64,000 nucleotides of DNA from Nautiliaceae bacterium (GTDB taxonomy: Bacteria; Campylobacterota; Campylobacteria; Campylobacterales; Nautiliaceae), in assembly GCA_027038555.1 (NCBI GenBank), contig JALVVX010000002.1, positions 1-64,000 of the forward strand. Direction: 5' to 3'. Shown here piece after piece: positions 1 through 64,000 of this stretch; position 1 is the stretch's first letter, and the number at the start of each line of letters is the position of its first letter. The notes beneath the pieces were generated by a model that searched no databases, had not been told where the DNA came from, and was given only the letters and a program-made list of their open reading frames with translations. A program made the translations under genes and the position numbers.

Positions 1-60
1 ACGCTTTCAAAAACTCCTCCCGCTTTATATTATATTTCCACACAATACGAAATTTATAGT

Positions 61-229
61 TTGAAATTTTCAACTCGGAACCAGAAATTCACAACTTGGA
101 ACTTGGAACTAAAAACTTAAAACTCCTCTTCCCTACTTCCTCATCCACTCATCTACTCATCAACTCATCCTCTCATCTACCCATCAACCCATTCACTCAT
201 CTACCCATCCACCCATCCTCTCATCCACA
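61..229. repeat. Octamer repeat array R1 with leader
   Basis: The left part (about 61-130) is made of degenerate AACTT/AAAACTC words, followed by the word TCCCTACTTCCT. From 142 to 229 there are eleven uninterrupted 8-bp units of consensus CATCCACY, with variants such as CATCTACT and CATCAACC. The right end overlaps the last codons and TGA stop of trpF, which is read on the other strand. Similar composite arrays occur near 13.9, 23.0 and 59.4 kb in the same orientation. An open frame through the array encodes only low-complexity sequence and is not a gene. Confidence 0.85.
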
Positions 230-823
230 TCTAAGCCCATACTTTGCAAGACTTATAAATTTTCTTAGTTTATGTCTGTCTTTTTTTCCGGGAGTTTTTT
301 CAACCCCACTGCTGACATCCACACCGTAAAACCCGTAATGCCCTACTTCAAAAACATTGTTCGGATTAAGCCCCCCGGCTAAAATTATTTTTGAATTATC
401 CCTGTTTTCAAACCATTCAAGCGCAACTCTTTTACCACTTCCTCCGTATTGAGGCACATATGCATCAACAATTCTATACTCCTCACTGAATTTTTCGATA
501 TTGGCTTTTTCTTTTGCCCTTATTACTTTTATATGTCTGCATTTTAAATTTTTATAAAAATCCGCGTTAGCTTCAAAATGAATCTGAGCTAAATCAGCTT
601 TTGTATATTCCATAACCTCATTTACATATTCAGCCTCCACATTTACAAAAAGAATAGTTTTTGTAACAAAAGGGGGAAGTTTTTTTATAATCTCTTTTAT
701 ATTCTCAGGATGTATAAATCTCGGGGATTTTTCGTATGTTACAAATCCAAGGGCGTCTGCGCCATAGTCACAGGAGAGCTTGGCATCTTCATAATTTGTA
801 ATTCCACATATTTTTACTCGCAC
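221..823 (-). CDS. trpF: Phosphoribosylanthranilate isomerase
   Basis: This cytoplasmic enzyme converts N-(5-phosphoribosyl)anthranilate to 1-(o-carboxyphenylamino)-1-deoxyribulose 5-phosphate in tryptophan synthesis. The 200-residue protein is full length for a TIM-barrel TrpF. It shows the N-terminal KICG catalytic cysteine (Cys6), a central IVDAY segment with the catalytic aspartate, and phosphate-binding AGGLNPNNV and GVDVSSGVE loops. Its start overlaps the end of rpe by 10 bp, so the two are probably translationally coupled. No other trp genes are in the window. The last codons (RCG-stop) lie inside repeat array R1, so the repeat supplies the C-terminus and stop. Confidence 0.95.
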   Translation of the reverse strand: MRVKICGITNYEDAKLSCDYGADALGFVTYEKSPRFIHPENIKEIIKKLPPFVTKTILFVNVEAEYVNEVMEYTKADLAQIHFEANADFYKNLKCRHIKVIRAKEKANIEKFSEEYRIVDAYVPQYGGSGKRVALEWFENRDNSKIILAGGLNPNNVFEVGHYGFYGVDVSSGVEKTPGKKDRHKLRKFISLAKYGLRCG

Positions 824-1458
824 CTTAATGCCTTCATAGCATCTGCATAATCCGGATGTTTAAACACATAACTTCCGGCCACTAAAATATCAGCTCCCGC
901 TTCTTTAAGCAACGGTGCGTTTTTATCATTCACCCCTCCATCAACTTCTATCAAAAGAGAAGGATTTTTCTTTTGAGCCAATTCTCTTAATTCTTTTATT
1001 TTATCAAGCACACTCGGGATAAATTTCTGTCCGCCAAATCCAGGATTTACGCTCATTAATAAAACCATATCAACATCGGCTACTATATAATCTAAAAGAC
1101 AAACAGGAGTTGCCGGATTTAGCACGACTGATGGTCTAATCCCTAAATTTCTTATTTTTTGAATAACTCTGTTTATATGTTTTTCCTCTTCTATATGAAA
1201 ACTGATAAATTCTGGTTTTAAATGTTTATACATATCAATAAAAAACGAAATATCCTCAACCATAAAATGTATATCAAGAGGCACATTTGTTGCTTTTTTT
1301 ACAGCCTCGATTATCATAGGTCCCATCGTAAGATTTGGCACAAAATGCCCGTCCATTATATCGCAGTGTATATAATCCGCTCCCGCTTCACTTACGGCTT
1401 TTACTTCATCGGACAATTTCCCAAAATCTGCACTTAAAATACTTGGTGCTATTTTCAT
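814..1458 (-). CDS. rpe: Ribulose-phosphate 3-epimerase
   Basis: It interconverts ribulose 5-phosphate and xylulose 5-phosphate in the pentose phosphate pathway. The 214-residue TIM-barrel protein has the family motifs APSILSADFG, DIMDGHFVPN with a metal-ligand Asp, HFMVED, VNPGFGGQKF and the VDGGVN phosphate loop. The gene overlaps trpF by 10 bp downstream and the sensor cyclase gene by 4 bp upstream, so it is the third gene of a minus-strand operon aguB - cyclase - rpe - trpF. The grouping of sugar-phosphate, tryptophan and polyamine genes looks incidental. Confidence 0.96.
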   Translation of the reverse strand: MKIAPSILSADFGKLSDEVKAVSEAGADYIHCDIMDGHFVPNLTMGPMIIEAVKKATNVPLDIHFMVEDISFFIDMYKHLKPEFISFHIEEEKHINRVIQKIRNLGIRPSVVLNPATPVCLLDYIVADVDMVLLMSVNPGFGGQKFIPSVLDKIKELRELAQKKNPSLLIEVDGGVNDKNAPLLKEAGADILVAGSYVFKHPDYADAMKALRCE

Positions 1459-3332
1459 CTTTTCCCTTTTACTCTATTTCTTCCTGATTTTTTTGCTTCA
1501 TATAATGCCATATCAGCTTTTATCATTGCTTCTTCCAAATTACCATGATACTCGCTAACTCCAATTGAAATTGTAACCTGTACATTCTTAAAATTATAAT
1601 TTCCCACAATTTCTCTTAATTTTTCAGCAACTTTAATGGCATTTTCATAATCAGTATCAGGCAAAACAACCATAAATTCCTCGCCTCCCCACCTTCCTAC
1701 TAAATCGCTTTTTCTAAAATATTCACGAAGAATTTTTCCAAGTTCTTTTAATACATAATCTCCAAATTTATGGCCGTAAGTATCGTTTATTTTTTTGAAA
1801 TGGTCAATATCAAAAAACAATATACTTCCCTCTGAAATATCTTTAATATGAACATCAATTCCTCTTCTATTTAAAAGACCTGTAAGTTTATCATACATAG
1901 CTTCTTTTGAGATTTTTCTGTTTTTTCTTATTAAAAAGAATATTAATATCAAAAAAATAACGATAGCGATTAATAAAGAATATTTGTAAGAAGTTTTTTG
2001 TTGATGTTGAATTATTACAGGGTAAATATATTTGTTTATAATTTTATCTCTTTCAATAGGCGTAATTTTATCAATAGCATTATTTACTTTTTCCAAAAGA
2101 TCAGGTCTATCTTGTCTTATCATAATTTTTACATCAAATTTAAAAGGTGTCTTAAATGCAAGCTGTAAATTTAAAAAATGATTTTTATTTATAAGCCACA
2201 TCATTACAGGTAAAATATCAACAGCACAATTAACTTCATTATGTTTAACAAGTTCAAGAGCAGCAAATGCATCTGTTGTTTCTATGTAATTTAAATTTGG
2301 ATAATGTTTTTTCATAAGTGATTCAGCCGTATAGTTTCTACCAACTGCAATAGATTTTATATCATTAATTGATTTAAAACTTTTATTATTTTTACAAATA
2401 ATCGCCAAAGGGAAACTTATATAAGGTTTACTAAATAGCGCATAATTCTCTCTATAAGGAGTAAAAGAGGTATCTATTGTTAAATCAGCTTTTTTTTCTT
2501 TAATATCTCTTAATACATCAGACCAGGAATTTACTATATTCATTCTATATTTTAAATGCGCTTTTTTTGCTATTAATCTCCAAAAATCAATTCCCATACC
2601 ATATATATGACCGTTTTCAAATATGTGAAAAGGATGCCAATTTTTTGTCACATCAACTTCTAAATATTCATCATTGCTTTTATCTTGAAGGATATAATTT
2701 TCAAACAAAATTTGGTTAAAATCAACATTTTTATTTAAATAAAAAGAGCTCAAAACAAGAGTTTTATAAACTAAGTCTTTCCTAAAATCAAAACTATTTT
2801 CAAAAATCACATTTAAGTGTTTAATTTTTTCTCGGTTTAATTTAATGAATCTTTTATCTCCTACAATAAAATATTTATTAAATTCAATTCCATATAACAT
2901 CAAAGGAAAATTGAAAATTCCTGTTTTTTCTATTTTTTTATTATGAACAACAGCATCTATCTTATTATTCAAAAACTCTTTTAAAGAGCCTTTTTCTTTA
3001 TAATCATTATTAACTCTGCTTAATAAAACTTCTGTGGCAAAATCAAGATTTGCTATTGTTTTAATTTCACTTAAATCTTGTTTATGACTTAAAATATACT
3101 CATTAACTTTCCCTATTGGAGTTATTATTATTAAATTTTTATCCAAAATAAAAGGAAGCTCGTTATAAGAAATTAAAGCCAAAGATGTATTAAAATCGAT
3201 ATCTTTTAATGATTTATATTTTTTTATATTTACTTCTTTTAATGTTAAATTGTAATTCTCAGGCACATATAAATTAAAAGCAAAAAGTTTTACAAATAAA
3301 AAACTAACAATAACGATTTTTAATACATTCAT
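1455..3332 (-). CDS. Periplasmic-binding-domain diguanylate cyclase
   Basis: This membrane sensor probably makes cyclic di-GMP. I place the start at ATG 3332 because it begins a clear signal peptide and has AGGAGG ten bases upstream; an in-frame start 60 bp earlier is less likely. The 625-residue protein has a signal peptide, a first divergent periplasmic-binding region, a second SBP_bac_3-type ligand-binding domain, one transmembrane helix, and a C-terminal GGDEF domain. The active motif is GGEEF near residue 549, and an RKSD inhibitory-site motif lies exactly five residues before it, so an active, product-inhibited cyclase is expected. It overlaps aguB by 29 bp. The ligand is unknown; amino acids or polyamines are plausible. 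Confidence 0.88.
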   Translation of the reverse strand: MNVLKIVIVSFLFVKLFAFNLYVPENYNLTLKEVNIKKYKSLKDIDFNTSLALISYNELPFILDKNLIIITPIGKVNEYILSHKQDLSEIKTIANLDFATEVLLSRVNNDYKEKGSLKEFLNNKIDAVVHNKKIEKTGIFNFPLMLYGIEFNKYFIVGDKRFIKLNREKIKHLNVIFENSFDFRKDLVYKTLVLSSFYLNKNVDFNQILFENYILQDKSNDEYLEVDVTKNWHPFHIFENGHIYGMGIDFWRLIAKKAHLKYRMNIVNSWSDVLRDIKEKKADLTIDTSFTPYRENYALFSKPYISFPLAIICKNNKSFKSINDIKSIAVGRNYTAESLMKKHYPNLNYIETTDAFAALELVKHNEVNCAVDILPVMMWLINKNHFLNLQLAFKTPFKFDVKIMIRQDRPDLLEKVNNAIDKITPIERDKIINKYIYPVIIQHQQKTSYKYSLLIAIVIFLILIFFLIRKNRKISKEAMYDKLTGLLNRRGIDVHIKDISEGSILFFDIDHFKKINDTYGHKFGDYVLKELGKILREYFRKSDLVGRWGGEEFMVVLPDTDYENAIKVAEKLREIVGNYNFKNVQVTISIGVSEYHGNLEEAMIKADMALYEAKKSGRNRVKGKR

Positions 3333-4191
3333 AAAGCTCAATCCTCCTATCTCTAAAAAACGGCCATATTTTTCTGAGTTCCTTAGCCGCATTTAAATCT
3401 ATTTCACATTCTATTATCTCTTCACCAAACCCGCCTCTTGCTATCTCTTCCCCCTGAGGTCCAAAAACAAAACTGTTACCCCAAAATTCAATTCCGCCAA
3501 GACATCCGCTTTCATCTTTTTCTCCTCCCACCCTGTTTACGGCAATAACATAAACGCCATTTGCCACTGCATGACCTCTTTGCACGCTTATCCATGCATT
3601 TAGCATTTTATTTTTCTCTTTTTGAGTATTTTCTTTTTCACAAAGTTCGTCTTTTCTTGTCTCAGGACACATAAGCCATCCGATGGCTGTTGGGTAAATT
3701 AAAATTTCAGCACCTTTTAAAGCCATAATTCTTGCAGGCTCAGGATACCACTGGTCCCAACAAACCAAAACTCCAAGTCTCCCTATACTTGTATCAATCG
3801 GTTCTATCTCATCACCCGGGGTAAAATAAAATTTCTCATAAAATCCGGGGTCGTCTGGAATATGAGTTTTTCTGTATTTTCCGGCAATTTTTCCTTTATC
3901 AAATACTACTGCTGTATTATAATAAATCCCATCTATTACTTTTTCAAATAACGATGTAACAAGCACTATGTTTTGTTCTTTGCTGATTTTAGCCCAAAAT
4001 TTTACATCTTCTTCAAAATTTTCAGCATAATCAAAATATTTTGTATCTTCAAATTTGCAGAAATATTCGTTTTGATGAAGTTCTTGAAGTATTACAAGCT
4101 CGCCGTTTGAACTTTTTATCATATCAACCGTATGTTTAACGGTATCTTCTTTATTTCCTTTAAATTCCTGCTGAATCAAAGATATCTTCAT
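3304..4191 (-). CDS. aguB: N-carbamoylputrescine amidohydrolase
   Basis: A nitrilase-superfamily amidase predicted to hydrolyse N-carbamoylputrescine to putrescine, ammonia and CO2, the last step of the agmatine route. The 295-residue protein has the Glu-Lys-Cys triad: Glu37 in VILQELHQNEYF, a lysine in GKYRKTHIPDD and a cysteine in VLVCWDQWYPEP. The surrounding sequence matches AguB rather than general nitrilases. It is the first gene of the minus-strand operon and is divergent from two carboxy(nor)spermidine dehydrogenases, which use putrescine or a related diamine. That neighbourhood supports a polyamine role. Confidence 0.88.
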   Translation of the reverse strand: MKISLIQQEFKGNKEDTVKHTVDMIKSSNGELVILQELHQNEYFCKFEDTKYFDYAENFEEDVKFWAKISKEQNIVLVTSLFEKVIDGIYYNTAVVFDKGKIAGKYRKTHIPDDPGFYEKFYFTPGDEIEPIDTSIGRLGVLVCWDQWYPEPARIMALKGAEILIYPTAIGWLMCPETRKDELCEKENTQKEKNKMLNAWISVQRGHAVANGVYVIAVNRVGGEKDESGCLGGIEFWGNSFVFGPQGEEIARGGFGEEIIECEIDLNAAKELRKIWPFFRDRRIELYECIKNRYC

Positions 4192-4212
4192 TAAGAACCT
4201 TATTTTTTTATT

Positions 4213-4228
4213 ATTATACCTTATTATA
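4213..4228 (-). promoter_or_regulatory. Candidate -10 boxes for the aguB operon
   Basis: Two overlapping-phase TATAAT hexamers occur on the minus strand (complement of ATTATA at 4213-4218 and 4223-4228), 22-37 bp before the aguB start. No clear -35 is visible in this AT-rich divergent spacer. It is a candidate only. Confidence 0.35.
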
Positions 4229-4272
4229 ACATAAAATTAATATATAATTAATCAAAAAAAATATAAAATTGA

Positions 4273-4278
4273 TATAAT
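4273..4278 (+). promoter_or_regulatory. Candidate -10 box for the dehydrogenase pair
   Basis: TATAAT in the context GATATAATTAGC lies 45 bp before the first dehydrogenase start, which has a good AAGGGGA ribosome-binding site. There is no recognisable -35, as is common in Campylobacterota. Confidence 0.45.
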
Positions 4279-4323
4279 TAGCAAAATAATCTTTACATAA
4301 ACAATATCAAAAAAAGGGGAAAA

Positions 4324-5520
4324 ATGGCTAATCTTCTGATAATAGGTGCCGGCGGTGTAGGAAGAGTCTCGGCATTTAAAGCGGCAAAAAACACTGATAC
4401 TTTTCGAAACATAGTATTAGCAAGCAGAACAAAAAGCAAATGTGAGAAAATTGCAAAAGATATAAAAGAAAAATTAGGAATTGACATTAAAACATACGCA
4501 CTTGATGCAAATAAAGAAGAGAATGTAATTGAACTAATAAAAAAAGAAAATATCGATATTGTATGCCACGTGGCGCTTCCTTATCAAAACATTCCTATTA
4601 TGCAAGCATGTATAAAAACAGGTGCGGCTTATCTTGACACGGCTTTGGCTGAAACGGAAGATAATCCCGATACTTATTACGATTTGCAATGGGCTCTTGA
4701 TGAAGAGTTTAAAAAAGCAAAAACAATGGCGCTTCTAGGATGCGGGTTTGACCCGGGAGTTACTTCTATAATGGTAAAATATGCGGCTGATTATCTACTT
4801 GATAAAATAGAGGCAGTTGATATTTATGACTGCAATTTTGGAGACCACGGAAGACATTTTGCCACCAATTTTGACCCTGAAATTAATCTAAGAGAGCTTA
4901 ATCTTCCGGGCAAATACTGGGAAAATGGAGAGTGGAAAACAACACAGCCTTTTGAGATTGAAACAAAACACTCTTATCCTGAATGCGGGGAAGCTACAAG
5001 TATCTTAATTTGGCATGAAGAACTTGAAAGCATCGTTAAACATTTCCCAAGTCTTAAAAGAGCCAGATTTTTTATGTGTTTTAGCGATAAATACCTCTAT
5101 CATTTCAAAGCTCTTAAAAATGTAGGAATGTTTGATATCAAACCTATAAAAATATGTGAAAACTGTGAGATTTCACCACTTCAATTCTTAGCGAAAATTT
5201 TACCAGACCCGCAAGAACTTGTTACAAATTACAAAGGCAAAACAAACATCGGTGTTATTGTCGAAGGGATTAAAGAGGGTAAAAAGAAAAAATATTATAT
5301 TTACAATATCTGTAACCACGAAAAAGCTATAAAAGAGACAGGCGCTCATTGTGTAAGCTACACAACAGGCGTTCCGGCAATAATCGGATGTAAATTAATG
5401 GCTAAAAAGATTTGGTGGAATGAAGGCGTTCACAATGTTGAAGAATTTGACGCAAAACCCTTCTTTGAAGAGATGGAAAAACAGGGGCTTCCTATTAAAG
5501 TAACTGAAATTAAGGAGTAA
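4324..5520 (+). CDS. Carboxynorspermidine/carboxyspermidine dehydrogenase (copy 1)
   Basis: A saccharopine-dehydrogenase-family enzyme expected to condense aspartate semialdehyde with a diamine (putrescine or diaminopropane) using NAD(P)H, giving carboxyspermidine or carboxynorspermidine. The 398-residue protein opens with the dinucleotide-binding motif LLIIGAGGVGRV. It carries the family's GCGFDPGVT loop, the GDHGRHFATNF and FSDKYLYH segments and the C-terminal SYTTGVPAIIG motif. It is followed after two bases by a paralogue that is strongly similar along its whole length. Divergent aguB would provide putrescine. The decarboxylase NspC is not in the window. The diamine preference cannot be read from sequence. 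Confidence 0.88.
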   Translation: MANLLIIGAGGVGRVSAFKAAKNTDTFRNIVLASRTKSKCEKIAKDIKEKLGIDIKTYALDANKEENVIELIKKENIDIVCHVALPYQNIPIMQACIKTGAAYLDTALAETEDNPDTYYDLQWALDEEFKKAKTMALLGCGFDPGVTSIMVKYAADYLLDKIEAVDIYDCNFGDHGRHFATNFDPEINLRELNLPGKYWENGEWKTTQPFEIETKHSYPECGEATSILIWHEELESIVKHFPSLKRARFFMCFSDKYLYHFKALKNVGMFDIKPIKICENCEISPLQFLAKILPDPQELVTNYKGKTNIGVIVEGIKEGKKKKYYIYNICNHEKAIKETGAHCVSYTTGVPAIIGCKLMAKKIWWNEGVHNVEEFDAKPFFEEMEKQGLPIKVTEIKE

Positions 5521-5522
5521 AA

Positions 5523-6740
5523 ATGGCAAATTTATTAATAATCGGAGCCGGAGGAGTTAGTAGGGTAGCGACATTCAAAGCGGCTATGAATAATCATATT
5601 TTCGAAAACATAGTATTAGCCAGCAGAACAAAAAGCAAATGCGACGAAATAGCAAAAGATATTAAAAAAAGACTTGGAGTTGATATCAAAACTTACGAAA
5701 TCGATGCAATGGATGTGGATGCTACGGCAAAACTGATTAAAGATACAAAAAGTGAGATTGTTTTAAACGTGGCATTGCCTTATCAGGATTTGGCTATTAT
5801 GGACGCATGTCTTAAAGCCGGAGCCCATTATGTAGATACTGCAAATTACGAACATCCGGACGAAGCAAAATTTGAGTATAAAGAGCAGTGGGCAAAAGAT
5901 GAGGACTTTAAAAAAGCAGGTCTTATGGCTCTTCTTGGAAGCGGATTTGACCCAGGAGTAACGAATGTATTTACTGCTTTTGCCGCTCAGGAACTGCTTG
6001 ATGAAATCGAAACGCTTGATATACTTGACTGTAACGCGGGAGACCACGGATACCCTTTTGCTACAAATTTTAACCCTGAAATTAATATAAGAGAAATTAC
6101 CCAAAAAGGTAGATACTTCGAAAACGGAGAATGGAGAGAAATTGAGCCTATGAGCGTGAAGTTTGATTGGGAATATCCGGGTGTGGGAAAATATCCAAGT
6201 TATCTTTTATATCATGAAGAGCTTGAAAGTCTTACCAAAAACTTCCCTTCTATTAAAAGAGCAAGATTTTTTATGACTTTTTCAGATAAATATTTGTGGC
6301 ATTTAAGAGCTCTTCAAAATGTCGGAATGACAAGTATTGAGCCTATTGAAGTATGTGAAGGATGCGAAATTTCACCTATGGAATTTTTGAAAAAAGTCCT
6401 TCCAGACCCAGCAAGTTTAGGGAAAAGAACAAAAGGACAAACACATATCGGAGTAGTTGCAACAGGTTATAAAAACGGCAAGAAAAAAAGATATTATATT
6501 TACAATATATGCGACCATCAATGTGCATTTAGAGAAGTTGGCGCTCAGTGTGTAAGCTATACAACAGGAGTTCCTGCAATGATTGGAGCTAAAATGATAG
6601 CAACCAAAACATGGTTTGAGCCGGGGGTAAAAAATATGGAAGAATTTCCCGCCAGACCTTTTATGTATGAGCTTAACAAAAACGGACTGCCTTGGTTTAT
6701 AACAGAACTTCCTACAAAAGGACTACCAATAGACAATTAA
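5523..6740 (+). CDS. Carboxynorspermidine/carboxyspermidine dehydrogenase (copy 2)
   Basis: The second member of a tandem pair, 405 residues, with the same predicted reaction as its upstream neighbour. It shares the N-terminal MANLLIIGAGGV motif, ASRTKSKC, GSGFDPGVT, CNAGDHGYPFATNF and SYTTGVPAMIG. It differs in a longer C-terminal tail and in substrate-region segments: GDHGYP versus GDHGRH, and TANYEHPDEAKF versus TALAETEDNPDT. Two bases separate it from copy 1, so they are almost certainly co-transcribed. Most related bacteria have one such gene, so the duplication suggests divided substrate preference or a heteromer. It is not degraded. Confidence 0.87.
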   Translation: MANLLIIGAGGVSRVATFKAAMNNHIFENIVLASRTKSKCDEIAKDIKKRLGVDIKTYEIDAMDVDATAKLIKDTKSEIVLNVALPYQDLAIMDACLKAGAHYVDTANYEHPDEAKFEYKEQWAKDEDFKKAGLMALLGSGFDPGVTNVFTAFAAQELLDEIETLDILDCNAGDHGYPFATNFNPEINIREITQKGRYFENGEWREIEPMSVKFDWEYPGVGKYPSYLLYHEELESLTKNFPSIKRARFFMTFSDKYLWHLRALQNVGMTSIEPIEVCEGCEISPMEFLKKVLPDPASLGKRTKGQTHIGVVATGYKNGKKKRYYIYNICDHQCAFREVGAQCVSYTTGVPAMIGAKMIATKTWFEPGVKNMEEFPARPFMYELNKNGLPWFITELPTKGLPIDN

Positions 6741-6789
6741 CTTTCTCTTCCGTTATTTACATAATTTTAGTAATTTTAACTAAACTTTC

Positions 6790-6819
6790 TTGACAATAAT
6801 AAATAAAAAGGGTTATAAT
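6790..6819 (+). promoter_or_regulatory. Sigma-70 type promoter for the HdeD-like gene
   Basis: A perfect TTGACA (6790-6795) and a perfect TATAAT (6814-6819) are separated by 18 bp. Transcription would begin near 6826, which rules out the ATG at 6824 and supports the start at 6851 behind AAGGAGG. It is the most canonical promoter in the window. Confidence 0.78.
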
Positions 6820-6850
6820 TTTTATGCTAAAAACTTTTAAGGAGGAGAAA

Positions 6851-7402
6851 ATGTTTATTACAAACAACATTGACAAAGAAAAACTCAAAGAATTCAGCAC
6901 TCTTTCAATTGTCAGCGGTATTTTAATGGCAATTGCCGGAATTTTGGCAATTATCCATCCGGTAGCCGGAAGTTTGGCATTTGTAATTTTTTTAGGAGCG
7001 CTTTTTATAGCGGCAGGTATCGTGCAGGCTTACACAACATTTAAAGCACACCAAAAAAGTGCAGGTGCGTGGTTTAAAGTATTTTTACTTTTAATTACAG
7101 GTATATTGCTTTTAATCTGGCCGGCAAGCGGAATTGCTGCGGTAGCTATTTTATTTGCGGCATATTTCTTTATTGATTCTTTTGCATCATTTCAAATGGG
7201 GCTTGATTTAAAACCTTTGAAAGGTTGGTGGATTGCCGTATTAAACGGTGTGCTAAGCTTTATCTTAGGAATCATTATGATTATAGGATGGCCGTTTACC
7301 GCACCTTTTACAGTTGGAATCATCGTAGGTGTAAGTTTCTTTATGGACGGACTTGTTTTAATCTATCTTGGATATCTGGCAAAAAAAGGACATTACGATT
7401 AA
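6851..7402 (+). CDS. HdeD-like (DUF308) membrane protein
   Basis: A small inner-membrane protein of the HdeD/DUF308 family, associated with acid or envelope stress in enterics; the molecular function is not established. The 183-residue product has about six hydrophobic helices in three similar pairs and short loops. I chose ATG 6851 because AAGGAGG lies just upstream; the ATG at 6824 would sit on the predicted transcription start. It has its own strong promoter and is followed by a long inverted repeat, so it is probably monocistronic. Confidence 0.85.
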   Translation: MFITNNIDKEKLKEFSTLSIVSGILMAIAGILAIIHPVAGSLAFVIFLGALFIAAGIVQAYTTFKAHQKSAGAWFKVFLLLITGILLLIWPASGIAAVAILFAAYFFIDSFASFQMGLDLKPLKGWWIAVLNGVLSFILGIIMIIGWPFTAPFTVGIIVGVSFFMDGLVLIYLGYLAKKGHYD

Positions 7403-7447
7403 TCCTTTTTTGTTTTTTGGAAACATGACTAAATAGAGCGAAACAAT

Positions 7448-7544
7448 TGCAAATTTAGCTAAATAAAGGCATTAAAAAAAGCATTTTGTTTGAGTATAAC
7501 GAGTTAATGCTTTTTAGCCTTTATATAGCGTTAAAAAATTTGCA
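7448..7544. repeat. Long imperfect inverted repeat (MITE-like or bidirectional terminator)
   Basis: The left arm (7448-7485) and right arm (7505-7544) are imperfect reverse complements of about 38-40 bp, each running TGCAAATTT ... ATAAAGGC ... TAAAAAGCATT, around a 19-bp loop. It sits between the 3' ends of two convergent genes, where a bidirectional terminator would fit. A 17-bp piece of the right arm (7534-7550, read AAAAAGTGCAAATTTTT on the minus strand) recurs exactly at 13870-13886, followed by a similar CGCT...TAAAAAGC stretch. That favours a mobile or repeated element. Confidence 0.65.
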
Positions 7545-7557
7545 CTTTTTGTTGAGC

Positions 7558-7806
7558 TTATTTAGTTATATGTCTTTTAGGATAAAATTTAACAATCGAA
7601 TATCCTTCGTCCTTGTGACGAGGGGCCTTTTCATCAAATTCATAATCTTCTAAATAATCATTTAAAATTGTTGCTAAATATTTTAATCTCTCTTCAATAT
7701 CCATATCAGGAAACTCTTTTTTTAAAAACATATATAAATCTTCATCTTGATTTTTACATTTTTCATGAACTCTTTTAATATTCTCTTCGCTTAAATCAAG
7801 TTTCAT
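7558..7806 (-). CDS. Small hypothetical protein (82 aa)
   Basis: I do not recognise this protein. It is 82 residues, soluble and highly charged, predicted mostly helical in its first two thirds with an acidic stretch (DYLEDYEFDEKAP) and a short basic C-terminus (YPKRHITK). It ends two bases before the downstream-read CiaB-like gene's region on the same strand; that gene stops at 7809 and this one starts at 7806. It is therefore probably the last gene of a two-gene unit with it. No domain is visible. Confidence 0.65.
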   Translation of the reverse strand: MKLDLSEENIKRVHEKCKNQDEDLYMFLKKEFPDMDIEERLKYLATILNDYLEDYEFDEKAPRHKDEGYSIVKFYPKRHITK

Positions 7807-7808
7807 AA

Positions 7809-9566
7809 CTATCCTTTATATATTTTATCCCCGATTTGCTTATATCTTTGATAATAGTATCTTACAAATTCATCCGCTTTTTTATTCAGAGGAAAATAAT
7901 TTTTATCTTTATAAATAAATTTATCAAGAAAAATTTTAGCATCCTGTTTTTCTTCATATGTTTTGGCTAAATCAAGATAAGTTTTTTTATACCATTCTTT
8001 TAATTTTTCATAGTTTTCATAATTATATTCTAAACTTTTACCGTTAAAACTTATAACTTCATTTTCAAAAAGTCCGGTTAAATGTATAAGGCCTTCTATA
8101 TAATAAGGCAACACCTCATCAACCTCCATCCATGAAATAAGTCCTACCGCTCTTTTTATCGTATCTTCCAAAACAGCTTCGATTAAATTTTTATCTTCAT
8201 TTTCAAAAAACGCCATAAGACCGCCGGTTGTAGCCTTAAACTCTTCTACATTTTTAAACATACCGGAATTATTCATTTTACTCTCGGTATCAATATCTAC
8301 CCATAAAATGTGGCCAAATTCGTGTCCAATAGTAGTAATATCATAAACTTTTATAAATTTCTCTTTATTTTCAAGATTTTCATAAAACTTATCCATAAAC
8401 TCTCTGCCTAAAATTTCATAACTCAACTCCATTTTAGGTCTGGCTTTTATATCTTCATAAACTTTGTCTACAAAGGCAAATATTTTTTTGCCTTTTTCTA
8501 AACTTACCTTTTCATCATTTGGCACGACCTGTGCAGAGAAAAGTCCGTTAAATTCAGCTCCGTAAAAAAGAGCAGGAGATGAAATATAAAGCTGTGTCTT
8601 TTTTATATTTCCAAGAGCAAAATTTAAAAGTTTTTCGTTTTTGCAGTATTTTTTATACATTGAAACGATATTTTCTTTAACTTCACTTTTAAGATATGGA
8701 TTTTTGATTCTTACGTCAAGTTCAAGCGCTACGGCTTTACGGTATTTATCTTCATAATATTCAAGAGGATGTCCCACCTGAATAGGTGATTTTATATCCA
8801 TCCATATTCTGTCTACATTCGCCCATTTTTTTACGACTTCTTTTGGATTTTTTTCTAAAAGGGCCGTTTTTATGGCATTCAGATACAAAATCCAGTTTAT
8901 TTTAAATTCATCCTCAAAATTTTCAAGCCCGACAATCAGCTCATCAATTGCCTTAACTGCCTCTTCAACTTCTTCGGTAAATACATCATAATAGCATTTA
9001 TTTATATACCCGCTCTCAGTTTTAATTAATGCCGAATAACACCTGTCACTGACTTCTCCGTCATAAAAATCAATTAAATCTTTCTCAATAAGATATGCCA
9101 TAATCTTTGCTTCATCTGCGCCGAATTCAAAAGAGAGGTTTTCATTTATCGTATGAATAATATGCTTTGTCCAGTTTGGCTGCCACTTGCTAAAAGCTAT
9201 ACCTATTTTATGAATACCTCTAAGAAGCTCGCAGTAAAACCCGCCCACATAAGGACAAAGCTCTTCTATTAGTTTTTCATGCTCTTTTAACCAAAAGTTT
9301 TTTGTAAGCTCGTACAAATCAAGCTGTATTTCTTTAATATCTGATTCAGAAAAATTACCGCGTCTTAACAGGTTCATAACGGCATCTTCCCTTAGATGAA
9401 AAAACCTTTTTTTAAGTGCTAAAAGATTATCTTCGTTTATTTCCAAATTAAGAGTTCTTAAAATCTCTTCAAATAAAGCCCTCATATCATCGGGACATTT
9501 TTTAAAATATCCGTTTATTCTCTCATCTCTTTTTCTTACAATTTCATAAGCCTCTTTTAAAAACAT
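7809..9566 (-). CDS. ciaB: CiaB-family protein with zinc-peptidase motif
   Basis: The 585-residue protein resembles the Campylobacterota family annotated as Campylobacter invasion antigen B (about 610 residues), including a PIQVGHPLEYYEDKYRKA segment. The assignment comes from recalled family features. It has no signal peptide or transmembrane helix. An HEFGH motif (His415-His419) within TTIGHEFGHILWVD matches the HExxH zinc site of metallopeptidases, with glutamate-rich sequence following that could give the third ligand. In a free-living vent organism a host-invasion role is unlikely, and a cytosolic peptidase is a reasonable alternative. It lies between a small hypothetical gene and a toxin-antitoxin pair. 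Confidence 0.68.
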   Translation of the reverse strand: MFLKEAYEIVRKRDERINGYFKKCPDDMRALFEEILRTLNLEINEDNLLALKKRFFHLREDAVMNLLRRGNFSESDIKEIQLDLYELTKNFWLKEHEKLIEELCPYVGGFYCELLRGIHKIGIAFSKWQPNWTKHIIHTINENLSFEFGADEAKIMAYLIEKDLIDFYDGEVSDRCYSALIKTESGYINKCYYDVFTEEVEEAVKAIDELIVGLENFEDEFKINWILYLNAIKTALLEKNPKEVVKKWANVDRIWMDIKSPIQVGHPLEYYEDKYRKAVALELDVRIKNPYLKSEVKENIVSMYKKYCKNEKLLNFALGNIKKTQLYISSPALFYGAEFNGLFSAQVVPNDEKVSLEKGKKIFAFVDKVYEDIKARPKMELSYEILGREFMDKFYENLENKEKFIKVYDITTIGHEFGHILWVDIDTESKMNNSGMFKNVEEFKATTGGLMAFFENEDKNLIEAVLEDTIKRAVGLISWMEVDEVLPYYIEGLIHLTGLFENEVISFNGKSLEYNYENYEKLKEWYKKTYLDLAKTYEEKQDAKIFLDKFIYKDKNYFPLNKKADEFVRYYYQRYKQIGDKIYKG

Positions 9567-9575
9567 ATATCTCCT

Positions 9576-9848
9576 TTATTCAAACAACTCACTATGACTT
9601 CCTATATCTATCAATTCTAATTGATTATTTTTGATTCTATAAACCAACAAGAAATCAGGTTTTATATGACACTCTCTAAATTCTTTAAGTTCACCTTTTA
9701 ATTGATGGTCTTTATATTTTTTATCTAATGAAATATCATTTGAAAGTTTATAAATTATATCTATAAAATTTTGTAAATCAGTATCACTTAAATTTAATTT
9801 TTTAAAAGAACGTTTAAAAGTTTTAGTCCTAACTAATTTATATTTCAT
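9576..9848 (-). CDS. yafQ: YafQ-family mRNA-interferase toxin
   Basis: A type II toxin predicted to cut mRNA on the ribosome. The 90-residue protein retains the YafQ catalytic set: His48 in KDHQLKG, His61 and Asp65 in ECHIKPDFLLVY, His85 in GSHSELF and the terminal Phe89. The register closely matches E. coli YafQ. Its start overlaps the antitoxin gene by 11 bp, the usual antitoxin-first order. All catalytic residues are present, so it looks functional. The module is probably an accessory insertion between the CiaB-like gene and the redox operon. Confidence 0.88.
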   Translation of the reverse strand: MKYKLVRTKTFKRSFKKLNLSDTDLQNFIDIIYKLSNDISLDKKYKDHQLKGELKEFRECHIKPDFLLVYRIKNNQLELIDIGSHSELFE

Positions 9849-10095
9849 TTTTTAAATCGCTAACTAACTCTTCAATACTATTAAAACTTTCAACTTTTCC
9901 TTCATTAGCTTCTTTAATCGCTTTTTTTAACCTGTCACTTGGAAGTTTAATTTCAAAAGGAAGCCCTCCTACAAGTCTTACTTTATTCAAAAAAATATTT
10001 ATAGCATCACTTGCCGTAATTCCATACTCTTTAAAAATTTTTTTAGCTTCTTCCCATGCAACAGGGTCTACTTTAATTGATGTCTGTTTTCTCAT
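9838..10095 (-). CDS. dinJ: DinJ/RelB-family antitoxin
   Basis: The partner antitoxin of the adjacent YafQ-like toxin. The 85-residue protein has an N-terminal ribbon-helix-helix domain (TSIKVDPVAWEEAKKIF ... ITASDAINIFLNKV) for DNA binding. It has a C-terminal acidic region (NSIEELVSDLKNEI) expected to wrap the toxin. It precedes and overlaps the toxin gene. A perfect 7-bp inverted repeat over its ribosome-binding region is a plausible autoregulatory operator. Confidence 0.87.
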   Translation of the reverse strand: MRKQTSIKVDPVAWEEAKKIFKEYGITASDAINIFLNKVRLVGGLPFEIKLPSDRLKKAIKEANEGKVESFNSIEELVSDLKNEI

Positions 10096-10096
10096 T

Positions 10097-10114
10097 ATAA
10101 TTCCTTTGAATTAT
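10097..10114. promoter_or_regulatory. Candidate DinJ operator
   Basis: A perfect inverted repeat, ATAATTC-CTTT-GAATTAT, starts two bases upstream of the antitoxin start codon and overlaps its ribosome-binding site. Ribbon-helix-helix antitoxins usually bind palindromes at this position to repress their own operon. Binding is inferred. Confidence 0.5.
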
Positions 10115-10158
10115 TTTTCACATTATATCATTAAAATATAATTTTTCAAAAACAGACA

Positions 10159-10485
10159 TTACCAGTCATTCCAGGAATGCACTTTTTTAATTATTTGCCA
10201 CTCATCTATTTTTGATATTGCACTAAATCCTATATCTGATAAGTAATTTTCATCAAAATGAATCTTACTTATCACATATCCTCCGTTTCTTAGTGCCCTG
10301 AAAAGTTTTTTAATGTCTTCTTTTTTGTCTATAACAATAAAATGAAAAAATCTTTTGTAATTAAAATCACCCTCTATTTTTTCAATATTGTATGAAGCCA
10401 ATGAAAAAAGGGAAGGATTTGTAGTGGCGATGTTTAAATTTTCTTCATCATTTATACTTTTTATTATATCTACCACATTTTCCAT
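10159..10485 (-). CDS. Hypothetical protein (108 aa)
   Basis: I do not recognise a family with confidence. The 108-residue soluble protein has alternating hydrophobic strands and helices. The segment KKLFRALRNGGYVI resembles the late strand of a Rossmann-like methyltransferase fold, but no S-adenosylmethionine-binding glycine motif is present. The C-terminus has a run of aromatic residues (KIDEWQ ... VHSWNDW). It is the last of four co-directional genes with two ferredoxin:thioredoxin reductase subunits and a 97-residue protein, so a redox-related role is possible. Confidence 0.6.
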   Translation of the reverse strand: MENVVDIIKSINDEENLNIATTNPSLFSLASYNIEKIEGDFNYKRFFHFIVIDKKEDIKKLFRALRNGGYVISKIHFDENYLSDIGFSAISKIDEWQIIKKVHSWNDW

Positions 10486-10528
10486 ATCATTTACTCCTAA
10501 AATTTTACATTTTCAATTTTTCATTTTA

Positions 10529-10822
10529 TTATATGCTTCCGTAAGAGTAAAGCTCTCTGAATAAAAATGCTTCTACTATTTCTGCGATGTTCATATCGCT
10601 TCTTGGAGTCATCAGAGGTTCAGCTCCCATTTCCAAAAAGTCAAAAACATACTCTTCTTTGGGGGTAACAAAAAAATGAACCGACCCTAAAAGGTCGTCT
10701 CTGTTTTGGACATATTCTATTTTTTCAATTTTGCCTTCATTTACAAACACTTTTGCAAATTTTTCCGCTTCACTTGAAGGAGTGCATACGTCATTTTTGA
10801 GAGGAATTCCAAGTATAAACAT
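10529..10822 (-). CDS. Hypothetical protein of the redox operon (97 aa)
   Basis: A 97-residue soluble protein I cannot assign. It begins directly after the stop of the reductase-rhodanese fusion, with no gap, so it is surely translated from the same mRNA. It has strand-forming hydrophobic segments (MFILGIPLK, VHFFVTP, YVFDFLEMG) and a C-terminal helix (NIAEIVEAFLFREL). The compact alpha/beta pattern faintly recalls NifX-like proteins, but no diagnostic residue supports that. It has one cysteine only (VCTPSSEAE). Confidence 0.62.
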   Translation of the reverse strand: MFILGIPLKNDVCTPSSEAEKFAKVFVNEGKIEKIEYVQNRDDLLGSVHFFVTPKEEYVFDFLEMGAEPLMTPRSDMNIAEIVEAFLFRELYSYGSI

Positions 10823-11551
10823 TTATCCCCTTTCTATTTCGCCGTAATAGCTTGCAATTCCGTAAGTTAAATTTCCTACTTTATCAAATCCAAGCTGTTG
10901 TTGCAAAGCTCTTTGAAGATATGCGCTTCTGCTTCCGACATGACAGTAAATAATAATTCTTTCATCTTTGAGTTTCATCCATTCATCCAAATCATACTGA
11001 ACCCTGCTTATAGGGAGTAATTTATCAGTTCCTTTAATTCTTGCCATTTCATGCTCAAAAGGCTCTCTTATATCAATAAGTTTGAAATTAACAAGTCCTT
11101 TTTCGCGGGCTTTAAGCAGCATTTCAAGCTCTTCGCCCAAAATCTGCTCTTTTTCCAAAATTGTTTCAAGCTCAGCTACATTCAGTCCTTCTACATCTTT
11201 GTGCTCATGCGGGTGTGTGTTTTCATAATTTTCAACATATTCAGGTGAACAAAATATTCCGCAATGGCAAACCCCTTCTTCCGGGATTTCTTTTTCAATA
11301 GCCTGAGGACACGGACAGATTCTGTTATCACTACTTACATATTTGCCGTCTTTTTCTTCTACCGGAAAACACGGGCAAAATCTTTTGCCATAAAGTATTT
11401 TATTATTCGTAAGACCCTTTAAAATTCTCTCAACCACTTCCTCATCAGCATTGAATTTCCAATTAAACTGCTTTACTACTTTATGAGCGAATTTTTCAGT
11501 TTTTAAAAATTCCTGTTGAAATTCAGGCGAATTTATATCAACCGTTTTCAT
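10823..11551 (-). CDS. Ferredoxin:thioredoxin reductase catalytic subunit fused to rhodanese
   Basis: The first about 125 residues form a ferredoxin:thioredoxin reductase catalytic (beta) domain with the pattern CPC ... CPC ... CHCGIFC. Those cysteines hold the 4Fe-4S cluster and the active disulfide. After a helical linker, residues about 155-242 form a rhodanese domain with LIDIREPFEHEMA and an intact active-site loop, IIYCHVGSRS. The fusion is unusual and would link ferredoxin-driven disulfide reduction with persulfide transfer. The preceding gene encodes the catalytic domain alone and they meet at 11551. No variable (alpha) subunit is present; some archaeal and bacterial enzymes lack one. 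Confidence 0.87.
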   Translation of the reverse strand: MKTVDINSPEFQQEFLKTEKFAHKVVKQFNWKFNADEEVVERILKGLTNNKILYGKRFCPCFPVEEKDGKYVSSDNRICPCPQAIEKEIPEEGVCHCGIFCSPEYVENYENTHPHEHKDVEGLNVAELETILEKEQILGEELEMLLKAREKGLVNFKLIDIREPFEHEMARIKGTDKLLPISRVQYDLDEWMKLKDERIIIYCHVGSRSAYLQRALQQQLGFDKVGNLTYGIASYYGEIERG

Positions 11552-11895
11552 TAATTACCTTTAAGTTCAGTTTCAATTTCCTGACATTTTTCAGGATTAC
11601 AAAAAATACCGCAGTGACAGCAACCCTCTTTTACTTCATGGTCAATTGCCGGTTTACAAGGACATATTCTATCTTCCTTATCTCCCATAGGAATAAAACA
11701 AGGACAGTATCTTTTTCCATACATTAATTTATTTCTTGTAAGTCCCATAACAATAGCATCATAAACTTCTTTATTCGGGTTTAAACACCAGTTAAACTGT
11801 TTAACTACTTTTTCTACAAATTTTTTTGTTTTTTCCTCTTCTTGTTTAAACTCTTCCGAATTCAAATCAACATCTGTTCTTTTTGGTGCAAGCAT
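11551..11895 (-). CDS. Ferredoxin:thioredoxin reductase, catalytic subunit
   Basis: A stand-alone 114-residue catalytic subunit that would pass single electrons from ferredoxin to thioredoxin disulfides through a 4Fe-4S centre. The motif is CPCFIPMG, then RICPCKPAI, then CCHCGIFC, with all expected cysteines plus extra ones near the C-terminus (NPEKCQE). It heads a four-gene minus-strand operon and shares 1 bp with the next gene, the reductase-rhodanese fusion. In autotrophs with abundant reduced ferredoxin this can replace NADPH-dependent thioredoxin reductase. The thioredoxin partner is not in the window. Confidence 0.88.
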   Translation of the reverse strand: MLAPKRTDVDLNSEEFKQEEEKTKKFVEKVVKQFNWCLNPNKEVYDAIVMGLTRNKLMYGKRYCPCFIPMGDKEDRICPCKPAIDHEVKEGCCHCGIFCNPEKCQEIETELKGN

Positions 11896-12021
11896 TATAT
11901 CTCCTTTTTTTATTTCATTTTATCAAAGGAGATTAAAAAAGTCAAAAAAAGACAAATTTCATCTTTATTGAAATTTTTTTAATCAAAAACTGATTAATTT
12001 TTAATCAATTAAAACAAAAAA

Positions 12022-12040
12022 TATCTTGTTTTTTAAGATA
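12022..12040 (+). promoter_or_regulatory. Inverted repeat and weak promoter upstream of glnB
   Basis: TATCTT-N7-AAGATA forms a 6-bp inverted repeat 32 bp before glnB and overlaps a TAAAAT hexamer (12039-12044) that could be the -10. No GG/GC spacing typical of sigma-54 is present. Regulation is therefore uncertain. Confidence 0.3.
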
Positions 12041-12041
12041 A

Positions 12042-13695
<1,654 letters not shown>

Positions 13696-14020
13696 TCTCC
13701 TCTTTTTCCCCTACTTTTAAATATTAAAAATTAATTTTTCTTCAAATTTTAGTATATACACTCAAAACCACATCTTAAAACTAAACATTCAAAACTCATA
13801 ACTCTCCCTTCTTCCCATTCACTCATTTACTAATATACTAATTATAAACAATAAATAAATTCACTCCGCAAAAAGTGCAAATTTTTACCGCTTCTAAAAA
13901 GCTAAAAAATTTCTCCTTTTTCCTCCTACCTTCTCCCTACTTCCTCATCCACCCATCCTCTCTCCTCCCTACTCCCCATCCACTCATCCACCCATCCACC
14001 ATTCATCCATCCACCATTTA
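13696..14020. repeat. Composite repeat locus R2 (353-bp gene-free stretch)
   Basis: The space between amtB and the next gene (13696-14048) has no convincing gene. From about 13770 to 13855 it carries AACTC/AAAACT words and a short CATTCACT-type stretch. At 13869-13910 comes a partial copy of the 7.5-kb inverted-repeat element (exact 17-bp match at 13870-13886). From 13930 the leader TCCCTACTTCCT precedes CATCCACY units between 13946 and about 14016, interrupted once. The array ends three bases before an extended -10 promoter. The organisation suggests one repeat inserted within or beside another. Confidence 0.8.
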
Positions 14021-14029
14021 TGCTATAAT
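14021..14029 (+). promoter_or_regulatory. Extended -10 promoter after repeat R2
   Basis: TGCTATAAT is an extended -10 box (TGn plus TATAAT at 14024-14029), 20 bp before the next start codon. Any -35 would lie within the octamer array. The same ATTTATRCTATAAT context follows the array upstream of polX. Confidence 0.5.
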
Positions 14030-14048
14030 TCCTATCAAAAAGGTGTAA

Positions 14049-14717
14049 ATGTTTTTAGCAAAATCCGAATATCTCCAAAAAATAAAAAATATTGCCGATA
14101 TGGCAAGAGAACTTAATTTAAATGTGTATATATGGGGTGAAAGAGGGGTTGGCAAAAGTTTTTTAGCAAAATATATTGCCCCAAATGCCATAATAAATCC
14201 AAAAACTCCTACAATTAATCCTGTAATTATTGAAAATTTTGATAATTTAAACAATCTTCCCCAAAAAAGTTCCGTTATTATTGCCACAGGTTCCAAACCT
14301 CTTGATAAAACCATTTTTGATAAATATTTCGACCTTGATATTGAGTTAAAACCGTTAAAAGACCATCCTGAAGACATAGAAAATTTCGTCGAATATTTCA
14401 GCGAAAAAGCAAAAGAAGAACTTAAAATAAATGAAAAAACAACTATTCAAAATCCTGATATCAGTGAAAATTTAAATTCTCTCAAACGCCAAATTTATAA
14501 AAACCTTCTATTTTCAAACGATAAAAAAGATATTTTAAAAGAACTTGAAAACTATTATTTAAAAGAACATTCCACATATGAAGAAGAACTTAAAGATTTC
14601 GAAAAAACACTGTTTAGTGCCATGAAAAAAAGATATAAAAGCAAACTTAAAATTTCAGAACACCTCAAAATCAACAGGGTAACACTTACAAAAAAAATGA
14701 AGGAGCTTGATGTTTGA
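14049..14717 (+). CDS. Miniature sigma-54-activator-like regulator
   Basis: A 222-residue protein resembling a shrunken NtrC-type activator. It has a Walker A motif, GERGVGKS (residues 30-37), and the segment LKPLKDHPEDIENFVEYF (from residue 100), which is very like the conserved LPPLRER-EDI region of sigma-54 activators. It ends in a Fis-type helix-turn-helix (KISEHLKINRVTLTKKMKEL). The GAFTGA loop and the usual Walker B are absent; a short VIIENFD segment may stand in. It therefore cannot remodel sigma-54 holoenzyme in the usual way. It overlaps a PAS protein gene by 8 bp. Role unknown. Confidence 0.75.
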   Translation: MFLAKSEYLQKIKNIADMARELNLNVYIWGERGVGKSFLAKYIAPNAIINPKTPTINPVIIENFDNLNNLPQKSSVIIATGSKPLDKTIFDKYFDLDIELKPLKDHPEDIENFVEYFSEKAKEELKINEKTTIQNPDISENLNSLKRQIYKNLLFSNDKKDILKELENYYLKEHSTYEEELKDFEKTLFSAMKKRYKSKLKISEHLKINRVTLTKKMKELDV

Positions 14718-15372
14718 ATTTTTTATAGAATACGACATTAATCCGGTTATATTTTTTGATTCACGGGGCAATGTAAAATACTGCAACCAGGAAGCCGAGA
14801 TGTTTTTATCTTATGTAAATGTAAAGGATATTTTTAATTTTACACTTCAAAACGCTCCTAAAGACAAAGGCATAATTACGGTATTTAAAGAGATTAAATT
14901 TAATGATTTCAGTTTCAAAGGCTTCTCAATAGGCTACCAATCGGATGAACTTATAGGAGTAAGATTTTTTATCAATACAGAAAAAAACCATATAAGCATA
15001 GAAAACCTCGAAAAGACAGATATTTTAAAACTGCTTAATTTTGCAATTGAATACATCACACTAAAACAGAAAACCAAATTCAAAATATATCCGGACCTTT
15101 CATTCAGTGAAGTTTATATAAATAAAAAAGAGCTGTTGCATATTTTTCTTGAAATATTCGAAAAACAGTCTTCCGTAGAAATCTATACCCATCTCAAAGT
15201 CGGGGAATATCTTAAAATCAACAAAAAAAAATACCCGATAATTGAAATTATTATAAAATGTCATCCGAATAAAAAAATCACTTCAAAATATTTTGAAGTA
15301 ACAACCCAAAACGACAAATACATTATAAAAATACCGTTTATTAAGGAAAAAAATGAAAATAATAATACTTGA
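14710..15372 (+). CDS. PAS-domain protein, degenerate kinase-like
   Basis: A 220-residue soluble protein. Residues about 5-95 look like a PAS domain (NPVIFFDSRGNVKYCNQEAEMF). The rest recalls dimerisation and ATPase parts of a histidine kinase (KKELLHIFLEIFEKQSSVEIY), but the glycine-rich ATP-binding boxes and an obvious H-box are missing, so catalysis is unlikely. I start at ATG 14710 behind AGGAG; TTG 14707 is possible. It overlaps its neighbours on both sides (8 and 20 bp), which suggests it partners the Fis-type regulator before it. Confidence 0.68.
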   Translation: MFEFFIEYDINPVIFFDSRGNVKYCNQEAEMFLSYVNVKDIFNFTLQNAPKDKGIITVFKEIKFNDFSFKGFSIGYQSDELIGVRFFINTEKNHISIENLEKTDILKLLNFAIEYITLKQKTKFKIYPDLSFSEVYINKKELLHIFLEIFEKQSSVEIYTHLKVGEYLKINKKKYPIIEIIIKCHPNKKITSKYFEVTTQNDKYIIKIPFIKEKNENNNT

Positions 15373-16234
15373 TACAGAAACGACAGGAAATAAAGACGAA
15401 GACAGAATATGTCAGTTAAGTTATCTGGTTTTAAATGAGAATTTAGAAATTGAAGAAATTTACAATGAACTTGTAAAACCTCCCGTGGATATTAAATTTG
15501 AAGCAATGGCCGTCCATCACATAACGCCAGAAATGGTTGAAAATAAACCCAAAATAAAATTCACAAAGGCTTACAAAAGACTTAAAGAGCTAAATTCTCC
15601 TGAAAATTTGATTGTAATTCATAATGCAAAGTTTGATTTGGATATGCTTAAAAAAGAGGATTTTAATCCGTATTTTAAACTTATTGATACATTTAGAATA
15701 TTAAAACATCTTATGCCGGAAGGTAAATTTTCACTTCAATACAACAGATACGCTCTTGGTCTTTATAAAAAAGAGAATGAAATATGTGAAAAACACAATA
15801 TCGAAATAAATGCTCACGACGCTCTTGGCGATGTGGTGGTTTTATATCTTTTATACAAATACATCAATGAAAATTTTGATAAAAGCACAGAAGAGCTTAT
15901 CGAACTTACCAAAAAACCGGTACTTCACGATAAATTCTATCAGGGCAAATACAAATTTGAAAAAATCAGAGACATTTTGATAAAAGACCCTGATTATATC
16001 GAATATATGCTAAGTCTCACAGACCTGGACCCCGATGTAAAATACTCAATAGAACATTATCTTGAAAATCTGGATGAAGAGCCTCAATTTAGATTCGGAA
16101 TTGGCAAATACAAAGGAATGCTTATTGAAGATGTAGCTGAAATTGATATACAATACCTCTCTTGGGCTTATCATAATATGAAAATGGGTAAATGGATGAG
16201 AAAAAAAATCGGAGAGATTTTAGGAAAAAATTAA
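15353..16234 (+). CDS. DEDDh 3'-5' exonuclease (exonuclease X / DnaQ-like)
   Basis: A 293-residue nuclease. The first about 185 residues carry DnaQ-family motifs: ExoI DTETTG (Asp7, Glu9), ExoII IVIHNAKFDLDML and ExoIIIe NAHDALGD with the catalytic His and Asp. The C-terminal region (about 245-293, RFGIGKYKGMLIEDVAEID ... YLSWAYHNM) matches the small domain found after exonuclease X. It would trim DNA 3' ends in repair. It overlaps the PAS gene by 20 bp and is convergent with livF, sharing 4 bp. Being co-transcribed with a regulator pair is odd for a repair nuclease. Confidence 0.86.
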   Translation: MKIIILDTETTGNKDEDRICQLSYLVLNENLEIEEIYNELVKPPVDIKFEAMAVHHITPEMVENKPKIKFTKAYKRLKELNSPENLIVIHNAKFDLDMLKKEDFNPYFKLIDTFRILKHLMPEGKFSLQYNRYALGLYKKENEICEKHNIEINAHDALGDVVVLYLLYKYINENFDKSTEELIELTKKPVLHDKFYQGKYKFEKIRDILIKDPDYIEYMLSLTDLDPDVKYSIEHYLENLDEEPQFRFGIGKYKGMLIEDVAEIDIQYLSWAYHNMKMGKWMRKKIGEILGKN

Positions 16235-16932
16235 TCCATCCCTAAATATTTTTTCTTAATTTCATCGCTTTTTAAAAGTGCTTTTGCATCATCTTCCAAA
16301 ACAATTTTACCGTTTTCCATAACATATCCGCGGTTTGCGATTTTCAATGCCGCCGCCGCGTTTTGTTCTACCAAAAGGATTGTAACGTCATCTTCTTTAT
16401 TTAATTTTATTAAAATTTCAAAAACTTCTTTTACAATTTTCGGAGCAAGACCGAGTGAGGGCTCATCAAGTACAAGCATTTTCGGCTCACTCATCAAAGC
16501 CCTTGCAATTGCAAGCATCTGCTGCTCCCCACCGCTTAAACTTCCACCATATGTATCTCTTTTTTGTTTAAGTCTCGGAAATATCTCATACATCGTATCT
16601 CTTAATTTTTCATAGTTTTCATCATTTATATATGCACCAATTCTCAAATTTTCTTCAACTGTTAAATTTATAAATATTTTTCTTCCCTCAGGCACAAGTG
16701 CCATACCTCTTTTTACAATCGCATGAGTTGGCAAATCCGAAATATCGGCTTCAAAGAAATCTACTTTGCCTTCTTTTTTAACCATATTAAAAATTGCATT
16801 TAATGTCGAAGTTTTCCCGGCACCGTTTGCACCGATTATAGTTACTATCTCTTTTGCACCCACATTAAAATCAATTCCCCTTACAGCTTCTATTACACCG
16901 TATTTTACTTTTAAATTATTCACCTTCAACAT
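16231..16932 (-). CDS. livF: Branched-chain amino-acid type ABC transporter ATPase LivF
   Basis: An ABC ATPase of the LivF family, 233 residues, with Walker A GANGAGKT, signature LSGGEQQML, Walker B MLVLDEP and the H-loop position replaced by the family's usual VEQNA. It overlaps livG by 17 bp. The permeases LivH/LivM and binding protein LivK are not adjacent, so the pair must serve permeases elsewhere. UrtE of the urea transporter is a close relative and cannot be excluded. Confidence 0.9.
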   Translation of the reverse strand: MLKVNNLKVKYGVIEAVRGIDFNVGAKEIVTIIGANGAGKTSTLNAIFNMVKKEGKVDFFEADISDLPTHAIVKRGMALVPEGRKIFINLTVEENLRIGAYINDENYEKLRDTMYEIFPRLKQKRDTYGGSLSGGEQQMLAIARALMSEPKMLVLDEPSLGLAPKIVKEVFEILIKLNKEDDVTILLVEQNAAAALKIANRGYVMENGKIVLEDDAKALLKSDEIKKKYLGMD

Positions 16933-17686
16933 CGATATCTCCTAAATAGGCTTTTATAACTTTTTCATCCTTCATCATATCGGCAGGTTTACCCTCAAAA
17001 ATAGTTTGTCCATAATCAAGTACAAGCACTCTGTCTGCAATTTTTTGAACAAATTTCATATCATGCTCGATAAAAAGAATTGTTTTTTCCATCTCTTCTC
17101 TTAATTTAAAAACAGTATCGGCAAGCTCATCTGTCTCTTTTGGGTTCATCCCGGCAGCCGGTTCGTCCAAAAGAAGCAAATCAGGTTCGGTTGCCAAAGC
17201 TCTTGCTATTTCGACTTTTCTTTGATTCCCGTAACTTAAAGCCTTTGCATTATGTTCGGCATAATGCTCAATTCCTAAAAACTTCAAAATTTCCATGGCT
17301 TTTTCTTTATGGACTTTTTCTTCTTTAAAAAATCTCGGGAATCTGAACATTGCCTCAAAAAAATTATATTCATATGATTTTTCAAATCCTATTAACACAT
17401 TTTCAAGAACACTCATACTTCCAAAAAGTCTGATATTTTGAAAAGTCCTTGCAATTCCCTTTTGAACTATTTTAACAGGATTTAAACCTGTAATTTCCTC
17501 GTCTTTAAAATATACATGTCCGCTCGTAGGCTCCAAAACTCCTGTAATAATATTAAAAAGTGTGGTTTTACCGGCACCGTTTGGTCCTACAAGTGCAAAT
17601 ATTTCAAGCGGTTTTACCCTGAAAGTCACATCTTTAATAGCCGTCACACCCCCAAACTGCTTAGTAACCTTTTCCACTCTTAACAT
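16916..17686 (-). CDS. livG: Branched-chain amino-acid type ABC transporter ATPase LivG
   Basis: A 256-residue ABC ATPase of the LivG family with Walker A GPNGAGKT, the Q-loop region ARTFQNIRLFGSMSVLENVL, signature LSYGNQRKVEIARAL, Walker B LLLLDEPAAGMNP and FIEHDMKFV with the switch histidine. It would energise uptake of branched-chain amino acids or a related solute together with LivF. It begins 17 bp after the upstream FAD-enzyme gene and may share its transcript. No permease genes are found on either side. Confidence 0.9.
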   Translation of the reverse strand: MLRVEKVTKQFGGVTAIKDVTFRVKPLEIFALVGPNGAGKTTLFNIITGVLEPTSGHVYFKDEEITGLNPVKIVQKGIARTFQNIRLFGSMSVLENVLIGFEKSYEYNFFEAMFRFPRFFKEEKVHKEKAMEILKFLGIEHYAEHNAKALSYGNQRKVEIARALATEPDLLLLDEPAAGMNPKETDELADTVFKLREEMEKTILFIEHDMKFVQKIADRVLVLDYGQTIFEGKPADMMKDEKVIKAYLGDIDVEGE

Positions 17687-17702
17687 TTTTTTCCTTTTTT
17701 TA

Positions 17703-18779
17703 TTATATTGTCTTTAAAAATTTTTCACCCTCTTTTCTCGCCCATTTTATAAAAAGTCTTTTAGTGTCAATTTTACCTAAATTTGACCTGTTTTCAATAT
17801 AATTTTTCAGCATTTTAGCACACATTACGGCATTAGAAAAACCTCTACCTCCCATACCGTTGATTATATAAAACCCCTTTTTATACTCCAAATATTTTGG
17901 AATTTCTCCTTTTACAATTTTCGGCTGTAAATTCAATGTTTTATTTACATCTATAATTTCTCCTACAATGGGGAAATAATCGACACTTGCCGCTCTAAAT
18001 CCACCTTTTATATCTTCAATCCTATATGATTTTATATCAACGACTTCTTTTGCCTTTTGAATCAATTCAATAGCTTCCTCTTCATTTTCCCTGCATTCAA
18101 GACAATTTCTTTTGTGAGTCGCACCTATTCTGAGTCTCTCTTTCACTTTTGCAACCGAACAGTTTTTGTGATAAAAAAAATTTAATTCTTCACTCTCCAC
18201 TCTCCATTCTCCACTAATCTCTATCCTCTCTCCCCATACCGGTCTTATTTTAATATAAGGAATATCAATAAGGTCCTCATATCCTGTGGCCAGAATTACA
18301 TTTTTTGCCAATAAGTCATTTACTCTCCAAAAATCGCCATCTTTTTTAATTAATTCCACTTTTTCTTTTAAAAAAGGGACTTTTATTTTTTCTCTTACTT
18401 CATCAACTTCAATAAATCCTCCGTCTTCAAAAAAAAACCCGTCCCCTCTTTTCTCATATGGAAGTTTTATGTATTTTTCATATTCTTTAAACTTCTCAAT
18501 ATCCCTTTCATCTCGCGGGAGGATTAAAACTCCTTTTTTATGAGTATCAATTCCTAAATTCTCATAAAATTCAAATGCCGTTATAATAGAGTTGTTTATA
18601 AAATCGGTATATGAAGATTTTTTGGAGATTTTCGGAAACAAAAAAGCACCTGCCGCACCGCTTGCACCTTGTAAAATTCCTTTTTTATCTATAAGAAGTA
18701 TTTTTTTGTCTTTAAAAAAATATGCGGCAATAAGCCCTGCAATACCTCCGCCTATAATAATATAATCAAAATGTTTCAT
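17703..18779 (-). CDS. FAD-dependent oxidoreductase, MnmC C-domain-like
   Basis: A 358-residue flavoprotein of the DAO family. I start at ATG 18779 because MKHFDYIIIGGGIAGL gives the usual N-terminal FAD fold. The segments GASGAAGAFLFPKIS, IRPVWGERIEI, GGFRAASVDYFPIVG and NGMGGRGFSNAVMCAKML match the oxidase half of MnmC, which removes carboxymethyl from tRNA wobble cmnm5U. The methyltransferase half is absent. Glycine oxidase is an alternative. About residue 195, the peptide SGEWRVESEELNF is encoded by a 7-bp tandem repeat (18185-18212), apparently inserted in frame. The gene overlaps the lipoprotein gene by 14 bp. Confidence 0.75.
   Translation of the reverse strand: MKHFDYIIIGGGIAGLIAAYFFKDKKILLIDKKGILQGASGAAGAFLFPKISKKSSYTDFINNSIITAFEFYENLGIDTHKKGVLILPRDERDIEKFKEYEKYIKLPYEKRGDGFFFEDGGFIEVDEVREKIKVPFLKEKVELIKKDGDFWRVNDLLAKNVILATGYEDLIDIPYIKIRPVWGERIEISGEWRVESEELNFFYHKNCSVAKVKERLRIGATHKRNCLECRENEEEAIELIQKAKEVVDIKSYRIEDIKGGFRAASVDYFPIVGEIIDVNKTLNLQPKIVKGEIPKYLEYKKGFYIINGMGGRGFSNAVMCAKMLKNYIENRSNLGKIDTKRLFIKWARKEGEKFLKTI
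18185..18212. repeat. Heptamer repeat inside the MnmC-like gene
   Basis: Four 7-bp units (ATTCTTC, ACTCTCC, ACTCTCC, ATTCTCC on the plus strand) are followed by degenerate CTCTCC-rich sequence to about 18235. The same pyrimidine-rich strand bias as the octamer arrays is seen. It stays in frame and is translated as part of the FAD enzyme. Confidence 0.7.
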
Positions 18780-19236
18780 TGAAAATATTTTCAAAATCTT
18801 TAATTTTTACTTTTTCTTTTAAAAAATTTTTAAATTCATCTTCATCAATAGCTGCTTCTACATATAAAATATGGTTTTTATCATCAAACCAGCTTTTTCC
18901 TTCCATTGCATTAATAATTACATAATTTTTAACTTCATCAAGTAATTTTTTATCTTGTATCCCTGCTTTTTGCATAAAAATTTTAGTTTTGTTTTGTAAT
19001 TTTTGTAAAAGATTGTTTACGGCAATGGAATAAGCCTCTTCTTGTTTAAGCCTTGAAGGTTTAGGTGTATATACCTTTCCCACACTCATAAACAAAGACT
19101 GATAACATACCCAAAAAGGTGCTGGCATTTTATTGATATAACATTTTGAAAAATTTTTCACTTTTTTTGCACTTTCCTGAACAGCACTGCATCCGGCAAG
19201 CAGTAGTAATATAGATAAAAAGACAGTTTTTTTCAT
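18766..19236 (-). CDS. Lipoprotein, LPP20-like
   Basis: A 156-residue putative lipoprotein. ATG 19236 is preferred because it starts the signal sequence MKKTVFLSILLLLAGC with a clear lipobox (LAGC). The remainder (APFWVCYQS ... EEAYSIAVNNLLQKLQNKTKIFMQ) follows the pattern of the LPP20 lipoprotein family of Campylobacterota, whose function is not settled. It is probably anchored to the outer membrane. It overlaps the FAD-enzyme gene by 14 bp. The family assignment rests on pattern only. Confidence 0.72.
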   Translation of the reverse strand: MKKTVFLSILLLLAGCSAVQESAKKVKNFSKCYINKMPAPFWVCYQSLFMSVGKVYTPKPSRLKQEEAYSIAVNNLLQKLQNKTKIFMQKAGIQDKKLLDEVKNYVIINAMEGKSWFDDKNHILYVEAAIDEDEFKNFLKEKVKIKDFENIFNETF

Positions 19237-19334
19237 TACAGGCCTTTTTGACAAAATTATAACAAATTATAAATTTTAAATATGTAGACAAATATGAAGT
19301 TTGTGTGTTTAAAAAAATAAAAAAAGAGAAAAAA

Positions 19335-19733
19335 TTATCTTTTTGAGAATTGAGGAGATTTTCTTGCTTTCTTTTTCCCGTATTTTTTTCTTTCTACTTC
19401 CCTTGCATCTCTTGTTAATAGACCCGCAGGTTTTAAAATACTTCTAAATTCAGGAGCATACTCAACAAGAGCTTTTGAAATTCCGTGTTTAATAGCATCG
19501 GCTTGTGCTGCAAATCCGCCGCCAAGCACTTTTACTTCGATATCAAAATTATTTTCTTGTTTAGTAAGCATTAAAGGCCATTTTACTCTAAGTTTAAGAG
19601 CTTCTCTTCCTCCAAGGAAATCATCTAGCGCTATACCGTTTACAGTAATGTTACCGCTACCGTTTTTTAGCCAGACTTTTGCTACAGCTTCTTTTCTTTT
19701 TCCAGTTGCGTAAATTCTTCCGTGCATTTTCAT
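19335..19733 (-). CDS. rpsI: 30S ribosomal protein S9
   Basis: A ribosomal small-subunit protein whose C-terminal tail reaches tRNA in the P site. The 132-residue protein has [19 protein letters not shown], the [19 protein letters not shown] core and the conserved terminal [15 protein letters not shown] 19733 overlaps the final base of the L13 stop codon, so translation is coupled; an ATG two codons later is also possible. It is the second gene of the conserved rplM-rpsI operon. Confidence 0.97.
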
Positions 19734-20161
19734 TAGTTACCCTTTATTTGAGCTGTGTGTGGATGATTTTCACCAGCGTAAACTTTAAGTTTTTTAAGCA
19801 TTTTTCTTCCAAGTTTTGTTTTTGGAAGCATACCTCTTGTTGCAAGTTTAAACAGTTTTTCAGGATTTGTTTTAAGAAGTTTTTCAACAGTCTCTTCTTT
19901 TACACCGCCGAAATATCCTGTATGTCTGTAATATTTTTCATTAAGTTTGCTTGCTTTTGAAAATTTAACTTTATCGGCATTTATTACAACTACATAATCA
20001 CCACAGTCTACGTGCGGAGTATAGTATGGTTTATGTTTTCCTCTTAAAATAGTTGCTATTTCAGTAATTACCCTACCAAAAATTTTATCCTTAGCATCTA
20101 TTAATATCCAATCTCTTTTAACCTCTTCGGGTTTTATTGATTTAGTAAATTTCATTATCAC
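19733..20161 (-). CDS. rplM: 50S ribosomal protein L13
   Basis: An early-assembling 23S rRNA-binding protein. The 142-residue sequence has the L13 signatures [62 protein letters not shown] and GENHPHTAQ. It is directly followed by rpsI. A short leader with a hairpin-forming GTAGA ... TCTAC sequence and a candidate -10 precede it. Confidence 0.97.
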
Positions 20162-20188
20162 ACCTTTTGTGAATTTTTTAGGTGTAGA

Positions 20189-20194
20189 ATTTTA
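20189..20194 (-). promoter_or_regulatory. Candidate -10 of the rplM-rpsI operon
   Basis: The minus strand reads TAAAAT here, 28 bp before the L13 start, inside a small inverted repeat (GTAGA-N7-TCTAC at about 20183-20199). The position suits a promoter, and the repeat could be an operator or chance. Confidence 0.3.
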
Positions 20195-20238
20195 GTCTAC
20201 AAACCTTAAAAAAACCTTAATTTAAGTAAACTTTAAGT

Positions 20239-20715
20239 TTAAAGAGACGAAAATTTAAGTATTAATTCGATTTCACCTGCGGGAATTCTGAGTTCTCTTG
20301 AAATTTCTTCTATCGAATATCCGTTTTTATAAAGCGATACTATTCTTTCCTCATCGTTTTTATTTATCATATTATTAATTTCAGGTAGAGAATTTTTTCT
20401 TATTTTAAATTTCAATTTTTCAACTTCTTCTTTTAAATCATTAATAATGTTTAAATTTTTCTTTTCAATAACCCTTATATCATCAACAATCGATTCTATT
20501 ATTCTTTCTATTTTATTCAGTTTTTCATCGAGCTTGTTATTTGATTCTTTTTTTAATTGATAAAGTTCTTTATGAATCTCTTCAAGAGAAAGTTCAAAAG
20601 CTGTAAATTTTTGTTCGATTATTTTGTCTCGTTTTATCACATATAAAAAAAGCATAAACATAAAAAAACTAAGCCCTGCAAATATTATAAGTGTAATTAA
20701 TAAATTTTTATCCAT
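20239..20715 (-). CDS. Membrane-anchored coiled-coil protein with C-terminal HTH
   Basis: A 158-residue protein of unknown function. Residues 5-28 form one N-terminal transmembrane helix and residues about 35-110 a coiled coil (LSLEEIHKELYQLKKES ... LKEEVEKLKFKI). Residues about 120-155 resemble a sigma-70 region 4-like helix-turn-helix (EERIVSLYKNGYSIEEISR). Similar small anchored proteins are widespread in Campylobacterota. It overlaps the 168-residue gene upstream by 8 bp and may belong to the ubiA transcript. Confidence 0.75.
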   Translation of the reverse strand: MDKNLLITLIIFAGLSFFMFMLFLYVIKRDKIIEQKFTAFELSLEEIHKELYQLKKESNNKLDEKLNKIERIIESIVDDIRVIEKKNLNIINDLKEEVEKLKFKIRKNSLPEINNMINKNDEERIVSLYKNGYSIEEISRELRIPAGEIELILKFSSL

Positions 20716-21214
20716 TTTTTGATTTCATCTCCCTAATTATCGCTCTTTCCCTTGCCGTAATAAATGCATTGTAATCTTTTACGTCTCTTTCGTGCATATG
20801 TAAAATTTTACCAATATCCTCACTGTAACCTTCAAATATTATCGGAACCTTTCTCTCGGGAAAAACAGGCAAATCAAATCTTCCGTAATATTTGGTACCC
20901 TTTTTTAAAATTTTATCTTTTATTTGAAAAAAATCAAATCCCAACCCTTTTGTTTCACTTTTATACTTCAAAGGAATAAACTCTTTTTTCTGATTTTTTA
21001 TATATGCACTCAACTCATCCACTTTTCTGTGAAGGGCCACAAGAAGTTCCAGAAGTACTGGGTCCGTATCCCTGGTCTCTCCTCTTGCTTTTGCCAGCTT
21101 GATATACTGCCCGATAGGGTCTTCGCTCTCGCTTCCGAGTTTGTCAAACTCCTCTTTTAATTTTTCGTTTAATTCGTCAAATTCTATTTTGATAAAAGCC
21201 GGGATGAACCTCAT
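20708..21214 (-). CDS. Conserved hypothetical protein (168 aa)
   Basis: A soluble 168-residue protein. The N-terminal half is helical (EFDELNEKLKEEFDKLG ... LLELLVALHRKVDELSAYI) and the C-terminal half is beta-rich (KYYGRFDLPVFPERKVPIIFEGY), ending in a helix with ARERAIIREMK. The layout faintly recalls an atypical PilZ protein, but the RxxxR and D/NxSxxG motifs are not present, so I do not assign that function. It overlaps ubiA by 4 bp and the following gene by 8 bp. This placement beside ubiA and miaA appears conserved in Campylobacter relatives, from memory. Confidence 0.72.
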   Translation of the reverse strand: MRFIPAFIKIEFDELNEKLKEEFDKLGSESEDPIGQYIKLAKARGETRDTDPVLLELLVALHRKVDELSAYIKNQKKEFIPLKYKSETKGLGFDFFQIKDKILKKGTKYYGRFDLPVFPERKVPIIFEGYSEDIGKILHMHERDVKDYNAFITARERAIIREMKSKNG

Positions 21215-22056
21215 TTTACCATCCTGTCAATAATTATTAAAATCAAAAATATAATTCCAAGATATCCGTTTACATCAAAAAACGCTTTTGGTATGTTTTT
21301 AAAATCCCTATCTACAAGTTTTTGTTCATAATAAAGCATAGCCGCCGCAAATATTACAGCCAGCCAGGCAAAAAATCCAAGATGCGCATACGCCGTAAAT
21401 AAAGCCCAAAAAACCACGGCAAAAATATGAAACATTTTTGATATGAAAAGCGCACCTTTTTCACCTATTTTTGCAGGTATGGAATGAAGTCCCTCTTCTT
21501 TGTCAAATTCCATATCCTGTAATGAATAAAGCACATCAAACCCGGCAACCCAAAATATTACTCCAAACGCCAAAAAAACACTCCAACAAGGAATCGTTCC
21601 CGTTACCGCAATAGCGCCTGCGATAGGCGCAAGTCCAAGAGAAACACCAAGCACAATATGTGCAAATTCGCTGAATCTTTTAAAATAACTGTAACCTCCG
21701 AGGATGATAAGCACCGGTATACTGAGTTTAAAAGCCAAATCATTTATCATATACGCAACACCTACAAAAATCAAGGCGTTTGCCAAAATAAAAAGTTTCA
21801 TTTCGTTTTCACTAACTTCACCGGTTACACTTACTCTCTCTTTGGTCCTTGGATTTTTTATATCAATATCCCTGTCAACATATCTGTTTACGGCCATTGC
21901 AAAATTTCTTGCACTCACAGCCGCCAAAATCCCAAGAAGCAAAAGTTTCCAGCCAAACCATCCGTTCGCCGCAACTACCATTGCTATTAATATAAAAGGT
22001 ATGCTGAATATCGTATGTGAAAATTTTACAAGTTCCATATATTTTTTAATATTCAT
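21211..22056 (-). CDS. ubiA: UbiA-family polyprenyltransferase (menaquinone pathway)
   Basis: An integral membrane enzyme that prenylates an aromatic ring. The 281-residue protein has eight to nine hydrophobic helices and the two Asp-rich prenyl-diphosphate sites, NRYVDRDID and YSLQDMEFD. It belongs to the short UbiA subgroup typical of Campylobacterota, which make menaquinone by the futalosine route. The likely substrate is therefore 1,4-dihydroxy-6-naphthoate-derived (MqnP role), not 4-hydroxybenzoate; this is inference. Menaquinone would be the acceptor for the Nuo complex encoded nearby. Divergent from miaA. Confidence 0.88.
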   Translation of the reverse strand: MNIKKYMELVKFSHTIFSIPFILIAMVVAANGWFGWKLLLLGILAAVSARNFAMAVNRYVDRDIDIKNPRTKERVSVTGEVSENEMKLFILANALIFVGVAYMINDLAFKLSIPVLIILGGYSYFKRFSEFAHIVLGVSLGLAPIAGAIAVTGTIPCWSVFLAFGVIFWVAGFDVLYSLQDMEFDKEEGLHSIPAKIGEKGALFISKMFHIFAVVFWALFTAYAHLGFFAWLAVIFAAAMLYYEQKLVDRDFKNIPKAFFDVNGYLGIIFLILIIIDRMVK

Positions 22057-22086
22057 ACCTTCTCCGTTTTATTAGGGTTCTTTTAG

Positions 22087-22092
22087 TATAAT
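22087..22092 (+). promoter_or_regulatory. Candidate -10 box for miaA
   Basis: TATAAT in the context TTTTAGTATAATTG lies 21 bp before the miaA TTG start, in the short divergent spacer with ubiA. The leader would be very short, about ten bases. Confidence 0.45.
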
Positions 22093-22112
22093 TGTAACAA
22101 AAAAGGATAATT

Positions 22113-22967
22113 TTGTTTGCCATAATAGGTCCCACAGCCAGCGGAAAAAGCGATTTGGCAATAAATCTTGCCGAAAAACTTGGTTATGAAATACTCTCTC
22201 TTGATTCATTAAGCATTTATAAAGAAATAGACATAGCCTCAGCAAAACCTTCAAAAGAAGAATTAAACAAAATAAAACATTACGGCATAAATGAAATATA
22301 TCCGAATGAAAAATTCGATGTTACTAAATTTATAGAAATATATAAAAATATTCCGCACAAAAATATTATTATCGTAGGAGGCACGGGATTTTATCTTAAA
22401 GCAATGATTGACGGTATTTCAAAAATGCCTGAAATAACTGATGAAATAAGACAAAAAGCAAAAAAATTCACTTACGAAAAATTAAAAAACATAGACCCCT
22501 TATTTGCCGAAAAAATTTCGCCAAACGATACATACAGAATTACAAAAGGTGCAGAAATATACCTTGCGACAAACCTTGCTCCAAGCGAATATTTCAAGCA
22601 AAACCCTCCTGAGACTATGCTGCCTGAAATACCGGTTTTTGAAATAGATATCGATAGAAAAACCCTTAGGGAAAGAATTGTAAAAAGAACAAAAAAAATG
22701 TTTGAAACGGGGCTGATCGATGAAGTTGCATATCTTGAAGCAAAATACAAAGACAGACGATTACCGGCATTAAAAGCAATAGGAATAAAAGAAGTTCTTG
22801 ATTATTTTAACGGAATATACGATAAAGAAATACTTTTTGAAAAAATAGTAACAAACACCGCAAGACTTGCAAAAAGACAGCAGACTTTTAACAAAACACA
22901 GTTTAATACAATTAAAGCACCGCTTGAAAAACTTGAAGAAATTATTTTAAAACATAAAAATATTTAA
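22113..22967 (+). CDS. miaA: tRNA dimethylallyltransferase
   Basis: It transfers a dimethylallyl group to A37 of tRNAs reading UNN codons. The 284-residue protein starts with the P-loop AIIGPTASGKSDLAINLAE. It has the DSLSIYKEIDIASAKPS region, VGGTGFYLKAMIDG and a C-terminal tRNA-binding region (KRTKKMFETGLIDEV ... RLAKRQQTF). The start codon is TTG at 22113: an AAGGA site precedes it, no ATG is near, and the P-loop would be lost with a later start. It is divergent from ubiA and followed by array R3. Confidence 0.94.
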   Translation: MFAIIGPTASGKSDLAINLAEKLGYEILSLDSLSIYKEIDIASAKPSKEELNKIKHYGINEIYPNEKFDVTKFIEIYKNIPHKNIIIVGGTGFYLKAMIDGISKMPEITDEIRQKAKKFTYEKLKNIDPLFAEKISPNDTYRITKGAEIYLATNLAPSEYFKQNPPETMLPEIPVFEIDIDRKTLRERIVKRTKKMFETGLIDEVAYLEAKYKDRRLPALKAIGIKEVLDYFNGIYDKEILFEKIVTNTARLAKRQQTFNKTQFNTIKAPLEKLEEIILKHKNI

Positions 22968-22979
22968 GTTGTTATTTAG

Positions 22980-23086
22980 CATTCAAAACTTATCACTTCC
23001 AACTATTTCCAACTCCCGACTCCCTACTTCCTTCTTCCTCTCTACTCATCCACCCATCCACTCATCCACTCATTCACCCATTCACC
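22980..23086. repeat. Octamer repeat array R3
   Basis: AAAACTT/CCAACT words are followed by TCCCTACTTCC and then five octamer units (CATCCACC, CATCCACT twice, CATTCACC twice) at 23047-23086. The final base is shared with the stop codon (TAG) of the pflA-like gene on the minus strand. It fills the convergent gap after miaA. Confidence 0.82.
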
Positions 23087-25344
23087 TAAAAAAGCCCCTT
23101 CGCATCTCTACAAAGTCCCCGCCAAAGTTTTGAATCTTTTACTTTCAGACACTCATCAAGATATTTCTTTTCATTTGTAAGATTTGCCAGCATAAACAAA
23201 GCCCTTGCCTTATCTTCACCTCTTACTCTTTTTAATAATTCTTTTAAAACCTTAATCGCTTCTTTTTTATTTTTAGTATATTTTGCATAAACAAATTCAA
23301 CAAAAGGCGAATAAGGATAAACTTTATATTCATTTTGCAAATCAATTATTTTTTTTGCAAATGTAGCGGCCAGAAGATAATTTTTATTCTCAATAGCCCA
23401 TTTGACTATTTTTATATACACATCCGTATTTTTTATATCTTTTTGTTTGATGGAATTTGCCACTTCAAGAGCCTTTTTATATTCGCCTAAATTCCAAAGG
23501 GCGAAAAATTTATAAAGTTTGTATTTATGACATTGTTTATAAACTCCACATAAATCGTCTATTGCAATAATAAGATTTTTATAATCCCCCAAGCCTTTTA
23601 AGGCTTCGATTTTTCTTTTCATCCATTTTATAAATATTTTATCATCAGGTGAATCAAGATATTTATTGCATATACGTGATGCCAAATCATAATCCATAGC
23701 TTGCATTGCGCATTTGTATATTTTATCGTCATATTTTTTATTGAGTTTCAAGTGATATTTTTCCACAATTTTAACAGCTTTAATACATTGTTTTTTATTT
23801 AAAAGCTCAATTACATATTCTTTTTTTATTTTATTTAAAAATTCATTTTTATCAGGGAAAATATTTTCAGATACAGCTTTTAATTTATCTTCCATAGATA
23901 AAATTTCATCGTAATTTTTCATTTTATATAAAATTTTAGCTTTTTTAACAAGAGCTTTTAATGCAATTTCACTTCCTTTATATTCTTTAATAATTCTGTC
24001 TATATATTTTAACTGTGTTTTTAAATCTTTACCTGGTAAATTGAAAAGAACTTTATCTCTCAATGATTTAAGATTATCACTGTAATCCCCAAAAGGAAAT
24101 TTTTTAAGATACATATCTATATAAAAAAGCGATTTTTTATAATTATTGGCTTTATAATTCCATACTGCTAAATAATACAGTAAAGGTTCATATAAATCAT
24201 CCGTATATTTTAACTTCTTAATTAAATCTTCTCCTATATCAATTGCAAGGGAGTACATATTATGAGTTGCAAGCAGTTTAGCCAAATCAAATGCTTTTTT
24301 CTTATCTTTTAGCAAAAATTTCTTATTTGCTTTATATATTTTTTTATAATATTCATAAGCCTTTTTAAAATTACCGCTGTCCATATATCGTTGGGCGAGT
24401 CTTGCCGCCGCAAGAGAAGCTATATCAATATTTTTAGTAGAAAATAAAACATCTTCATACAATTTCATTGCTTTTTTAGCATCTCCGGTAGAATAAAGCT
24501 GGTCGGCCAAATATATCATTGCAAGGTCCGCTTCATTTGTTCCCGGATATTCAGTAATTATTCTATTAAAAAAATAACTTGCATTACTCAAAAAGCCCAT
24601 TTGTGAATATGCTCTTGCCATTAGAAGTAAAACTTTTGGAAGTTTATCGTCATATGCATATCTTTTTATCCATTTTTTACCTATTTCAACAACATCATCT
24701 GGGTCATTGTTTTGCTCCAAAAGCTTCATTTTCATATACAATACATCCGGAATAAACACAGAAGAAGGATATTGTTTGATAAAATCATCTATCTCATCAC
24801 TTACATCAATTCCTTTTTGAAATGATTTAAGAATTTCAAAATATTTTAACACATCCTGAGACTGTTTTGAAACAATAATGGGATTCTCATTTTCATCAAC
24901 AGCACCGATAAATATTTTTGGAGAATTTTTAAAATAAAAATTTAAACCTTTTGGATTCTTTTTAGAAAGGAACGGTTCAATAGGAGATATTATAATCCAT
25001 TTTTTAGATTTATTATTATTACTAAGAGTTATTACGGGATTCATATACAAATTATCTTCTCTTGAAATCAAATAACAATTTTTTTTACATTCAATTTTGA
25101 GAAAAAATTTTTTATTTTGAAAATAGGGTAAAAATTTAAAAAACGCACTCTTTGCTTTGAAAACATAGGTTGAAGGTATTTTATCAAATTCACACAAAAC
25201 GCTATTTTTGTCTTTTACACATCCAAAGGCAAAATCATTATATAAAGTTGCAATTTCATTCTTTATATTGGAATTTTGATAATAATCTACATTGATTTCA
25301 AGAGAAAATAATAAAAGAGGAAGAAGAAAAAAAAGTTTTTTCAA
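23086..25344 (-). CDS. pflA: PflA-like periplasmic TPR protein (flagellar motor)
   Basis: A 752-residue secreted protein with an N-terminal signal peptide (KKLFFLLPLLLFSLEINV), a beta-rich region (about 30-160) and then many tetratricopeptide-like helical repeats to the end. In Campylobacter jejuni, PflA (788 residues, signal peptide plus TPRs) helps build the periplasmic disc that holds flagellar stators, and its gene directly follows nuoN. Here the gene also directly follows nuoN with a 20-bp gap, which is the main reason for the name. Sequence alone would only say TPR protein. The stop codon abuts repeat R3. Confidence 0.78.
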   Translation of the reverse strand: MKKLFFLLPLLLFSLEINVDYYQNSNIKNEIATLYNDFAFGCVKDKNSVLCEFDKIPSTYVFKAKSAFFKFLPYFQNKKFFLKIECKKNCYLISREDNLYMNPVITLSNNNKSKKWIIISPIEPFLSKKNPKGLNFYFKNSPKIFIGAVDENENPIIVSKQSQDVLKYFEILKSFQKGIDVSDEIDDFIKQYPSSVFIPDVLYMKMKLLEQNNDPDDVVEIGKKWIKRYAYDDKLPKVLLLMARAYSQMGFLSNASYFFNRIITEYPGTNEADLAMIYLADQLYSTGDAKKAMKLYEDVLFSTKNIDIASLAAARLAQRYMDSGNFKKAYEYYKKIYKANKKFLLKDKKKAFDLAKLLATHNMYSLAIDIGEDLIKKLKYTDDLYEPLLYYLAVWNYKANNYKKSLFYIDMYLKKFPFGDYSDNLKSLRDKVLFNLPGKDLKTQLKYIDRIIKEYKGSEIALKALVKKAKILYKMKNYDEILSMEDKLKAVSENIFPDKNEFLNKIKKEYVIELLNKKQCIKAVKIVEKYHLKLNKKYDDKIYKCAMQAMDYDLASRICNKYLDSPDDKIFIKWMKRKIEALKGLGDYKNLIIAIDDLCGVYKQCHKYKLYKFFALWNLGEYKKALEVANSIKQKDIKNTDVYIKIVKWAIENKNYLLAATFAKKIIDLQNEYKVYPYSPFVEFVYAKYTKNKKEAIKVLKELLKRVRGEDKARALFMLANLTNEKKYLDECLKVKDSKLWRGLCRDAKGLF

Positions 25345-25364
25345 CTGATACCTTCTTAAATATT

Positions 25365-26696
25365 TTAAACTGTTATAGTAGAATTAATAACGTCTGCCGC
25401 AACAATACCGAAATAAATTGTCCCTGCTAATAAAATAAGCTGCCCGATAAGACTTCCAGCCGACATTTTAACAGTTGAATTGATTTTCGCTTCATCGAAA
25501 TATAAATGTTTTATAATCCATGCATAATATGCAACAGCAAGAGCTGAATTTAATGCCGCCACCAATACAATCGGCCAAAGTCCAGCATCAACCCCTGCAT
25601 AAAATGCAACCGCTTTTGCCAAGAAACCTGCTAAAAGCGGAATACCGGCAAGTGAAAACAATTGAATTGTAAAAAAGAGTGAATGAAGAGGTGCTCTTTT
25701 CCCCATACCTTTTAAATCGTGAAGGTGTTTAACACCGGCTTCTCTTCTGAAATCATTTAAAATCAAAAATACACTTGTTTGCATAAAAATATATGCAATT
25801 GCATAATAAAGAACACCTGCATAAGAAAACACACTTGCGGCAGCAGCAAACGGAATCAAAGCATAACCGCTGTGTGCAATTGATGAATAAGCAAGGATTT
25901 TAGATACTCTTTTTTGAAAAAGTGCCATAAAGTTCGCAAGTGTCATTGTTAAAATTGCAAAGAAACTGAAAATCAACACAGTTGCAACAGGATATGCAAT
26001 CATAAATTTATAAAATGCTTTAAATGTAGCTACTAAAACTACACTTTTAATAACCCCACTTAAAATCGCAGCAGCAGCATGGTTTACTTGCGAATATGCA
26101 TCAGCAGCCCATCCGTGCATAGGAACAATTGTAAGTTTATAAAAAATACCGGCAAGCATAATCGCAACAGCAATTAATGTAAATTTACCGCTTACGTTCA
26201 TTTGAGCATAATTAAAACTATCCGTTGTAAAACTAAAAAGTGCAAAACCAAGCAAAATAATACCGCTTGCTACCGCACCTGCGATAAATGCTTTAATAGC
26301 ACCTTCCGCATTGTAAAAGTTTCTAATGTTTGCAACAAGGATATAAGAGATAATTGCAATAACTTCAAATAAGACCACATAAATAAAGAAATTGTTTGTT
26401 TCAAGAAGGCCTAATGATACACCAGCTAAAAACAACATTTGAGCTATTAAAGGTCTCTCAAAACCTGTTAATGCAAGAGAAACCGCCGCAAGAGTTGCAA
26501 GCAGTGCAAATTCCATAATCATCGTTGCTTTATTCATTACAAAATAAGGAAAAATCGCATTTAGAGAATTTCCTTGATAAATAAAATACGCCGCAACAAT
26601 GAAAGCGATAAGTGCAATCATTTTAGCTATAAAAATATTGTTTCTGTAAAAAATCGGAACAATTAATCCTGCCGCTATCAATACTATAAAACTCAT
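25365..26696 (-). CDS. nuoN: NADH-quinone-oxidoreductase-like subunit N
   Basis: An antiporter-like proton-pumping membrane subunit of complex I. The 443-residue protein has about fourteen transmembrane helices. It includes the conserved FYKLTIVPMHGWAADAY loop and KRVSKILAYSSIAHSGY, matching the Lys/His proton-channel segments of the Mrp-like family. It shares 1 bp with nuoM and ends the nuo series, after which pflA follows. Confidence 0.93.
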   Translation of the reverse strand: MSFIVLIAAGLIVPIFYRNNIFIAKMIALIAFIVAAYFIYQGNSLNAIFPYFVMNKATMIMEFALLATLAAVSLALTGFERPLIAQMLFLAGVSLGLLETNNFFIYVVLFEVIAIISYILVANIRNFYNAEGAIKAFIAGAVASGIILLGFALFSFTTDSFNYAQMNVSGKFTLIAVAIMLAGIFYKLTIVPMHGWAADAYSQVNHAAAAILSGVIKSVVLVATFKAFYKFMIAYPVATVLIFSFFAILTMTLANFMALFQKRVSKILAYSSIAHSGYALIPFAAAASVFSYAGVLYYAIAYIFMQTSVFLILNDFRREAGVKHLHDLKGMGKRAPLHSLFFTIQLFSLAGIPLLAGFLAKAVAFYAGVDAGLWPIVLVAALNSALAVAYYAWIIKHLYFDEAKINSTVKMSAGSLIGQLILLAGTIYFGIVAADVINSTITV

Positions 26697-28216
26697 TACA
26701 TACCTCCAAAAAAGCTAAATGCTTTATTTGCAATATCAAAAATTGGTTGCGGATTAACTCCGAAATATACAATTAAAAATGAAAATACCGCCAATGCAAA
26801 TTTTTCAGGAAAACTCATATGAAAATTTGCTTTTTTAACAATTTCACTCGGTTCTCCGTGTATTGCTCTTCTAACTGCCCAGATAATATAACCTGCACTT
26901 ATAAATCCTGCAAGCGCAATAACAGCAATCCACCATCCAAATGCTTTAACTGATGAAATTATAATTGTAAGCTCACCTACAAATCCCATTGTACCAGGAA
27001 GTCCGAGTGCAGCCATACCTGCTAAAATAAAAGTAGTACTTGCATATGGAGCGTATTTCATAATTCCGCCCATCTCATCCATATACCACGTATGTGTTTT
27101 ATGATGCAACCACCCGGCAATTAAGAAAAGAGGTGAAATTACAAGAGCATGTCCAATCATCTCATAAAGAGCAGCACTTAAACCATCATAGCTCATAGTC
27201 GCAACCGCCACAACTACAAGTCCCATATGCGAAATAGAAGAATATGCAACCATTTTTTTAATGTGTCTTTCATATACAGCAAGTAGACCTGCAAAAAATG
27301 TTGTTGCAAGACCAAGTACCACCATCCACATAGCAAATTTAGCAGTTGTAGCCGGTAAAAGCTCTACTGTAAATCTGATAAGTCCGTAAGCACCCATTTT
27401 CAAAAGAACACCCGCAAGTAATACCGAAATACTGCTTGGCGCCTGAACGTGTGCATCAGGAAGCCAAGTATGGAAAGGAAATGTCGGAAGTTTTGCCGCA
27501 AATCCTAAAAACATCAACCACCAGATAAGTGCCGGTGTAGCGAGTGTCGCTTCTTTAATTAATGTAATATCCCAATAGCCTGTTTGTTTAAAGAGTAAGA
27601 AAAATCCTACAAACATAAACATTGCAAAAACATGCGTATATAAGAAAAATTTGATTGCCGCATAAACTTTGCTTGGAAGTTTAATTTCAACGTTAAATAC
27701 TTTTTTAATTTCCACACCCTCAGCTCCCCAAAAACCTACAAGGAACAGCATAGGAACAAGTGTTAATTCCCAAAACATAAAAAACCACAAAACATTTGTA
27801 GTCATAAACACACCGAAAATCGGTCCGCTGAATAATATAAGAAGACTAAAATAAGCCGCTTGATTTTTCTCTTCCCATGATGTAAACACAACTAAAATCA
27901 AAAGTCCAGCAGTAAGTAAAAGCATTGCAACGCTTAAAGCATCAATTTGAAGTGTTAAACTAAATCCAAATGCCGGAACACTTAAAAATTCTCCAAGAGG
28001 TAAAAAACCTGTCGCTTTGATATATTGCAAAACTTCCGGTGCAAAAGCATAGCTTTCTGGATGCATAATTTGATTTAACCAATTAAGTGAAATAATAAAT
28101 AATACAACAAACCACGCAAGCGCAACATATTTAGTTATGTGCTGTGCTCCTCTTGTCAAAAAATAGACAAGGGCCGAGAGAAAAATCGGCGCAAAAATAA
28201 TATCTACCGCTACCAT
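26696..28216 (-). CDS. nuoM: NADH-quinone-oxidoreductase-like subunit M
   Basis: A proton-pumping antiporter-like subunit, 506 residues, with about fourteen helices. Family motifs are FMFWELTLVPMLFLVGFWG with the key glutamate, FLGFAAKLPTFPFHTWLPDAHVQAP, and KKMVAYSSISHMGLV. It abuts nuoL without a gap and overlaps nuoN by 1 bp. It is complete and typical. Confidence 0.95.
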   Translation of the reverse strand: MVAVDIIFAPIFLSALVYFLTRGAQHITKYVALAWFVVLFIISLNWLNQIMHPESYAFAPEVLQYIKATGFLPLGEFLSVPAFGFSLTLQIDALSVAMLLLTAGLLILVVFTSWEEKNQAAYFSLLILFSGPIFGVFMTTNVLWFFMFWELTLVPMLFLVGFWGAEGVEIKKVFNVEIKLPSKVYAAIKFFLYTHVFAMFMFVGFFLLFKQTGYWDITLIKEATLATPALIWWLMFLGFAAKLPTFPFHTWLPDAHVQAPSSISVLLAGVLLKMGAYGLIRFTVELLPATTAKFAMWMVVLGLATTFFAGLLAVYERHIKKMVAYSSISHMGLVVVAVATMSYDGLSAALYEMIGHALVISPLFLIAGWLHHKTHTWYMDEMGGIMKYAPYASTTFILAGMAALGLPGTMGFVGELTIIISSVKAFGWWIAVIALAGFISAGYIIWAVRRAIHGEPSEIVKKANFHMSFPEKFALAVFSFLIVYFGVNPQPIFDIANKAFSFFGGM

Positions 28217-30067
28217 TTACAGCCCCTTTACAATTATTAAGATTGCAATTACAATAATAGCAACACCTATTACCATTTGTCCCATATAAGTACCTATTCT
28301 TCCCGAATGTCCCATTTTGAAGAATTTAAATGTATAAAGTGACATTGCTACTGTTGAGTTAACCATATAATCTATTACATAAGTATCAAACCATCTTGCC
28401 GCTTTCGCGATTGCATTGACAAAAATGTTTTTAGATATCCATGTAATCATAGCCTCTACATAATATCCGTTAAAGAGTACCTGATGTATAGTTTGAACGA
28501 AATGATGAGATGCAATTTTATAAAGAAGATTTAACCCTTTAACATACAATCCAACTACAATTAAGAAAATAATAAGCATAGATGTCAACATAAATGCAGT
28601 TAAACCTTCAACTTCCGGTTCTACCACTTCTTTGCCTACAATATAATGTACAATATCACTTTGCCAAATTGATATGAAAAGAGTAGTAAACGCTAAAATA
28701 CCAAGTGGAAGTCTCATCCAAATATTACTTGGTTTATGAACACTTCCTGCTACATCTTCATTTCTTGGCTCACCAAGGAAAATCAAAATCCAAAGTCTGG
28801 TAATATAAGCAATTGAGAGTAATGCCGCTATTGTTACCAAAGTGGCTGTAAATCCGTTACCCCATTCCCAAGCTGCACTTACAACCATCTCTTTTGAAAA
28901 AAAGCCACTAAATGGAGGAACACCTGCAAGTGAAAGTGAACCCATTGCAAAAAAGAGTGCAAGAAAAGGTGCTGTTTTAATAAGCCCTCCCAGTTTCCAA
29001 GCATCTTTTGTATGATGTGCTATATAAATTACTGCACCTGCCGCTAAGAAGAGCAACGCTTTAAAGATAGCATGGTTTACAAGGTGTAGCATACCTGCCG
29101 CAAGACTTCCGACTCCAAGACCTACAAATGCAATTGATAAGTGAGACATTGTTGAATATGCCAAGATTTTTTTGATTTCTTTTTGAACAAGAGCCGAAGT
29201 CGAACCGATAAACGCTGAAAGCGCCGCAACGTTTGCAACAATAAACAAAGCCTCAGTATAAGCAAAGAAATCAAACATTCTTGCAACAATATAAATACCG
29301 CTGTTAACCATTGTAGCACCATGGATAAGTGCGGAAACGGTAGTTGGACCTTCCATTGCATTCATAAGCCAAGGATACAATGGAAACTGTCCTGATTTAC
29401 CAATTGCTCCCATAAACACAAACAATGCCGTTACAAGAGCTAATGTTTTATTGATTTGACCGGCATCAGCAAGATGATTAAGTTGTACCAAGTTTGTAGT
29501 TCCTACAAAAATCATTAAAAGAGCAATTGCCGCTAAAATAAATATATCACCAAATCTTGTATAAAGAAATGCCTGCATACCTGCATCTGCTGCTGATTTT
29601 TTATAATACCAGAAACTGATTAATGCATAACTTGCAAGCCCCATAAATTCCCAGCCTACAAATGCACCGATTAAGTCTTTTGTAATAACAAGTAAAATCA
29701 TACCACCTATAAAAAATAAAACTTTTGAATAATATCTCGGCTGGTCTGGATCTTCACCCATATAATCATGCGCAAAGTGAATATCTAAAAATCCAAGACC
29801 TGTTGCAATTAATAACATTACAATAGATAAGTGGTCTATATAAATTCCAAAAGGAATAGTGAAATTCCCATAATGAATCCAATTCAAATCGAAATTAATA
29901 GGGACATTTGAATATTTCATAAATATAACAACACTTGCTAAAAATAAAACGGCACCTGTAATTTCAGCCGTCCAAAATGCAAGAGGTTGCTTGAATTTAC
30001 CTAAAATATACGCCAAAGCAGCACCGATAAAAGGTGCAATCAGTAATATGTATACTGCATTATTCAT
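28217..30067 (-). CDS. nuoL: NADH-quinone-oxidoreductase-like subunit L
   Basis: The distal antiporter-like subunit of complex I, 616 residues. It shows GAFVGWEFMGLASYALISFW, AIGKSGQFPLYPWLMNAMEGPTTVSALIHGATMVN and KKILAYSTMSHLSIAF. The C-terminal part (about 500-616) has the long amphipathic lateral helix and a last transmembrane helix as in full-length NuoL. It overlaps nuoK by 8 bp. No truncation is seen. Confidence 0.95.
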   Translation of the reverse strand: MNNAVYILLIAPFIGAALAYILGKFKQPLAFWTAEITGAVLFLASVVIFMKYSNVPINFDLNWIHYGNFTIPFGIYIDHLSIVMLLIATGLGFLDIHFAHDYMGEDPDQPRYYSKVLFFIGGMILLVITKDLIGAFVGWEFMGLASYALISFWYYKKSAADAGMQAFLYTRFGDIFILAAIALLMIFVGTTNLVQLNHLADAGQINKTLALVTALFVFMGAIGKSGQFPLYPWLMNAMEGPTTVSALIHGATMVNSGIYIVARMFDFFAYTEALFIVANVAALSAFIGSTSALVQKEIKKILAYSTMSHLSIAFVGLGVGSLAAGMLHLVNHAIFKALLFLAAGAVIYIAHHTKDAWKLGGLIKTAPFLALFFAMGSLSLAGVPPFSGFFSKEMVVSAAWEWGNGFTATLVTIAALLSIAYITRLWILIFLGEPRNEDVAGSVHKPSNIWMRLPLGILAFTTLFISIWQSDIVHYIVGKEVVEPEVEGLTAFMLTSMLIIFLIVVGLYVKGLNLLYKIASHHFVQTIHQVLFNGYYVEAMITWISKNIFVNAIAKAARWFDTYVIDYMVNSTVAMSLYTFKFFKMGHSGRIGTYMGQMVIGVAIIVIAILIIVKGL

Positions 30068-30368
30068 CTTCCACCGCCTTATTTAGATTATCAGGAATTA
30101 TTTCCCCAGTAATTCTGTTTGTAAGAATAAAAATCAAAACTCCCGCTGCGGCTTCTAAGGTTGCTATAACAATAATAACATACGCAATAGCAAGTCCTTT
30201 TGTAAGACCGAAATGATAAGCCGCACTTGCAAGCAAAAGAATAACTGAGTTTAAAAGCATTTCCAGTGAAAAAAATATCTTTAAAAAGTCACTTTTACTT
30301 GTAACTCCGTATAATCCTACACCAAAAAGAATCAAAGCCGCTATTGCATCAAGATAAAATCCAACCAT
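30060..30368 (-). CDS. nuoK: NADH-quinone-oxidoreductase-like subunit K
   Basis: A small 102-residue subunit with three transmembrane helices and the two membrane glutamates expected for the E-channel (FFSLEMLLNSVILLL and IATLEAAAGV). It overlaps nuoL by 8 bp and follows nuoJ by two bases. Confidence 0.94.
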   Translation of the reverse strand: MVGFYLDAIAALILFGVGLYGVTSKSDFLKIFFSLEMLLNSVILLLASAAYHFGLTKGLAIAYVIIVIATLEAAAGVLIFILTNRITGEIIPDNLNKAVEDE

Positions 30369-30370
30369 TT

Positions 30371-30838
30371 TTATTCCTTTCCATATTTTAGGGTATGAAG
30401 CATTCTAATACTTCCATAAAGAATACTTGCCGCTACAACACCCATAAATATTGCAATTAACGAATAAAAGTCAGTAAATATTTTCACCTGATCTTTTAAA
30501 GGTATCACTTTACCCTCAATAGGAATATCAGGAATTAAAAACGGAACAATCAAAAGACCTATAATAACAATAGTTACGACACTTACAGCCCACGGTCTGA
30601 TTTTAAATTCAGGAAATTTTGAGCCTATTACAGTCACACCAAAAAGAGTTAATACCACAATTCCACCTGTATAAACGAATATTTGGAATAATCCAAGAAG
30701 TTTTTCACCCAAAAGAATATAATAAACTCCCAGTAGAAACATCATGCTAACAAATGCAATTACAGCTGGAACGGTATTTTTTTGAACCAAACTCATAACT
30801 GCTAAAATAATGGCAAGAGCTAAAATTAAAACACTCAT
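30371..30838 (-). CDS. nuoJ: NADH-quinone-oxidoreductase-like subunit J
   Basis: A 155-residue membrane subunit with five helices. LGLFQIFVYTGGIVVLTLFG corresponds to the third helix with the pi-bulge linking quinone reduction to the proton channels. It overlaps nuoI by 4 bp. The gene is complete. Confidence 0.93.
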   Translation of the reverse strand: MSVLILALAIILAVMSLVQKNTVPAVIAFVSMMFLLGVYYILLGEKLLGLFQIFVYTGGIVVLTLFGVTVIGSKFPEFKIRPWAVSVVTIVIIGLLIVPFLIPDIPIEGKVIPLKDQVKIFTDFYSLIAIFMGVVAASILYGSIRMLHTLKYGKE

Positions 30839-31407
30839 TTTTCATCCCCTTTATCTTGTGAAGATTCACTTTTTTCAGTTTTAGATTCATTTTGAGCCTT
30901 TGCCGCTTCTTCGGCTTTTTTCTTAGCTTCCGCTTCCGCTTTTTTCTTAGCCATCATTTCAGCTCTTTTTCTTGCTTTTTCTTCTTCTTCTCTTTTTTTC
31001 TGTTCTATCCATTCCTCAGGTACTTCCACTCTCACCCAGAAATTTTCAAGCGCATCGTGAGTACCTTCTGTAATCATTTCAATGTCTCCGCCGGCAAGTT
31101 TAATAGCTTTTTCCGGTTTTGTAGGACACACATCTTCACAAAGACCGCAGAAAATACAAATCGCAAGATTGACCTCAGGTATTTTATTAGGTCTTTTAAT
31201 AGGCAAAGGTTTCATCACAATAGCGTCAACCGGACATATTTTATTACAAGCATCACATCCGGTACAAATATCATATTTCACAATATGCCTTCCCCTAAAA
31301 ATCGGAGATTTGTGAGCAGGCTCTTTAACGATATCTTTATTGGCAGCTCTTGGCTCAGTAAAAGCCTTCATAACTCTTAACATTTTTTCTGATATTTGAA
31401 ATAACAT
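30835..31407 (-). CDS. nuoI: NADH-quinone-oxidoreductase-like subunit I, with charged C-terminal tail
   Basis: The ferredoxin-like subunit carrying clusters N6a and N6b. The two motifs are CTGCDACNKICP and CIFCGLCEDVCP. The 190-residue protein carries a long Lys/Glu/Ala-rich tail from about residue 135 to the end, predicted to be a solvent-exposed helix and absent from most NuoI proteins. Because NuoE, NuoF and NuoG are missing, this face of the complex would be open to a soluble electron donor such as ferredoxin or flavodoxin. The tail could help dock it (inference). It lies between nuoH and nuoJ. Confidence 0.94.
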   Translation of the reverse strand: MLFQISEKMLRVMKAFTEPRAANKDIVKEPAHKSPIFRGRHIVKYDICTGCDACNKICPVDAIVMKPLPIKRPNKIPEVNLAICIFCGLCEDVCPTKPEKAIKLAGGDIEMITEGTHDALENFWVRVEVPEEWIEQKKREEEEKARKRAEMMAKKKAEAEAKKKAEEAAKAQNESKTEKSESSQDKGDEK

Positions 31408-31408
31408 C

Positions 31409-32380
31409 TTAAACTCCTACAATATATAATTTTGCAAATGTAATCCACACTAAATTTAAAATTGCCAAAGGTGTTAACCAGCTCCATGTAAATTTAAGCA
31501 TCTGATCAAGTCTGAGTCTTGGATTTGAAGCCCTAATAGCAACCATAACAACAGCAAGAAGTGCAATTTTCAAAAACAACCACCAAAAACTGTCAAAAAA
31601 GACTCCTCTATATCCTCCGAAAAAGAGCGTAACAGCAGCTGCTGAAACAACAAGTATCTCTGTAAATTCCGCAAATTTTAAAAGTGTATAATTTGTTCCT
31701 GCATATTCAGTATAAAACCCATAAACAATTTCTTGCTCGGCATCAGGGATGTTAAATGGAGGCTGTTCGAGAATTCCAAGCATCGTAATGATGAAAATTA
31801 TTGCTCCAGGTAATAAAATCAATGTTGTAAGCCAAGTGTTGCTGTACATAATTTCATAAAGATTCATAGTTCCAAACAGTAATGCTGGAGAAAGTGCCGC
31901 AAGGAAAAACGGTGCTTCCATTGATATCATTTGAGCCAAAATTCTCATACCGCCTAAAAACGAGTATTTGTTATGACTACCAAAACCTGTAAGGAAAAGT
32001 AAAAACGGCTCAACACCTATTAAAACCACAAGTCCAAGTACTCCATATTCAGTATCAAGTATTGCATGTCCGTTATTGATTAAAGGAGTCCATGGAATAA
32101 GAATAACTGGCAAAGCCGCAACAAGCGGAGTTATAATCGGAATAATATTAAACAGATAAGGATCTGCCGATTTTGGAGTAATAGATTCTTTTGTCAAAAG
32201 TTTAAACACATCCCAAACTGTCTGCAAACTTCCAGCAGGCCCATTATAATGAGGTCCTACTCTTTTATGAATATAAGCAAGTGTTTTTCTTGCAAAATAA
32301 AATACAAAAAATGTCCATGCAAGTAAAAACAAAAGACCAGGAAAAACCAAGATATAAAATAACATTTCCCATAAACTCAT
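31409..32380 (-). CDS. nuoH: NADH-quinone-oxidoreductase-like subunit H
   Basis: The membrane subunit forming part of the quinone-binding chamber, 323 residues with about eight helices. Signatures are RVGPHYNGPAGSLQTVWDVFKLLTKE near the N-terminus, FNIPDAEQEIVYGFYTEY with acidic quinone-channel residues, and RASNPRLRLDQMLKFTWSWLTPLAI. In Campylobacter relatives nuoG lies just before nuoH. Here nuoH follows nuoCD with only a 9-bp gap, so nuoG is truly absent from this operon. Confidence 0.95.
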   Translation of the reverse strand: MSLWEMLFYILVFPGLLFLLAWTFFVFYFARKTLAYIHKRVGPHYNGPAGSLQTVWDVFKLLTKESITPKSADPYLFNIIPIITPLVAALPVILIPWTPLINNGHAILDTEYGVLGLVVLIGVEPFLLFLTGFGSHNKYSFLGGMRILAQMISMEAPFFLAALSPALLFGTMNLYEIMYSNTWLTTLILLPGAIIFIITMLGILEQPPFNIPDAEQEIVYGFYTEYAGTNYTLLKFAEFTEILVVSAAAVTLFFGGYRGVFFDSFWWLFLKIALLAVVMVAIRASNPRLRLDQMLKFTWSWLTPLAILNLVWITFAKLYIVGV

Positions 32381-32389
32381 CTCATCCTC

Positions 32390-34045
32390 CTATCTATCCA
32401 AGTCACCCTGACAGATATGCATACTTCCGTATAGAAGCGGAATATCCGATAAGGTATGACCAGGTATTAATTTTTCAAGAATTCTTGTATGATTTACGCT
32501 TGGTGCTTTTATTTTAAGTCTGTAAGGATTTGTTGATTTAGGCATTGTTACAAGATGCATAAGCATCTCACCTCTTGCCCATTCTACCCTGCTTACCGCT
32601 TCACCCTCAGGCATACGACGTGGCATTTTTACCATATGGTCTTTTTTCGGGTCCATCTCTCCGGCCTCAATACCTTCTTCAATCTTTTTCATTGCCTGTT
32701 TGATTAAATCAATTGACTGATTGATTTCTTTATAAATTATAAAAAGCCTATCTCTTGCATCACCGCTCTCACAAGTTACATAATCCATTTCAAGATCGGC
32801 ATATCCAGCATAAGGTTCATCAAGTCTAACATCTACTTTTACATTGCTTGCCCTTGCAATAGGACCGGCCAAATAGTTATCAACTACATCTTCTTTTGTA
32901 AATACACCAGTATCTTTTGCCCTTGTTACCATTAGAGGGTTTTTCATAAAGATATCTTCAATATCAGGTTTTACACTTTCCCATTTTTCAATTGCTTTAT
33001 TAATTTCTTCAAACCAAACCTTATAATCATTTAAAGGATATCTAACACCACCTGGCTCGATACAAGCAGTTGCAATTCTTGCTCCGGAATAGTCTTCTAA
33101 TACATCAAGGAAATATTCTCTTACATCAAGACACCACATTAAAAATGTTTGAAGACCCATTGTTCCGAAAAACCCACCCATTGATATTAAATGGCTAACA
33201 GTTCTCCCAAGCTCACCTAAAATCACTCTCATATACTTAGCAAACGGAGTTATCTCTTTTCCTGCAATTTCTTCAACTGCCTGAGCATAGCATATCATTG
33301 GATTTGTATTATCCATAAAACAGATTCTCTCAACCGCTACGATTGTTCCTATGAAATCTTTTCTCTCGGAAAGTTTTTCAAGTGCTCTCCAAACATATCC
33401 TATATCAGGTTCTACTTTTTCAATATTTTCACCATTTACATATACTTTCAGTCTGATAGGTCCACTTGCCGGATGTGTAGGTCCCCAGTGAAGAACGGTT
33501 CTACTATCCTCATGCCCCATTGTTTCTTCATTTTCTTCATATTCTTCAAAAAATTCATCTGAAATGGTGTTTACATTTTCAATTAATTGTTTTTCATGCT
33601 CTTCCCAATCAAAATCTTTTCTGAAAGGAAATTTTCCGTAATAATCGGCACTAATTAAAAAATATCTTAAATTCGGATGACCTTTGAATTTAACACCAAA
33701 AGTCGAATAACTTTCAAGCTCGTGATAATCCGCACTTTCCAAAACAGGAGTAATAGAATCAATTTCGCATTTTTCCAAGTCTCTGTCTATATCGACTTTT
33801 AGCCATACGTTTTTTTTATTTTCAATGTCTTCAAGGAAATAATTAATCTCCATTCTGTTTTCTTCCGGAAAATCAGTAGGCGAAACAGTCGAACAGCTTG
33901 CAACCCCCACTTCTTTTAAAGCTTTTACAACATCAAGCAAATCATTTTTGTTTTTTAGTTTTGCCTTTACCCATGTAGGTTTATAATCTTCAACATATTC
34001 CATATCAAATCTATTTAAAATCTCTTTAATTTTCTCCATAGCCAT
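32390..34045 (-). CDS. nuoC: NADH-quinone-oxidoreductase-like fused subunit CD
   Basis: A 551-residue fusion of NuoC (about 1-165, with RYFLISADYYGKFPFRKDF) and NuoD (about 180-551, with LHWGPTHPASGPIRL, VEPDIGYVWRALEKLSERKDF and a terminal DIPLLYGSMHICQGDLDR). It forms the peripheral-arm quinone site with NuoB and NuoH. No paired CxxC motifs for a NiFe centre are present, so this is a complex I subunit and not a group 4 hydrogenase. The CD fusion is also known in enterics. Four bases separate it from nuoB. Confidence 0.93.
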   Translation of the reverse strand: MAMEKIKEILNRFDMEYVEDYKPTWVKAKLKNKNDLLDVVKALKEVGVASCSTVSPTDFPEENRMEINYFLEDIENKKNVWLKVDIDRDLEKCEIDSITPVLESADYHELESYSTFGVKFKGHPNLRYFLISADYYGKFPFRKDFDWEEHEKQLIENVNTISDEFFEEYEENEETMGHEDSRTVLHWGPTHPASGPIRLKVYVNGENIEKVEPDIGYVWRALEKLSERKDFIGTIVAVERICFMDNTNPMICYAQAVEEIAGKEITPFAKYMRVILGELGRTVSHLISMGGFFGTMGLQTFLMWCLDVREYFLDVLEDYSGARIATACIEPGGVRYPLNDYKVWFEEINKAIEKWESVKPDIEDIFMKNPLMVTRAKDTGVFTKEDVVDNYLAGPIARASNVKVDVRLDEPYAGYADLEMDYVTCESGDARDRLFIIYKEINQSIDLIKQAMKKIEEGIEAGEMDPKKDHMVKMPRRMPEGEAVSRVEWARGEMLMHLVTMPKSTNPYRLKIKAPSVNHTRILEKLIPGHTLSDIPLLYGSMHICQGDLDR

Positions 34046-34048
34046 CCC

Positions 34049-34522
34049 TTAAAATTTCATTTGTTTCCAAAGGCCGCCTTGACTTGATGCAGAAGGCTCA
34101 CCTCTTTTTATTTTTTCTTTAAGTTCTTCAAGTCCGGCTACAATTGCTTCCGGTTTAGGAGGACAACCTGCAACAAAAACATCCGCAGGAAGAATTTCAG
34201 TCATATTTTTTATAACGGACGGAGAATCATTATAAGGGCCTCCATCATATGCACAAGCTCCTATTGCCACGACATATCTTGGTTCAGGCATTTGCTCATA
34301 AGTTCTAAGAAGGGCGGGAAGAATTTTTTTACTTACAAGACCAGTAATAAAAATAATATCAGCCTGTCTTGGAGTTGGCGTCATAATATATCCGTATCTC
34401 TCCCAGTCATATCTCGGCCCCATTGCCGCAAGCATTTCCAGCGAACAGCATCCGCTACAAAAATGGACAATCCACGGAGACTTGCTCCTGGCATAATTAA
34501 AAAAATCAAGAACTTTTAGCAT
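34049..34522 (-). CDS. nuoB: NADH-quinone-oxidoreductase-like subunit B
   Basis: The 157-residue subunit holding terminal cluster N2. Ligands are visible in CSGCCSLEML (adjacent cysteines), AIGACAYDGG and FVAGCPPKPE. The PTPRQADIIFITG segment is typical. It overlaps nuoA by 17 bp. The short serine/glycine-rich C-terminus is ordinary. Confidence 0.95.
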   Translation of the reverse strand: MLKVLDFFNYARSKSPWIVHFCSGCCSLEMLAAMGPRYDWERYGYIMTPTPRQADIIFITGLVSKKILPALLRTYEQMPEPRYVVAIGACAYDGGPYNDSPSVIKNMTEILPADVFVAGCPPKPEAIVAGLEELKEKIKRGEPSASSQGGLWKQMKF

Positions 34523-34844
34523 TTCTATACTCCTTCATACTAATTGTAATAGCTGCAAACATCAATACACCAAATACCATTGCCCATTTTAAAGCTTCTG
34601 GATTATCGGCAAATACAAACAGACTGAAAAACAGACCAGCCATATCAAAAACAATAAAAGCAATTGCAAAAATAAAATATCCGAAATTTGCTTTCATAGG
34701 TACTTCACTGCTTGGCGGAAGACCACATTCGAAATGGTCGTTTTTAACTTCACCGGGATTAAACGGTGCTACCATAATTCCTAAAAAATACAAAAGAATT
34801 ATTCCTGCAAGAATTCCGGAAGCATAAATCAAAATAGTTTCCAT
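34506..34844 (-). CDS. nuoA: NADH-quinone-oxidoreductase-like subunit A
   Basis: A 112-residue three-helix membrane subunit next to the quinone chamber. The conserved loop with the switch cysteine is present (NDHFECGLPP), followed by FGYFIFAIAFIVFDMAGLF with acidic Asp in the second helix. It is the first gene of the nuo operon. A promoter box shared with the tolC-like operon lies about 60 bp upstream, and AAAGGAG is its ribosome-binding site. Confidence 0.94.
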   Translation of the reverse strand: METILIYASGILAGIILLYFLGIMVAPFNPGEVKNDHFECGLPPSSEVPMKANFGYFIFAIAFIVFDMAGLFFSLFVFADNPEALKWAMVFGVLMFAAITISMKEYRNAKSS

Positions 34845-34903
34845 AAAATTCTCCTTTTTTTAAAATATTATCAAAACTTTTTCAATAGTTATTTTTAATA
34901 TAG

Positions 34904-34930
34904 CGTATTATAAGTTAAAATTATAATAAA
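34904..34930 (-). promoter_or_regulatory. nuo operon promoter box (shared with the efflux operon)
   Basis: On the minus strand this 27-bp box contains two TATAAT hexamers separated by TTTAACT and ends in ACG. It starts 60 bp upstream of nuoA. Twenty-five of 27 bases match the box upstream of the tolC-like gene at 56614-56640, at nearly the same distance from its start codon. The downstream TATAAT is the likely -10. Confidence 0.62.
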
Positions 34931-34990
34931 TTTTGTCTTATTTATTTCATATCTGTTTAATGTGTTACAAATTGTAATATTAACACCATA

Positions 34991-36697
34991 TTAATATTTG
35001 AATCCAAGTTCTTTTTCGGCATCAAACGCATTTGATTTCTCTTTTTGAATCTCCTCGATAAAATCTTTAACAAAAAATACAGGTTTTTTCTTCATTGCAA
35101 CTTTTAACGCCGTATTTTTTACAACAAGTTCAATCTGAGCAGGAGTAAGCTCATATTTTGCAAGTTCTTTAACGTCAAAATTTTCTTCAAAATCTGCATT
35201 TTCAGGAAGTTTCATTTTCCATAATTTAATTCTGTCTTTAAATGACGGTTTTTCGAATTTTATTTTATAATCAAACCTTCTTGAAAACGCTTTATCAAGA
35301 GTTTCCAAAAGATTTGTCGTTGCAATAAGAAGACCATCAAATTTTTCCAATTGTTCAAGAAAAATATTTTGCATCTGGTTATGCATTTTATCGGCACTGC
35401 TAAAACTTGCTGTTGTTCTTGTGGATAAAAACTGGTCTGCTTCGTTTAGTAACAAAACTGGTTTTGTTTTGAGTTTTTCTGCAATTTCATAATATTCATC
35501 AAACATTCTTCTGACGTTTTTTTCACTCTCACCCACATACATAGAGAGAATTTTACTTGAATCAAGGCTCAAAACGGGCTTTTTAAGTTCATTTGCAATA
35601 GAGTGTGCCGTAAGTGTTTTACCAGTGCCCGGATGTCCGTAAAAAATAATTTTTGCAGATATGTCATCAGATGTTTTTATATTCCATTTTTTAAGAAGAT
35701 TTCTTACTTTTTTATCTGTCTGTTTTAATACGTTTTTTATCATTTCCATTGTTTTTTTCGGAAGCACCACATCTTTAAGTGTTGTTTGAGGTTCGATTAA
35801 ATCAAAAATCGTATCCTTAACGATATGTTCAAGCTTATGTTTTCTGCGCGGATGAATAAGCTCGTTTAAAATTTCTTCATTTATGAAATAGATTTTGGTA
35901 TATCCACCAAATGCCCCGAAAAGTTCGTCATAATCCAAAATGCCTTCGTTTAAAAGTTTTGAAGATTCATCAAGAAGACTTCTGTTTTTGATTCTTTCAA
36001 TCTCGTCACCACTGATTAGGTTTAATAAATAATTCATTTCCCTTGCGTTTTCGTTTGTTGAAGTATATTCTTCTTTCAAAAGTGCAAGAAAAATAATCTC
36101 TTCTTTTTCATTAAGTTCGTTTTCAACGATAAAATTATGTACCGGCAGGTCTATTTTGGTTTTATTAATTCTCTCTTTTATTGTATTTTCAATAAGCTTT
36201 AATTTGCTTTGCAATCTTTTTATGGATGAAGATTCATTTGAATAGCTGTTTTTAAGATTTGCAAGCTGAGAGTAAATTTCTATTCTTAAAAACTGGTCCT
36301 GTAAATATTCAAGATGGTCCGTATAAGGTTCTTTTTCGGGAATCATCAAATCAAGGGAACCTTTTTCAAGGAGTTTTAAAAATGAGACCGACAAAGAAAC
36401 AGTGGCATTGTAAAGTTCCAATATGTTTAAATCGGGAGTTTTTACACCAAAAGAAGCGCTTACCATCCATCCTTCGTCAATAAGATGTTTTATGAATTCC
36501 GTAAATTTCAGTGCTTCTAATTTATCACTTTCAAACACTTCATTCAAAAGTTCTCTAACCTTTATATCCTCTTTTCCTTCCAAGTATCTCTCAAGCATAT
36601 ATTGAAGAATTTTAATCTCTTCATCGCTTACACCCAATATTTCATAAATTTTGCTTTTTTGGGGATGTTTTAAAAACGCTTTTATGTTTTTTATCAA
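34991..36697 (-). CDS. AAA+ ATPase of unknown target
   Basis: A cytoplasmic AAA+ protein of about 568 residues. The N-terminal two thirds are helical and unassigned. The C-terminal ATPase has Walker A GHPGTGKT, a Walker B-like LLLNEADQF in which Asn replaces the usual Asp before the catalytic Glu, sensor 1 IATTN and arginine-finger region FSRRFDYKI. It resembles SpoVK/Ycf46-type ATPases. I chose TTG 36697, five bases after AAGGAG. Earlier ATG 36739 and TTG 36748 are possible but would overlap the divergent rsmE promoter. It lies upstream of nuoA, with no evident link. Confidence 0.8.
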   Translation of the reverse strand: MIKNIKAFLKHPQKSKIYEILGVSDEEIKILQYMLERYLEGKEDIKVRELLNEVFESDKLEALKFTEFIKHLIDEGWMVSASFGVKTPDLNILELYNATVSLSVSFLKLLEKGSLDLMIPEKEPYTDHLEYLQDQFLRIEIYSQLANLKNSYSNESSSIKRLQSKLKLIENTIKERINKTKIDLPVHNFIVENELNEKEEIIFLALLKEEYTSTNENAREMNYLLNLISGDEIERIKNRSLLDESSKLLNEGILDYDELFGAFGGYTKIYFINEEILNELIHPRRKHKLEHIVKDTIFDLIEPQTTLKDVVLPKKTMEMIKNVLKQTDKKVRNLLKKWNIKTSDDISAKIIFYGHPGTGKTLTAHSIANELKKPVLSLDSSKILSMYVGESEKNVRRMFDEYYEIAEKLKTKPVLLLNEADQFLSTRTTASFSSADKMHNQMQNIFLEQLEKFDGLLIATTNLLETLDKAFSRRFDYKIKFEKPSFKDRIKLWKMKLPENADFEENFDVKELAKYELTPAQIELVVKNTALKVAMKKKPVFFVKDFIEEIQKEKSNAFDAEKELGFKY

Positions 36698-36716
36698 AAG
36701 TTCTCCTTGATTTTTA

Positions 36717-36722
36717 TATAAT
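36717..36722 (+). promoter_or_regulatory. Candidate -10 box for rsmE
   Basis: TATAAT lies 20 bp before the rsmE ATG. On the opposite strand TAAAAT (36726-36721) could serve the divergent ATPase gene, so the 45-bp spacer may hold overlapping promoters. Confidence 0.35.
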
Positions 36723-36742
36723 TTTATCAAAAAAGGCATTAA

Positions 36743-37402
36743 ATGCAATTTTTATACCATCCTGATACTTCCGATACAATAGTTTTAAGCGGAGAAGCTC
36801 ATAAATATCTTTTTAAAGTAAGAAGGATAAAAAAAGACGAAACGCTAAAAATAAGAAATTTAAAAGACGATTATATTTATAATTACAAAATAAAAGAGAT
36901 AAACAAAAAAGAAGCCGTTTTGATTTTGGATAAAAAAGAGTTAAAACCAAATAAACCGACTAAATTTTTTCATCTCGCATGGTGCATAATCGATCCTAAA
37001 AACATAGAAAAAACACTCCCGTCTTTAAATGAGATGGGAGTGGCGAAAATAAGTTTTGTTTACTGCGATTTTTCACAAAAAAACTTTAAACTCAAAATTG
37101 ACAGACTTAAAAAAATTTTAATCAATTCAAACCAACAGTGCGGAAGAAGTGATTTAATGGAAATTGAAATAATAAATTCAAGTAAAGAATTTTTTGAAAA
37201 ATATGAAAATTTCACGGCTATTGATTTTGACGGTGAAAAAATAAAATGTGATAAAAAATATAAAAACCCGTTTTTAGTCGGTCCCGAGGGAGGTTTCAGT
37301 GAAAAAGAAAGAGCTTTTTTCAAAGAGAAAATCAAATTTGAAAGTTTTATTTTACGAAGTGAAAGTGCTGTTTGTGCAATTTCGTGCAAAATTTTATTAT
37401 AA
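36743..37402 (+). CDS. rsmE: 16S rRNA m3U1498 methyltransferase
   Basis: A SPOUT-fold methyltransferase acting on 16S rRNA U1498. The 219-residue protein has an N-terminal PUA-like part (LSGEAHKYLFKVRRIKKDETL). Its C-terminal SPOUT knot contains FSQKNF, NQQCGRSD, LVGPEGGFSEKE and ILRSESAV, the SAM-binding motifs of RsmE. It is slightly short at the C-terminus but has all key loops. It is divergent from the AAA+ gene; 26 bases separate it from the response-regulator gene of the polysaccharide operon, which may be co-transcribed. Confidence 0.9.
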   Translation: MQFLYHPDTSDTIVLSGEAHKYLFKVRRIKKDETLKIRNLKDDYIYNYKIKEINKKEAVLILDKKELKPNKPTKFFHLAWCIIDPKNIEKTLPSLNEMGVAKISFVYCDFSQKNFKLKIDRLKKILINSNQQCGRSDLMEIEIINSSKEFFEKYENFTAIDFDGEKIKCDKKYKNPFLVGPEGGFSEKERAFFKEKIKFESFILRSESAVCAISCKILL

Positions 37403-37428
37403 TACCAAAAAATTAAAGGTAATATAAA

Positions 37429-38064
37429 TTGAAAATAGCTTTAATTGAAGACGAACCTTTAATTAGAGAGACTCTACATGAACTTCTCCAAACCGAATAT
37501 GAAACCCAAAGCTTTGAAAATATTAGAGATTTTTTTAAAACTGATAAAAAATTCGACATAATTGTAGGAGATATAAATCTTCCTGACGGAAATTTATTAA
37601 ACGAACTTAAAAAATTCCCTCATTTAATCGAAAATTCATTGCTAATAATAATATCAGGAGATGGTCAACTTGAAAATATAAAAAAATCTTTTGACTTAGG
37701 AGCAGTTGATTTTATAAAAAAACCATTTGAATTTGAAGAGCTCTTACTTAGAATCGAAAGATTTGTAAAAAATAAAAAAGATATAAAAATAAGCGAGAAC
37801 ATTATATATTCACCTTCAAAAAAAGTTTTAATTGTCGATAATGAAATAGTAGAATTAACATTTAAAGAATCGGCATTTTTAGAACTATTGATAGAAAAAA
37901 ATGGAGCATATGCAACATTCGGTGAAATTGAAAACAAAGTCTGGGGAGAGCCGATAGTGCCTAATACATTAGCGGCACTTGTAAAAAGACTGAGAAAAAA
38001 ACTTAAAAAAGATATAATCGAATCAAAAAGATATTTGGGATACAGACTCATCAAGTCACGTTAA
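37429..38064 (+). CDS. OmpR-family response regulator of the polysaccharide operon
   Basis: A 211-residue DNA-binding response regulator. The receiver domain (1-115) has the acidic pair in ALIEDEP, the phospho-acceptor Asp in IIVGDINLPDG (about residue 48), a Ser/Thr position in IIISGD and the conserved Lys in FIKKPFEF. The C-terminal winged helix (about 125-211) contains LTFKESAFLELLIEKNG and VKRLRKKLKK ... RYLGYRLI. The start is TTG behind AAAGG. It precedes the kinase-FecR-TPR gene, its probable partner, and seven genes that look like an exopolysaccharide pathway. Confidence 0.9.
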   Translation: MKIALIEDEPLIRETLHELLQTEYETQSFENIRDFFKTDKKFDIIVGDINLPDGNLLNELKKFPHLIENSLLIIISGDGQLENIKKSFDLGAVDFIKKPFEFEELLLRIERFVKNKKDIKISENIIYSPSKKVLIVDNEIVELTFKESAFLELLIEKNGAYATFGEIENKVWGEPIVPNTLAALVKRLRKKLKKDIIESKRYLGYRLIKSR

Positions 38065-38118
38065 TATCATTTTTATATTTTAAGATTTTCATTTAAATAA
38101 AAAAGTAAAGGGTTAAAG

Positions 38119-39939
38119 ATTTTTAAAAACAAAACTCATAATCTTGCAAAAATTTTTTTTCACGAATTAAAAAATAAATTATTGGGGATAAAATTAACTT
38201 TAACTCTTGCTTTAAAAAAAACAGATAATATAAATAATTTAATAGAAAAAGCTCACAAAGGACTTGATGAAAGTATAGATTTAATAAAAGATTACCTGAA
38301 TTTGGAACAATATAAAAAAACAAAATTTTTAAAACATTCTTCTATTTATTTGAACTCTCTTATAGAAGAAATACTTCACGAACTTGAAAGTGAAATAAAT
38401 AAAAAAAATCTAATCGTTTATTACAATGTTCCCGAAGAAAACCTAATAATCAAAACAAATAAAGAATGGCTCAAAAAAGCTCTTTTAAATATTATACACA
38501 ACTCCGTAAAATATAATAAATTAAACGGTTCTCTTTTTATAAATATTGAAGAAGTAAAAAACGGATATCTTATAATTGTAAAAGATACCGGAATCGGTAT
38601 ACATGAAGAAGATAAAGAAAAAATATTTGAAAAATATTACACAAAAGACAAAAAAGACGGCAGCGGTATAGGACTTAATTTTTCAAAAACGGTTATAGAA
38701 TCTTTGGGAGGTAAAATATCATTTGATTCAAAACCTGGAAAAGGAACGGTTTTTTATATTTACTTGCCAAAAGTAAGCAAAAAAATAAAATTAAAAATCC
38801 TGGCTTCTGCATTGGCGGGATTTATTTTAGTTTCTTTTATTGCAATCGATTATTTTTATTGTCTTATACCTCAAAAAATAAAAATTGAAATTTCAGACGG
38901 TATTAAAATTATAAAATTTGAAAACGGAATTGTGGCAAAAGTAGATAAAAACGATAAAATAAAGATAATTGCATACAAAAATTTATTTAATACGAAAACA
39001 AGAAATAAACTCATTTTACAAAAATCTGATATAGAAATAGCAACTAACGGCAATAAAATTCAAATTGTTACACCTAATACCTCTTTTACAAATTTAGGGA
39101 CGAAATTTGAAACAATATCAAAAAACAAAACAGCTGTGAGCGTATTTCAAGGTAAAATAAAAAATAAAAAAACAGTAGTTAAGAGTGATGAAGGATTAAT
39201 TGTCGCTAAGACAATACAAAAAGTTCCCCTTCCTGATAAAATCACTTTTTTACAAATAAAAAACAAACCAAAATTAGTAATTAAATGGCAAAGTTCCTAT
39301 AATTTTTTTAAAATATTAATTTCAAAAGATTCATCATTTTCAAATCCTCCTATTTACGGTTTTAATATTTCAAATAAAATATTTTCACCTGATATAAACG
39401 ACGGTGAATGGTATATTAATATCAAAGCAAAACATAATGATCTTTATTCATTACCGGTTATTAAAAAATTCATTTCATTAAACAATTATTATCAGGCATT
39501 GAATTATTATAAAAACAATAATATTCAAAAAGCGCTTGAATTTATAAAAAAAAGTGTATTAACAATTAAAAAAGCATCGCCTTTACCTTACTATTTATAT
39601 GCTAAAATTCTTTTCAAATTAAAAAATTACGCCAAAGCATTAAAATATATAAAAGAAGGAGAAAAAGTGGGGCAAAAAGAAGAAATAAAACTGTTAAAAG
39701 CAAAAATATTTTATCAAACAAGAAAATATAAAAAAGTTTTAGAAATATTAAAAAAACCTTCATCCGAAGAAGAAAAACTGCTTGTTGCAAAAGCATATTA
39801 TAAATTGGGTAAATATAAAACGGCAAATAAATATTTATATAGAATACTTGAAAAAAATCCCGATAATAAAGAAGCGAAAAAATTTTTAACTCTTCCTGCG
39901 AAGCTGAAAAAAGAAGGAATTTTCTATGAATTTAATTGA
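38119..39939 (+). CDS. Histidine kinase with FecR-like and TPR output region
   Basis: A 606-residue hybrid. The cytoplasmic kinase comes first: H-box FFHELKNKLLGI (His15), N-box NIIHNSVKYN, G1 DTGIGI, G2 GSGIGLNFSK. It is followed by one transmembrane helix (about 230-250), a FecR-like region (NTSFTNLGTKFETIS) and C-terminal TPR-like repeats, probably periplasmic. No ATG, GTG or TTG exists between the upstream stop and the H-box. ATT 38119 has a well-placed AAAGGG six bases upstream and is the best start. The TTG at 38182 would delete the phospho-acceptor histidine. The stop overlaps the next gene by 14 bp. Confidence 0.82.
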   Translation: MFKNKTHNLAKIFFHELKNKLLGIKLTLTLALKKTDNINNLIEKAHKGLDESIDLIKDYLNLEQYKKTKFLKHSSIYLNSLIEEILHELESEINKKNLIVYYNVPEENLIIKTNKEWLKKALLNIIHNSVKYNKLNGSLFINIEEVKNGYLIIVKDTGIGIHEEDKEKIFEKYYTKDKKDGSGIGLNFSKTVIESLGGKISFDSKPGKGTVFYIYLPKVSKKIKLKILASALAGFILVSFIAIDYFYCLIPQKIKIEISDGIKIIKFENGIVAKVDKNDKIKIIAYKNLFNTKTRNKLILQKSDIEIATNGNKIQIVTPNTSFTNLGTKFETISKNKTAVSVFQGKIKNKKTVVKSDEGLIVAKTIQKVPLPDKITFLQIKNKPKLVIKWQSSYNFFKILISKDSSFSNPPIYGFNISNKIFSPDINDGEWYINIKAKHNDLYSLPVIKKFISLNNYYQALNYYKNNNIQKALEFIKKSVLTIKKASPLPYYLYAKILFKLKNYAKALKYIKEGEKVGQKEEIKLLKAKIFYQTRKYKKVLEILKKPSSEEEKLLVAKAYYKLGKYKTANKYLYRILEKNPDNKEAKKFLTLPAKLKKEGIFYEFN

Positions 39940-41239
39940 TATTATAAATAAATCTGATATTGCTTTAATAGAAGGAGAAAGTAAACTCGGAAAACTAACT
40001 TTTGCACTTTATGCTTATTCGCAAAATGAAAAAATAGAAAAAATCACTATTCTCTCATCGATTCAAAAAAAACTGATGCAAAAAAGATTGCAATCCATTA
40101 AAAACTTAAATGATAAAAATATAAACAGAATTTTGGAAAATATCGAATTTTTATGTCTTAAAGAAAACTGGCTTGAAATAAAAGCCTCTTACGGATTTGA
40201 TTTTATTTATGAAGACTTAGAGAGAATAATCAGAAATACAAATTGTGATGCTTTAATTCTTCATAGGCCTGATTTAATGTTTAGTAAAACCGAATATGAT
40301 CTTGCAAGACTTTTTCTTGAAAAATTTATAGAAATTGCAAACAATAACGGGAAAAAAATATTTATAACATCAGACACAGGACATTTTATTACCAGATTTT
40401 TGGAAAATTATACGGATATATCATTACAGATGATAAAAAAAGAAAATGCCAGAGAAATTATAATTAAACATTCTCTTTATCCGGTATCATCAAATTCATA
40501 TGAATTTATTTTTAAAAACAACAGTTTCATACTTTCAAACGATACAAATAACAACACGAAATCACCTGTTTCAAAAAACGATATGTTAATTATTTCTCAA
40601 AATAATAGATTCCGAAAAATACATACTTATATCTTTGATAGATATTTTAACATCGATTTTGCTTCAAATCTCAGTGAAGTTATAAAAAAAATAGAAAATA
40701 AACCTGAAATAATAATTTATCAGGATATTGAAAATATTCCAGAATTTGATATATGTTCAACTGTAAAAAAACTTTCTCCAAATTCAAGTATTATATTTAT
40801 ATCAAATAAAGATTATATAAGAACGGAAGACAAAATAGATGCTATTCAAGCAAAATGTTATGAAGTTTTCAGTAAAAATTTTAATATCGAAGAATATATT
40901 TTGACAATTGAAAAATTGAGCAATAATTTCTTTTATTCGAATAAATTAAAACTTCTACCTCCTCAAAAAATAGCGACAAATTACGAAAATTTCTGTAAAT
41001 CAATAAAATCCCTTTATAATGAAAGAATATTTTTCTCAGTCGTGGAATCTACCGAATTTAAAGATGAAATAACAAACAAATTAAGAACTCATGATATTGT
41101 ATATAAAAAAGATGACTTTATTTATTTGTGTCTTGTGAACGTAACAAAAGAGATGTTTGAAAAAAATATTAAAGAAAAATTTAATCTTACGGATGAATAT
41201 CATTTTATTGAAGCCATAGAGTGGGACGGTAAATGCTAA
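39926..41239 (+). CDS. BcsE-like degenerate NTPase/REC/GGDEF protein
   Basis: A 437-residue cytoplasmic protein that I read as three degenerate domains. The first is a RecA/KaiC-like part (1-about 210) with a P-loop-like GESKLGK (17-23). The second is a receiver-like part (about 218-330, MLIISQNNRFRKI ... SIIFISNKDYI) without phospho-acceptor. The third is a GGDEF-like end (about 345-437) where LRTHD-IVYKK-DDFIYLCL aligns with the RxxD-x5-GGDEF stretch. The RxxD inhibitory-site motif (Arg387-Asp390) is kept and the catalytic GG is lost. This order matches BcsE, a cyclic di-GMP receptor of cellulose secretion. Homology is inferred from layout. It overlaps both neighbours. Confidence 0.65.
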   Translation: MNLIDIINKSDIALIEGESKLGKLTFALYAYSQNEKIEKITILSSIQKKLMQKRLQSIKNLNDKNINRILENIEFLCLKENWLEIKASYGFDFIYEDLERIIRNTNCDALILHRPDLMFSKTEYDLARLFLEKFIEIANNNGKKIFITSDTGHFITRFLENYTDISLQMIKKENAREIIIKHSLYPVSSNSYEFIFKNNSFILSNDTNNNTKSPVSKNDMLIISQNNRFRKIHTYIFDRYFNIDFASNLSEVIKKIENKPEIIIYQDIENIPEFDICSTVKKLSPNSSIIFISNKDYIRTEDKIDAIQAKCYEVFSKNFNIEEYILTIEKLSNNFFYSNKLKLLPPQKIATNYENFCKSIKSLYNERIFFSVVESTEFKDEITNKLRTHDIVYKKDDFIYLCLVNVTKEMFEKNIKEKFNLTDEYHFIEAIEWDGKC

Positions 41240-44200
41240 AAAAATTATTAATTATATCTACTGTTTTTATAACCGGATTTGCATTTAAAATCGATATTAA
41301 TGTTAAAAATTTACAAACTATTATATCACAAAATCCAAACGATATACCAAATAGACTTATTCTTGCCAAATATTATGAAAAAAAAGGCGATTATGCAAAA
41401 GCTATTGTTTTTATAAATCAAGTATTAAAAATAGACCCTAAAAACAAAAAAGCTCTGTTTCTTAAAAAAGAAGTACTTTCTCTTCAAAACACACAAAATC
41501 TTAATAAAAAATACGGAGATTTAGATGAGTATATTAACACTCTTTATAAAAAAAACAAATATAAAACAATACTAAACTTTTACAGAAAATATCATCCTTC
41601 ATTAAAACCTCAAACCCTTATAAAAATAGCCCGTGTTGCTATGTGGGAAGGAGATTATGACCTTTCTTTAAAAATATTAAACTCTTTTAAAGAAGATAAT
41701 TTGGATGTATTAGAAATAAAAGCGTATGACTATTTTTATAAAGGTAATGCGATAAAAGCCAACAGATTATTCAAAATTCTTTATAACGCAACAGGACAAA
41801 AAGATTACGGTATAAAATTAATACGGACATATTTAGAACTTGGAGATGCGCTTAGTGCAAAAAAGATACTTTATTCATTAAAATATAAACTTTCCAAAAA
41901 AGAATATAAACAATATTTTGATTTGATTGAAAAAATGCTTTATTCTTATATTAATAACTTAACAGAAAAATACAATCAAAACCCTACATATGAAAATCTA
42001 AAAAATCTTGTCATTTCTTTATATGATTTAAACCCTGAAAAAGCAATATCAATAGTTGAAGATTACCTCAAAAACCATCCGGAAGATTTTAAAGCAAAAA
42101 TTTTACTGGCAAAATTATATACATGGAACAATCAAACCGACAAAGCCGCAAAATTATTGGATACTTTTACAGATACCGAAAATTATCAGGCAAAACTTCT
42201 TTATGGAAAAATTCTGGCATGGAATGGGATGTATAAAAAAGCGAAAATATTTTTGAGTGAAGTTTATCAAAACGGAAATATCAAACAAAAATATGAAGCG
42301 TTAAAAACACTCGGATTTATAGAAATGTGGCAAGGTAATAAAAAAAACGCAAAAAAAATTTTTGAAAACCTTTTGAAAAAAAATCCAAAAGACAAAGAAA
42401 TAAAAGAAGCATTAATGATATTAAACGGCAATATTAAACCACTTATTACTAAATATGAAAAACTTTTGAAAAAAAATCCTTCTAATATGAATTACGTTCT
42501 CAAACTTGCAGATTTATATTATCAACTTCCAAATTACAAAAAAGCCGCAAAATATTATGAAATTTATCTCCAAAACAATCCCGATAAAATTGAGCTTTAT
42601 AAAACTCTTGGAGATATATATCTTGAACTTAAAGAATATTATAAAGGTTTTTCTGACTGGGAATATTATGCTGCTATAAAAAATACCCCAGAAGCATATC
42701 TTGAACTGGCAAAAAGATATTATTGGAACGGCTTCACAAAAGAAGCAATTGATGTATTAAATAAAATTTTAAATAAATATCCTAATTATAAACCGGCAAT
42801 AGAACTTAAAGCTAAAATTCTTAAAGTAAACCCAAGATTCATTAATTATGAAAATCAAACCGCTATTGAAAAGTATTTCACTAATAGAGCGGAAAAATTG
42901 TTGATTTATGGAGATAGAAGCTATTTTGCCGGATTTTATCCAACAGCATCTGAATATTATAAAGAATATTTGTTTATAAAACCAAGTGATGATAAAACCA
43001 GAGAAAAATATGCTTATTCTCTTGAATTTAGTGGAGAGTATAAAAAAGCGGTAGGAGAATTTTACAATCTATTATGGGAAAAAAAAGATCCTATTTTAGA
43101 GTATCATTATGCATATTGTCTTCAAAAAACAGGAAAAATTAAAGAAGCCAAAAAAATATATGAAAAACTCTTAAAGCGAGTGCCAAAACCATTACCTGAA
43201 AAACTGAAAAAATTTATATTTGAATGGAAAAAAGCATGGGAGAGTATGAATTTCGAAAAATACGCTTCGTTTTATGATAAAAGTATAAAAGACAATCTTT
43301 ATTGGAGATTGAAAAAACAAAATATATTTAAAAAAGCAGGATTTATAAGCGTAGGGATTTACGATCCGGTTTTAGTGCAAAAAAAAGGAAATATTTATAA
43401 AATAAAATTTTATCAGGTATACGCTTCTCAGCTAAAAAAAGACAAAGGATATAAAATTCTTTGGATTAAATGTAACAATGAAAAATGTTATATAATCAAA
43501 GAATTATGGACTCCCGGCAAATACAACCCAAATAATGAGAAAAATGCACTGCTTTTACAAATAAAACAAAACCTACAAGAAATGGATTTTAATATTCCAG
43601 TTGAAACAAAAAATAAAAACAACCCTATTAAAAACAATCGTACACAATCTTATGATTTTATCCCTTTGAATAAAATTTTTAAGCAAAAAGCAAGTAACAT
43701 AACACTTGCCGAAAAAAACATTACAAGAGAAACAAATACTTCTTTAATTAAAGAAAACTTAAATATTGAAAAATTTAAAATAGTAAAAGTTACAAAAAAA
43801 AACGCAATAACCAAAGAGATAAAAAAAAGACCCCCTAATTATCTTTTGATTTCATTTAATCATTTTCACGATAATCAAAAAACTCATTATAACCATATAC
43901 AGGCAAAATATTTAAAAAATTTCGGAAGCATTGATGCGGGAGTATTTTTGAGGTTTTTTAAAATAAAACAGAATTCCCAAAAAGATTCGGGAAATATAAC
44001 GGCAGGAATTATCAAATATAACGGATATGAAATAACGGCGGGAATCGACAACGCAAAAAAAAGCAATCTTTACCTTAATATTACAAAAAATTATCTTTTT
44101 CACAAAATAAGCATTTTATACGAAAATCTCGTATATTCAAGAAAAACGATTTGTTCTTTAAATCATACAAGACTTAAATTTGAAATAAGCAGATTCAAAC

Positions 44201-44643
44201 AGCTTGATACTATCAGGGGACTTTGGTATTCAATGGCGCTTGAATCTATCGATGATGGAAATTTTGTTTTAACTCCTCAAATAGATTATGATTTTTATTC
44301 TAATAAAATTTTAAATTCACCTTATGCAATCTTTTTTTCAGGATGGTATCAGTTTAATACAAAACAGAGTGATTGTTATTATTCACCTGACAAAACGGAT
44401 ACAAACATTGTAGGAATCAAATATTATCCTAAAAACGCTTTTGCAGATATTATGCTAAAAGCCGGAATCGGTTACAGTATATGGGACAAATCTTTTTTAT
44501 ATAAAATAGGATTTAACATAGACAAAAATATAAAAATATTTAATTTAAATGCAAAATGTGAATACGCCAATACTTCACCTATTAGTGCGCCAAATAATTA
44601 TAAAAGTTACGAATGTACTCTGAATATGGAAAAAGCATGGTAA
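41233..44643 (+). CDS. Outer-membrane polysaccharide exporter: TPR, NTF2-like and beta-barrel domains
   Basis: A 1136-residue exported protein with an N-terminal signal peptide (KKLLIISTVFITGFAF) and many TPR repeats over about 30-640. An NTF2/SnoaL-like domain follows at about 650-762 (KFIFEWKKAWESMNFEKYASFYDKS ... KGYKILWIKC), then an Asn/Lys-rich linker and a C-terminal beta-barrel from about 866 to a terminal Trp. TPR plus barrel is the plan of PgaA and BcsC, which guide exopolysaccharide through the outer membrane. The NTF2-like insert is not part of those and may bind cell wall or polymer. It overlaps the synthase gene by 7 bp. Confidence 0.8.
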   Translation: MLKKLLIISTVFITGFAFKIDINVKNLQTIISQNPNDIPNRLILAKYYEKKGDYAKAIVFINQVLKIDPKNKKALFLKKEVLSLQNTQNLNKKYGDLDEYINTLYKKNKYKTILNFYRKYHPSLKPQTLIKIARVAMWEGDYDLSLKILNSFKEDNLDVLEIKAYDYFYKGNAIKANRLFKILYNATGQKDYGIKLIRTYLELGDALSAKKILYSLKYKLSKKEYKQYFDLIEKMLYSYINNLTEKYNQNPTYENLKNLVISLYDLNPEKAISIVEDYLKNHPEDFKAKILLAKLYTWNNQTDKAAKLLDTFTDTENYQAKLLYGKILAWNGMYKKAKIFLSEVYQNGNIKQKYEALKTLGFIEMWQGNKKNAKKIFENLLKKNPKDKEIKEALMILNGNIKPLITKYEKLLKKNPSNMNYVLKLADLYYQLPNYKKAAKYYEIYLQNNPDKIELYKTLGDIYLELKEYYKGFSDWEYYAAIKNTPEAYLELAKRYYWNGFTKEAIDVLNKILNKYPNYKPAIELKAKILKVNPRFINYENQTAIEKYFTNRAEKLLIYGDRSYFAGFYPTASEYYKEYLFIKPSDDKTREKYAYSLEFSGEYKKAVGEFYNLLWEKKDPILEYHYAYCLQKTGKIKEAKKIYEKLLKRVPKPLPEKLKKFIFEWKKAWESMNFEKYASFYDKSIKDNLYWRLKKQNIFKKAGFISVGIYDPVLVQKKGNIYKIKFYQVYASQLKKDKGYKILWIKCNNEKCYIIKELWTPGKYNPNNEKNALLLQIKQNLQEMDFNIPVETKNKNNPIKNNRTQSYDFIPLNKIFKQKASNITLAEKNITRETNTSLIKENLNIEKFKIVKVTKKNAITKEIKKRPPNYLLISFNHFHDNQKTHYNHIQAKYLKNFGSIDAGVFLRFFKIKQNSQKDSGNITAGIIKYNGYEITAGIDNAKKSNLYLNITKNYLFHKISILYENLVYSRKTICSLNHTRLKFEISRFKQLDTIRGLWYSMALESIDDGNFVLTPQIDYDFYSNKILNSPYAIFFSGWYQFNTKQSDCYYSPDKTDTNIVGIKYYPKNAFADIMLKAGIGYSIWDKSFLYKIGFNIDKNIKIFNLNAKCEYANTSPISAPNNYKSYECTLNMEKAW

Positions 44644-45941
44644 AAACGTTTTTTATAATTTCTTTATCTATACTTATAGTTTTGATAATGACTTTTTTAT
44701 TAACCAGTTATTATCAAACTTTTTATAGTTTAAACAATATAATTGTAAAAATTGGAATCGGAATAATTCTTGTATTTATTACAATTGTAATTCTTAGATA
44801 TATGCTTCTTTTATTTTTTTCGATATTAAAAGTTATTATGAAAACGGCTGATGAAAAAAACAAATCACTTGCAAAAAGCACTAAAAAAGTTTCCGTTATA
44901 ATCCCTGCATACAATGAAGAAAAGGTAATAGCACAGTCTATGCAATCGATTATAAATCAAACATACAAAAATCTTGAATTAATAGTCGTAGATGACGGAA
45001 GTACTGACAATACTTATTTTATAGCTCAAAAATACTCACATATTCCGTTTGTAAAAGTTTTAAAAAAATCAAACAATGGTAAAGCAAATGCTATAAATTA
45101 CGGTATAAAACATTCATCCGGCGAATTGATAATGGTAGTAGATGCCGATTCCAAACTTGAAAAAGATGCCATTGAACTTATGGCAAGATATTTCGAAAAT
45201 CCTCAAATAGCAGCAGTCGCAGGTTCTGTATATGTAAGCAATCAACATAACATCATTACAAAACTTCAAGCTCTTGAATATATTGAAGGGCTAAATATGG
45301 TAAGAAACGGTCAAGCATTTTTAAAGCTCGTAAATATCATCCCTGGACCCATCGGTATGTTTAGAAAACACGCTTTATATGAAGTGGGACTGTATGACGA
45401 CGATACTTTTGCGGAAGATTGTGACGTAACGCTTAAATTAATTACTCACGGATATAAAATAGATTTTGAATCCGAAGCCATTGCAAAAACGGAAGCTCCG
45501 GAAAATATTTTTGACCTGATTAAACAAAGATACAGATGGACCAGAGGAATTTTACAAGCAATAAAAAAACACAAATCTCTTCTGTGGAATTTCAAAAGCA
45601 ATCCCTCAGCTTCCTTTACAATGTGGTATATGCTTTTTGAAGCTGTATTATGGCCTTTTATGGATTTTTGGGTAAATGTTTTTATTATATATCTTGCTAT
45701 AACAACAGGAGTTTCATTGCTTATATTTTATTGGTGGAGCCTGTTTACCATACTTGACGTAGCAGGGGCACTTTATTGTATACTTATAACAAATGAAAGT
45801 TTATCAATTGTGTTTTATGCAGTTATTTACAGATTATTTTTTATTCAGTTTATAAATTTGATTAAAATATTCTCGACAATAGAAGAATGGTTTGGAATTG
45901 AAATGGATTGGGGAAAATTAGAAAGAAAGGGTAGAATATGA
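44637..45941 (+). CDS. Family 2 processive glycosyltransferase (PgaC-like)
   Basis: A 434-residue inner-membrane polysaccharide synthase. Two N-terminal helices are followed by a GT2 domain with VVDDGSTDNT, VVDADSKLE (DxD), TFAEDCDVTLKL (catalytic ED) and QRYRWTRG (QxxRW), then C-terminal helices. This is the PgaC/hyaluronan-synthase pattern, so a beta-linked hexosamine polymer such as poly-N-acetylglucosamine is the best guess. I start at ATG 44637, inside the end of the exporter gene. No PilZ domain is present, so cyclic di-GMP control would act through another protein such as the BcsE-like one. Confidence 0.88.
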   Translation: MVKTFFIISLSILIVLIMTFLLTSYYQTFYSLNNIIVKIGIGIILVFITIVILRYMLLLFFSILKVIMKTADEKNKSLAKSTKKVSVIIPAYNEEKVIAQSMQSIINQTYKNLELIVVDDGSTDNTYFIAQKYSHIPFVKVLKKSNNGKANAINYGIKHSSGELIMVVDADSKLEKDAIELMARYFENPQIAAVAGSVYVSNQHNIITKLQALEYIEGLNMVRNGQAFLKLVNIIPGPIGMFRKHALYEVGLYDDDTFAEDCDVTLKLITHGYKIDFESEAIAKTEAPENIFDLIKQRYRWTRGILQAIKKHKSLLWNFKSNPSASFTMWYMLFEAVLWPFMDFWVNVFIIYLAITTGVSLLIFYWWSLFTILDVAGALYCILITNESLSIVFYAVIYRLFFIQFINLIKIFSTIEEWFGIEMDWGKLERKGRI

Positions 45942-46120
45942 ATTTACTTGCATTTTTAGCTTTGCTGATACTTATAATAACTATAATAACTCTGGTATTT
46001 GGCATAATAGCTTATTTTTTATACAAAACAAGAGAAAAAAATAAAAAAAACAAAAACAAAAAACTAATTTATGAGGATGTATTAAATGAAGTCGGCGGTA
46101 ATTACGTATTTTTTGAATAG
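45938..46120 (+). CDS. Small membrane protein, possible PgaD analogue
   Basis: A 60-residue protein with a long N-terminal hydrophobic segment (about 3-30) and a basic tail (TREKNKKNKNKK) followed by an acidic end. It overlaps the synthase by 4 bp and the deacetylase by 35 bp, so it is embedded in the operon and very likely real. PgaD, a small partner of PgaC, has an equivalent position but two helices; the match is by position and size only. Confidence 0.65.
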   Translation: MNLLAFLALLILIITIITLVFGIIAYFLYKTREKNKKNKNKKLIYEDVLNEVGGNYVFFE

Positions 46121-47909
46121 ATTAAAAACCTTAACGGTTTTTATTTTTATAACTATTTTGACATTTTTAAGCGGATATATTATTTATCAATTGTTACCTA
46201 ATTTCAAAGATAATTATATATCTTTAAAAACGACCAATTCAGTAAAAATAAAAATACTGTTATCTGACACAACAATAGATATGTTAGGTACTAACGGTTT
46301 AAATCCGGATAAATATAAAAACGATATTCAAGACCTTGCTCTAAAATTAAAAAAAAACGGGTTTTCATATAAAATTATTTCTGAAAAAGAACTTCCTTTT
46401 TTAAATAAAAACGATATACTTTTTGCACCTGATACATATGCGCTTTCAAATTTCGGCAAACAAAATATAAAAAATTTTTTAAATAAGGGTGGAACTTTAA
46501 TTTTTAATTTCCGATTCGGATATTTTGATGAAAAAAACCGTTTTTTTAACGCCAAAACAATAGAAAATATCACAGGACTTAAAAAATCAATAGATTCTAT
46601 ACCTAAAAACGAAGCAACTTTTTATATTCAAAAAAGAATCTCACCACTTAATATGTCAAATGTTCCGTTTAGACAAGATTTGGTAGTGTATGACCCGCTG
46701 CCAATATTTCATTCCAATTATGTTCCCGATATCGTTTTGACAAACTGGTCAATTACAACTCCACCGATGGTAAATAAAAAATATCTTTCGGTTTATGATG
46801 ACGGTATTGCTTGGCATGGATTTTACGGTAAAGGCAAATGGTTTTATTTCTCTTTACCGACATATGTTTTTTTGGATATGAAAGATAAAACATTTAAACT
46901 TATTTTTAATAATATTATAAATTTTTCTAAAAGACTTATCTCAATTTCATCTTATCCTTTTGTAGATAAAAAAAACGGAATCTTTATTTCAGAGGATACA
47001 GAATATAAATATCCTTACGGATATAATTTCGCCACTCTCGCGAATAAACACCATATTGATGTCACGCTTTTTGCAGTGGCAAAACTTGCAAAAAAATATG
47101 AAAACATAACAAAAGCAATAGCAAAATATAAAAACTGTGAAATAGGCTCTCACAGCTATTCGCATATTAAAATAATGAAAGCTCCGTTAGATATCGAAAA
47201 AAGAGAAATAATATACTCCAAACAATTGCTTGAAAAAATTACAGGTAGAAAAATTTACGGTTTCAGACCCCCAAGAGAAGAAATTGATAATACTATGGAA
47301 AAACTCATTAAAAAAGCCGGATATATTTATGTTATGGAAAAATCAAAACCGTTTTTACTTCCTCTGAAAAGAGAATACGGAATTATAACGGTTCCAAGAC
47401 TTGGGACAGATGATTATACATATTTAATAGACACTGATTTTAATAAATCTGAAATTCTTAAACACATAATTCTTGAAACAAATTTCCTTACTTCATTAAA
47501 CGGCGTTTATACTTTAAGCGTTCATACACATTTGCTATCATATAAATCAAACATCACCGTGTTAGATGATTATTTTACTTATTTGAATCATCATCTAAAT
47601 TTAACCCCCCTAAAAGGTAAAGATATAGCACTAAAATCGATACAAACACAAAACATTTATTTTAATTATACAACTACAAATAATGTTATTTATTTACATA
47701 TTACAAACGAAAACAAAACACAAATAAAAAATCTTTCTTTTAGACTTTATAATCCGAATATAAAAATATTAAGCATAACTCCTGAACTCATCAATTATAA
47801 ACTCAAAACATTATTGCATAATAAAATAAGAAAATATTATGATTTACAATTAAATAAAATTCCGCCCAAAACAACAGTTACAATTTTTATTAAATACAAA
47901 AAATTATAA
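46086..47909 (+). CDS. Membrane-anchored polysaccharide deacetylase with N-terminal amidotransferase-like domain
   Basis: A 607-residue protein with an N-terminal anchor helix (about 15-37). Residues about 50-285 form an alpha/beta domain ([18 protein letters not shown] ... [11 protein letters not shown]) resembling class I glutamine-amidotransferase or ThuA folds. Residues about 295-490 form a NodB deacetylase with FISEDTEY (Asp304), GSHSYSH (His356, His360), GFRPPREEI (Arg394) and TLSVHTHLL (His480). The metal and catalytic residues are intact. It would partly de-N-acetylate the polymer in the periplasm, the PgaB role. A beta-rich C-terminus follows. It is the last gene of the operon and is convergent with rdgB (6-bp overlap). 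Confidence 0.85.
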
Positions 47910-48485
47910 AACTTTTATAATTTTTTGTGCCAAATCAAGAGCTTTTACCCTGTGAGAAATCTTTTGCTTTATTGATTCGTCAAGTTCGCCTAATGTCTTA
48001 TTGTAACCTTTTGGAATAAACATAGGATCATATCCAAACCCTTTCTCTCCCCTTGCTTCATCAATTACATCGCCATACATAAAACCGTGTGTTGTAAAAA
48101 CACCATAAGGTGTTGCAATCGCAATTGCCGCGGTATAAAATGCCGGAGTTTTTTTAATATTTCTTTTTTTGAGTTCATTAATAAGTTTGTTTAAATTATC
48201 TTTATCACTCGCATTTTCTCCAGCGTATCGTGCGGAAAATATTCCGGGTTCGTTATTTAAAGCAGGAACACTTATACCGCTGTCATCGGCTATTACAATA
48301 TTTTCAGGAAGTTTTTCATAAATTGCTTTTGCTTTAATAATGGCGTTTTCTTTAAAAGTTCTTCCGTTTTCCTCAATTTCAAAAGGTTCTATTAACTCAG
48401 TATAAGGAATTACATCGTAACTGTTAAGAATTTTCTTAATTTCTTTTATTTTACCTTTATTTCCGCTTGCAACAATTATTTTCAT
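47904..48485 (-). CDS. rdgB: Inosine/xanthosine triphosphate pyrophosphatase
   Basis: A house-cleaning enzyme that hydrolyses ITP, dITP and XTP. The 193-residue protein begins [18 protein letters not shown]. It has [51 protein letters not shown] and a terminal [15 protein letters not shown], all RdgB/HAM1 signatures. It overlaps the GGDEF-EAL gene by 4 bp and is convergent with the deacetylase gene. Confidence 0.95.
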
Positions 48486-50569
48486 TCCTGCTCCTTATCA
48501 TATTTATCCTCTATATCGGGCTTTGGAGGTGAAAAATAATATCCCTGAAAATAATCAACGCCTAAATTTTTAAGTTTTTCAAATATCTCTTTATTTTCTA
48601 CAAATTCTGCAATAGTACTTATTTTCATCTCTTTTGCAAAGGAAATAATGGTTTTTACTATTATTTCGCTGTTTTTATCCGTCAATATGTTTTTTATCAG
48701 ACTTCCGTCTATTTTAACCCCGTCAGGTTTAAGTTTTATCAGATAATCAAAATTCGAATACCCGCTTCCAAAATCGTCAATATAAATAAGTGCTCCCAAT
48801 TTTTTAATATTATGTAAAAATTCTTTAACAGTTTCATTCTCACCCACATCTTCACTTTCCACTATTTCAAACGTCAAAAGTTTTTTATTTTCAAGGGATT
48901 CGATTTTATTTAAAATATAATTTCTCATATCTTCATCATCAATATCTTCAAGCGTGAGATTTATGGAAATAGCAACATTTTTATCATTAATCTTTTCAAT
49001 CGCTTTTTTTATAACTCTTTTGGTAATTTCAAGATAAAGCCTTGATTTTTTTGCAACTTCCAAAAAGAAAAAAGGAGATACTATGCTGCCGTCTTCATCA
49101 ATAAGCCTTACAAGAGCTTCATATTTTATAATTTTCTCATTTTTGTCTACAATAGGCTGGAAAAAAGGAACAATTCTATCATTTTCAATCGCTTTTTTTA
49201 TTTTAGCAAGCCATTCAAGATGTTCTTTGTATTTATTTAAATCTTTTATTTCATTACCGAAAACTATATCTTTTTTCATCTCTTTTGCAAAGTCTAAGGC
49301 AATATCTGCTCTTATAAAGTCTTTTTTCTCATAACTCACACCAGCTCTAAATCTTACAATTATTTCATTCATATCAATTTTGTAAGGTTTTTCAAGTTCA
49401 TTTAAAATTTGTTTTATTCTTTCATTAAGTTTTGATTTGTCAATATTTTCTGGAAATAAAACTGCAAATTCATCAATATCAATATGAAAAAGTTTAAATT
49501 TATATTTCTTTTTAAGCTTTTTTAATCTTTTGGCAACATTTTTAATAAGTATATTTCCAGTTTCAACACCAAAATAAAAATTTATATCTTTAAATTTATC
49601 AATATTAATTAAAACAATGACATATTTTTTTTCATTTACAATATCTATGAATTTATTTCTGTTTGGAAGCAATGTCAACCAGTTAAAATAGTTCTTTTTA
49701 TAAGCTATCGCTTCATATTTTTTTAAAATTAAAAAAGTTTTATTAATCTGTTTTTTAAGATTTTCAAATTCTGAAAAATTCATTTTATCTTTTATAATAG
49801 GAAAATTTCCTTTTACTGCCGTTTTAAAATGTTGAAGAATTTTATATATATCTTTTTTTATATTTTCATTTAATTTGTAAAAAATATAAAGCCCAATCGA
49901 AAAGAAAACTATTCCTATCGTTAAAATCATAATAAAAAATTGATTAACTTTATCTATAACTTTCTGATAAGGGAAAACTATTGAGATTATACCTCTTACA
50001 TCTCCCAAATGATAATTAAAAGCTCTGTCACCATAAATTTTAACTATTTTTTTATACAAATTAGCCGGCACGTCTTTATAAGGCTTTCCATGACATTTAA
50101 GGCATGATTTTTCAATTACAAGTTTTCTCGCATAAAAAACATGCCTTAGAGGGAAATACTTATCCTCTGAATGAACAGTAAAATACTCATTTTTATTTTT
50201 ATGTTTTTTAAAATATTCAATTGCTTTAAGCTCAGTTTCATTGGGTTTATCTTCAATACTTCTATATTTATCAGATGTCTGTTTAACATAAAAACCGTTA
50301 TTTCTTAACATTTTTGCAACCTGATTGGTGGCATAAGCCGGGGTTAGAGCAAAAAGTGAGAGATTTTTATCCTCAATCTTAACATTTGGAGCAATTAAAG
50401 AAAGATAATGTCTGTAATATATAAGTGTTTTTGCCTCCAAACGAGCTTGTTGAATCTTTTCTTTTATCACAATTTGAGTTATCAAAAAGTATAAAAAGCC
50501 TATCACCAAAAATGCAATTATTAAACCTGTTAATGTAGTTTTTAAAAACTGTTTTTTTATATTAGTCAT
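48482..50569 (-). CDS. Haem-sensor GGDEF-EAL cyclic di-GMP phosphodiesterase
   Basis: A 695-residue membrane protein. A periplasmic sensor (about 35-210) between two transmembrane helices carries a c-type haem motif, CLKCH (156-160). It resembles the Tll0287-like/DUF3365 haem domain of redox or gas sensors. A GGDEF domain follows with IDIDEF in place of GGDEF, so it is probably catalytically dead. The EAL domain keeps [40 protein letters not shown] and FQGYYF, so phosphodiesterase activity is expected. Its gene lies directly after the polysaccharide operon in convergent orientation and could lower cyclic di-GMP in response to redox state. Confidence 0.88.
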
Positions 50570-50611
50570 TTCTAAATCTTTTTATTTTATTATAATAAAT
50601 AGGAGTTAAAA

Positions 50612-53600
50612 TCAAATTTCTTTAACTCCGTATTTGATATGTTTTTCTTTTTTATGTTTTGAAATTAAATATCTCCAATAAAGAATAGGAACCACTACAA
50701 CTGAAAGAAGTGTCGAGGCAAGCACACCGAAAATCAGTGCCACAGCAAGTCCCTGCCATACCGGATCAAGCACAATTACAAACGATGCCAGAATAATGGC
50801 AAGAGCTGTTAAGATAATAGGCCTGAATCTTGTAGCCGCCGCTTCTATTACCGCTTCGTTTATACTTCTTCCATTTTTAATAAGGTCGTTTGTAAAATCT
50901 ATCAATAGAAGTGAGTTTCTAACAACAATACCCGCAAGCGCAATAAAACCAATCATACTTGTGGCAGTAAAATATGTTTTTGAATGGAAAAATGCCAATG
51001 TAATCCAGTTCATTATTGCATGTCCCGGAAGTACGCCTATAAATGTAAGAGGAACCGCCGCAAGGACAATTCTTGGTATTCTGAAATTTTTATAATAAGC
51101 CACCATCAACAGATAAATTAATACAACCGCCACACCAAATGCGGCTCCAAGGTCTCTGAATACATCAAATGTAAGCTCCCATTCACCGCCCCAGATTAAA
51201 TCATATTCTTTACCGGTTTTTTCATCTATTGCTTTAAGATTTAATCTCGGATTTCCGTCATAAATAATTTTATATCCCGGAAGTCCTTTATCTTTTAGTG
51301 CAAAGAATACATCAAGAAGTGCATATAAACTTCCTCTTTTATCCATTTCGCCCGTAACCATTACCATTGGTCTTAAATCTTTACTTGTTATCATACCGTC
51401 AAATGGGACTGGTATTACTTTTACCACTTCTTTAAGAGGAATGAGTCTATGTGTCGTCATAGACATAATTTTAATTTTATCAAGCGCGTTTATAGAATCT
51501 CTGCTTTTTTTATCAAACCTTACAAAAATTCCGACTTGTTCTTTTTCACTCGGGATATGTGCCACACTAATAACAGCACCCCTTAATCCCATTCCTAAAA
51601 TTTTTGCAATCTGATCGGTAGTAATACCGAAAAGCGCCGCTTTTTCTTTATCCGGAACGATTTTGTATTTTATAATCTGTCTGTCTCTCATAATGTCAAT
51701 ATCAACAACTCTCGGTGTTTTTTTATAAAGTTCTTCTATATAGTTTGCAAGTTTTAATCTTCCCTGCTCGTCTCCTCCGAACACCTGCATTAAAAGTGTC
51801 GCTATAACAGGCGGTCCAGGAGGGTCTTCTACAAGTTTGATATTTGCACCGGCAAAACTACATTGACCTTGAATCACAGGTCTAAGTCTACTTACCATAT
51901 CAATAGAACTCTCTTTTCTGCCTTTTTCTTTTGGATATAGATTTACCCTGATTTCACCGTAATTTTCACCCTGTTTCATAGAGCTTCCTCTAAGTAAACC
52001 GTTAAAATCAACCACTCCGCTTATACCTATAAACTGCTCGAAATCGTGAATTTCAGGCTCTTTACTTAAAATTCCCGCAACGCAGTCACTAACTTTTTTA
52101 GTTGTATCAATACTTGTTCCCTTAGGAAGGTCTATTGTAATATTGAATGTGTTTTTATTTGCACTCGGAAGCATTTTGAAAAGAACTATTTTAAACACAG
52201 GAAGCGCCATACTTCCAAGAAGTGCAAGAATTAAAACGGTAAAGAAAACAACTCTTTTTGGAGTTGATTCTAAAATAGGGCTTATTATTTTATAAAAAAC
52301 TTTATATGTTTTTGTTTTTTTGATATCAAACGGTTCTTTATGCTCGTTTTTATGCTCAGGCAGAAACTTAACTGCCGCCCAAGGTGTAAACATATACGCA
52401 ATTACAAGTGAGGCAATCATGGCAATAGGCACATTAAAAGGAATCGGCCTCATATAAGGACCCATCATACCTGTAACGAAAAACATCGGCACGAATGCCA
52501 GAATAATTGCAAGTGTTGCAATATTTGTCGGATTTCCTATTTCATTTGTAGCGTAAACAGCCGCATATTCTCTTGGTTTATCTCCGATTTCAAAATGTCT
52601 ATGTATGTTTTCAATAACGATAATTGCACTATCAACAAGAAGTCCGAGTGAAAGAATAAGTGCAAAAAGCGTAATTCTATTAATTGTCTGACCTGCAAGC
52701 ATACCGATAAACAGTGTAATTGAAAGAATCAAAGGCACTGTAAACGCAACAATTAACGCTTCTCTCCATCCAAGCATAACAATAAGTAAAATTACGATAA
52801 TACCAAGTGAAATGAGTAAATGGTAAATAAGCTCATTAACCGCATGGTTTGCTTTTTCACCGTCGTTTCTTGTTACATAAATCTCTACGTCTTTTGGAAG
52901 TAATTTTTTAAGCTCTTCTGCTTTTTTAAGTACGGCTTCGGCTACAAAAACAGCGTTTGTACCTCTTTTTTTACCCACAAAAATCGTAACCTGATTTAAT
53001 TTTTGACCTACCGGGAATTTATTTATTTCTTTTCCGTCTACTTTCGGGTCAGTATAAAATGCTTTCCCGCCTTCAAAATACGTCTGATGCTTATGCTGAT
53101 AATCAACTCCGTCTTCTACTTTTGCAATATCTTTAATATAAATAGGTCTTCCCATATAATCCGCAACAATCAGATTTTCAACATCTTTTACAGATTTGAT
53201 AAATCCGTCAAATTCCACCGGAATGGAATATTTTTTATTATCAGTCCCCCCAAGAGGATAATCCACGTTTGCGCCTTTAAGCGCCATTGCAATCTGTCCG
53301 AGTGAAAGATGATAAGCCGCAAGTTTTTCAGGATTTACGATAATATTAAACTGTCTTTTATGTCCGCCCTTAATACCTATAATACTTACATTTTTAACTT
53401 CCGCAAGAGGGCTTAGAAGCCTTTGAGCGATTCTGTAAAGTTCGGCATCATTATATTTTTTGCTTGAAAGCGCAAGTGTAACAATAGGAACTTCATCAAT
53501 ATCAATAGGTTTTACAAGTGGAGGCATCACACCTTTTGGCATTTTATCCATATTTTGCATAACTCTGTCATAAAGTTTTGACATACTTCTGACTTTATCC

Positions 53601-54127
53601 TGACCGATTTTAAATCTAACAGTCACTATTCCTACACTGTTCATTGCCATACCGTATACATGCTTAACACCGGTCATGGCTTTTAAAGTCCTTTGCAAAG
53701 GCTCTACTATAATATTTTGCACTTCTTTACTGCTTGCACCCGGGTACATAACAATAACATTTGCCGCCGGAACGTCTATTTGAGGATTTTCTTCCCTTGG
53801 CGTAAAAAATACGGCAATAAGTCCCATTAAAATTAAAGTCAAAGCAATTACGGGAGTTAACGGATTTTTAAGAAATGCTCTTGCAAGACGCCCTGCAATA
53901 TTTAATTGAAGCTCTTCTTCCACTTCTTTTAATTCTTCTTCTTTTTGATGCACTTCTTTTTGAAGTTTTTCAAGCTCTTTTTCTTTTTTTGCTATTTCAT
54001 CTTCAAGCATATATATTTCCGTTTCAAGTTTTTTAAGCTCGCTGATATCACAAGCAGAGTTTTTCTTCTGCTCTAATTCCTGCTTCTTTTTTTCAACAAG
54101 CTCTTTTAATTTTTTCAATTGCTCCAT
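50612..54127 (-). CDS. RND-family efflux pump with N-terminal coiled-coil extension
   Basis: A 1171-residue inner-membrane proton-driven transporter. Residues about 1-76 form a strongly charged heptad-rich coiled coil (KKKQELEQKK ... KELEKLQKEVHQKEEELKEV). The RND core starts with RLARAFLKNPLTPVIALTLI. The core has twelve transmembrane helices and two large periplasmic loops. The relay region reads LGLLVDSAIIVIENIHR, with one Asp where AcrB has two, nearer the heavy-metal or mixed RND type. The extra cytoplasmic coiled coil is not part of standard RND pumps. Membrane-fusion and TolC-like genes precede it in the same operon. Confidence 0.9.
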   Translation of the reverse strand: MEQLKKLKELVEKKKQELEQKKNSACDISELKKLETEIYMLEDEIAKKEKELEKLQKEVHQKEEELKEVEEELQLNIAGRLARAFLKNPLTPVIALTLILMGLIAVFFTPREENPQIDVPAANVIVMYPGASSKEVQNIIVEPLQRTLKAMTGVKHVYGMAMNSVGIVTVRFKIGQDKVRSMSKLYDRVMQNMDKMPKGVMPPLVKPIDIDEVPIVTLALSSKKYNDAELYRIAQRLLSPLAEVKNVSIIGIKGGHKRQFNIIVNPEKLAAYHLSLGQIAMALKGANVDYPLGGTDNKKYSIPVEFDGFIKSVKDVENLIVADYMGRPIYIKDIAKVEDGVDYQHKHQTYFEGGKAFYTDPKVDGKEINKFPVGQKLNQVTIFVGKKRGTNAVFVAEAVLKKAEELKKLLPKDVEIYVTRNDGEKANHAVNELIYHLLISLGIIVILLIVMLGWREALIVAFTVPLILSITLFIGMLAGQTINRITLFALILSLGLLVDSAIIVIENIHRHFEIGDKPREYAAVYATNEIGNPTNIATLAIILAFVPMFFVTGMMGPYMRPIPFNVPIAMIASLVIAYMFTPWAAVKFLPEHKNEHKEPFDIKKTKTYKVFYKIISPILESTPKRVVFFTVLILALLGSMALPVFKIVLFKMLPSANKNTFNITIDLPKGTSIDTTKKVSDCVAGILSKEPEIHDFEQFIGISGVVDFNGLLRGSSMKQGENYGEIRVNLYPKEKGRKESSIDMVSRLRPVIQGQCSFAGANIKLVEDPPGPPVIATLLMQVFGGDEQGRLKLANYIEELYKKTPRVVDIDIMRDRQIIKYKIVPDKEKAALFGITTDQIAKILGMGLRGAVISVAHIPSEKEQVGIFVRFDKKSRDSINALDKIKIMSMTTHRLIPLKEVVKVIPVPFDGMITSKDLRPMVMVTGEMDKRGSLYALLDVFFALKDKGLPGYKIIYDGNPRLNLKAIDEKTGKEYDLIWGGEWELTFDVFRDLGAAFGVAVVLIYLLMVAYYKNFRIPRIVLAAVPLTFIGVLPGHAIMNWITLAFFHSKTYFTATSMIGFIALAGIVVRNSLLLIDFTNDLIKNGRSINEAVIEAAATRFRPIILTALAIILASFVIVLDPVWQGLAVALIFGVLASTLLSVVVVPILYWRYLISKHKKEKHIKYGVKEI

Positions 54128-54135
54128 CTCCGCTC

Positions 54136-55170
54136 CTATAATTTTTGTCCGTCAACTAAATTTGCAGGAGGATAAAGAATAACTTTTTCTCCGCCTTTTA
54201 ATCCTTTTACGGCTATATAATCACCTTTTTGCGAAATCTGTTTTATCGGAACAAATTTGGCGGTATTGTTTTCTTCTACAAAAACACCAACAATACCTTC
54301 TCTTGTGGTTAGTGCGGCAAACGGTACTAAAACGGCTTCTTTTTTCCCTACTACGACTTTTGCTTTTGCATACATTCCAGGAATAAGTCCTTTTGTGTTT
54401 TCAAACGAATATTTAACAACAAAAGAGTGAGTGGCAGGATCGGCGCTTGGAATAATTGTTGAAACTTTTGCTTTATATTCTTTTTTCAATGCCGGTACAT
54501 AAACACTCACAGGCATTCCGAGTTTGAAATAATCAAGATCACCCTCTTTTACATAAGATTTCGCTTTAAGTGAATTAAGATCACTAAGTACAACCACAGG
54601 ATACCCAGGAAGAGCCATTTCAGCCACTTTTTTCATCTTCATCGTTACTACACCGTTAATAGGTGATTTTACTTTTGCATATTTATACTGAGCTTGAACC
54701 CTGTTTAGTGCAGCCTCAGCCTGTTTTAACATTCCTTTTGCCATATCAACCTGTTTTTCCCTAATATTTTTCATAAGTGTCATTTTTTCAAAGTCTCTTT
54801 TACTTACCGCACCTTTTGCATATAAATCTTTAAATCTTTGATAATCTTTAAGAGCGTCGGCATAAGCCATTTCAGCCATTAACACCCCACTTTTTGCCTG
54901 CAAAACAGCACCTCTTGCCTGATTTAGCATCGAATTTATATCAGAAGGGTCAACTTCGAAAAGTAAATCGCCTTTTTTAACAACATCGCCCTCTTCAACA
55001 GGCATCTGTTTGATAAATCCCATAAGTCTTGTAGCCACCATTACCTGGTTTTTCGAATAAATATTTGCCACATAATCCTTTGTTATGTTAATTTCCGATT
55101 TTTTCGCCACTGCAAATTCATATGCAAATAGACTCGCGACACTAAGTGCTACTGCCATTATTTTTTTCAT
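54136..55170 (-). CDS. RND pump periplasmic adaptor (membrane-fusion protein)
   Basis: A 344-residue HlyD/AcrA-family adaptor with a signal peptide (KKIMAVALSVASLFAYEFAV). It has a lipoyl half-motif (GFIKQMPVEEGDVVKKGDLLFEVD), a helical hairpin (about 75-160), the second lipoyl half (YAKVKSPINGVVTMKMKKV) and beta-barrel domains. It bridges the RND pump and the TolC-like channel. It overlaps the tolC-like gene by 4 bp and is eight bases from the RND gene. Confidence 0.92.
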   Translation of the reverse strand: MKKIMAVALSVASLFAYEFAVAKKSEINITKDYVANIYSKNQVMVATRLMGFIKQMPVEEGDVVKKGDLLFEVDPSDINSMLNQARGAVLQAKSGVLMAEMAYADALKDYQRFKDLYAKGAVSKRDFEKMTLMKNIREKQVDMAKGMLKQAEAALNRVQAQYKYAKVKSPINGVVTMKMKKVAEMALPGYPVVVLSDLNSLKAKSYVKEGDLDYFKLGMPVSVYVPALKKEYKAKVSTIIPSADPATHSFVVKYSFENTKGLIPGMYAKAKVVVGKKEAVLVPFAALTTREGIVGVFVEENNTAKFVPIKQISQKGDYIAVKGLKGGEKVILYPPANLVDGQKL

Positions 55171-56555
55171 TTACTCTCCTTTAATAAATCTCCGATTGCT
55201 TCTTTAAGTTCTGCCGCCGCCAATGCTTCATCATATCTGGCTTTTATAAGTTCAGCTCTTGCTTTTCTCGCTTCTGCCTCTTTCATTAAAAGTATTGTTA
55301 TGTTTATCATACCCTGTTTATACATATATGTATATTTTTTAAGAATTTCCTCGGCTAAGTTTTTATTTGTAATTTTTTCTTTTACTATTGCATGTTTTGA
55401 TTTAAAATTAAAATATTTCTGTTTCACATCAAGAGCTATTCCTTTTTTCATATATTTATAATAATAATCTGTCTGAATAGCCTCTATTTTGCTTTTTTGT
55501 ACATTAGCCCCTCTGCTTGCATCAAAAAGTTTCCAATTTACACCAAGAGCCGCCAAATAATAGTCTTTTTTGGTTGAGAGTGTAAGTGCATTGTCATTAA
55601 ATCCGTATTCAAGATGAACTCCCGCCATTGGATAGTAATCGCTTTTATCCATTTTGACTTTTTTTTGCATTGTCTTTACATTTTCTCTCATCCATTTCAA
55701 ATCGTTTCTGTTTATAAGAGCTTCTTTTATGAGTTTTTTCAAAGGTGTATCAGGTGTAAATATAACCTTAAAATCTTTAACATCGTCAATACTCTCGTCA
55801 TCCGTTAAAAATTTAAGATAACTAAGTGCCAGCTGATATTTACTCTCAGCTTCAATAAGCATTGCATTTACTTCATTATCTCTTTTTTTAGCCTGTAAAA
55901 GATCAATATTTGTTGCCATTCCTTCATTGTAAAATTCTTTTATCATTTTTACAAACGAAGTTGTGGTTTCTTTTGCTTTTTTAAGTGCATTAATAAAATA
56001 TTTAGCCGCAACGGCCCCATTATACGCTTTTAACACTTCAATGGCAAGTTTATTTTTATCATGAGCATATTTATATTTATTGGCTTTTACCTGTAAAGCC
56101 GCCATCTCTTTTGCATATGTCAATTTAAATCCTGTAAAAAGCGGTACTTCATATACAAGTTTTGTTTTGAAATTTGTTCTGCTTCCAGGATAATTCAAAT
56201 CTTTGGGTTTATCTTCCAAAACTTTATCTCCCGAAGTGGTTCCACCAAGTAATCCCGGCATAGCCGCTAAAAAATCTGCAAATCCGAAATCTTTAAATGT
56301 AGCTTCTCTGCTTTCAAGTTTCATTCCAAATACATACATTGCATTGTTTGTTCTACTTATCTCTTCACTAAGAGTAAGTTTACCCCAATTATATCCTTTC
56401 GCCTTGTTTAAATCCGCTTTTGCCTTGTCAATGTTTAATTTCTTGGCTTTTAGTTCCAAATTATTATTTAAAGCCTCTTTCAAAACAGTATCAAAATCCA
56501 CCGTTTTTGCAAACAGACCACAAAGACAAGCGGAAAGTAACAAAATTTTCTTCAT
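55167..56555 (-). CDS. TolC-family outer-membrane channel
   Basis: A 462-residue outer-membrane factor. ATG 56555 is chosen because it follows AAAGGAGCGGT and starts a signal peptide (KKILLLSACLCGLFAKTVDF); an upstream in-frame ATG lacks both. It shows two TolC-type repeats of long helices (FDTVLKEALNNNLELKAKK ... and the later GIALDVKQKYFNFKSK) and beta-strand segments. It is the first gene of the tripartite pump operon, downstream of a promoter box shared with nuoA. Confidence 0.9.
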   Translation of the reverse strand: MKKILLLSACLCGLFAKTVDFDTVLKEALNNNLELKAKKLNIDKAKADLNKAKGYNWGKLTLSEEISRTNNAMYVFGMKLESREATFKDFGFADFLAAMPGLLGGTTSGDKVLEDKPKDLNYPGSRTNFKTKLVYEVPLFTGFKLTYAKEMAALQVKANKYKYAHDKNKLAIEVLKAYNGAVAAKYFINALKKAKETTTSFVKMIKEFYNEGMATNIDLLQAKKRDNEVNAMLIEAESKYQLALSYLKFLTDDESIDDVKDFKVIFTPDTPLKKLIKEALINRNDLKWMRENVKTMQKKVKMDKSDYYPMAGVHLEYGFNDNALTLSTKKDYYLAALGVNWKLFDASRGANVQKSKIEAIQTDYYYKYMKKGIALDVKQKYFNFKSKHAIVKEKITNKNLAEEILKKYTYMYKQGMINITILLMKEAEARKARAELIKARYDEALAAAELKEAIGDLLKESK

Positions 56556-56613
56556 ACCGCTCCTTTTGTAAAACAAATTTGCTGAATTTTACCAAAGATA
56601 TTTGAAAAGTTGT

Positions 56614-56640
56614 CGTATTATAAGTAAAAATTATAAGAAA
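56614..56640 (-). promoter_or_regulatory. Efflux operon promoter box (shared with nuo)
   Basis: On the minus strand the box has TATAAT, a TTTTTACT spacer and a second TATAAT followed by ACG. It matches the nuoA box in 25 of 27 positions and begins 59 bp upstream of the tolC-like start. The second TATAAT is the probable -10. Confidence 0.62.
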
Positions 56641-56661
56641 AAAGAAGTAAAAAAGTATTGT

Positions 56662-57450
56662 TTAAATTTGCTTTCTAAATAAACTAATAATTTTAAGTAA
56701 AAAATTACCATTTGACTTCAATGCAAATTTAAAAATTTTTTTAAGCTTTATAAATATTATTTTTTTTATTTTTTTATTTTGATAATATTCTATTCTTTTT
56801 CGTGCAACCAATGTACGTAAATTACTAAATCGACGATTATTATTATTATTATTTAAATCTAAAAAAAACATCACGTCTGAATTTTTAAAAATATGTTTTT
56901 TTTCAAATCCAAAAGATTCTAAATGTTTATGAAAATGATTAACACCTTTAGAATTTTTTACCGCAATAGTAATAATTTTTGATAATTTAGGATTTAAATC
57001 TTGTAATTCAAGAATTCTATCAACTACTCCTGCAATAAGCACAGCTAAACTTTCATCTCTGGTAGGATTATCTTTTAAAACTACTGATCCAATATAAATA
57101 TACCCCTCCAAATAATTATCATCTTCTAAAAAATCATCTAATTTTATATCACATTCAGAAATCTCTCCATTCAGTAATTTATCCCCGATATTTTTTTTTA
57201 TAGCTGAAACATGAATATAACCTTGTACTTCCGCTTTTCTTTGATAAATTCTCCAAGATTGAGGAGATTTATTAAAAATTTTTTTTAATTCGTCAAATGA
57301 ATATAGATCTGTATCAAAAAAAGTTCTAGCAAGTTCATCTATTTGATGAAGATAATTATTTATCAATTGAATATTTTTTTTATGTAAAGTTTCCATAAAA
57401 GGATACTTTAACTTTAAAATTATCCTTTCTAAATAATTTAATTTTTCCAA
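56662..57450 (-). CDS. AT-rich hypothetical protein, weak GNAT-like
   Basis: A 262-residue protein with no confident assignment. The central region (YLEGYIYIGSVVL ... KIITIAVKNSKGVNHFHKHLESFGFEKK) has the strand-helix order of GNAT acetyltransferases, including a YxxxGF-like end. The usual acetyl-CoA Q/RxxGxG/A loop is not clear (RDESLAVLIAG). It contains six consecutive Asn encoded by (AAT)6 and a very basic, hydrophobic C-terminus (about 215-262). It is 14 bp downstream of typA's stop on the same strand. Base use is more AT-rich than neighbouring core genes, suggesting acquisition. Confidence 0.65.
   Translation of the reverse strand: MEKLNYLERIILKLKYPFMETLHKKNIQLINNYLHQIDELARTFFDTDLYSFDELKKIFNKSPQSWRIYQRKAEVQGYIHVSAIKKNIGDKLLNGEISECDIKLDDFLEDDNYLEGYIYIGSVVLKDNPTRDESLAVLIAGVVDRILELQDLNPKLSKIITIAVKNSKGVNHFHKHLESFGFEKKHIFKNSDVMFFLDLNNNNNNRRFSNLRTLVARKRIEYYQNKKIKKIIFIKLKKIFKFALKSNGNFLLKIISLFRKQI
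56836..56853. repeat. (ATT)6 trinucleotide tract
   Basis: Six perfect ATT units on the plus strand encode the Asn tract of the GNAT-like protein. Slippage would change length by whole codons and not shift the frame. Confidence 0.85.
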
Positions 57451-57464
57451 TGTTAATATTTCCC

Positions 57465-59270
57465 TTATTTTTTCCTGCTCATTCTTTTTCTCTCAGTTGG
57501 ATCAAGATATTTTTTTCTAACCCTGATTGATTTTGGAGTAACTTCAACAAGCTCGTCGTCTTCTATCCACTCAAGTGCTTTTTCAAGTGTAAGCTCCACA
57601 GGCGGCACAAGTTTAATCGCTTCGTCACTTCCGCTTGCCCTTACGTTTGTAAGGTTTTTACCTCTTATAGGATTTACTTCAAGGTCGTTGCTTCTGCTGT
57701 GTTCTCCAACAATCATACCGTTATATACCTTATCACCCGGTTTTATAAACATTCTGCCTCTCTCTTGGAGATTAAATATTGCATAACCGGTAGCCGTTCC
57801 GTTTTCCATGGAAATTAAAGCACCGTTTTTTCTTGTATAAGGTTTTGTTGTAGCAGGCCTGAAATCAAGAAAACTTGAATTAAGCACCCCTTCACCCTTA
57901 GTATCTGTCATAAATTCGCCTCTGTATCCTATAAGTCCGCGTGCTGGCATTTCAAATTCTATTCTTGTACTGCCATCTGATAGAGGCATCATATTTTTCA
58001 TAATCCCACCTCTTGTTCCAAGCTTTTCAATTACGGCACCGCTGTATTCATCAGGAACGTCAACCACTACATATTCGTAAGGTTCGAGTTTTACGCCGTT
58101 TTCTTCTTTGATAATAACCTCTGGTCTTGATAAAGAAAACTCAAAATCTTCCCTTCTTAAATTCTCAGCCAAAATCGCTATTTGAAGCTCACCTCTTCCG
58201 CTTACTTTAAACTTACCTTCACCAAGTTCTTCAATTCTCATGGCGATATTTGTTTCCATTTCTTTAAAAAGTCTGTCTCTAAGTTTCGGAGCCGTTACGT
58301 TTTTACCTTCTGTACCCGCAAGAGGAGAATCGTTTACACTCATAATTACACTGATTGTCGGCTCTTCTATATGAAGAGGATCAAGTGCTATAGGATTATC
58401 TTTATCGGCAATTGTATCTCCCACATCAAGAGCTTCAAATCCTGCAACCGCTACGATATCACCCGCTTTTGCCTCATCTATTTCTATTCTGTCAAGTCCA
58501 AGGAAACCTAAAAGTTTTGTAATTCTTCCGTTTATTTTCTCACCGTCAGCTTTTATTAAAGTAACCTGATCGCCTTTTTTAACTTTTCCGTTAAAAATTC
58601 TTGCAATACCTATTCTTCCTACATAATTATCATAATCAAGCGTAAAAACCTGCATTTGAAGAGGTTTTTCCTCATCTCCCGCAGGCGCCGGAATATATTT
58701 TGTAATCGCTTCAAAAACAGGAGTCATATTGTCATTATCATCTTCAAGTTCCCATTTTGCAATTCCGTTTTTTGCCGCTGCGTAAATTACCGGAAAATCA
58801 AGCTGGTCTTCACTTGCACCCATACTTACAAAAAGATCAAACACCTCATCAACAACTCTGTCAGGTTCGGCTGCCGGTTTGTCTATTTTATTTACTACCA
58901 AAATCGGTTTAAGTCCAAGAGAAAGCGCTTTTTTTACGACAAATTTAGTCTGAGGCATAACACCTTCTTGCGCATCCACAAGAAGCAAAACCCCATCAAC
59001 CATTTTTAAAACCCTCTCGACTTCTCCTCCAAAGTCGCTGTGTCCCGGAGTATCGATAACGTTAATTTTAAATTCACCCCATTTGATTGCCGTGTTTTTC
59101 GAAAGAATTGTAATTCCTCTCTCTTTTTCCAAATCATTTGAATCCATCACCCTCTCACCGAGTTCTTTTCTCTCATCAAGAGTACCGGATTGTTTTAGAA
59201 GCTCGTCAACAAGTGTGGTTTTACCGTGGTCAACGTGAGCTATAACTGCGATATTTCTAATATTTTTCAT
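57465..59270 (-). CDS. typA: Translational GTPase BipA/TypA
   Basis: A ribosome-associated GTPase used under stress and low temperature. The 601-residue protein is full length. G1 is [14 protein letters not shown], with the [10 protein letters not shown] switch [17 protein letters not shown] (G3) and NKIDKP (G4). The BipA-specific C-terminus includes [20 protein letters not shown] and [18 protein letters not shown] candidate -10 lies 26 bp upstream of its start. Confidence 0.97.
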
Positions 59271-59295
59271 TAATTGCCTTTAAAAAATTTTCGCA

Positions 59296-59301
59296 ATTAT
59301 A
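59296..59301 (-). promoter_or_regulatory. Candidate -10 box for typA
   Basis: The minus strand reads TATAAT in the context GATATAATTGCG, 26 bp before the typA start, leaving a short leader with AAAGGC as ribosome-binding site. Confidence 0.45.
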
Positions 59302-59344
59302 TCACAAAAACAATGTTTCGGCTTTAAAATATTTATGTATATAT

Positions 59345-59500
59345 TTTCCCTCCTATACTCTTCTTATAACTTGAAACTCAAAACTAAAAACTCAACACTC
59401 ATACCTCCCCCCCTTCTCCTCATATTCCCATCACCCCATCCACCCATCCACCCATCCACTCATCCACTCATCCACCCATCCACCCATCCACCCATCCTCT
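59345..59500. repeat. Octamer repeat array R4
   Basis: AACTTGAAACTC/AAAACT words (about 59365-59400) lead into a C-rich spacer. Ten octamer units follow at 59421-59500, with eight in a row matching CATCCACY closely. The array occupies the divergent gap between typA and polX and ends 11 bp before the polX -10 box. It stays open in the polX frame and could be mistaken for an N-terminal extension (IHPSTHPP-like), which I reject. Confidence 0.88.
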
Positions 59501-59511
59501 CAAATTTATAC

Positions 59512-59517
59512 TATAAT
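59512..59517 (+). promoter_or_regulatory. Candidate -10 box for polX
   Basis: TATAAT in the context ATTTATACTATAAT lies 18 bp before the polX ATG and just after array R4. It is nearly the same context as the promoter after array R2. Confidence 0.45.
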
Positions 59518-59535
59518 AATAAAAAAAGGTCTGCC

Positions 59536-61068
59536 ATGGTTACAAATGCCCAAATAGCCCAAATGCTTTCCCAAACAGCGGATTTACTTGAAATAAAAGG
59601 TGAAAATCCATTTAAAGTAAGAGCATATAGAAACGCCGCAAGGCTGGTAGAAAATTCAAGCAAAGATTTCAATAAACTTGTAAAAGAAGGCTTTGATTTA
59701 ACAAAACTTCCCGGAATAGGAAACGATCTTAGCACTTACATAAAAGAAATAGTTACCACCGGTAAATTTTCAAAACTTGAAGAGCTAAAAAAAGAAATTC
59801 CCCAAGGACTTGTGGATATGCTCTCAATTGAAGGGCTCGGACCTAAAAGAATAAAACAGATTTATGACGCTTTTCATATTACTTCACTTGACGAACTTAA
59901 AAAATACGCAGAAAACGGCGAACTTGATAAACTTCCGGGCTTTGGACCAAAACTGATTGAAAAAATATTAAAAGGCGTTAAACAGCTCAAAAAAGCGGGA
60001 ATCAGATTTTTATGGGCCGATGTAGCAGATATAGCCGAGGATTTAAGAGAATATCTTTTAAAATTCCCAGGCGTTGAAATAGTGGAAATTGCAGGAAGTT
60101 ACAGAAGAAGAAAAGAGACTGTCGGGGATCTTGATATTTTGGTTGTAGCAGAGGATTATCCAAAAGTAAGTGAATATTTTATTAAATACCACAGAGTAAA
60201 AGAAGTCCACTCAGCCGGACTTACGCGCTCAACCGTTTTTCTTGATAATGATTTGCAAATTGATTTAAGGGCTGTCGGCAAAGAGAGCTACGGAGCGGCG
60301 CTTCACTATTTCACGGGAAGTAAAGCCCATAATATCGAAATCAGAAAAATCGCAATTGAAAAAGGTATGAAAGTAAACGAATACGGTGTATATAAAGACA
60401 ATAAAAGAATAGCCGGCAAAACCGAAGAAGAGGTTTACAAGGCTGTGGGGCTTTGTTATATCGAGCCTGAACTAAGAGAAAACAGAGGCGAGATTGAAGC
60501 GTGTTTAAAAGGAAATCTTCCAAATCTTATTACTCTTAATGACATTAAAGGGGATTTGAATATAAACTGTAATCTTATCGACGAAGCTATAAAAAAAGGA
60601 TATAAATTTGTAGGAGTAAGAGATAAAAAAATTAAAAGAAAAAATATCCAAGTTTATAAAATTTTAGAAATAGATTTAAATAACTTTCAAATTAATGAAG
60701 AGTATGATTTTTTAACAGGAATTGTTAATGTAAACACATCAACAGATTTAGTTTTGAATGCTTTAAATCAAGTTGATTTTTTAAGATTTTTTAGAGATAT
60801 CAAAAATAATATCGAACCCAAAATAGATTATGATTTAATTTTTAAAGAAATGGCAAAAAATAATGTTAAATTAGAAATAATATCAAAACCAAACAATTTA
60901 ATAAAAGACACCCTAATAAAAAAAGCTATTGAAACGGGAGTAAAAATATCAATAGTATCAAATGCAAACAAAAAAGAAGAGCTTGATTTTATAAAATATG
61001 GAATCAACCAAGCAAGAAGAGGCTGGGCTGAGAGCAAAGATGTTATAAACACTAATAATTATTTATAA
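59536..61068 (+). CDS. polX: Family X DNA polymerase with degenerate PHP domain
   Basis: A 510-residue repair polymerase. ATG 59536 starts the typical helix-hairpin-helix domain (NAQIAQMLSQTADLLEIKG). Two HhH motifs follow (LPGIGNDLS, IEGLGPKRI), then the pol beta palm with GDLDILV (Asp198, Asp200) and QIDLRAV (Asp243), so polymerase activity is expected. The C-terminal PHP domain (about 335-510) is shortened. Its metal-binding motifs are altered: DLHxHT is DLNINC, and TDAH is SNAN. The 3'-5' exonuclease/phosphatase activity is therefore almost certainly lost. It overlaps the 3' end of the next convergent gene by 6 bp. Confidence 0.92.
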   Translation: MVTNAQIAQMLSQTADLLEIKGENPFKVRAYRNAARLVENSSKDFNKLVKEGFDLTKLPGIGNDLSTYIKEIVTTGKFSKLEELKKEIPQGLVDMLSIEGLGPKRIKQIYDAFHITSLDELKKYAENGELDKLPGFGPKLIEKILKGVKQLKKAGIRFLWADVADIAEDLREYLLKFPGVEIVEIAGSYRRRKETVGDLDILVVAEDYPKVSEYFIKYHRVKEVHSAGLTRSTVFLDNDLQIDLRAVGKESYGAALHYFTGSKAHNIEIRKIAIEKGMKVNEYGVYKDNKRIAGKTEEEVYKAVGLCYIEPELRENRGEIEACLKGNLPNLITLNDIKGDLNINCNLIDEAIKKGYKFVGVRDKKIKRKNIQVYKILEIDLNNFQINEEYDFLTGIVNVNTSTDLVLNALNQVDFLRFFRDIKNNIEPKIDYDLIFKEMAKNNVKLEIISKPNNLIKDTLIKKAIETGVKISIVSNANKKEELDFIKYGINQARRGWAESKDVINTNNYL

Positions 61069-62295
61069 AATTTTAAGACGTAATCTTCTCATTTTTATTC
61101 TAAGCCATGGAATAACTTTTTTAGTTAAAAAATTCTTTCCGATTGTAGGTTTGGTATACTTAATCATTCTTATTTCAATAAAATGCCAAATATTTAAAAA
61201 AAATTTTAAAATCGGATTATTTGAAATATTTATTGGAATAAATTTAGTAAGTATCCTTTCTAATAGAATATAACCTATCAATAACATAATAAACCAAAAA
61301 AACATATCCGGCCAAAAAGTTTTTACTATAATTAATTTTTCAGATTTTTCGGCTGCATTAATTTGTAAAATTTTATAAGAACCCATCAATGCAAAAGAAG
61401 TTGTTCCAAAAATCGTATAAATAATACGAATTATAACCACTTTTTTTCTCTCATTTTCTGTATTATATTCATATAGTAAATAATTTTTTAAATGTTTAAT
61501 TTTTTCAATATTTTTCTCATAAAAATTTTCATCATAATCTTTGATTATTAATAACAATGACATTAAATAATTTGTAATAATAATTATATATATTTTTGAA
61601 GAATATATATTTTTTTCTTCTGCTATATATTGTTGAATATTATAAGCTGTTTGTATTAAAGCTTCTTTAACATTTTCTACATCGCTTAAATATTTTTTAT
61701 ATTTTAATATTTTTGTTATATCCTCATTTCTTTTTCCATGAAATCTATCTTTATGAAACAAAGATTTTATAATAAGGAAAATATTAGTATAAAAGTCATT
61801 TTCAGATATATCATCCTGAAATTTTAATTTAGTTTGTCCCAAATTTTCTAATTCAAATAATTTTATTATTCCATTTTTTTCAACAAAAAAATCTATTTTT
61901 ATTAAATCTTCTATTTTCTGAATTTTATTCTCGTAATCCTCATAAGTTTTTTCTTTTTTAGTATATTCGAATAAATCATTTATTTTTTCTTTATTCTTGT
62001 CTTTATTTTCTATAAAATTAATATAAATAGAGCCTTTTAATGAATCATTTTTTCTTTTTGCTATAAAAAAAACTCTTGTAATATTTATTAAATTTTGTTC
62101 ATTTTGTCCATTATCAAAAAGCTCAAATAATCCACTCCAAAATATAAAATCACTATTTTTCTCTTTAAAATAAAATATTTCACCTATCGTTTTATCTAAT
62201 CTAAAACCATAAGGGTTAAATAAATTAAAAAATAAAGTTCCTTGAAGATTACTAATCCATCCTATATAAACAATTTGTTTATTAAACAATATCAT
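61063..62295 (-). CDS. AT-rich hypothetical membrane protein (410 aa)
   Basis: I do not recognise this protein. It has a soluble N-terminal region of about 280 residues rich in Lys, Asn, Ile and Phe, two transmembrane helices (about 285-310 and 325-350) and a strongly basic C-terminus (about 355-410, ending WLRIKMRRLRLKIL). No catalytic motif is evident. It is monocistronic, convergent with polX (6-bp overlap) and more AT-rich than its neighbours. Those traits and the lack of a family suggest a lineage-specific or horizontally acquired gene. A membrane-effector or defence role is possible but unsupported. Confidence 0.65.
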   Translation of the reverse strand: MILFNKQIVYIGWISNLQGTLFFNLFNPYGFRLDKTIGEIFYFKEKNSDFIFWSGLFELFDNGQNEQNLINITRVFFIAKRKNDSLKGSIYINFIENKDKNKEKINDLFEYTKKEKTYEDYENKIQKIEDLIKIDFFVEKNGIIKLFELENLGQTKLKFQDDISENDFYTNIFLIIKSLFHKDRFHGKRNEDITKILKYKKYLSDVENVKEALIQTAYNIQQYIAEEKNIYSSKIYIIIITNYLMSLLLIIKDYDENFYEKNIEKIKHLKNYLLYEYNTENERKKVVIIRIIYTIFGTTSFALMGSYKILQINAAEKSEKLIIVKTFWPDMFFWFIMLLIGYILLERILTKFIPINISNNPILKFFLNIWHFIEIRMIKYTKPTIGKNFLTKKVIPWLRIKMRRLRLKIL

Positions 62296-62443
62296 TATTC
62301 ACCTAAGTTTTTATAATATATCTTTTTGCTATTTGCTATATTTTTGTATAATTTAACAATCAAAACCGCCATCAATCACAATTGTTATTAATGAAATTAC
62401 ATACCTTTCTACAAAATTTAGTAAAATTATAACTCTCAAAAAT

Positions 62444-64000
62444 TCAAAAATCAATCATTTTCCTTTTATAAAGGAAATATTCCAATGTTATCTCTTTTGC
62501 AAGTTTTTCAAAATCTTTTAAAGATATTTTGTGAGAGAGAACATAAAGATTAAAAAGAATATGCCAAAGTGAACCTTTTACAAGATTATATCCCGCTTCA
62601 TCTTTAAGTGAATATCCTTTTATCAAATCTTCCAAAAAGTCTGTAAGACCGGTTAGTTCTTTATAATTTTTAGGTTTCTTTTCAAGCGCTTTTGAGACGG
62701 CAAGTAAAAGTTTATGAGGATTTACATCAGGAGTTTGAAAGTTCGTATCTTCAAATAAAGAGAGTATTTTATCAACTGCTTCTTTTTTATCAATTTTTGG
62801 AAGTTTTTTATCTTTTAAAGGAATGCTTCCTTTTATAAAAGCACCGTCACTTAAATTATAAACTTTTAAATTCTCTTTTTGTATCAGTTTTTCTATATTT
62901 TCTTTTGATGTTAAAAACAGAGAATCGGTATAGATATCGTCACTGAAATTTCCTTTTACTTTCAGTCCCGTTTTTTGAATATCGTCCCTTTCATCATAAA
63001 AGCTGTTTTTTGAATGTTTTCTCTCACCTATCCTGAATCCCAAATCCATCCCCACAAGATATATTTCTTTGCTAAACATCGAAGCAATCGCCACTCCCGC
63101 GTTTCCGACAAGCGGAGAAGTCAGTTTTAAAGGAGTATTGTAAAACTTTTCAAAAGTAAAACCGCTTCTTATATACATAAGAGGATTTTTTGCCATTTCA
63201 AAAACTTTCTCATTTACCACACTTGCGCCTACAAAATATCCGCTATACTCAGGCAGTATCTCTTTTAGGACATCAACTAAAAGATCGATTCGTTCCTGTT
63301 CGATATGAAAATCACTCTCAATCCCCTCTCTCATCAAAGGTTTAAGTGCGGTACCGACAGAAATTATAATCATCGAATCTCTGTTTTCTTTTAAAAAATT
63401 TATACTTTTTTCAAGACTCTTACCGTTTGCCACGACACAAACCGGAATATTTAAATCGGTTTTTTTCATAAGAAGTCTGTATCTGTTTATATTTTTAAGA
63501 TGGTTTTTTATCCCTTTTATTTCATCTTCATAACTTCCCCAGCCTCTGAGTTTTGCCAAAGAGAGATTTTTAAAAGTGTTTTTGGCTTCATCAATCAAAG
63601 GATGATTGTACGTAGTAAGGGTTAATTGTAAAAATGTAGATGTCACAACTCTTTCATATAAAAATTTCTCAACCGCCTCTTCACTGAGTCTTCCGCCTAT
63701 TTGTATAAAAAACCTTTCACCAAGTTTGTTATAAATTTTCTCATAATCCACAAAATAAAGACTCACAGCAAAAAACTCCGGATTCGGTTCATATACAAAA
63801 AGGGACTGAAATTCAAAATTTTCGGCTAAAAGCTCTAAATGATGTCCCGATAAAAGTCCGTAAATTACAGTTGTAGGCAAAAAATCTTTATCAAAATAAA
63901 AACCGTCCGTATGATTTAATTTTTCGTATTTATCAATCATTTTATTTATAATTTTACCTGTTACATAAAATTTTTCCTCATCCCATTTTTTAGGTTTAAT
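62444..64000 (-). CDS. Maf motility accessory factor (flagellin glycosylation), partial
   Basis: A Maf/DUF115-family protein thought to transfer nonulosonic acids to flagellin. The reading frame is open from its stop at 62444 through the window edge. ATG 63940 would give 498 residues, but twenty further in-frame codons without a stop precede it, and Maf proteins are usually longer, so the gene probably continues beyond 64000. The core shows PVCVVANGKSLEKSINFLKE, IISVGTALKPL and SPLVGNAGVAIAS ... IYLVGMDLGFR, typical of the DUF115 glycosyltransferase-like domain. It fits with the motility gene pflA in this window. Confidence 0.85.
   Translation of the reverse strand: MKPKKWDEEKFYVTGKIINKMIDKYEKLNHTDGFYFDKDFLPTTVIYGLLSGHHLELLAENFEFQSLFVYEPNPEFFAVSLYFVDYEKIYNKLGERFFIQIGGRLSEEAVEKFLYERVVTSTFLQLTLTTYNHPLIDEAKNTFKNLSLAKLRGWGSYEDEIKGIKNHLKNINRYRLLMKKTDLNIPVCVVANGKSLEKSINFLKENRDSMIIISVGTALKPLMREGIESDFHIEQERIDLLVDVLKEILPEYSGYFVGASVVNEKVFEMAKNPLMYIRSGFTFEKFYNTPLKLTSPLVGNAGVAIASMFSKEIYLVGMDLGFRIGERKHSKNSFYDERDDIQKTGLKVKGNFSDDIYTDSLFLTSKENIEKLIQKENLKVYNLSDGAFIKGSIPLKDKKLPKIDKKEAVDKILSLFEDTNFQTPDVNPHKLLLAVSKALEKKPKNYKELTGLTDFLEDLIKGYSLKDEAGYNLVKGSLWHILFNLYVLSHKISLKDFEKLAKEITLEYFLYKRKMIDF

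Follow-up and report, generated by a model that had tools for sequence, protein, structure and literature searches.

A conserved Campylobacterota gene cluster for a candidate exopolysaccharide with a putative BcsE-type cyclic di-GMP receptor

Gene order and conservation of the cluster

The window analysed here is a stretch of 64,000 nucleotides from a Nautiliaceae bacterium. Seven forward-strand genes, all with intact open reading frames, occupy positions 37429 to 47909, and from the second gene to the seventh the end of each overlaps the start of the next. These genes, a motif discussed below and a neighbouring gene are as follows.

37429..38064, + strand: OmpR-type response regulator with receiver and winged helix, 211 aa, TTG start (Pfam Response_reg 57 bits, Trans_reg_C 48 bits)
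38119..39939, + strand: histidine kinase with a C-terminal FecR-like and TPR part (HATPase_c 84 bits; FecR 22.9 bits, slightly below the 24-bit cut-off; TPR)
39926..41239, + strand: BcsE-type putative cyclic di-GMP (c-di-GMP) receptor (AlphaFold model, PDB structure search, profile alignment to BcsE)
41084..41095, + strand: I-site-like motif RTHD (R387 to D390) of the receptor (RxxD invariance, alignment to BcsE R415xGD418)
41233..44643, + strand: outer-membrane exporter with a TPR array, an NTF2-like domain and a presumed C-terminal barrel (TPR and Cds6_C matches)
44613..45941, + strand: processive GT2 polysaccharide synthase with ED and QRYRW motifs (NCBIfam TIGR03937, PgaC identity, tree)
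45938..46120, + strand: 60-aa single-helix membrane protein, BcsF-like by topology (18 orthologues, invariant helix residues)
46086..47909, + strand: membrane-anchored periplasmic deacetylase (Polysacc_deac_1 57 bits, invariant motifs, model with pLDDT 90)
48482..50569, - strand: neighbour outside the operon, a Tll0287-GGDEF-EAL protein (EAL 216 bits, GGDEF 63 bits, Tll0287-like 101 bits)

The original prediction had described seven mostly overlapping genes forming an exopolysaccharide operon of a Campylobacterota bacterium. The layout is borne out by the open reading frames and by Pfam domain calls, which agree with the predicted gene assignments; the origin is confirmed by the host, and the exopolysaccharide claim is supported by the results below.

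Five of the genes, encoding the BcsE-like receptor, the TPR exporter, the GT2 synthase, the 60-aa protein and the deacetylase, form a core that recurs in 25 loci from several Campylobacterota families. With the same neighbours kept in so many loci, the seven-gene arrangement is far from chance. Of 397 Campylobacterota genomes, ten have the receptor, and these ten are also the ones with the deacetylase; low-scoring profile matches look like ordinary response regulators, covering the receiver part only. Beyond Campylobacterota, the receptor was sought in one pattern scan of bacterial genomes, able to find close relatives only. As to whether homologues are scattered, the core is kept as a block, but a minority of receptor homologues sit outside the cluster (L048, L095-L097 and L099). 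In one family, lone receptor relatives lie beside a glycyl-tRNA synthetase gene (L099 and L097); thus, the receptor family is not tied only to the cluster. The relative in L043 adjoins a separate bcsABC-like set.

The cluster varies at both ends. Orthologues of the response regulator are present in nine loci. Control by both a two-component system and c-di-GMP, as originally predicted, is likely on both counts, but outside the window's family the two-component pair accompanies the cluster in just two loci, both of family f18. The kinase has an N-terminal cytosolic kinase core, one transmembrane helix (read from the sequence) and the C-terminal FecR-like/TPR part, and its phospho-acceptor H15 is invariant. 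There is no ATG, GTG or TTG upstream of this histidine; the most likely start, judged from a comparison of start codons, is the ATT codon at 38119, as in two congeners. At the other end, a gene for a GH8 enzyme directly follows the deacetylase gene in family f7, and the window's own cluster has no GH8. In families f1, f18 and f16, the matching position is occupied by an unclassified conserved protein, A4 (gene 8, ~325 aa), which has no Pfam or PDB match. With the A4 profile an orthologue was detected in L094; a search of the window's genome, run without a positive control, found none.

The putative receptor and the 60-aa protein

In the literature, BcsE is described as a receptor built of degenerate NTPase, REC and GGDEF domains, which the tail of BcsF recruits (PMC7439463, PMC11470070). 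On the strength of its predicted structure, the third protein of the cluster is probably a distant BcsE relative and a c-di-GMP sensor. When its AlphaFold model (pLDDT 89) was searched against the PDB, the top four matches were all E. coli BcsE (E 6.5e-16, ~480 columns; leading entries 9fo7/9fp0/9fnn). The domain order is that of BcsE: a degenerate P-loop NTPase-like domain, a REC-like domain, which gives a weak REC match in Pfam, and a degenerate GGDEF-like domain. The whole-chain TM-score is low (0.30), which is expected for flexibly linked domains but is no proof. Profile alignment of the two families is co-linear over 325 columns and places both receptor RxxD motifs on BcsE R306xxDE310 and R415xGD418, although the profile-profile score by itself is weak (E 0.0037, probability 9%). 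Against PDB sequences, the receptor profile matched mainly receivers, and BcsE only at E 0.32, yet in register; the Pfam matches listed for 22 members include no BcsE family match. Across 30 homologues R387xxD390 is invariant while the GGDEF residues are lost, and c-di-GMP would be bound at this motif. Taken together, the structure search, the co-linear alignment with matching motifs and the invariant RxxD support the BcsE-like receptor that had been proposed from the sequence.

The 60-aa protein has a basic juxtamembrane part and a conserved tail, YxFFE. By topology it resembles BcsF more than PgaD: its 18 members are ~60 aa long, have one helix and a basic cytosolic tail by inspection, and are encoded together with a BcsE-type protein, whereas PgaD has two helices and gave no match. 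We rejected the idea that it is a BcsF homologue, as hhalign leaves this unsupported (E 0.14 over 9 columns), and treat the resemblance as an analogy.

Synthase, exporter and deacetylase

The best NCBIfam match of the GT2 synthase is TIGR03937 PgaC_IcaA, at 194 bits against a cut-off of 422, followed by NodC, a chitin-oligomer synthase. It shares 33% identity with E. coli PgaC. Our tree puts it in a clade separate from PgaC but within the processive synthases, which largely disposes of the objection that it might group with lipid or protein glycosyltransferases. Cellulose synthesis was rejected because the enzyme does not group with BcsA and lacks PilZ. GT2 matches on plasmids of Prevotella, Deinococcus, Sulfitobacter and Sphingomonas are long fusion proteins with different neighbours and were set aside as another system.

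The C-terminal part of the exporter (~265 residues) is conserved, ends in tryptophan in 17 of 18 relatives and, to judge by its sequence, may form the barrel. When the exporter was tested against PgaA, the TPR was present and the PgaA barrel was absent among the matches listed.

The deacetylase consists of a transmembrane segment, an alpha/beta domain, a CE4-like catalytic domain and a C-terminal beta domain. Its catalytic motifs are E303-D304, H356xxxH360 and H480; the metal triad (D304, H356, H360) and the catalytic H480 are invariant in 19 deacetylases. The two best matches of its model that span multiple domains are NDST1 and Agd3 (6nwz). The likeness to Agd3 is one of fold only, as a profile search of PDB sequences picked up neither Agd3 nor PelA. 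There was no detectable similarity to E. coli PgaB and no separate hydrolase domain in Pfam. Thus, the original description of the system as Pga-like holds for the GT2 only: the deacetylase is unlike PgaB, and matches to PgaD or the PgaA barrel were not seen. PNAG synthesis proper was rejected, since PgaB, PgaD and the PgaC cut-off all fail.

A model for the cluster and its alternatives

We propose that the cluster directs c-di-GMP-gated, synthase-dependent secretion of a partly de-N-acetylated N-acetylhexosamine exopolysaccharide, with a BcsE-type receptor acting outside cellulose secretion; we place the probability of this reading at about 0.65. The GT2 would polymerise the chain and extrude it through the inner membrane. 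The receptor would bind c-di-GMP at the RxxD of its degenerate GGDEF domain and may be tethered to the synthase through the 60-aa protein, whose helix would pack in the membrane and whose tail would join the N-terminal sheet of the receptor, as BcsF does for BcsE. The c-di-GMP-bound receptor may then activate or assemble the synthase, a role that would correspond to that of PilZ plus BcsE in cellulose synthesis and of PgaC-PgaD in PNAG synthesis. In the periplasm, the anchored deacetylase would remove acetyl groups, giving a cationic chain that the TPR-barrel protein would export. Finally, the kinase may read the state of the envelope through its periplasmic FecR-TPR part and set transcription through the response regulator. 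The analysis itself yields the gene order, its conservation and the co-occurrence, the predicted folds of receptor and deacetylase together with the motif of the former and the catalytic residues of the latter, and the class of the GT2. The binding of c-di-GMP, the identity of the polymer, the contact between receptor and anchor and the direction of regulation are all putative.

Each known system shares only some of these parts. The receptor of type II Bcs cellulose secretion in E. coli matches that of the cluster in its three degenerate domains, their order and its RxxD I-site, and the Bcs system likewise has a short single-helix membrane protein with a basic tail and a TPR-barrel exporter; however, the cluster has a PgaC-like synthase without PilZ, and a deacetylase. 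BcsB, BcsQ, BcsR and BcsG are absent from the cluster; BcsR and BcsQ are partners of BcsE, and their absence tells against the proposed reading. The PgaABCD/Hms systems share the PgaC-related GT2 and, by role, the deacetylase and the TPR exporter. They differ in that the cluster's deacetylase has another domain plan without the hydrolase domain, PgaD is missing, and c-di-GMP would be sensed by a soluble protein of its own. The three-domain plan of the cluster's deacetylase, with HxxxH and the catalytic histidine, is also that of Agd3 (CE18) and B. cereus PelADA (CE26), and PelADA is likewise membrane-anchored; however, the first motif of the cluster's enzyme is ED, not DD, and its partner synthase is a GT2. 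A Pel system was rejected on the latter ground and because the operon lacks PelF GT4 and PelG. In Listeria monocytogenes PssA-E, a PgaC/IcaA-like GT2 (PssC) is under a separate I-site GGDEF receptor, PssE, encoded in the same operon (PMC4125290). The cluster shares this pairing, but the Gram-positive Pss system has a BcsB homologue, PssD, and no outer-membrane exporter, and the description of PssE includes no NTPase-REC part (PMC4125290).

It could be argued that the cluster is a divergent Pga system whose product is ordinary poly-beta-1,6-N-acetylglucosamine and in which the BcsE-like protein has an accessory regulatory role. The synthase does score best as PgaC/IcaA, and the exporter, deacetylase and small membrane protein are Pga parts by role. 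We consider this unlikely, as the synthase lies far under the PgaC cut-off in a separate clade, the deacetylase has a domain plan foreign to PgaB, PgaD and the PgaA barrel were not matched, and a GH8 or A4 accompanies the cluster in relatives. The third protein might also be a nucleotide-binding or scaffold protein that resembles BcsE only through common RecA and REC folds. KaiC and RadA come next after BcsE in the structure search, and many members retain a near-complete Walker A (GKLT; GKST or GKTT in L048 and L049). However, BcsE ranks above every KaiC and REC structure, with a match along the entire chain, and family f7 receptors keep RxxD though they have lost Walker A, which makes this explanation quite improbable.

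Two sub-cases concern the polymer. It is possible, though we would not favour it, that glucosamine units are joined by beta-1,4 linkages into a chitosan-like chain, or that the polymer is a related 1,4-linked hexosamine, with the chitosanase-type f7 GH8 responsible for turnover. The f7 enzyme that was tested has chitosanases as its nearest solved relatives (1v5c and 7cju, E ~1e-80), with cellulases reaching only 2e-26 and other GH8 enzymes weaker, and NodC stands second for the synthase. On the other side, GH8 specificity is broad, the enzyme is missing from the window's cluster and replaced by A4 in three families, and linkage is not readable from a GT2 sequence. The Agd3/PelADA-type plan of the deacetylase would fit a chain of galactosamine such as Pel or the galactosaminogalactan of fungi: Agd3 is one of the enzyme's two best multi-domain structural matches, and B. 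cereus PelADA is equal in size and likewise has a TM anchor (PMC13254593). A galactosamine polymer seems a poor prospect, because the cluster has a GT2 where Pel has PelF and PelG, the GlcNAc-acting NDST1 is an equally good match, and the sequence search found neither Agd3 nor PelA.

If our proposal of a c-di-GMP-gated hexosamine system is true, degenerate NTPase-REC-GGDEF receptors paired with a small membrane anchor would serve polysaccharide synthases in general as c-di-GMP gates, and would be older than cellulose secretion or more mobile. Descriptions of BcsE place it in cellulose machines of the E. coli kind, and in the literature we found no BcsE outside cellulose systems. We speculate, with considerable doubt, that receptor and BcsF-type anchor form an exchangeable gate, which Campylobacterota pair with a non-cellulose GT2 to make a chitosan-like (1,4-linked, partly deacetylated) exopolysaccharide. 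Campylobacterota, which are common at hydrothermal vents, would thereby gain a defined candidate biofilm system.

Two further observations favour the c-di-GMP part of the model: the Tll0287-GGDEF-EAL protein encoded beside the operon is probably a c-di-GMP phosphodiesterase, and the host genome contains 16 GGDEF matches. In locus L036, the cluster is likewise adjoined by a GGDEF-EAL gene.

A conserved block and its surroundings

The seven genes were found at the place claimed for them. All point the same way, genes 2 to 7 overlap, and the window has a GC content of 31%. The kinase and the genes adjoining the cluster are as follows.

36743-37402: upstream bordering gene; looks like an RsmE-type methyltransferase by inspection
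38119-39939, plus strand: kinase
47904-48485, minus strand: downstream bordering gene; looks like a HAM1/RdgB-type pyrophosphatase by inspection
48482-50569: Tll0287-GGDEF-EAL gene adjoining the cluster

The third protein (the receptor) served as the query against 200 genomes of the order; we extracted the surrounding DNA and compared the open frames of these loci with the window's proteins and also with profiles. A block of receptor, exporter, GT2, 60-aa membrane protein and deacetylase genes was found in 25 loci, in two of which the contig stops within the cluster. Most genome families have this order, whereas family f7 and one f4 genome have exporter-receptor-GT2-small-deacetylase. Only the window's family and two f18 loci have the kinase and regulator 5' of the block; one f16 genome (L094) has a kinase/regulator pair of its own downstream of the block. 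For the receptor, two named relatives come from Nautiliaceae metagenome bins, and one is 82% identical.

In a phylum-wide profile search of 397 genomes, the receptor (full length, E < 1e-90) and deacetylase (E < 1e-190) shared the same ten genomes. The expected conservation and co-occurrence thus held for the block, but some receptor relatives lie outside the cluster. For instance, L048 has the receptor without the rest of the cluster. In part of f7, such relatives also occur: one (L099) adjoins an identified glycyl-tRNA synthetase beta-subunit gene, and three others (L095, L096, L097) lie beside a like-sized gene and were placed by matching layout; these four are full-length or lack the N-terminal domain. 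Their RxxD motifs are intact. Two single genomes carry other polysaccharide-related genes immediately upstream: a bcsA-bcsB-bcsC-like set (L043:4545-13035) before the cluster and, in f18, alginate lyase, alginate-export and beta-helix genes (L045:10564-18457) 5' of the receptor.

The receptor and its putative membrane partner

The original prediction of a BcsE-like receptor was upheld. An AlphaFold model built from 22 homologues (mean pLDDT 89) was compared with the whole PDB by Foldseek, and the four best matches were BcsE chains of the E. coli Bcs macrocomplex (E 6.5e-16 to 7.8e-15, 474-481 columns), with KaiC and RadA ranking below. TM-scores with BcsE were about 0.3, with a large rmsd. This is consistent with linked, mobile domains in the modelled receptor; more than one conformation has also been observed for BcsE (PMC11470070). 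A profile-profile alignment to six BcsE sequences scored weakly, but it stayed in register over 325 columns and placed R299xxD302 on BcsE R306xxDE310 and R387xxD390 on R415xGD418. BcsE binds c-di-GMP at its RxxD I-site (PMC7439463, PMC11470070). Both RxxD motifs are invariant across 30 receptor homologues, whereas their Walker A motif is GKST or GKTT in some, GKLT in others and lost in the rest; thus, the putative c-di-GMP I-site is the part that selection keeps.

The gene for the 60-aa protein lies between the GT2 and deacetylase genes in every complete cluster. Its helix has invariant residues (I14, T18, F21, G22, Y26, Y29, K30, R32, E33), and YxFFE is usual in its tail. BcsF has the same size and topology; sequence kinship between the two was sought and none was detectable. 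BcsF recruits BcsE to the membrane and contributes its tail to complete the sheet in BcsE's NTPase-like domain (PMC7439463, PMC11470070). We propose that the 60-aa protein may link the receptor to the synthase.

Synthase, exporter and the question of the sugar

The best NCBIfam match of the GT2 was PgaC/IcaA (194 bits against a cut-off of 422), followed by NodC (122 bits), and it shares 33% identity with E. coli PgaC across 309 aa. A grouping with lipid or protein glycosyltransferases, which would have spoken against the original prediction, found no support within the reach of this analysis: a tree that contained no such enzymes puts the system's GT2s in a single clade (support 83/99), separate from PgaC, NodC and BcsA, and those families score below PgaC/IcaA in a family search. 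The exporter consists of a TPR array, an NTF2-like domain (in 10 of 18 members) and, at the C-terminus, some 265 aa whose last residue is W; in L045, L046, L049 and L094 it is divided between two frames, one for the TPR part and one for the putative barrel.

The original prediction of Pga-like synthesis was not supported for the deacetylase: similarity to PgaB was looked for and none was found. The invariant residues (E303-D304, H356xxxH360, R394, H480) fit a metal-dependent deacetylase in which Glu replaces the usual catalytic Asp. Its model (pLDDT 90) matches NDST1 and Agd3 over more than one domain (557 and 734 columns, respectively), and many CE4 catalytic domains also match. The substrate of NDST is GlcNAc. 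Agd3 is active on GalNAc and inactive on chitin or chitosan oligomers (PMC7229062). Thus, the modelled fold does not identify the sugar. B. cereus PelADA, as described, shares this domain plan and is alike in size and in having a TM anchor (PMC13254593).

In f7, a GH8 gene directly follows the deacetylase gene; for the one examined, chitosanases are the closest enzymes of solved structure (E ~1e-80, against 2e-26 for cellulases). In most f1 members and in f18 and f16 loci, this position is filled by A4, a 325-aa secreted protein (L036:17141-18136, L039:16920-17894 and orthologues) with conserved acidic motifs (NPEYNEN, FQEMR). A4 had no match in Pfam or the PDB and is possibly an unclassified glycoside hydrolase. 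It is absent from the cluster locus in all three genomes of the window's genus, and a search of the window's genome, run without a positive control, gave no match.

The system would operate in the manner of the c-di-GMP-gated synthases that make cellulose (BcsE/BcsF), PNAG and Listeria Pss. By the tests applied, it does not fully belong to any of these; the receptor alone is, on its model, a structural relative of BcsE. We found no published description of the system in the open-access literature searched.

Kinase and regulation

The kinase has an N-terminal catalytic core, a single TM helix, and then FecR and TPR parts, an unusual order in that the sensor part lies behind the catalytic domain. 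No ATG, GTG or TTG was found before the phospho-acceptor histidine. At 38119-38121 the window has ATT, as do L033 and L035 at the same position, where relatives have ATG, TTG or GTG; the probable ATT start is shared by these three congeneric genomes. If conserved, an AUU start would be unusual for a gene other than infC or pcnB, and it could tie kinase expression to IF3.

In the window's genome, 16 GGDEF matches and a single PilZ were counted. By inspection, the adjoining Tll0287-GGDEF-EAL protein has a degenerate GGDEF motif and an apparently intact EAL. The L036 cluster also has a GGDEF-EAL gene as its neighbour.
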